A stretch of 33,353 bases of DNA from a bacterium (GTDB taxonomy: Bacteria > Patescibacteriota > Saccharimonadia > CAILAD01 > JADZBC01), in contig JADZBC010000009.1 of NCBI GenBank assembly GCA_020852295.1, positions 350,435 to 383,787 of the forward strand, read 5' to 3'. Below, piece by piece: positions 1-33,353 of this stretch. The notes beneath the pieces were generated by a model that worked only from the letters and a program-made list of their open reading frames with translations, made no database searches and had not been told where the DNA came from. Within the stretch, counting starts at the first letter, position 1; each line of letters begins with the position of its first letter. A program made the position numbers and the translations under genes.

Positions 1-183
1 CCCGCTTTTACGGAGTCTTTTTTCGAATACTACCAGAACTATCAGGCAGGTAAATGTCGCATTGGAGATGTGCAGCGTAAATGCATTGTTGACGCCAAGG
101 TTTCTTGTGGCGATATAGAAAGCGTGGAGAAGAATAACGCTACCGAGTAGAGCAAAGAACCGTTTGTTGGATAGTTTTTTCAC
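1..183 (-). CDS. Hypothetical membrane protein, C-terminus truncated by window edge (GTG start at 183)
   Basis: Open frame on reverse strand, not in the supplied track because it runs off the window: MKKLSNKRFFALLGSVILLHAFYIATRNLGVNNAFTLHISNATFTCLIVLVVFEKRLRKSG; hydrophobic helices; divergent from tig. Confidence 0.55.
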   Translation of the reverse strand, partial: MKKLSNKRFFALLGSVILLHAFYIATRNLGVNNAFTLHISNATFTCLIVLVVFEKRLRKSG

Positions 184-248
184 TATAAGCATTATTGCAC
201 AACTGCCCGCTACACAATATCTGATTTTTCTGCTACTATACCCAGGTT

Positions 249-1532
249 ATGAATACCCACAAAATCACCAAGCAAACATCTACAGAAGCTGAATTCCTAA
301 TCACCGTTGATGAAGAGCAGCTCACGCCAATTAAAAACGAGATCATTGATCACCTCAAAAAAGACTTGAAGGTGGCTGGTTTTCGTCCAGGCAAAGTGCC
401 GACCAATATCGCTGAACGACATGTCGACAGCTCAGTCCTGCAGACCGAAGTGCTCGAGCGGGTTATTGCGCGCAGCTATGGCAAGGCGGTCGTTGAAGCT
501 AACTTGCAGACGTTAAGCAGTCCAAAGATCGAGATCAAGAAATTTGTGCCATTTACGGAACTTGAGTATGTCGCGCGAGTTGCGCTCATGCCGAAAATTG
601 ACTTTGACTACAAAAAGCTTCACGTCAAAGAAAAGATTGAAAAGCTCGACGAAAAAGACGTCGATAAGACAATCGACAATCTCCGTCGTCAAACTGCCAT
701 CAAGAAGCCAAGTAAAGCAGCCATCAAAAATGGTGACGAGGTTGTGATTGACTATGAAGGTGTCCGCGAGGGCAAACCAGTTGAGGGTGCCAAAGCTGAA
801 AAGCAGACTGTCACCGTTGGTCAGGGGCAGTTCATTCCAGGCTTTGAAGAAGAGCTGGTCGGCATGAAGGCTGGCGACAAAAAAGAGTTTGAGATTACTT
901 TTCCGAAAGACTATCGAGCAACCGATCTGGCCGGTAAGAAAGTACTATTCAAGATCAAAGTCCATGAAGTGAATGTCGTAGAGCTACCAGAGCTGAATGA
1001 CACTTGGGCAAAAAGCGTTGGACCATTTAAGACGGTTGAAGAAGTGCGTGATGATGCTCGCAACCGACTCAATCAGGAGCATGAACGCGCCCAGGCACAG
1101 AGCTATGAAAACGCGGTCATCGACGAAGCAATCAAGAAGGCAAAGTTTGATGTGCCAACCCTACTCGTTGATGAGCAGTTGCATCGACTGGAGCATGAAT
1201 TTTCTGACAATTTGAAAAATAGCGGCCTCGATACCGAAAAATACTTAGCACTGATGGGTAAGGATCAGAAGTCCCTCGAGGAGGAGCTAAAGACTGAGGC
1301 TCGGCGACGCGTCAAGATGGCGCTATTGATTCGACACATTGTGGAAGCTGAGCAGCTACAAGTGACTAATGATGAGATAGAAGCCACTTTGGCGCAGCTC
1401 CGCGCAACCTATACCGATCCGCACATGCAAGAAGAGCTGACTCATGATCATTTCCGCGAGGACGTGGCCAATCATCTAATGAGCACAAAAGCGATCGAGA
1501 AGTTAGTAAATTACGCAAAAGGAGGTAAGTAG
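249..1532 (+). CDS. tig: Trigger factor (FKBP-type peptidyl-prolyl isomerase chaperone)
   Basis: N-terminal ribosome-binding GFRPGKVP signature, FKBP domain ([10 protein letters not shown]...[25 protein letters not shown]), trigger factor C-domain; adjacent to clpP. Confidence 0.95.
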
Positions 1533-2122
1533 TGGCACACAACAACCAGATTCTTATTCCAACAGTAATTGAAAAAACGAGCCTTGGTGAGCGAGCGTAT
1601 GATATTTACTCACGTCTGCTCAAGGATCGCATCATCTTTTTGGGTACAGAGATCGATGACACGGTAGCCAATCTGGTGATTGCGCAGTTGCTTTTCTTGG
1701 AGAGCGAAGATCCGACATCAGACATCAAGCTCTACATTAACTCGCCAGGCGGAAGTGTCACAGCTGGTCTGGCAATGTATGACACCATGCAGCATGTCAA
1801 ACCAGATGTTAGTGTCACGGTAGTTGGCATGGCTGCCAGTATGGCTGCAGTGCTTACTGCCGCTGGTGCGAAAGGTAAGCGATTCGCGTTGCCAAACTCG
1901 CGTATTATGATCCATCAGGGCTCAGCTGGGTTTTCTGGCACGCCAAGCGATATCGAAATTACGGCTCGCGAGGTGCTCAAATCACGTAAGAAGCTTGACG
2001 AATTGCTCAGTAAGCACACTGGTCAGCCGCTCGAGAAAGTCACCAAAGACACCGACCGAGACTATTGGATGAGCGCCAAAGAGGCGGTTGAGTACGGTCT
2101 CGTTGATAAAGTGGTAAGCTAG
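1532..2122 (+). CDS. clpP: ATP-dependent Clp protease proteolytic subunit ClpP (GTG start)
   Basis: [30 protein letters not shown] serine motif, NSRIMIHQ histidine motif; strong SD AAGGAGGT; overlaps tig stop by 1 nt. Confidence 0.96.
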
Positions 2123-2145
2123 TAGAAGAATAAGCGAGGGTATCG

Positions 2146-3393
2146 GTGGCGTATACGGCACTGTTTCGAAACGGTAATTTTCTCAAGTTATGGGGAGCGC
2201 AGGTTGCCTCTCAACTGGCGGCTAATCTTCTTAATTTTGCGCTAATTATTCGCGTATTTGATCTGGCGGCTGGCACTTGGTATCAAAATATATCTGTCAG
2301 TTTACTGATCACCGCCTTTGGGGTGCCTTCAATCGTATTTGCAGCTTTCGCAGGTGCCATGATCGACCACCTGGATCGCAAGAAGGTGCTTGTCGCAACC
2401 AACCTGGTTCGGGCCGTTTTAGTCTTGTTGTTTTTGGTGCTGGATACGCAGATCGTCTGGGTCTATCTCACGATCTTCGCAATCTCGACGTTTACCCAGT
2501 TTTTTGTGCCGGCTGAAGCAGCGGCCCTACCATCTGTGACAGACCATGATCACCTAGTGGCGGCCAACTCATTGTTTGTCTTTACACTGTATGGCTCATT
2601 TATGGTGGGCTATTCGCTGGCCGGTCCGGTGGTTAAGTTGTTTGGTCCATATGGAGCATATTGGGTTACGAGCGGCGCGTTTTTGCTCGCTGGACTACTG
2701 AGTCTCGGTCTGCCAACGATGCGGGCGACTGACAAAACTCGTCCTAAGTTGAGAAAACTTCTCAATCAGGTGACCCGACAGGTTGGTCGTAATATCCACT
2801 TGACGCTACGTAAGCGTGAATATGCCTTTCCAATCATGCAGCTCACCATTGCCCAGGCAATTGTTGGGGTGGTGATAGTACTGGCCCCAGCCTTGTCGCA
2901 GGTCATCTTGGGTAAGAATTTAAGTGACACCAGTCATATCTTAGTGATCCCGGCTGGAGTCGGGATGGTACTGGGGGCTATTGCGGTTGGTCAGTTTCTC
3001 CGCAAAGCTGACAAGTATCGATTGATTAAGATCGGCGTCGTGCTTGGCGGTTTGATGCTGGTTGCTCTCGGACTCGTTCGTCAGGTTGTCGCACCAGTTA
3101 GCCTTGTCATACTGGCGGCAGCAGTAGTATTTATCCTTGGACTAGTCAACGCGCTCGTCAGCGTATCAGCCCAAACGCTTTTGCAGATCAATACGACTGA
3201 TGATATTCGCGGTAAGGTATTTGGTTCACTCAATATGATGGTCAATATCGCCGCTGTATTGCCTGTATTGCTGGCTGGAATCACGGCCGACCTTGTCTCG
3301 CCAACTACAGTAGTATTGGTGGTTGGCGTTATCATTCTCATCTACGGCGTATTCATGAAACATCCTGTCATTACAGACCAAGAAAAAGCTTGA
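2146..3393 (+). CDS. Major facilitator superfamily transporter (GTG start)
   Basis: 12-TM-like protein with DHLDRKKVLV MFS loop motif. Confidence 0.85.
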   Translation: MAYTALFRNGNFLKLWGAQVASQLAANLLNFALIIRVFDLAAGTWYQNISVSLLITAFGVPSIVFAAFAGAMIDHLDRKKVLVATNLVRAVLVLLFLVLDTQIVWVYLTIFAISTFTQFFVPAEAAALPSVTDHDHLVAANSLFVFTLYGSFMVGYSLAGPVVKLFGPYGAYWVTSGAFLLAGLLSLGLPTMRATDKTRPKLRKLLNQVTRQVGRNIHLTLRKREYAFPIMQLTIAQAIVGVVIVLAPALSQVILGKNLSDTSHILVIPAGVGMVLGAIAVGQFLRKADKYRLIKIGVVLGGLMLVALGLVRQVVAPVSLVILAAAVVFILGLVNALVSVSAQTLLQINTTDDIRGKVFGSLNMMVNIAAVLPVLLAGITADLVSPTTVVLVVGVIILIYGVFMKHPVITDQEKA

Positions 3394-3418
3394 CAACAGA
3401 TGTAGTAGCGCGTATCTT
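3390..3418 (+). promoter_or_regulatory. Predicted sigma70-type promoter upstream of rpoB (TTGACA-17-TATCTT)
   Basis: TTGACA 3390-3395, 17-nt spacer, TATCTT 3413-3418; overlaps MFS stop codon. Confidence 0.6.
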
Positions 3419-3450
3419 GGATAGCAAGAGGATGCTTAAATAGATAAAAT

Positions 3451-3484
3451 CCGCAAGGAGTCTCTTTGACTCAGCGGTTTTTTG
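3451..3484 (+). terminator. Intrinsic terminator or attenuator between MFS gene and rpoB
   Basis: CCGCaaGGAGTCtctttGACTCaGCGG followed by TTTTTT. Confidence 0.75.
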
Positions 3485-3563
3485 TCGGTTTAGAAAAACC
3501 TCCTAGAAACTCATCGAATTTATTCGACATTCATATCAAAGAGTAATAAGGAGACGCTTTTTC

Positions 3564-6500
3564 ATGCCTAAAACCAAGTCGGCGCGAGTGTACCTAAACA
3601 AACAAAAAGATTTACTACCATTGCCAAACCTGATCCAGATCCAGCTGGATTCATACAACTGGTTTGTCAAAGAGGGCCTTAAGGAATTATTTGAAGAAAT
3701 CTCTCCAATCGAAGATTTTACTGGCAAGAAGTATGCCCTCAGCTTTGGCGAATATCATTTTGAAGAGCCAAAGGTAACCGAAGCCCAAGCCAAAGAGAAA
3801 AACATCAGCTTTGAGGCAAGTTTGCGAGCCAAGATTGAGCTCGTTAATAAAGAAACTGGCGAAGTTAAGCACCAAGAGATTTTCCTTGGTGATTTTCCTG
3901 TTATGACCGAACGTGGCACCTTCATCATCAACGGTGTTGAGCGTGTTGTAGTGTCGCAGTTGGTTCGCTCACCAGGAGTATTCTTCACTACACCAGAGTC
4001 GGGCAACAACGACTTTTTTGGTGCCAAGATTATCCCAAGCCGCGGTGCTTGGCTTGAAGTTGAGACCGGTGCAAACGGTGTGATGTCGGTCAAGATTGAT
4101 CGAAAGCGTAAGCTTCCAGTCACCACCCTGCTACGTGCCTTTGGCTTTGGTACTGACGACGAAATCAAAGCTCTCTTCAAAGAGATTGACACTGGTGAAG
4201 TTCGTTTCATCGACGAAACACTTGCGAAAGATCCTGCCAGCTCGATGGCCGAGGGCCTGATGGAGGTATACAAGCGCATTCGTCCTGGTGATCTTGCTAC
4301 TGTTGAGAACTCGAAGTCGCTTATCGACAGCATGTTCTTCGACTTTAAGCGCTACGATTTCAGTAAAGTTGGTCGCTACAAGATCAACAAGCGCCTTGGC
4401 ATGGATGTACCAAACACTCCTGAGAATCGCACGCTGCGCCGTGAAGATTTCGTAGAAATCTTGCGTGAAATTATCCGCATGAGCAATGCCGGTGCACCGA
4501 GCGAAGACATTGACCACCTGGCAAACCGCCGTCTTAAGATGGTTGGCGAACTCATGCAGACGAAGTTCCGCGTTGGTATTTTACGCATGGAACGAATCGT
4601 CAAAGACCGCATGAGCGTAGCTGATCCTGACGCCATTGTGCCAGGTCAGCTGATCAACGTCCGTCCGATTGTGGCTGCAGTCAAAGAATTCTTCGCGTCC
4701 CACCAGTTGAGCCAGTTCATGGATCAGGTGAACCCGCTGGCTGAGATCGTGCACAAGCGTCGTTTGAACGCAATGGGTCCAGGTGGATTGAGTCGTGAAC
4801 GAGCCGGCTTTGAAGTCCGTGACGTTCACCGTACTCACTATGGCCGTATCTGCCCGATTGAAACCCCTGAAGGACCAAACATTGGTTTGGTTTCGACACT
4901 GGCATCATTCGCGCAGGTCAATGAATATGGCTTTATCGAGAGCCCATATCTAAAAGTCATTAATCACGTTGAGCCAAAGAAAGCCGCCGGAGAAGTACTG
5001 CGCTCGATCGTCAAGGACAAGAGTGGAAACGCGGTTGGCAAGGCTGGCGATAAGATCACTGACGCAATGGTTAAAAAGCTGGTAGCTGCCGGTATTGAAA
5101 CTGTTCCAGTAAGGGCCCGTGTTACCAAAGAAATCGTCTATCTTGATGCCTATGACGAGGAAAAAGCAGTGATTGCCCAGGCTGACACCCCAACTGATGA
5201 GGATGGCTACTTCAAAGCCAACCGTGTATCAGTTCGTGGTATTGGTGGTGAAGCCGACGAAGAGCTGGCCGATAACGTCAACTACATGGACGTTTCGAGC
5301 AAACAGACTGTTAGCGTCTCAGCAGCGCTTATTCCGTTTCTCGAGCACGACAACGCTAAGCGCGCCCTGATGGCGGCCAACATGCAACGTCAGGCAGTAG
5401 CACTTGTTCGACCAGAAGCCCCAATCATTGGTACTGGTATCGAAGCCCGTGCTGCCGAGGATTCGGGCCAGGTAGTACTTGCCGAAGGCGATGGTGAAGT
5501 TACAAGCTCAACCGCAGAGTCAGTCTCAGTCAAGTACAAGACCGGCGAGAAGGCTTACGAACTGCAGAACTTTGTTCGATCAAACCAGGGTAGCTCGATC
5601 CACCAGCGTGCCGTTGCTACCAAGGGCGATAAAGTAAAGAAAGGTGACGTACTAATCGATGGTATGAGTACCGTGAACGGTGAGCTGGCGCTCGGCCAGA
5701 ACCTACTCGTGGCCTTTATGCCATTTGACGGTCTGAACTACGAAGACGCTATCATCATTTCGCAGCGTCTCGTACAGGACGATCGCTACACCAGTATTCA
5801 CATCGAGACACACCAGATTGACGTGCGTGACACGAAGCTCGGCCCTGAGCAGGTCACCCGCGATATCGCAAATGTTTCGGAGGAGTCTCTAAAGGATCTC
5901 GACGAGAACGGTATCGTCCGTATCGGTGCTGAAGTCTCGGCTGGTGATATCCTCGTTGGTAAGATCACACCAAAGGGTGAGACCGATCTCTCAAGCGAAG
6001 AGCGCCTATTGCGAGCCATTTTTGGTGAGAAGGCACGCGACGTAAAAGACACAAGCCTTCGTTTGCCAAACGGCGCCATGGGTAAAGTGGTTGGGATCAA
6101 GATTCTATCCCGCGAGGCGGGCGATGACCTGCCTGCTGGTGTGATGCAGCAGATCTATGTTGCGGTTGCTCAGCTCCGTAAGGTCTCAGTCGGTGACAAG
6201 ATGGCCGGTCGGCACGGTGACAAGGGTGTTATCAGTAAGATTCTTCCGGTCGAAGACATGCCATACCTCGAAGACGGCACTCCAGTAGATATCATCCTCA
6301 ACACACTCGGTGTCGGTACTCGTATGAACCTCGGTCAGATCCTTGAGACTCACCTTGGTTGGGCGGCTGCCGCACTCGGCTACACTGTCGCAACACCAGT
6401 ATTTGGTGGTGTAAAGATCGAACAGATCAAAGAAGAGCTTAAGAAGGCCGGCCTTCCAGAGGATGGTAAAGTCCAGCTTTTCCACGGTTTCACTGGTGAG

Positions 6501-7100
6501 CCATTCGCCGAGAAGACAACCGTTGGTTACAAGTACATGCTTAAGCTCCATCACATGGTTGACGACAAGATCCACGCTCGTTCGACCGGTCCATACGCGA
6601 TGGTTACTCAGCAGCCACTTGGTGGTAAAGCACAGATGGGTGGTCAGCGCTTCGGAGAGATGGAGGTATGGGCACTGGAAGCATATGGTGCTGCCAATAC
6701 TCTCCAAGAAATTCTGACTATTAAGTCCGACGATGTCATTGGTCGATCGAAAGCGTATGAGTCAATCATTAAAAACGAGCCGATCAAGGGTCCTCGAATT
6801 CCGGAGTCATTTAACGTTCTCGTGAAAGAGCTTCAGAGCTTGTCGCTCGCAGTAGAGCTCGAGAAGATTGGCGGAGCTGAAGTTGATGCTGAAGAGATCA
6901 TCTCGCGAGCTACCGAAAAAGAAGCAACCGATCTTGGGAACGAAGAATTGCTCCAAGGTGGTGAGGGTGTCAAAGACAGCGCAGTGGTTGATTTGAGTGG
7001 CGACGCAGCGGAAGATGACTTCGAAGCCTTAGCTCAGAAGAGTGAGCCAACTGCGGCCGATCTCGACGAAGTAACACTAACCGAAGAAGGGGAACTCTAA
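3564..7100 (+). CDS. rpoB: DNA-directed RNA polymerase subunit beta
   Basis: Full-length RpoB; motifs [62 protein letters not shown]. Confidence 0.98.
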
Positions 7101-7101
7101 G

Positions 7102-10100
7102 ATGAACCCAGGAGCAAACATGAACCCAGAACCATCGATTGATTTCACATCGATCAAACTTTCCCTGGCCAGCCCAGAACAGATTGAAGGGTGGTCGAAC
7201 GGTGAGGTTACCAAGCCGGAGACTATCAACTATCGAACCCAGAAACCTGAGAAAGACGGACTGTTCTGTGAAAAAATCTTTGGTCCAACCAAAGACTGGA
7301 CTTGTTACTGCGGGAAGTACAAAGGCATTCGCTACAAAGGTATCGTTTGTGACAAGTGTGGAGTTCTCGTAACTCGTTCGATCGTTCGCCGTGAGCGCAT
7401 GGGCCACATTCAGCTCGCAGTACCAGTGACACACATCTGGTTCTTGCGCGGTACACCATCAAGCATCAGCTTGGTGCTCAATCTTGGTGTGCGCGATCTC
7501 GAGCGCATCGCCTACTTTGCCAATTTTGTGGTGACCGATGTCAACGAAGACGCTCGTGAAGCTGCTTTGCAGGACCTCGAAAAAGAATTCACTTCACGTC
7601 GTGACGACATCATCAAGGCGAATCCAGCCGAAAAAGGTAGCGAACTATCTGAAGCCGCTCGTTTGCAGCTGACTGAACTCGAAGAGAACTACAGTACTGC
7701 CAAGAACGAGCTCACGGGTCTTGCCAAGTACCAATTGCTGCCTGAGAGCAAGTACCGTGACCTCAACCTCAAGTTTGGTGAAGTTTTCAAGGCCGGCATC
7801 GGTGCTGAGGCTATCAAGCAGCTGCTCGAGGAGATTGACCTTAAAGAGCTGGCTAAGCAGTTACAGGAAGAGGCCGAAAACTCAGTTGGCCAGAAGAAAA
7901 AGAAGGCTCTCAAGCGCCTGAAGGCTATCGAGGGTCTCGAAGCAGCTAGCATCCGTCCGGACTGGATGGTGATCACGACTCTGCCGGTAATTCCACCAGA
8001 TCTTCGTCCAATGGTTCAGCTTGATGGTGGCCGTTTTGCTGCTTCCGATCTCAATGATCTCTATCGTCGTGTGATCAACCGCAACAACCGTCTCAAGAAA
8101 CTCTACGCCCTCGAGGCCCCAGAGGTAATCTGCCGCAACGAAAAGCGCATGCTTCAAGAAGCGGTTGATGCTCTGATCGACAATAATGCCCGTCGTGAAC
8201 GCGCTGTCTCGGCTGCGGCTTCACGTAAGAAACTCAAGAGCCTGACTGATCTACTCAAGGGTAAGCAGGGTCGCTTCCGTCAGAACCTTCTCGGAAAGCG
8301 CGTTGACTACTCAGGTCGTTCCGTAATCGTCATTGGTCCACACCTCAAACTCGATCAGTGTGGTATTCCAAAGATGATGGCGCTCGAGCTCTTCAAGCCA
8401 TTTGTGATTAGCCGACTGATCGAACAGGGCTTCGCTCACAACGTGAAGAGTGCTTCACGCATGATCGAGCGTGCTCGCAACGAAGTCTGGGATGCACTCG
8501 ATGAAGTTATCAAAGACAAGTACGTGCTCCTCAACCGCGCACCGACCTTGCACCGACTCGGTATCCAGGCTTTCAAGCCAGTACTGATCGAAGGTAAGGC
8601 TATCCAGCTACACCCAATGGTTTGTGTCGCGTTCAACGCCGACTTCGATGGTGACCAGATGGCTGTTCACGTACCGCTTTCTGAGGCTGCCCAAAAAGAA
8701 GCCAAGGAAATCATGCTCTCGCGTCACAACCTTCTCAAGCCAAGTAGCGGTGATCCAGTGGTGAACCCGAACCAAGAGATTGTCTTGGGTTGTCACTACC
8801 TGACACTCACCAAGGCTGGACTCAAGGGCGAAGGGAAGATTTTTGCTGACGCCAAAGAGGCAGTCTACGCCTACCAGAGTGGTCACGTTGATCTTCAGGC
8901 GCTCATCAAGGTGCGCATGGATGGTCAAATCATTGAGACGACTCCTGGTCGCATCCAGTTTAACAACATCTTGCCAGAAGGCTTTGTTTACCAGAATGAT
9001 GTTCAGACCAAGACCACGCTGCGCAAGCTGATGGCTGAGGTATTCACTCGTTTTGGCAATGATGCTATGGCTGAACTCGCCGACAACATCAAGCAACTCG
9101 GTTTCCGTTACGCAACGATGTCGGGTGTTTCGATTGGTATGGATGACTTGGTAACTCCTGAAGCCAAGGGTGAGCTTATCGCCGAAGGTGAAAAGCGAGC
9201 TGCCGAGCTTGCCTCGCAGTACGAAATGGGTCTGATTACCGAAGATGAGCGCTACGAGAAGACCGTCGAGATCTGGAAAGATGTATCAGAGCGCGTTGAG
9301 GCGTCTCTCAAAGAGATGATTGAAGGTGAAGATTCAACCTTCTCACTCGATATCGCATCAGGTGCTCGTACAACCGTATCGCAGGTTAACCAGATGGCCG
9401 GTATGCTTGGTCTGATGCTCAACCCGGCTGGTCGTATCATCGAGCTGCCAATTCGATCGAACTATCGTGAGGGTCTGTCGGTGCTCGAGTACTTCATCTC
9501 GACCCACGGCGCCCGTAAGGGTCTTACCGACACAGCTCTTAAGACTGCCGAATCTGGGTACCTCACCCGACGTCTGGTTGATGTCTCTCAGGATGTCGTG
9601 ATTACCGAAACCGACTGTGGTGATAAAGAGGGTTACCTCGTAACTGCCCAAGAAGCTATCGCGGCAGGTGAAGACTCGATCGCCGGCTGGCTGGTTGGTC
9701 GTACGAGCCTTGAGAAATTGACTGATCCAAAGACAGGTGATGTTATTGTGAAGAAGCTTGAACTCTTCGATGACCAAAAAGCCCGAGCTGTTGCCGAAGC
9801 TGGCATTGAATCAGTGAAGATTCGATCAGTCCTGAAATGTAAGTCAGTCTGGGGTATTTGTGAGAAGTGTTATGGTCTCGACCTCGCAACCGGTAAGACT
9901 GTACGCCACGGCGAAGCAGTTGGTATCATGTCCGCTCAGTCGATTGGTGAGCCAGGTACACAGCTGACCATGAACACCAAGCACCTTGCGGGTGTTGGTG
10001 GCGACATTACCCAAGGTTTGCCACGTGTAGAGGAAATCTTCGAAGCGCGCAATCCAAAAGGTGAGGCCATCCTAAGTGAAGTTGATGGTGTTGTGAAAGT

Positions 10101-10890
10101 TACTGAAGAAGAAGGTAAGACTGTCATCATGGTGACTCCACCAGACCTCAAGACAACCGACTACCCATTGGCCGATATGAAGGCTAAGGTAAAGACTGGT
10201 CAGGCCGTTACGCACAAGCAAGTTATGGCTGAGAGCGAAAATGGCAAACGCACTATCAAGGCTGCTGCAGCTGGTACCGTGAAGGTCACCAAAGACAGCA
10301 TTACGCTAGTCCACGATGGTGGTAACGTTCGTAGCTACGCAGTTCCTACTCACATCGGTGTGGAGGTTAAGACGGGCGACCTCGTAACTGCTGGACACCG
10401 CTTGACCGAGGGTTCAGTCAATCTGCAATCTATGCTCAAGCTACTCGGTGAAGAAGCAGTACAGCGTTACATTGTCGATGAAGTCCAGGCTATCTACGCA
10501 TCGCAGGGTCAGACGATTGCCAGTAAGCACATTGAGGTGATCATCCGACAGATGTTCAGCCGGGTACGTATCGAAGAGCCAAATGACACAACCTTCGTCA
10601 GTGGCGATGTCGTCAGCAAGACTGCACTTCACGAAGAGAACACACGAGTGGCCGAGGTAAAAGGTAAAGCAGCCACTTACGAGCAACTTCTGATGCCGAT
10701 CACCAAGATCAGCACAAGCTCAGACAGCTGGTTGAGTGCAGCGTCCTTCCAGGAAACTACCCGTGTGCTCATCAATGCTGCTATCCGCGGTAAACACGAT
10801 CGTCTCCGCGGTCTCAAAGAAAACGTCATCATTGGTCGCCTCATCCCAGTCGGGACCGGCTTCCGTGATAGCGATGAACTTGACGGCTAA
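7102..10890 (+). CDS. rpoC: DNA-directed RNA polymerase subunit beta' (start could also be 7120)
   Basis: [16 protein letters not shown] catalytic motif, zinc-binding [34 protein letters not shown]. Confidence 0.98.
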
Positions 10891-10893
10891 TGC

Positions 10894-10922
10894 TTGACCA
10901 GAAGAGTTCAATCTGATAAAGT
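10894..10922 (+). promoter_or_regulatory. Predicted promoter of rpsL-rpsG
   Basis: TTGACC-17 nt-TAAAGT, located just after the rpoC stop. Confidence 0.5.
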
Positions 10923-10943
10923 AACCAGGTTAAAAAACGAACA

Positions 10944-11363
10944 ATGCCAACAATCAACCAACTCATCCGCAAGCCACGAACCGATGTCCGACGCAAGAGT
11001 AAAGCGCCGGCCCTCGGTCGTAGCTTCAACGCCCTGAAGGGTCGCACGACCTCGAGTAATGCACCATTTAAGCGCGGTGTGTGTGTCAAGGTATTTACCC
11101 AGACACCAAAGAAGCCAAACTCAGCGCTTCGTAAGGTGGCTCGTGTGCGCCTGACCAATGGCATGGAAGTAACGGCATACATCGGTGGTGAAGGGCACAA
11201 CCTTCAGGAGCACTCAGTGGTTCTGATCCGCGGTGGTCGTGTGAAGGACCTTCCGGGTGTGCGTTATCACGTGGTACGTGGTGCAATTGACACCGCTGGT
11301 GTTGCTAATCGTAAGCAAGGCCGTAGTAAATACGGTGCTAAGTTAGAGAAAGCGAAGGCCTAG
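10944..11363 (+). CDS. rpsL: 30S ribosomal protein S12
   Basis: [46 protein letters not shown]. Confidence 0.98.
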
Positions 11364-11364
11364 T

Positions 11365-11841
11365 ATGCCACGAAAGAAGACAAAATCTCTCAAGCGTGTT
11401 TTGCCAGCTGACTCTCGATACCAGAGCGTCATGGTAACTCGCATGATCAACAAAGTTATGAAGAGCGGCAAGAAGCGCCTCGCTGAGCGACACGTTTACA
11501 GTGCACTCGAGCTGGTAGCTACCAAGACCAAGAAGGACGCTCTCGAAGTTTTTGAGACTGCTATCAAAAATGTTTCTCCTCAAGTGCAGGTTCGCAGTAA
11601 GCGCATCGGTGGTACTAACTACCAGGTACCTATGCCAGTTGCACCAGACCGCAAAGTGCACTTTGCCATGACCTGGATGCTCGACATTGCCCACAACAAG
11701 AAGGGTAAGCCATTTGACGAGAAGCTAGCCAATGAGCTCCTTGATGCCTACAACAACACCGGCGATGCTATCAAGAAGAAGGTAGACACTCACGCCGCGG
11801 CCGAAGCCAACAAGGCATTTGCCCACTTCGCACGCTACTAG
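11365..11841 (+). CDS. rpsG: 30S ribosomal protein S7
   Basis: MPRKK..., VRSKRIGGTNYQVPMPV; follows rpsL. Confidence 0.97.
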   Translation: MPRKKTKSLKRVLPADSRYQSVMVTRMINKVMKSGKKRLAERHVYSALELVATKTKKDALEVFETAIKNVSPQVQVRSKRIGGTNYQVPMPVAPDRKVHFAMTWMLDIAHNKKGKPFDEKLANELLDAYNNTGDAIKKKVDTHAAAEANKAFAHFARY

Positions 11842-11855
11842 GTCACAGAAAACCT

Positions 11856-11888
11856 ACTAAAAACACCCCGTTGAGGGGTGTTTTTAGT
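11856..11888. terminator. Intrinsic terminator after rpsG
   Basis: Perfect inverted repeat ACTAAAAACACCCC-gttga-GGGGTGTTTTTAGT with U-tract. Confidence 0.92.
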
Positions 11889-11934
11889 TAGGGGCCTATA
11901 GCACGATAGTTCTCATACAAATAGCGCAAGCGCT

Positions 11935-11963
11935 TTGGATTGTAGTGCCAAGCTTGATACAAT
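11935..11963 (+). promoter_or_regulatory. Predicted promoter of the 11972/12331 operon; -10 only 8 nt from ATG
   Basis: TTGGAT (11935-11940), 17 nt, TACAAT (11958-11963), ATG at 11972. Confidence 0.6.
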
Positions 11964-11971
11964 AATACATT

Positions 11972-12334
11972 ATGGTTCTGTTTAGCTTCTTCACCTGGTG
12001 GTACGGCTCGGGGTGGGCTCAGGTGCCGCGCGAAATTCGCCGGCGAGTCAACTTTATCCTACAATTCTTCTCACTCAAGATTATTCTTCGTACCCTGTTT
12101 GCGCCCTGGAAGCGTGACATTGCTTACGCTCGCTCAACAGCTCTGGAGGATCGGTTTCAGGCATTGATTGGCAATCTTGTATCGCGCTTTATAGGCTTCA
12201 TTATTAGGGTGATCTTTATGTTTACCGCGGTTTTGGCCATCATTTTTACAGTCGTCTTTGGGGTGCTCTTAATGATTGTTTGGCCAGCACTACCGTTTAG
12301 CCCAATCCTCTTTCTCTACTGGGGGCTACTATGA
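11972..12334 (+). CDS. Conserved small membrane protein, unknown function
   Basis: 120 aa, two hydrophobic segments, 4-nt ATGA overlap with downstream AAA+ gene. Confidence 0.8.
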   Translation: MVLFSFFTWWYGSGWAQVPREIRRRVNFILQFFSLKIILRTLFAPWKRDIAYARSTALEDRFQALIGNLVSRFIGFIIRVIFMFTAVLAIIFTVVFGVLLMIVWPALPFSPILFLYWGLL

Positions 12335-14760
12335 ACGGCAAGACCTTTACGTATTCGCGCAATATCCGTACTCAGAAGGCAACAATTGTTCGGTTGTTTA
12401 GCAAGCCAATCGTAACACTGCTGAAATTTGCTTCGGTTGTGTTTTTAGTTGCTGGTGTCGCAATGTTGATTATCGGCATGAAGGTTGGTTATGTGCTTTT
12501 CGCTCCGGCAATTTGGGCCTTCATGTTCTTGCTCTGGCACCAGTGGGATCTCGTCGATTTGGACGCCGGAAATCCGGTCGCCTCTGCTAGTACGCGCCTT
12601 GAAGAGCTATTGAGTGCCGATATTGTGAACCGCATTGGTAAGGCCGACACCTCGCTCCATCTTTGGGAAGCGATTCGTGATCACTGGCAGGCCCGCTTTT
12701 TTGTAAATCGTTTTCTAATCCCGACCGAAGTGATCGAGCAAGGGCTACAGGCGAATCCGGTCGATGTCGAGGTGGTGTATGCCAAGGCCTTCGAGCTGGC
12801 CGCCCAGACTTCCCAGGATCACATGACGGCTGGCTCCATCACTGCTGCACTCCTATTGACCTGTCCCTATTTTGAAGCTGGGTTCGCTCGCATGAAGATC
12901 AGTACCGATGATCTGACGAGTGGACTATATTGGCAGCGACAAATCATAGATCGATATTTCAAGCGCAAGGAGCGTAATCTATTTGGTGGCTTAGCACGTG
13001 ACTGGGCCAACGGTTATACGCCGGTACTCGATAAGTTTGGTGAGAATATTAGCAAGTCAATTGAGGCCGGTTACTCAATGTTTAGCGATGAAACCCGTGA
13101 GGATGTCATTACTCAAATGATTCAAATCATTAGCCGACCAAGCCGCAATGGTGTCGCTCTGGTTGCACCAGTTGGCTCGGGCAAGTCCTCGCTGGTGTAT
13201 GCATTAGCCGAGACAATGCTCAAAGGCGACGATAAGGCTGGTGGATTGGCATATCTGCAGGTGGTCAAGCTTGATGCCAATCGAATCACATCGACAATCG
13301 GCCAGGGTCTATCGATCGAACGACTGATGGAAGAAATCTTCTACGATGCACTACACGCCCAAAACATCATACTTTTCCTTGATGAGGCTCAGCTGTTTAT
13401 GGAGACGGCGCCAGGCTCGATTGATATTAGTCACATTATCATGCAGGTCCTTGAACAAACTCGTATGCCAATTATCTTGGCATTATCGCCAGAAGACTGG
13501 CATAAGTTCAGTATCACCAAGTCGGCTCTCCTTGCCCAGCTAACCAAGATTGACCTGCCGGAGCTCAATGAAAGCCAGGTGGCTCGTATTCTCGAGGACA
13601 TCGCTTTACCGCTCGAGTCTCGAGCCCAGACAATGATCACGTACTCGGCCATTAAAGAAACCTACGCCATGGCCAGCCGCTATGTGACTGACAAAGCATT
13701 TCCAGCTAAGGGCATTGACGTCTTGCAGGACGCGCTCAACTATCCTGATCAAGGTATTATTACGGAGAATTCCGTAAAAATGGCGGTCGAAAAAACAACC
13801 GGCGCGAAAGTCACCCAGGCCTCACAGGTTGAACGGGGCGAGCTACTCAATCTCGAAGAACTCATTCATCGCCGCATGATCAATCAGTTTCATGCCGTCA
13901 AGACGGTTTCGGAGGCGCTCCGTCGATCACGAGCCGGCGTGCGGGATCCGAAGCGTCCAGTTGGGAGCTTTCTCTTTTTGGGTCCGACTGGTGTTGGTAA
14001 GACCGAGTTGGCGCGATCATTGGCTGCAACTTACTTTAGCGGTGAGGAGAGTATGATTCGACTCGACATGAGTGAGTACCAGCTAGCAACCGATGTGGCA
14101 CGAATTCTTGAAGCGACCACCGATAGTTCGGTTGGCAGTACCTTCTTGCGCGACGTGGCGACTAAGCCATTCTCGGTCGTACTGCTCGATGAGATCGAGA
14201 AGGCACATCCCGATATTCTCAACCTGCTGCTGCAGATGCTTGATGAAGGTACCTTGACCGATACGAGTGGCCGTGTTGTGTCGTTTAAAGAAGCGATCAT
14301 TATTGTGACTTCAAATGCGGGTGCGGATGAGATTCGCCGCCGTATCGAAGCTGGTCAGCAGCTCGAAGCCTTTGAGGATGAGTTTGTCGATCAGCTGATC
14401 AACGCCAAGATATTCAAGCCAGAGCTCATGAACCGGTTTGACGATATCGTGCTCTTCCGGCCGCTGAAGCCGGATGAGCTGATGCAAGTCGTACAGATCA
14501 TGGTGGGCAATCTCAATAAAACGCTTTCGGCACAAAATATCAGCGTCGAGCTAACAGCTGACGCGCTGCAGATGATCGTACAGGTAGGCTACGACCCACG
14601 TCTGGGTGCTCGGCCGATGCGTCGGGCCCTGCAGAAATATGTCGAAAACACCTTGAGTCGCAAGATTTTGACGGGCGAAGCTCAGCCTGGTGCACGCCTA
14701 ACACTTTCGGCTGCCGATCTGCAGTCGGGTAGCGGTGCAGATAGTGACTCGGGCTACTAA
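12331..14760 (+). CDS. Membrane-anchored, divergent ClpA/B/C-type double AAA+ ATPase
   Basis: Two Walker A motifs (APVGSGKSS, GPTGVGKTE), Walker B ILFLDEAQ and VVLLDEIEKAHPDILNLLLQMLDEGTLTD, sensor TSNAGA, ClpB D2-small C-terminus GYDPRLGARPMRRALQKYVENTLSRKIL; two predicted TM helices near N-terminus. Confidence 0.92.
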   Translation: MNGKTFTYSRNIRTQKATIVRLFSKPIVTLLKFASVVFLVAGVAMLIIGMKVGYVLFAPAIWAFMFLLWHQWDLVDLDAGNPVASASTRLEELLSADIVNRIGKADTSLHLWEAIRDHWQARFFVNRFLIPTEVIEQGLQANPVDVEVVYAKAFELAAQTSQDHMTAGSITAALLLTCPYFEAGFARMKISTDDLTSGLYWQRQIIDRYFKRKERNLFGGLARDWANGYTPVLDKFGENISKSIEAGYSMFSDETREDVITQMIQIISRPSRNGVALVAPVGSGKSSLVYALAETMLKGDDKAGGLAYLQVVKLDANRITSTIGQGLSIERLMEEIFYDALHAQNIILFLDEAQLFMETAPGSIDISHIIMQVLEQTRMPIILALSPEDWHKFSITKSALLAQLTKIDLPELNESQVARILEDIALPLESRAQTMITYSAIKETYAMASRYVTDKAFPAKGIDVLQDALNYPDQGIITENSVKMAVEKTTGAKVTQASQVERGELLNLEELIHRRMINQFHAVKTVSEALRRSRAGVRDPKRPVGSFLFLGPTGVGKTELARSLAATYFSGEESMIRLDMSEYQLATDVARILEATTDSSVGSTFLRDVATKPFSVVLLDEIEKAHPDILNLLLQMLDEGTLTDTSGRVVSFKEAIIIVTSNAGADEIRRRIEAGQQLEAFEDEFVDQLINAKIFKPELMNRFDDIVLFRPLKPDELMQVVQIMVGNLNKTLSAQNISVELTADALQMIVQVGYDPRLGARPMRRALQKYVENTLSRKILTGEAQPGARLTLSAADLQSGSGADSDSGY

Positions 14761-14773
14761 GTATAAAGTACTT

Positions 14774-14811
14774 GAGCCCCCAACCGATCAACACTGATCA
14801 GCTGGAGGCTC
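14774..14811. terminator. Imperfect hairpin at the convergent 3' ends of the AAA+ gene and the zinc-ribbon gene
   Basis: GAGCC-c-CCA-acc-GATCA-acac-TGATC-agc-TGG-a-GGCTC. Confidence 0.45.
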
Positions 14812-14982
14812 GTGGGTGTGACGGGGGTGTGGCGCAACGGAGCTGGGGTTTTCTCGTCCGGAGAGCCTGCGGCATTCGGGGCAGAGATCATCGATGACCC
14901 CTTCCTTGCTGCCGCAAACCAGGCAGATGACGCTTCCGAAGATGCGATCAATCATTTCCTGGGCTTCGCGGTAGTAGCTCAT
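14788..14982 (-). CDS. Small zinc-ribbon protein, unknown function
   Basis: CxxC-x10-CxxC (CLVCGSKEGVIDDLCPEC); SD-like GGGAG upstream of ATG on minus strand; reverse-strand TTGACA-17-TATAGT promoter upstream. Confidence 0.6.
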   Translation of the reverse strand: MSYYREAQEMIDRIFGSVICLVCGSKEGVIDDLCPECRRLSGRENPSSVAPHPRHTHEPPADQC

Positions 14983-15073
14983 GCATACTCCCTCTGTCAG
15001 GGCTCCAGGCCGGGTGCCTGAAGCGGTTATGCTACTATAGAATAAAAAAGTATACTTGTCAAGTATTTATTAC

Positions 15074-15102
15074 TTGATAGATGGGTATTTTTACGTTACA
15101 AT
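15074..15102 (+). promoter_or_regulatory. Predicted promoter of fusA
   Basis: TTGATA (15074-15079)-17 nt-TACAAT (15097-15102). Confidence 0.65.
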
Positions 15103-15181
15103 AGTGCCAACAAATAAAAGCGCACAGGCGTTTTTATTTTTTGCTAGTTAATTTGTAAGGCTAAAGGGAAAACAAGACATT

Positions 15182-17293
15182 ATGGCACGTGAATATTCAC
15201 TCGAAGATACTCGTAACATCGGTATCATCGCTCACATCGACGCAGGTAAAACGACAGTAACCGAGCGGGTACTTTTTTATACCGGAAAATCGCACAAGAT
15301 CGGTGAGGTTCACGAGGGTGAAGCTACTATGGACTGGATGGAGCAGGAGCGTGAGCGCGGTATAACCATCACCTCGGCGGCCACGACTTGTTTCTGGGCG
15401 GGCAAGCGCATCAACATCATCGATACTCCGGGGCACGTTGATTTCACCGTAGAAGTTGAGCGTAGCCTTCGTGTGCTCGACGGCGGCGTTTGTGTGTTTG
15501 ACGGTGTAGCTGGTGTGGAGCCACAGAGTGAAACGGTTTGGCGCCAGGCCGACAAGTACAATGTGCCACGCATTTGTTTTATTAATAAGATGGACCGCAC
15601 CGGTGCTGACTTCTACAAGGACGTTGAAAGTATTCACGATCGTTTGACCACCAAAGCTGTTCCTGTTCAGTTGCCAATTGGTGCAGAAGATGGCTTCAAG
15701 GGCGTGATTGATCTGATTACCAACAAGGCCATCGTGTACACCGATGATCTTGGTAAAACTTCTGAGTCAGCCGATATCCCAGATGACATGAAAGAAAAAG
15801 CTGAGAAGTACCGCAATGACATGATCGAAAAGATTGCTGAGACTGATGATGCTTTGATTGAGAAGTTTCTCGACGGCCAAGAGATCAGTGAAGACGAGCT
15901 GGTTGCTGCTCTTCGCGCTGCTACTATTGCCGGTAAGATTTATCCTATCTTGACTGGTACCGCCCTCAAAAACAAAGGTGTTCAGCCGTTGCTTGATGCT
16001 GTTGTAGCGTACCTGCCAAGCCCGCTCGATATCGCCGCACCAGTTGGTACCGATCCAAAAGACGGCAGCGAAGAGCCGCTTAAGGTAAGCGATGATGCAC
16101 CATTTGCAGCCTTGGCCTTCAAGATTGCCACCGACCCATTTGTTGGTAAGCTCGCTTTCTTCCGTGTGTACTCTGGTACCCTCAAATCAGGTAGCTATGT
16201 GCTCAACAGCAGCACTGGTGAAAAAGAGCGAATCGGTCGAATCCTACGTATGCACGCCAACCAGCGTGAGGAGGTGTCGGAGGTGTACGCAGGTGAGATC
16301 GCTGCTGCCGTGGGTCTTAAGAACACCATTACTGGAAACACCATGTGTGACCCAGCCCATCCAGTGATCCTAGAATCGATTACCTTCCCAGAACCAGTTA
16401 TCTCAATCGCGATTGAGCCAAAGACCAAGGCCGACCAAGAGAAGATGAGTATTGCACTCTCACGTCTTGCGGAAGAAGACCCAACTTTCCGCGTTCACTC
16501 CGACGAGGACAGCGGCCAGACCATCATCGATGGTATGGGTGAGCTTCACCTCGAAGTGATTGTTGACCGTATGAAGCGTGAGTTTAAAGTAGAAGCCAAC
16601 GTTGGTCGTCCACAGGTGAGCTACCGTGAGACGGTCAAGGGCACCACTCAGGTAGAGGGCAAGTTTGTCCGGCAATCTGGTGGACGCGGTCAGTATGGTC
16701 ACGTCTGGCTAGAGATTAGCCCGCTCGAGCAAGATCCTGAAGCAACCGAGCACAAGAACCTCGAGTTTGAAAACGCCATCGTCGGTGGTGTGGTACCAAA
16801 AGAGTACATCAACCCAGTTGAGCAGGGCGTTAAAGAAGCTATGGCTAATGGTGTTTTGGCCGGTTATCCAGTTGTTGACCTGCACGTTAAGCTCTACGAT
16901 GGTAGCTATCACGAAGTCGACTCCTCAGAAATGGCCTTTAAGATCGCCGGAAGCATGGCGCTGCAAGAGGGCGTGAAGAAAGCCAATCCAGTTATTCTCG
17001 AACCAATCATGAAGGTGGAGGTTGTAACCCCAGAAGACTTTATGGGTGATGTGATTGGTGATATCAACTCAAAGCGTGGTCGTGTCGAGCAGATGACGGA
17101 CCGCAGTGGTGCCAAGGTAGTTGATGCGTTTGTACCGCTCGCCGAGATGTTTGGTTACGCCACAAGCCTGCGATCAATGACCCAAGGTCGTGCCAGCTAC
17201 TCAATGGAGTTTGATCACTACGCCGATGTACCGCACAATGTTGCGGAAGAATTGATGGGCAAGTACAACGCCGCACGGGCCGAAGGCCGCTAG
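15182..17293 (+). CDS. fusA: Elongation factor G
   Basis: [55 protein letters not shown]. Confidence 0.98.
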
Positions 17294-17318
17294 CCGATAG
17301 TCCGGACGTAGCCTTGCA

Positions 17319-17347
17319 AAAAGCACCCTCTTCATGGGGGTGCTTTT
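17319..17347 (+). terminator. Intrinsic terminator after fusA
   Basis: AAAAGCACCC-tcttcatgg-GGGTGCTTTT. Confidence 0.9.
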
Positions 17348-17352
17348 GATTA

Positions 17353-17381
17353 TTGCAAAATAAGTACAAATGTGTTACTAT
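17353..17381 (+). promoter_or_regulatory. Predicted promoter of the GC-rich 2-TM gene cassette
   Basis: TTGCAA-17 nt-TACTAT; transcript leader carries CCGGACgccGTCCGG hairpin. Confidence 0.5.
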
Positions 17382-17430
17382 TATATTACCCCCGGACGCC
17401 GTCCGGACCAATTGGCCCAGGAGGCTTCCC

Positions 17431-17733
17431 GTGTCCCTTCCCAAGATTCACCGCCGATTCGGTGGCATCCAGTACATCGCCGGCTCGGTGCTGTGCGGCC
17501 TGATGGCGATCTTCTTCGCCTGGCAGGCCTACCGGCCCTTCGGTTACACCGAACAGCCGGGTGATCCGAACTACCTGACGCTTGAGGTCAAGGTGGGGTT
17601 CTTCGTCCTCACCATGCTCATCGCCATCGGCTTCGGCTTCGCTGCCATCTGGCTCAACTCGATGCGCCGCGATCGACGCATCCACCACGGTCCCCAGATC
17701 AACCGACTCGTTCGGTCGAACTGCCGGGACTGA
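17431..17733 (+). CDS. Small 2-TM membrane protein, unknown function (GTG start proposed)
   Basis: Supplied ORF 17353-17733; GTG at 17431 preceded by SD AGGAGG gives MSLPKIHRRFGGIQYIAGSVLCGLMAIFFAW...; two hydrophobic segments; GC-rich. Confidence 0.65.
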   Translation: MSLPKIHRRFGGIQYIAGSVLCGLMAIFFAWQAYRPFGYTEQPGDPNYLTLEVKVGFFVLTMLIAIGFGFAAIWLNSMRRDRRIHHGPQINRLVRSNCRD

Positions 17734-17769
17734 CGCTCTCACCCGCTGGGGAACCGGGTGACGACAGCA

Positions 17770-17800
17770 GGGTGGGGTCCCTCGGGACCCCACCCTCGCC
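17770..17800 (+). terminator. GC-rich 3' hairpin without immediate U-tract
   Basis: GGGTGGGGTCCC-tc-GGGACCCCACCC. Confidence 0.6.
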
Positions 17801-17822
17801 GCTCTTTCTTACTAAAAAAGTC

Positions 17823-17851
17823 TTTACATTTTCACTATCACCACCTATAAT
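17823..17851 (+). promoter_or_regulatory. Predicted promoter of tuf
   Basis: TTTACA (17823-17828)-17 nt-TATAAT (17846-17851). Confidence 0.75.
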
Positions 17852-17939
17852 TTAGTAGTCAAATCCAGGCGCTTTTTTAATGTTCATCAAAAAAAGTCTG
17901 GGCAATCATTAAAACTTAATTAGACAACAAGGAGAATCC

Positions 17940-19118
<1,179 letters not shown>

Positions 19119-19149
19119 CATACCAACCTAACTAGAAGCACCTTACATC

Positions 19150-19470
19150 ATGTCAGAAGCACCTACCAAACAACGCATCCGAATCCGCCTCAAGGCGTAT
19201 GACAGCAAGATCATTGACCAGTCTGCCAAGCAGATCATCGATACGGCTATCCGTACCGGTGCCAATGTAGCAGGTCCGATCCCACTGCCAACCGAGAAAA
19301 ACAAGTTCACGGTTCTCACGAGCCCACATGTTTACAAGGACGCCCGTGAGCAGTTCGAAATGCGTACCCACAAGCGGTTGATTGATATCACGGAGCCGAC
19401 ACCTAAGACGGTGGACGCCCTGATGAACCTCAGCTTGCCAGCTGGTGTCGACATCGAAATCAAGATGTAA
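19150..19470 (+). CDS. rpsJ: 30S ribosomal protein S10
   Basis: [71 protein letters not shown]. Confidence 0.98.
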
Positions 19471-19472
19471 GT

Positions 19473-19502
19473 CTAAAAACTCCCCGAAAGGGGAGTTTTT
19501 AG
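19473..19502. terminator. Bidirectional intrinsic terminator shared by rpsJ and the convergent minus-strand gene
   Basis: CTAAAAACTCCCC-gaaa-GGGGAGTTTTTAG. Confidence 0.9.
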
Positions 19503-19726
19503 TTGTCCGTGAAGGGTTTGGGGCAAACCTTGCTGAGCTCTAGTGAGCCTTCGTTTTGTTTTAAGCATGATTGATAATCTAGATATTTCTGCTTGAAGTT
19601 GTTTGGCAGCAGAAAGATGGCATTGATGAGGGTGGCGATTAGCAGTAATACTGCTTGTGCGCCGAGTATCAAAAAGAACGTGTGACGATACTGATCGCGC
19701 TTGGAGCGGAGTTTTTGCATAACCAT
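19499..19726 (-). CDS. Hypothetical single-TM protein
   Basis: 75 aa, one clear TM segment (FFLILGAQAVLLLIATLINAIFLL); stop overlaps terminator arm; divergent from 19747 gene. Confidence 0.6.
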   Translation of the reverse strand: MVMQKLRSKRDQYRHTFFLILGAQAVLLLIATLINAIFLLPNNFKQKYLDYQSCLKQNEGSLELSKVCPKPFTDN

Positions 19727-19746
19727 AGTTTATAATAATAGTACTT

Positions 19747-20193
19747 ATGGTAGCAAAACAACGAAAAGCAAGATCCTTACTCATTCGCGAAAAACGCGCA
19801 ATTGATCACATGATGGTTGGCGTTTCATTTATTTCACCGCTGACCGCTCTGCCGCAAGTCTATGAGATATTTGTAAATCAACGTGCGTCAGGTGTCTCGC
19901 TTGTTTCGTGGTGTCTGTATCTTACATTGGGAGTTGTATCACTTCTATACGGGCTCGTTCATAAGCTTCGTCCGATTATTACGACTCAACTTTTGTGGTC
20001 GATTATGGATATTTTAATCATTGTCGGCATAATTATGTACGGCTCTGGCAAGAAGATTTCTTTGGGTTACGATCAGCTTCTATTGGTCAATAATACCGGA
20101 AAAGCCATGGCGGCGTTAAGCTTGATTTTGCTTTTACCGGCAGCTTATTACGGCTATAGGGCATACATGCCTCAGCGCAATATGACCAGATAG
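19747..20193 (+). CDS. PQ-loop/SemiSWEET-like membrane protein
   Basis: SFISPLTALPQVYEIFVNQRASGVSLVSWCLYLTLGVVSLLYGLVHK resembles the PQ-loop (MtN3/SWEET) repeat. Confidence 0.75.
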   Translation: MVAKQRKARSLLIREKRAIDHMMVGVSFISPLTALPQVYEIFVNQRASGVSLVSWCLYLTLGVVSLLYGLVHKLRPIITTQLLWSIMDILIIVGIIMYGSGKKISLGYDQLLLVNNTGKAMAALSLILLLPAAYYGYRAYMPQRNMTR

Positions 20194-20232
20194 TACGAAC
20201 CCCACCAGCGATGAACCGGTGGGGTTCGTACT
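20193..20232. terminator. Long perfect inverted repeat between convergent genes, no U-tract
   Basis: GTACGAACCCCACC-agcgatgaacc-GGTGGGGTTCGTAC. Confidence 0.65.
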
Positions 20233-20247
20233 GATGGGGTGGGATGA

Positions 20248-20811
20248 TCAGCTCAGGAGCGAACGGAGGAAGTCCGCCAGCTCATGGATGATCTTGTCGG
20301 GGCCACCGTCGTTGATGATGACCAGGTCGGGGCCAGTCTCCATGGCGTAGGCGACCTCGTGGTCGGCACGGTCGAGGCGATCCTCGAGCTCGGCCGGGTC
20401 CATGTTGGGATCGCGACCCAGGATACGGGCCCGCTGCAGCTCCCGCATCGGCTCCGGCAGACGGATGAGCACGGTGCGCGTGATATCCGGGAACTGGTCT
20501 CGGACGTTGCGAGCGCCGTGGACGTCGAGCTCGAGCAGGGTGTGCTCGTTCGGATCAGGTACGAGCTTGCCGTACCACTTGCCGAAGTGCTCATCGGTCT
20601 CTAGCAGCTTGCCGTCGCGCTCGAGCTCCTTGAACTCCTCGAGGCTGCAGTAGCGGTACATGGTTGGGCCATATGCCGTGTCGCTGGGCCGCTCGTCGCG
20701 AGTCGTGGCCGACATCCCGAGCTTGAACTCGGGTACCAGACGCAGGGCTCCGCGCCAGGCGGTTTCTTTTCCGGCCCCAGCGGGACCGGAGAGTGTTACG
20801 ATGCTACCCAT
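20248..20811 (-). CDS. Guanylate kinase-like protein (divergent P-loop)
   Basis: VTLSGPAGAGKETAW, SATTRDERPSDTAYGPTMYRYCSLEEFKELERDGKLLE, YGKLVP, LLELDVHGARNV; reverse-strand TTGTCA-17-TATAGT promoter and GGAGA SD. Confidence 0.8.
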   Translation of the reverse strand: MGSIVTLSGPAGAGKETAWRGALRLVPEFKLGMSATTRDERPSDTAYGPTMYRYCSLEEFKELERDGKLLETDEHFGKWYGKLVPDPNEHTLLELDVHGARNVRDQFPDITRTVLIRLPEPMRELQRARILGRDPNMDPAELEDRLDRADHEVAYAMETGPDLVIINDGGPDKIIHELADFLRSLLS

Positions 20812-20896
20812 GGCTTCTCTCCAGGGCTCGGGGACAGGATTGCGATACTATAGCACGACTCAACAGGAGTGACAAGGGTACTGAAGCAATCTACTG

Positions 20897-20925
20897 TTGA
20901 CACAGCCAAATACTTATGCTTAAAT
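20897..20925 (+). promoter_or_regulatory. Predicted strong promoter of a small transcription unit
   Basis: TTGACA (20897-20902)-17 nt-TTAAAT (20920-20925). Confidence 0.65.
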
Positions 20926-20934
20926 AGCACCACT

Positions 20935-21042
20935 ATGAACAGACATAGCTATACATCGCCAATTATGCAAAACCTCGACACCGTCAAAGGTGGCGCGGAT
21001 TTTCGTGTACGCGGTAAGGCTTGTCTGGATACTATGAACTAA
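20935..21042 (+). CDS. Candidate small peptide with double-glycine-like leader: MNRHSYTSPIMQNLDTVKGGADFRVRGKACLDTMN
   Basis: 35-codon ORF with ATG 9 nt after the -10, followed by intrinsic terminator; LDTVKGG resembles GG-leader cleavage motif. Confidence 0.45.
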   Translation: MNRHSYTSPIMQNLDTVKGGADFRVRGKACLDTMN

Positions 21043-21066
21043 TATTACGTTTTTATGTCGAGACGA

Positions 21067-21089
21067 GCCTCCGATCCAGGAGGCTTTTT
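21067..21089 (+). terminator. Intrinsic terminator of the small transcription unit
   Basis: GCCTCC-gatcca-GGAGGC-TTTTT. Confidence 0.8.
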
Positions 21090-21200
21090 ATATTGACATA
21101 GCAAAAGTTGATCTGAATCTCGGGGGCTCTTTCGACCTAACAACCAAGTTGGGTCGCTGATGCGTGACAGAATCACGCGCTCGTGAAAGGACGTACTGTC

Positions 21201-21746
21201 ATGTACGGACCACGAATCGAAGGGGAAAAGGTCGTTCTGCGGCCGCACTGCGCTGAGGATGCGCAGCCCTTCATCGACATGTTGGCCAACTCGACGGTCA
21301 ACCGTTACCTGGCTCGCCAGGAGCCGATGAGCCTGCAGGCGGAGCTGGAGTGGATCGAGGCACGCGCCACCGACCCCAACAGCTTCGGCTGGACCATCGA
21401 GGTGGAGGGGCAGTGCGTCGGCACGGTCGGCTTCGACCACATCAGTTGGCGTCGGGGCGTGGCAACGGTCGGTATCTTCATCGGCCAGCCCACGCTCTGG
21501 GGTCAGGGCATCACCACCGAGGTGGCGAGCTTGGTGGCACGGTACGCCTTCATGCAGCTGGGTCTGCGCAAGATCCAGTCTGGCTACCTGGCGCCCAACG
21601 TGGCTTCGGGCAAGGCGCAGGCGCGGATCGGCCTCGTGGAGGTCGGTCGGTGGCGCGCCGAGCACTTCCGGGACGGGCAGTGGGTCGACCACATCCTCAC
21701 CGAGTTGCACCGCGACGACTGGCTCGCCAGCCAGTCCGAGTCGTAG
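21201..21746 (+). CDS. GNAT-family N-acetyltransferase (RimJ/RimL-like)
   Basis: MYGPRIEGEKVVLRPHCAEDAQPFIDML, GTVGFDHISWRRGVATVGIFIGQPTLWGQGITTEVASLVARYAFMQLGLRKIQSGYLAPNVASGKAQARIGLVEVG; GC-rich; start chosen over GTG 21183 because GAAAGGA lies upstream of ATG 21201. Confidence 0.88.
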   Translation: MYGPRIEGEKVVLRPHCAEDAQPFIDMLANSTVNRYLARQEPMSLQAELEWIEARATDPNSFGWTIEVEGQCVGTVGFDHISWRRGVATVGIFIGQPTLWGQGITTEVASLVARYAFMQLGLRKIQSGYLAPNVASGKAQARIGLVEVGRWRAEHFRDGQWVDHILTELHRDDWLASQSES

Positions 21747-21753
21747 CGGCTCC

Positions 21754-21783
21754 GCCCCCGGCACAGATCAATGTGCCGGGGGC
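21754..21783 (+). terminator. GC-rich 3' hairpin without a U-tract
   Basis: GCCCCCGGCACA-gatcaa-TGTGCCGGGGGC. Confidence 0.65.
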
Positions 21784-21823
21784 ATCCCTTTGTAAGTAGC
21801 CAAATATCAGATAGAATAGGGCG

Positions 21824-22867
21824 ATGAGTGATATAGAATCTCGCAAACAAGATCATGTTGATCTATCATTAGACCCCAGCTCGCAGTACGATACGCGGCC
21901 CTTTGAGGCGTACCGTCTGCCGTACAAGGCACTACCCGAGATCAATCTTGAGGACGTTTCGACCGAGACAGAGCTTTTTGGCAAAAAGTTATCGCAGCCG
22001 CTGATTATTTCCTCGATGACGGGCGGCACAAAGTATGCCGGGACTATCAATAAAAACTTAGCGATCGCTGCCGAGGCCGCGCATGTGGCGCTTGGGGTCG
22101 GTTCGCAGCGTATTGCCCTTGAGAAACGCGAGGCGATTGAGTCATTTGAACTAGTCCGTAAGCACGCCCCTACGGCGGTGCTGTTTGCCAATATGGGTGC
22201 CATCCAGCTCAATAACGGTCGCGATGTGGCCGACTATGAGGCGGTTGTGCGGATGATCGCGGCTGATGCACTGTATCTGCATATCAACCCATTGCAGGAG
22301 GCGATCCAGCCTGGCGGGGACACCAACTATGCCGGATTACTAAAAAAGATCGAGCAGTTGGTCGCGAAGCTCAGTGTGCCGGTTTTTGTGAAAGAAGTTG
22401 GGCACGGCATCGATGAAGCGACTGCCAAGGCCTTGTTTGATATCGGTGTGGCTGGGGTGGATGTGGCCGGGCTCGGCGGTACCAGCTATGCCTGGATCGA
22501 AGCGCGCCGCGCTGGAGAAGATTATTATGCAGACTGGTTTCGCAATGTTGGTGTGCCGACCGATGAAGCAGTTGTCGGGGCAGCGCGCCACAAAGGTGAA
22601 CGGATTGTAGTGGCGAGCGGCGGTATTCGCAATCCGCTGGCTGCGGTCAAGGCGCGAGCACTGGGCGCGGATTATGTTGCGTCGGCCCGCTCATTTCTCA
22701 AGCGTGCCGTGGTAAGTGCCGATGAGACTATTGCGGCTATCGAGATGGCCCGCCGTGGTATCCAGATCACACTCTTTTCGTGTGGGGTGAGCAATTGGCA
22801 AGAGGCAGCCAATATCCAGCTTATTCATACTGCCGAAACGAACTATTCGGACAACCCGAGAATCTAA
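21824..22867 (+). CDS. fni: Type 2 isopentenyl-diphosphate delta-isomerase (FMN-dependent)
   Basis: RKQDHVDLSL, PLIISSMTGGT, GVGSQRIALE, NMGAIQL, HINPLQEAIQPGGDTNY, VKEVGHGI, ASGGIRNPLAAVKARALGADYV. Confidence 0.93.
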   Translation: MSDIESRKQDHVDLSLDPSSQYDTRPFEAYRLPYKALPEINLEDVSTETELFGKKLSQPLIISSMTGGTKYAGTINKNLAIAAEAAHVALGVGSQRIALEKREAIESFELVRKHAPTAVLFANMGAIQLNNGRDVADYEAVVRMIAADALYLHINPLQEAIQPGGDTNYAGLLKKIEQLVAKLSVPVFVKEVGHGIDEATAKALFDIGVAGVDVAGLGGTSYAWIEARRAGEDYYADWFRNVGVPTDEAVVGAARHKGERIVVASGGIRNPLAAVKARALGADYVASARSFLKRAVVSADETIAAIEMARRGIQITLFSCGVSNWQEAANIQLIHTAETNYSDNPRI

Positions 22868-22903
22868 CAACTACGAAAAACATTACGTATTAATAGCTTT
22901 CGT

Positions 22904-22945
22904 AGGTGTCCCACCCGCGCCACGAAGGGCGCAGGTGGTGGATGA
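22904..22945. terminator. Long GC-rich hairpin at the 3' end of the minus-strand orphan gene, no U-tract
   Basis: GGTGTC...GCGCC-acgaag-GGCGC...GACACC, with additional ACC/GGT pairing. Confidence 0.5.
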
Positions 22946-22961
22946 CACCGAACGGGGGGGT

Positions 22962-23333
22962 TCAGGCCGAGGTTGCGAGGATCTCACCCGCCCGACGGAT
23001 GTCGGGGTCGGTGAAGACCATCGGGTGGCGCGGACGATCCTCCAGCTCACCCACCTCCTCGAACGTGAACGTGAGGTTGCGGTCGTGCAGGGCCGCCTTG
23101 ATGGCGCGCACCAGCGGTGCCAGCTCCTGCTGGTCGGTAATGGGCTGGTAGAACCAGACGTTGAGGGCGCGGCCCTCGTCCAGCTCGATCGCTCGCTCGA
23201 TCAGACCGCGGGTGTCGGGCGAGCTGTTGGTCAGGTAGCTGGCCATCGCTCGTCCGAAGGGCTGGTTGTCCTCGGTCGCGATGGACACCTTGGTGTCGCC
23301 ACGCTCAAGGCTGACGGAGATACGTCGGGGCAT
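22962..23333 (-). CDS. Hypothetical protein, unknown function
   Basis: Supplied ORF to 23360; internal ATG at 23333 has SD GGAGGT and gives MPRRISVSLERGDTKVSIATEDNQPFGRAM...; reverse-strand TTGAAT-17-TATAAT promoter upstream. Confidence 0.7.
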   Translation of the reverse strand: MPRRISVSLERGDTKVSIATEDNQPFGRAMASYLTNSSPDTRGLIERAIELDEGRALNVWFYQPITDQQELAPLVRAIKAALHDRNLTFTFEEVGELEDRPRHPMVFTDPDIRRAGEILATSA

Positions 23334-23441
23334 TTGCAGAACCTCCAGGTTCGGTGTCAAAGGTCGGCCACGGGATGTGGCAGACGAAACGAAATTATAA
23401 CAGAACTTTGTGAAATATTCAAGTCATAAGATATAAAACTA

Positions 23442-23469
23442 TTGACAAATATAGATAAATGTGTAAAAT
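23442..23469 (+). promoter_or_regulatory. Predicted promoter of a structured ncRNA
   Basis: TTGACA (23442-23447)-16 nt-TAAAAT (23464-23469). Confidence 0.65.
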
Positions 23470-23475
23470 AGTCCA

Positions 23476-24007
23476 CGTATTCGTACCTTGTAACTTTTCG
23501 GGAGCCACTGGTTCCCGATACTAGGAGTGATTAAGCTCACGCTTAGTATCGGGAACTCAGTTCTCGGCGCATTGGCTACGTAATCAGCCGGTGTGGACCG
23601 TAGGTCGTCATGCATCCCCACGATGCAACTTTCTACGGCCTGTGGTGGAGACTTCTAGACAAGGTCTGGAGCGTCCCCACCGCTCCGAGACCAACTTCCG
23701 ATCAAAGGAGCCAGCCAGCGCGCCCAGCGCAGCGGCTCCCGCGGGGGAGAGTGGCCGACAGGCCTTGAGCTTCCAACGCTCAACGTGCAGCTTCGGCTCG
23801 CACCTCTCCTCCGCGCTTTCGGGCGAGCACTCCTCGGCTGGACGGCTCCACCGTCCGCCACTCCCTTCCTCCTGTGCTCGCACGACAGGGAGCGCCCCTG
23901 GGCCGCCACCTCGGCAGCCCAGGGGTAACCCTGCTCCACCTCGAAGAAACTCTTCGGGGTGTTTCGCCCCGAAGCTTCTCTAAGAAGCCTCGGGGCTTCT
24001 TCGTTTT
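23476..24007 (+). ncRNA. Candidate large structured noncoding RNA, class not recognised
   Basis: Own promoter and terminator; no protein-like ORF; many perfect or near-perfect stems along its length (listed in findings). Confidence 0.7.
23982..24007 (+). terminator. Intrinsic terminator of the candidate ncRNA
   Basis: AAGAAGCC-tcgg-GGCTTCTT-cg-TTTT. Confidence 0.8.
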
Positions 24008-24035
24008 GGTCATTTTGACTCAGTCCGAAAAGTTA

Positions 24036-24065
24036 TTGACACTCCTGGGGCTTATCTGGTACACT
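24036..24065 (+). promoter_or_regulatory. Predicted promoter of the rplC ribosomal-protein operon
   Basis: TTGACA (24036-24041)-18 nt-TACACT (24060-24065); about 120-nt leader before rplC. Confidence 0.65.
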
Positions 24066-24192
24066 AGCTCTTGGTTTACAACCTATACCTGTACAAATCA
24101 GGTTAGTGTGCTGGGAAGTAGCCAGGTCTGCAGCAGCAGAAACCGGTTCATTTGCCAGGTTTTATTTTTTACGCTTTACGCACAAGGAAGAA

Positions 24193-24813
24193 ATGAAAGC
24201 TATTCTTGCTCGCAAAATCGGAATGACCCATCTTTTCTTAGAAGATGGCACCAAGTCGGCAGTGACTGTACTGCAGGCTGGTCCTTGTGTAGTTACTCAG
24301 GTAAAGACTGTCGAGACGGACGGCTACAATGCTGTTCAGATCGGTTTTGGCGAAGCCAAGAAGCAAGCCAAGCCTCAGGCCGGCCACCTCAAAAAAGCCA
24401 AAGCCAACAGCCGTGATTTGGCAGAATATCGTATTGACCCAATCACTGAAGGTGAAGATAACGCAACTGTATCAGTCGGAGACACTATCTCGGCTGATAT
24501 TTTTGAGCTTGGTGAGAAAGTTCAGGTAACCGCTGTTTCTAAGGGTAAAGGCTTTGCGGGTACTATCAAGCGTCACAATTTCGCCCGCGGACCAAAAACC
24601 CATGGTAGCCACAACTATCGAGCACCTGGGTCGATCGGTGCTGGTTTTCCACAGCATGTCTTCAAGGGAATGCGAATGGCTGGCCACATGGGTCATGAGC
24701 AGGTTACGGTGAAGAACCTCAAGGTTATGGTAGTTGATGCTGAGAATAATATTTTGGCGGTTCGTGGTGCCGTACCAGGGCCACGCAAAAGCTTAGTGAT
24801 GGTGAAGGGCTAG
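24193..24813 (+). CDS. rplC: 50S ribosomal protein L3
   Basis: MKAILARKIGMTHLF, GFAGTIKRHNFARGPKTHGSHNYRAPGSIG; ATG 24193 with GGAAG SD preferred over 24106. Confidence 0.97.
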   Translation: MKAILARKIGMTHLFLEDGTKSAVTVLQAGPCVVTQVKTVETDGYNAVQIGFGEAKKQAKPQAGHLKKAKANSRDLAEYRIDPITEGEDNATVSVGDTISADIFELGEKVQVTAVSKGKGFAGTIKRHNFARGPKTHGSHNYRAPGSIGAGFPQHVFKGMRMAGHMGHEQVTVKNLKVMVVDAENNILAVRGAVPGPRKSLVMVKG

Positions 24814-24816
24814 AGT

Positions 24817-25491
24817 ATGAAGATTACGACTTTTACTAAATCAGGCAACAAAGGCAGCGAGCTTACCCTCGAAAAAGCTGTTTTTGGACTAACGCCAAAC
24901 ACCCAGCTGATCCAGCTGGCTTACAATCGTTTTCTTAATAATGCTCGTACCAACAACGCTAAGGTCCTGACACGTTCTGAAGTAGCCGGTGGTGGCCGTA
25001 AGCCATGGCGTCAAAAGGGTACCGGTCGCGCTCGAACCGGTTCGATTCGCAACCCACTCTGGCGAACTGGTGGTATCATCTTTGGTCCAACTGGTAACGA
25101 AAACTACAGCCAAGATATGCCAAAGAAGATGGCGCGAGCCGCTTTGGCCCAGGCCTTGAGTGCTAAAGTGAAGAACATTGTAGTTATTGAGAAGTTTGAA
25201 GCAAGTGAGTACAAGACTAAAGCGGTTGTTGAACTGCTCAGTAAGCTCAATGTAAGCGGCAACATCGTACTTGTTGCCGACGAATTCAACGAAGCATTTC
25301 GTGCATCATCGGCCAATATCGCCGGTGTAACCAGCCTGAAGACAAAATCACTCAGTGTTTACGCTGTGATGAACGCCGATAGTATTGTGATCGAAAAAGC
25401 AGCGCTTGATACCCTCAAGGACTGGTTGACTTCAGCTCGGGTGGCACCAAAAGTGGCCGAGAAGAAAGAGAAAGAGGAGGCGAGTAAATGA
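24817..25491 (+). CDS. rplD: 50S ribosomal protein L4
   Basis: EVAGGGRKPWRQKGTGRARTGSIRNPLWRTGGIIFGP. Confidence 0.97.
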   Translation: MKITTFTKSGNKGSELTLEKAVFGLTPNTQLIQLAYNRFLNNARTNNAKVLTRSEVAGGGRKPWRQKGTGRARTGSIRNPLWRTGGIIFGPTGNENYSQDMPKKMARAALAQALSAKVKNIVVIEKFEASEYKTKAVVELLSKLNVSGNIVLVADEFNEAFRASSANIAGVTSLKTKSLSVYAVMNADSIVIEKAALDTLKDWLTSARVAPKVAEKKEKEEASK

Positions 25492-25832
25492 ATGTTTTGA
25501 CACTTAAGCCAGTTGTGACTGAGAAAAGCGTGCACGCTGCAAGTGCTCAGGTTTACACTTTTGAGGTGCCAACTGACGCCAATAAGATCGAGATCCGCCG
25601 CGCTCTCAAGGAGCACTTCAAGGTTGACGCTATCGCTATTCGCACTGTTGTGAGCAAAGGTAAAGTTAAGCGCTTTAAGGGCGTGACCGGCCGTCGTACC
25701 GACAGCAAAAAGGCCTTTGTAACCCTCAAGAAGGGCCAGAAGATTGCTATCTTTGAGGCTGAACCAGAAGAAAAAGAAGCCAAGAAGCCAGCTAAAAAAG
25801 CCACGGTTAAAACTGAGAAGGAAACGAAATAA
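25488..25832 (+). CDS. rplW: 50S ribosomal protein L23
   Basis: LKPVVTEKSVHAASAQVYTFEVPTDANKIEIRRALKEHF. Confidence 0.96.
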   Translation: MNVLTLKPVVTEKSVHAASAQVYTFEVPTDANKIEIRRALKEHFKVDAIAIRTVVSKGKVKRFKGVTGRRTDSKKAFVTLKKGQKIAIFEAEPEEKEAKKPAKKATVKTEKETK

Positions 25833-26668
25833 TGGCCGTTAAAGTCCTCAAAAAGAATACTGCAGCACGCCGCCAAATGAGTGTGGCTGACTTTTCAGTT
25901 ATTACCAAGAAAAAGCCACAGAAGTCTCTTACTATCAAGCGCAAGCAAAAGGCCGGACGTAACAATGACGGTAAGATCACGATTCGTCACCGCGGTGGTG
26001 GTGCCAAGCGTGCAATCCGTATTGTTGACTTTAAGCTCATGCAAGTTGAGGGTGCCAAAGTAGTAGCTATCGAGTACGATCCAGGTCGTTCGGCTCGTAT
26101 CGCTCTTATCCAGCTACCCGATGGCACCAAGGCCTACGTACTGGCGGTCGCCGGTATGAAGCCAGGTCTTTCGATTAGCTCAGGTGAAAACGCCGAGATC
26201 AAGGTTGGTAACCGACTCAAGCTCCAGGACATCCCAGTCGGTACTACCATCTGCAACGTCGAGCTCACACCAGGACGTGGTGGGCAGCTAGCCCGCAGCG
26301 CTGGCGCTCGAGCACAGCTGGCAGCTAAGGAAGGCGAGTTTGTGCAAGTGAAGTTACCATCTGGAGAAGTTCGTCTCGTACACAAGACTGCCATGGCTAC
26401 CATTGGTACCATCGGAAACGCTGATCACAGCAACATCAAGATCGGCTCAGCTGGTCGCAAACGCCACATGGGCATTCGTCCAACTGTTCGTGGTAAAGCG
26501 ATGAACCCAGTTGACCACCCACACGGTGGTGGTGAAGGTAACACCAGCATCGGTCTCAAGTCTGGTCCAAAGACTCCATGGGGTAAGATTGCACTTGGTC
26601 TGAAGACTCGCCGACGCAAACGTGGCGCAAATATGATTATCCGAAAACGCGGAAAGGGAAGGAAGTAA
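25832..26668 (+). CDS. rplB: 50S ribosomal protein L2
   Basis: [35 protein letters not shown]. Confidence 0.98.
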
Positions 26669-26669
26669 C

Positions 26670-26939
26670 ATGAGCCGTTCACTCAAAAAAGGTCCATACG
26701 TTGATCCAAAACTCCTCAAGAAGGTAATGGCTCTTGGCCCTAACGACAAGACCATTATTAAGACCTGGGCGCGCGCCAGTAGCATCAGCCCAGAGATGGT
26801 TGGTCGTACGATTGCCGTACACAATGGCAAGACACACCTTCCAGTGTTCGTAACTGAAAACATGGTTGGTCACAAGCTCGGTGAGTTTGCTCCAACCCGT
26901 AAGTTTAAGAGCCACGGTGGCAAATTGGCGAAAGGTTGA
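26670..26939 (+). CDS. rpsS: 30S ribosomal protein S19
   Basis: [41 protein letters not shown]. Confidence 0.97.
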
Positions 26940-26950
26940 GAGGTTAGAGA

Positions 26951-27370
26951 ATGAAAGTACAAGCTCAAGCTAAATATCTCAAGATTTCTGCCCGTAAGCT
27001 CCGACTCGGCGCTGATTTAGTGCGCGGTATGAAAGTGGTTGAAGCCACAGATCTGCTGCGCGTTACGAATAAGAAAGCTGCCGTGCTGGTTGGTGACACT
27101 CTCAAAAGCGCTGTAGCTAATGCTGAAAATAACCTCAATCTCGCCAAGCGCAACCTTAGTATTGCCGAGATCAAGGTTGATGAAGGTCCAATGCTCAAGC
27201 GTATGCGACCGCGTGCTCGTGGTGCGGCTGGTGCCATTCTGCATCGTATGGCTCACTTGACGATCGTATTAACTGACGAGCAGCCAAAGCCAACTGAAGA
27301 GAAAGCGGCAGCAAAGAAACCAGCGAGCAAGCAAAAGGCTACTGTAACCACTACAAAGGAGACCAAGTAA
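26951..27370 (+). CDS. rplV: 50S ribosomal protein L22
   Basis: KYLKISARKLRLGADLVRGM, GPMLKRMRPRARGAAGAILHRMAHLTIVL. Confidence 0.96.
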   Translation: MKVQAQAKYLKISARKLRLGADLVRGMKVVEATDLLRVTNKKAAVLVGDTLKSAVANAENNLNLAKRNLSIAEIKVDEGPMLKRMRPRARGAAGAILHRMAHLTIVLTDEQPKPTEEKAAAKKPASKQKATVTTTKETK

Positions 27371-27987
27371 TGGGTCAAAAGACAAATCCAACGAGTTTTC
27401 GACTTCAGACCAACAAGAACTGGCAAAGTAAGTGGTTTGCAGAACGAAGTTTTGCTACTCAGCTCAAAGAAGATCTCGCAATTCGCCGTGTTATTGCCGA
27501 CAAACTTACTTCACGCGCCGGTGTATCATCGGTTGATATTGATCGATCGGCCAATAACCTCACCATCACGATTCACTCAAGCAAGCCAGGTGTTGTGATC
27601 GGTCGGGCTGGTTCTGGTACCGACATGCTCAAAAAAGCACTCAGCAAAGTTACGGGACCAAACCTCAAGCTCAACATTGAGGAAGTGAAGTCGGTTGAAA
27701 CCAACGCACAGTTGGTTGCCAACAACATTGCTTCGCAGCTGGAGCGTCGTATGCCATTCCGTCGTGCTATTAAGATGACGGCTGAAGCCGGCATGAAGGC
27801 TGGCGCTAAGGGCATTAAGATCGCTGTATCAGGCCGATTGAACGGCGCTGAAATGGCACGTCGCGAGGTCGTTGCTCAGGGCAGTATTCCACTGCACACC
27901 CTGCGCGCTAATATTGACTACGCTACGGCTGAAGCCATGACCACCTTTGGTGTGATTGGCGTAAAAGTATGGGTATATAAGGACTAA
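27370..27987 (+). CDS. rpsC: 30S ribosomal protein S3
   Basis: [58 protein letters not shown]. Confidence 0.97.
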
Positions 27988-27992
27988 TCGCG

Positions 27993-28418
27993 ATGTTACT
28001 TCCACGAAAAACGAAATTCCGCAAAGCCTTTAAGGGCAAAAACGAAGGGAACGCCACTCGGGGTACCGAGCTTAACTTCGGTAAGTTTGGCATGAAGAGT
28101 ATGGGTAACGAGCGTATTACTTCACGACAGATCGAAGCAGCTCGTCGTGCCATGACCCGCTACATCAAGCGTGGTGGTAAGATTTGGATTCGAGTCTTTC
28201 CGCACACCCCGGTTACCCACAAGGCTGCTGAAGTCCCAATGGGTGGTGGTAAGGGTGCTCTTGATCACTACGTAGCCAAGGTGAAAGCTGGCACAATCAT
28301 CTTCGAAATGGACGGCGTGAGTGAAGATGTTGCCAAAGAAGCAATGCGTTTGGCTGCCCACAAGATGCCAGTTCGTACCAAATTTATTACCAAGCACGCC
28401 GCAGGAGAAGAGCAATGA
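27993..28418 (+). CDS. rplP: 50S ribosomal protein L16
   Basis: [55 protein letters not shown]. Confidence 0.97.
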
Positions 28419-28633
28419 AAGCTAAAGAATTAGTCGCCAAGTCCGCCAAGGAGCTCAGTGATTACATCGCCGAGCAGCGCAAAGCTTTGGTAGAGGCTCA
28501 TATCGACCTGCGCACCAAAGAAGTAAAAAACGTCAAAGCAATTCACAACATTCGTCGTGACCTTGCACGAGCTCTCACTATTCAGCGACAGAATGAGCTC
28601 AAAGACAGTCAGAAAGAGGCAAGCAATGAGTAG
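28415..28633 (+). CDS. rpmC: 50S ribosomal protein L29
   Basis: [25 protein letters not shown]...; position between rplP and rpsQ. Confidence 0.93.
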
Positions 28634-28877
28634 AATTCTTACCGGCACAGTCGTGTCAGACAAAATGGAAAAGACTATCGTCGTGGCAGTTAAGCGCCTC
28701 AAGACTCACCCTATCTACAAAAAGCAGTATAAGGTGACGGCGAAGTTTAAAGCTCACGATGAAAAAGGTGAAGCAAAGATCGGTGATCTTGTGCAGATTC
28801 GTGAAACACGACCTGTTTCGAAACATAAAAAATTTGCTCTTGATAAGATCGTTGAGAAAGCGGAGGTGGTCAAATGA
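28626..28877 (+). CDS. rpsQ: 30S ribosomal protein S17
   Basis: [39 protein letters not shown] 28626 preferred over track start 28557. Confidence 0.95.
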
Positions 28878-29242
28878 TCCAGCCGCAGACAATGCTTCGT
28901 GTTGCTGACAACACGGGGGCCAAGCAGATCATGTGTATCAAGGTGCTTGGTGGCTCAAAGCGACGCTATGCGCGCGTTGGCGACATCATTGTGGCCAGCG
29001 TAAAGGCAGCCACACCAAATGGTACGGTCAAAAAGAAAGAAGTGGTCCGAGCTGTTGTGGTGCGTACTGCCAAAGAAACAATCCGCCCAGATGGCTCAAC
29101 CGTCCGTTTTGACGACAACGCCGCGGTGATTATCGACAAGGCCGGTGTGCCACGCGGTACCCGTATTTTCGGGCCAGTTACCCGTGAGCTTCGCGAACTT
29201 GGCTACATGAAGATTATCTCACTTGCTCCGGAGGTGCTCTAA
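28874..29242 (+). CDS. rplN: 50S ribosomal protein L14
   Basis: [27 protein letters not shown]. Confidence 0.98.
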
Positions 29243-29592
29243 TGAAATTGCAACTCAAAGATAAAGTGATCGTCATCTCAGGGCGCGATCGAGGCAAGAC
29301 AGGTCAGATTGTGGCGGTACTGCCAAAGCACAATCAGGTTGTGGTTGAAGGTGTCAATGTGGCAAAGCGTCACACCAAACCAAACGCCAAGCAGCCTAAG
29401 GGTGGCATCATCGAGACGGTTAAACCAATCGATGTGAGTAAAGTTATGGTTGTCGATCCAGCCACTGGTCGTCCAGCCCGAGTTGGATACAAAGTAGGTA
29501 AAAACGGCAGTAAAGAACGAGTCTTCAAGGTGAGTAAGTTTGTCAACAAGAAGACAAAACCAGCCAAGAAAGATGAAGGGTCAAGCAAATGA
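29242..29592 (+). CDS. rplX: 50S ribosomal protein L24
   Basis: KLQLKDKVIVISGRDRGKTGQIVAVLPKHNQVVVEGVNVAKRHTKPN. Confidence 0.96.
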   Translation: MKLQLKDKVIVISGRDRGKTGQIVAVLPKHNQVVVEGVNVAKRHTKPNAKQPKGGIIETVKPIDVSKVMVVDPATGRPARVGYKVGKNGSKERVFKVSKFVNKKTKPAKKDEGSSK

Positions 29593-30143
29593 ATCGACTA
29601 AAAGATAAATATCAGAAGCAGGTCCGTTCTGAGCTTCAAAAGGAGCTTGATATCAAGAACGTGCATGATATTCCACGCTTGACCAAGATCGTGGTGAGCG
29701 CTGGTGTTGGCCGCGCGACTCAAGACAGTAAGCACTTGGATCCTGTTGTCGCTACCTTGACGAAGATTACTGGTCAAAAGCCAGTTATCACCAAGGCACG
29801 CAAGAGCATCGCAACATTTAAGTTGCGTGAAGGTAATCCAATCGGCGTGACCGTAACACTTCGTGGTGACCGAATGTATTACTTCATGGATCGTTTGGTT
29901 TCGGTCGTTATCCCGCGTCTTCGTGATTTCCATGGGGTTTCAATCAAATCATTTGATAAACAGGGTAACTACAGCCTTGGTTTCCGAGAGCAAACCGCTT
30001 TCGCCGAAATCTCATTTGAGGAAGCCAACATTACCCACGGAATTCAGATAAACATTATCAGTACAGCAAAAGATAAAACGCAGGCCATGGCGCTTCTCAA
30101 GCACCTTGGTATGCCGTTTGAGAAAGGAGGCCAGAATGGCTAG
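29589..30143 (+). CDS. rplE: 50S ribosomal protein L5
   Basis: [60 protein letters not shown]. Confidence 0.97.
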
Positions 30144-30405
30144 AAAAGCACTCATTCAACGTGAATTAAAGCGCCAGAAGCTGGCCGACAAGTACCAAGA
30201 AAAGCGAGCAGCCCTCAAAGCTGCTGGTGACGTCGAGGGATTGGCAAAGTTACCACGCAACTCAAACCCAGTACGTCTGCACAACCGATGCGCCGTGACA
30301 GGTCGATCACGGGGTTATATGCGAAAATTTGGCTTGAGCCGTATTACCTTCCGCGAAGAAGCTTCGCGCGGTAACGTGCCAGGCATAACTAAATCGAGTT
30401 GGTAG
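30136..30405 (+). CDS. rpsN: 30S ribosomal protein S14 (longer, zinc-free type)
   Basis: [20 protein letters not shown]...[44 protein letters not shown]. Confidence 0.95.
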
Positions 30406-30415
30406 GAGAACCGCT

Positions 30416-30808
30416 ATGATGACAACAGACCCAATTGCAGATATGCTTACCCGGATCCGTAACGGCCTCGCCGCCAAGAAGACGGAACTCAGTATGCCAT
30501 ACTCGAAAATAAAAGAGCAGATTGCTCACATTCTCAAGGCAAACGGCTACCTTGCTAAGGTAGAGGTTGTAGAAAATGGTGCCTTCAAGTCGCTCCAGCT
30601 TACATTGCAGGACGAGAAGACCAAATCGATCACATCATTGATCCGTATGAGCAAACCGGGTCGACGCGTCTACGCAAAGCGTGATGAGATTCCGCAGGTT
30701 TTGGCAGGGCACGGCCTCGTGATTATCTCGACCTCAGCCGGTATCATGAGTGGTCGTGACGCACGCAAAAAAGGCCTCGGTGGTGAATTAATCTGTAAGG
30801 TATGGTAG
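30416..30808 (+). CDS. rpsH: 30S ribosomal protein S8
   Basis: TTDPIADMLTRIRNGLAAKK...GLVIISTSAGIMSGRDARKKGLGGELICKVW. Confidence 0.97.
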   Translation: MMTTDPIADMLTRIRNGLAAKKTELSMPYSKIKEQIAHILKANGYLAKVEVVENGAFKSLQLTLQDEKTKSITSLIRMSKPGRRVYAKRDEIPQVLAGHGLVIISTSAGIMSGRDARKKGLGGELICKVW

Positions 30809-30818
30809 GAGAGAGTTT

Positions 30819-31361
30819 ATGAGTCGTATTGGAAAACAACCTATCAATGTGCCAGCCGGTGTCGAAGTAACTATCACCGACGAACAAGTGGTCGTAAAGG
30901 GCGCGAAGGGTGAGCTCACCCAGAAGCGTCTGCCGGGCCTAAAAGTCGAACAGGTCGACAGCCAGATTGCGGTCAGTAAGCAGTTAGAAAACGACGAAAC
31001 CCAACGGTTCTTCGGTCTGCAGCGTACTCTTATCAATAACATGGTGGTCGGAGTATCAGAGGGATTCTCCAAGGTGCTCGAGATCAACGGTGTTGGTTAT
31101 CGTGGCACAATGGAAGGGAAAAACCTCAACCTGAGCCTGGGCTTTTCACACAAAGTACTTTATACTCCACCAGAAGGCGTTGAGCTCAAAGTGGAAGGCA
31201 ACACGATCACTGTGTCGGGCTACGACAAACAGCGAGTTGGTGAGGCCGCTGCGAAGATCCGATCGTATCGTAAGCCAGAGCCATACAAGGGTAAAGGTAT
31301 CAAGTACGCTGGCGAGCATGTTCGCCGTAAAGCAGGTAAGACTGCAGCGAAGGGAGCATAG
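30819..31361 (+). CDS. rplF: 50S ribosomal protein L6
   Basis: [17 protein letters not shown]...[24 protein letters not shown]. Confidence 0.97.
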
Positions 31362-31363
31362 GC

Positions 31364-31708
31364 ATGAAATTAACTACTGAACAACTCAAACGCAAACGCA
31401 TCCGTGCTCGTATTAGCGGTACTGCTCAGCGCCCTCGCTTGAGCGTGCATATCTCTAACCGTCAGATCACTGCTCAGTTGATTGATGATCTAGCAGCGCG
31501 CACACTAGCTTACGCAACGAGTACCGGCGAAAAGAGTCTTGAGAAGAAGAATATGACACAGAAGGCTCAGTGGGTTGGTAAAACGATTGCTGAAGCTGGT
31601 AAGACTAAGAAAGTAACTGAAGTAGTTTTTGATCGAGGTACTCACATTTACCATGGTCGAGTTAAGGCTCTAGCTGAAGCAGCTCGAGAGAACGGACTTA
31701 AATTTTAG
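31364..31708 (+). CDS. rplR: 50S ribosomal protein L18
   Basis: [31 protein letters not shown]...[28 protein letters not shown]. Confidence 0.96.
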
Positions 31709-31709
31709 G

Positions 31710-32282
31710 ATGAATGCTATGAATCCAACAACCGAAGTTAAAGAATTTGAAGAAAAAATCATTGCCCTCGATCGCGTGACGCGCGTCGTAAAGGGTGGTC
31801 GACGATTCCGCTTCCGTGCCACCGTAGTGGTTGGTGACGGGGTGAGTCGTGTGGGCGTTGGTGTCGGCAAGGGTGGCGACGTACAGGCGTCAATTGCCAA
31901 GGCTGTTGCCAAAGCAAAGCGATCGATGATCAACGTAAACCTTCGCGAGACAACGATTCCTCACGAAATCGAAGTACGATTTGGCGGCGCCCGTGTCTTT
32001 ATGAAGCCAGCCCGACCAGGTACCGGTGTAATTGCTGGTGGAGCAGTCCGCTCAGTCGTTGAGGCTGCTGGTATTCGCGATCTATTGACCAAATCTTTGG
32101 GCTCAAGTAACAAGATCAACAACGCTTACGCTACAGCACTAGCTCTTTCAAAGCTTCAGGCGCTACCAGTGAAAGAAGCGGCTCCTGTAGCTGAAAAGGT
32201 AGAGAAGGCCGCAGAAGCCAAGCCAAAAACTACCGCCAAAAAGGCACCAGTCAAAACCGCCGCCAAAAAGGAGACGAAGTAA
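31710..32282 (+). CDS. rpsE: 30S ribosomal protein S5
   Basis: [54 protein letters not shown]. Confidence 0.97.
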
Positions 32283-32764
32283 TGAAAATCCATGAAATTG
32301 CAGCTCCACGCACCGCTAGCAAAAAGCGAGTTGGTCGCGGTATTGGTAGCGGCACCGGTAAAACCGCCGGTCGCGGTACCAAGGGTCAAAACGCCCGGAG
32401 CGGTGGTAAGCGTAAGCCAGGCTTTGAGGGTGGACAGACGAAACTAGCCCAGCGCCTACCAAAGGCTCGTGGCTTTAAGGCTATCAACCGACAAGAATTC
32501 CAGGTGGTCAATGTTACCGATGTTGCTGAGCTCAAGGCAGCTCACGTGACAGCTGAAATTTTACAGCAGGCCGGCAAGATTGCCGATGCGAAAAAGCCAG
32601 TAAAACTCTTGGGCGATGGCGAAGTTACTGCTAAGCTAAGTGTGACAGTAACAGCAGCATCGCGCTCTGCTGTGGCCAAGATTGAAAAAGCTGGTGGAAA
32701 AGTTGTGGTTGATGCGCCACAGAAGGCCAGTAAGCCATCAAAAGCCAAAGCTGATAAAAAATAA
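32282..32764 (+). CDS. rplO: 50S ribosomal protein L15
   Basis: RVGRGIGSGTGKTAGRGTKGQNARSGGKRKPGFEGGQTKLAQRLPKARGF. Confidence 0.97.
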   Translation: MKIHEIAAPRTASKKRVGRGIGSGTGKTAGRGTKGQNARSGGKRKPGFEGGQTKLAQRLPKARGFKAINRQEFQVVNVTDVAELKAAHVTAEILQQAGKIADAKKPVKLLGDGEVTAKLSVTVTAASRSAVAKIEKAGGKVVVDAPQKASKPSKAKADKK

Positions 32765-32793
32765 TCGTCTAATTCCTGGAGGGATTTGCGGAT

Positions 32794-33353
32794 TTGAATC
32801 CGACAGTACTCAAGCAGCTCTACAAAAACAAACAGCTTCGCGGCCGACTTTTGGTCGTGTTGGCTGTGTTGTTGGCGTACAGCTTTATTTCCCATATTCC
32901 GGTACCGGTTCCAGATACCGCTCGGCTGCAGAGTTTTCTTCTAAAATTATTCCAGTCAAACTCACTACTTGGGTTTGCGAACCTCTTCTCCGGCGGAACC
33001 ATGTCTACGTTCTCAATCATCCTGATGGGACTTGGGCCGTACATTAATGCCTCAATTATTATTCAGCTGCTTACGCAGGTAGTGCCAAAATTTGAGGCTC
33101 TCAGCAAAGAGGGTGAGCAGGGCCGCAACAAGCTCAATCAGTACACCCGTTGGCTGACTGTGCCGCTCGCTATGGTACAGGCAATTGCGATGATTATCTT
33201 TGTTCAGCAAACCTCAATCCGTACGGCTGGAGTTGATTTGGTTGGCAATCCGTCACTTGGACAGTGGTTCTATATGGTTACTGCTATCACTGCTGGTAGT
33301 GTGTTTTTGATGTGGCTTGGTGAAATCATCACGGATCGCGGTATTGGGAATGG
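32794..33353 (+). CDS. secY: Preprotein translocase subunit SecY, 3' truncated by window end (TTG start proposed)
   Basis: Not in supplied track; translation LNPTVLKQLYKNKQLRGRLLVVLAVLLAYSFISHIPVPVPDT...FSGGTMSTFSIILMGLGPYINASIIIQLLTQVVPKFEALSKEGEQGRNKLNQYTRWLTVPLAMVQA...GEIITDRGIGN; SD GGAGGG at 32778. Confidence 0.93.
   Translation, partial: MNPTVLKQLYKNKQLRGRLLVVLAVLLAYSFISHIPVPVPDTARLQSFLLKLFQSNSLLGFANLFSGGTMSTFSIILMGLGPYINASIIIQLLTQVVPKFEALSKEGEQGRNKLNQYTRWLTVPLAMVQAIAMIIFVQQTSIRTAGVDLVGNPSLGQWFYMVTAITAGSVFLMWLGEIITDRGIGN

What the first reader, a model, noticed from the sequence alone, without database searches (positions are those of the whole stretch)
23442..24008. Candidate undescribed ~530-nt highly structured noncoding RNA between an orphan gene and the rplC operon
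Seen directly: a near-consensus promoter (TTGACA-16-TAAAAT), then GC-rich DNA with no protein-like ORF, then an intrinsic terminator. Stems found by reading: ACTG-GTTCCCGATACTA (23507-23523)/TAGTATCGGGAAC-t-CAGT (23544-23561); CCGTAG (23598-23603)/CTACGG (23633-23638) enclosing TGCATC/GATGCA (23611-23627); GGTCTGGAGCG/CGCTCC-g-AGACC (23663-23692); GGAGCC/GGCTCC (23707-23739); GGCC/GGCC (23753-23764); TTGAGC/GCTCAA (23765-23783); GTGC-AGC-TTCG-GCT-c-GCAC (23785-23803); GCGAGCAC (23823-23830)/GTGCTCGC (23874-23881) enclosing GGACGG/CCGTCC (23840-23856); CCCCTGGGC-c-GCC/GGC-a-GCCCAGGGG (23895-23925); CTTCGGGG/CCCCGAAG (23952-23974). I do not see the RNase P CR-I motif (GAGGAAAGTCC), a tmRNA T-loop/acceptor pairing with a tag ORF, or group II domain V. 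The size and stem density suggest a large ornate RNA, but class and function are unknown.
Basis: partly seen in the sequence, partly recalled or inferred. Interest (0 to 1): 0.85.

Follow-up and report, generated by a model that had tools for sequence, protein, structure and literature searches.

The report
Orphan 530-nt structured RNA gene
A small Saccharibacteria-like bacterium appears to carry, just ahead of a ribosomal-protein operon, a promoter-and-terminator-bounded stretch that does not code for protein but should fold into an unusually elaborate RNA; it matches no known RNA family and no relative was found in any searched genome, so it is a real-looking but unproven orphan whose job is unknown.

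Summary
The 535-nt stretch 23474-24008 folds far better than shuffles (z = -12.2 on +), ranks first of 54 long intergenic gaps in the genome by folding excess per base, is non-coding in all six frames, and sits between a near-consensus promoter and an intrinsic terminator. It is not RNase P or tmRNA: both lie elsewhere in this genome. Rfam 15 has no match. No homolog was found in the 16 other genomes of the order, 396 of the class, 389 of the phylum, phages or plasmids, by DNA or by a structure model of its cloverleaf domain. The same search finds two other RNAs of this genome in all 16 relatives, so this one is lineage-specific; covariation cannot be tested. Best reading: an independent, family-specific structured ncRNA gene, perhaps a trans-acting regulator with C-rich loops; that mode is weakly supported (not beyond shuffles). 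A by-product may matter more: an order-wide ~400-nt RNA with clear covariation, absent from Rfam.

The parts
23442..23469 (+). promoter TTGACA-16-TAAAAT of the RNA
   Evidence: 11 of 12 consensus positions; 5' end expected near 23476 (inference)
23474..24008 (+). whole candidate structured RNA
   Evidence: z -12.15, top gap of genome by folding excess, non-coding
23498..23701 (+). 5' domain closed by UCGGGAG (23498-23504)/CUUCCGA (23695-23701)
   Evidence: mean pair probability 0.97, 23498-23703 z -8.9
23507..23561 (+). long hairpin, 4+15+4 bp
   Evidence: pair probability 0.96-1.0; also the reason for the only self-match (83% inverted)
23562..23690 (+). cloverleaf: TCTCGG/CCGAGA enclosing three hairpins (23569-23594, 23598-23638, 23642-23683)
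   Evidence: model R3 built on it
23707..23739 (+). hairpin GGAGCC/GGCTCC
23740..23815 (+). 12-bp stem CGCGGGGGAGAG/CTCTCCTCCGCG enclosing three small hairpins
23819..23885 (+). hairpin GCGAGCAC/GTGCTCGC with inner GGACGG/CCGTCC and unpaired ACUCCCUUCCUCCU (23860-23873), complementary to Shine-Dalgarno sequences
23886..23933 (+). GC-rich hairpin, loop ACCUC
23937..24006 (+). terminal hairpins with three mutually exclusive pairings and the intrinsic terminator
22962..23333 (-). divergent orphan gene, 123 aa (GGAGG before ATG)
   Evidence: hexamer score +39.8; no homolog
23394..23422 (-). promoter of the orphan gene, back to back with the RNA promoter
   Evidence: TTGAAT-17-TATAAT
24036..24065 (+). 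separate promoter of the rplC operon (TTGACA-18-TACACT, TG before -10)

Best explanation
It is an independent non-coding RNA gene peculiar to this bacterial family, transcribed rightwards from the promoter at 23442-23469 and stopped by the intrinsic terminator near 24006, giving a ~530-nt RNA with a compact multibranched 5' domain and a tail of GC-rich hairpins. Shown: stems, folding excess, lack of coding, promoter and terminator signals, a separate promoter for the downstream operon, absence of relatives. Inferred: that it is transcribed and that the RNA is the functional product. Most likely mode, weakly supported: it works in trans like S. aureus RNAIII/Rsa RNAs, offering unpaired C-rich segments (such as ACUCCCUUCCUCCU) to the G-rich ribosome-binding sites of mRNAs to block translation, with the GC-rich stems giving stability. 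I put the existence of a structured RNA gene at about 0.65-0.7 and this particular mode at about 0.2.
For: Stems verified; z -12.15 on + against -9.74 on -; first of 54 intergenic gaps of 250 bases or more; negative hexamer score in six frames and no Pfam match; promoter and terminator in the right places on the + strand, none suited to the - strand; own promoter for rplC; rplC upstream of relatives lacks it, so it is not part of a conserved r-protein leader. For the mode: unpaired bases are 38% C and 7% G; complements of unpaired 7-mers occur in 21 of 697 start regions against 3 control regions; literature precedent: UCCC motifs in several hairpin loops of RNAIII, and a C-rich motif of RsaA that masks a Shine-Dalgarno sequence (PMC3961350).
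Against: No homolog, hence no covariation. No expression data. The C-richness of unpaired bases and the Shine-Dalgarno complementarity do not exceed those of composition-matched shuffles (p 0.41 for C, 0.12 for lack of G, 0.12-0.20 for complementarity), so they follow from a C-rich strand. The - strand also folds well, as any set of inverted repeats would.
Confidence: 0.55

Rival explanations
1. It is a long 5' leader of the rplC (S10-spc-like) operon: transcripts from 23442 meet the terminator near 24006, which competes with two other hairpins, and an r-protein or another signal decides whether transcription continues into rplC.
For: Immediately upstream of and co-oriented with rplC; three mutually exclusive terminal hairpins (-16.2, -23.1, -10.0 kcal/mol); L4-controlled S10 attenuation is a precedent (own knowledge).
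Against: rplC has its own promoter after the terminator; relatives have rplC without such a leader; the strongest pairing, 23966-23996, itself runs into a U-rich tract, so there is no clear antiterminator; no Rfam r-protein leader match.
Confidence: 0.15
2. It is not a functional RNA but foreign, GC-rich DNA plus strong terminator hairpins left in a lineage-specific ~4 kb insertion between rpsJ and rplC.
For: Gap filled with GC-rich (65-66%) genes in a 50% GC contig; the orphan gene and the RNA have no relatives; the 3' pieces before the terminal hairpins have modest z (-2.0 to -4.2).
Against: 5' domain alone has z -8.9 and well-defined helices; decay would break pairing; a good promoter precedes it.
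Confidence: 0.2
3. The inverted repeats act as DNA (cruciform or single-strand hairpins for recombination or replication) or are a mobile-element relic.
For: Both strands fold equally well in absolute energy with equal numbers of G-U pairs (12 and 12).
Against: Single copy; no other copy in the genome; none of the neighbouring genes scanned against Pfam is a transposase, integrase or recombinase; the z-score prefers + and the signals are transcriptional.
Confidence: 0.1

Closest known systems
S. aureus RNAIII and C-rich-loop Rsa sRNAs
   Same: Long (RNAIII is about 514 nt, own knowledge), many hairpins, unpaired C-rich segments able to pair with Shine-Dalgarno sequences
   Different: No sequence or Rfam match; no peptide gene recognised; C-rich loops here not beyond composition
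Large ornate bacterial RNAs (OLE, ROOL, GOLLD)
   Same: Several hundred nt, multibranched, highly structured, own transcription unit
   Different: Those are families with covariation (PMC12286853); this is a single sequence, matches none of their Rfam models, and no tRNA gene lies in the window
S10/L4 leaders
   Same: Structured RNA with terminator before a ribosomal-protein operon
   Different: Downstream operon has its own promoter; not conserved in relatives
Order-conserved RNA at C15:15980-16440 of the same genome
   Same: About 400 nt, promoter, terminator, C-rich apical loop, same genome
   Different: Not homologous: profile and covariance models give no significant match in the window region

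Membership tests
RNase P | Rfam match / CR-I motif GAGGAAAGTCC | tested here: not met
   No Rfam match in the window; the genome's RNase P is at C15:58265-58629, 237 bits
tmRNA | tRNA-like ends with tag ORF | tested here: not met
   ARAGORN finds none in the window; it predicts one at C15:39149-39536
OLE, GOLLD, ROOL, HEARO, raiA, group I/II introns and other Rfam 15 families | covariance-model match | tested here: not met
   0 matches at gathering; only chance-level matches up to E 5
New structured-RNA family (any) | covariation in homologs | not testable with these tools
   No homolog found
RNAIII-like C-rich antisense regulator | unpaired C-rich segments complementary to ribosome-binding sites beyond chance | tested here: inconclusive
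   Complementarity present but not beyond shuffles, p 0.12-0.20
RNAIII-like C-rich antisense regulator | binds mRNAs and represses translation | not testable with these tools
   needs experiment
Ribosomal-protein operon leader | conserved leader co-transcribed with the r-protein gene | tested here: not met
   absent upstream of rplC in relatives; separate rplC promoter; co-transcription itself untested
C15 order-wide RNA | match to its two conserved domains | tested here: not met
   R1 best 6.7 bits E 0.5; R2 best 4.6 bits within the RNA

The most novel reading that the evidence does not exclude
A new class of large multidomain bacterial RNA (compact cloverleaf-bearing 5' domain plus hairpin array), paired with a divergently transcribed orphan protein, confined to one unsampled Saccharibacteria-like family.
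Probability: 0.2. Interest if true: 0.65.

Novelty: new member of a known kind. Interest (0 to 1): 0.42.

Why it matters
Patescibacteria have reduced genomes and few known regulators; a large lineage-specific RNA gene in such a genome would show that they still acquire RNA-based functions. It also shows how far single-genome folding evidence can go: without relatives, no family can be claimed. The controls run for it exposed an order-wide conserved RNA that is missing from Rfam and can be tested directly.

Tried and rejected
DNA homology in the order, class and phylum, phages and plasmids: only single-hairpin or chance hits; the best, G414 E 7e-5, is one GC-rich terminator-like hairpin after a coding gene. 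Covariance model of the cloverleaf: own copy only. A viral-contig pattern scan for the long hairpin found nothing. Orphan protein: no Pfam, NCBIfam or PHROG family above chance, no PDB match better than E 0.7, AlphaFold pLDDT 40. Translated ORFs inside the stretch: no Pfam. Relation to the C15 RNA of the same genome: rejected. C-rich loops as a selected feature: not beyond shuffles. Search in actinobacterial genomes (possible hosts) could not be centred. rplC search in phages was uninformative.

Full report
WHERE IT IS. The window is contig C9, 350435-383787, of a 0.82-Mb genome (G000, 17 contigs). Its rplC is closest to those of Saccharibacteria-like Patescibacteria. It is the only genome held of its family. 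The stretch lies in a gap between rpsJ (19150-19470) and rplC (24193-24810). This gap holds a PQ-loop gene, a guanylate-kinase-like gene, a GNAT acetyltransferase, an FMN-dependent (IPP isomerase-like) gene and an orphan gene. Three of these genes have 65-66% GC, in a contig of 50% GC. In the relatives where the upstream side is intact, rplC follows other small genes and no comparable element is seen.

CHECK OF THE OBSERVATION. The + strand folds at -287 kcal/mol; 100 dinucleotide shuffles average -200 (z -12.15). The - strand gives z -9.74. In a contig-wide scan the stretch is among the most structured windows, and it ranks first of 54 intergenic gaps of at least 250 bases by folding excess per base. 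Coding is excluded as far as sequence allows: hexamer scores trained on this genome are -25 to -57 in all six frames, while the neighbouring orphan gene scores +39.8; no Pfam match. The promoter has 11 of 12 consensus bases, a terminator closes the unit, and rplC has its own promoter 30 bases further on.

ANATOMY. The RNA has two parts. The 5' domain, 23498-23701, is closed by a 7-bp helix. It holds a long hairpin (23507-23561) and a cloverleaf closed by TCTCGG/CCGAGA with three hairpins; pair probabilities are 0.94 or more and the domain alone has z -8.9. The 3' part, 23707-23961, is a row of GC-rich hairpins (z -2.0 to -4.2 piecewise up to 23935), then terminal hairpins with three mutually exclusive pairings.

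RELATIVES. Rfam 15 gives nothing at gathering in the window and only chance matches up to E 5 in the region. RNase P and a predicted tmRNA are on contig C15. BLAST over 16 other genomes of the order, 389 genomes of the phylum sample and 396 of the class sample finds no homolog; the best outside hit is one terminator-like hairpin. Phages give no match and plasmids one 43-nt chance match. A covariance model of the cloverleaf finds only its own copy in 248 class genomes, 17 order genomes and the whole own genome. Positive controls show that the method works: two other structured intergenic RNAs of the same genome are found in all 16 other order genomes.

HOW IT MIGHT WORK. Shown: structure potential, signals, independence from the rplC promoter, no relatives. 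Inferred: transcription and function as RNA. The unpaired bases are C-rich and G-poor, and one 14-nt unpaired stretch, ACUCCCUUCCUCCU, complements Shine-Dalgarno sequences. S. aureus RNAIII and Rsa RNAs use unpaired C-rich motifs to mask Shine-Dalgarno sequences (PMC3961350). This makes a trans-acting translation regulator the leading mode, but shuffled sequences of the same composition do nearly as well (p 0.12-0.41), so it is only a lead. The rival leader-attenuator mode is disfavoured by the separate rplC promoter and by non-conservation. A neutral origin, foreign GC-rich DNA with strong terminators, is not excluded for the 3' half; the 5' domain argues against it.

VERDICT. Large ornate RNAs such as OLE, ROOL and GOLLD are defined by covariation across many sequences (PMC12286853); this has one sequence.

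BY-PRODUCT. The C15 RNA (about 400 nt, between trpS and pheST) is in all 16 other order genomes. In its 5' domain 12 of 22 pairs, and in its 3' domain 8 of 15 pairs, have changes on both sides that keep the pair. It has no Rfam match. A model of its 5' domain hits further families of the phylum, but the 3' domain was confirmed only in the order and in G066. It is not related to the window RNA.

Noticed in passing
L138 15980-16440 (-) = G000 C15:15980-16440, between trpS and a small membrane gene followed by pheST: About 400-nt structured RNA with conserved promoter and terminator, found in all 16 other order genomes, strong covariation (12/22 and 8/15 pairs with double-sided changes), no Rfam 15 match; its 5' domain model also hits other Patescibacteria families (E down to 2.5e-11; the 3' domain was confirmed only in the order and in G066). 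Probably an undescribed conserved RNA.
   Followed up: partly
L131 9140-9420 (-) = G000 C7, between a peptidyl-tRNA hydrolase-like and a dprA-like gene: About 200-nt structured RNA, with promoter-like and terminator-like sequence by eye and a loop CUCACCCUCCUUU, found by BLAST in all 16 other order genomes; no Rfam match. Could be a divergent 6S-type RNA; not tested.
   Followed up: partly
G000 C1:7485-7865 and C6:13819-14089: Two copies of the recO-glyS-mraZ-rsmH-ftsL-ftsI cluster in one assembly, each with a similar structured mraZ-rsmH gap (both end near AACTGGCTG...AAATAGGTAACCTTGACAA): possible mixed MAG, and a candidate cis-regulatory element.
   Followed up: no
genome-wide, G000: TATAAT lies within 20 bases upstream of 54 of 697 predicted starts against 1 of 697 control positions: leaderless genes may be common here.
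   Followed up: no
window 24140-24175 (+): In the rplC 5' UTR, AACCGGTTCATTTGCCAGGTTTTATTTTTT looks like an attenuator-type terminator (read by eye).
   Followed up: no
window 20248-23333: GC-rich (65-66%) guanylate-kinase-like, GNAT and orphan genes in a 50% GC contig, probably a lineage-specific insertion between rpsJ and rplC.
   Followed up: partly
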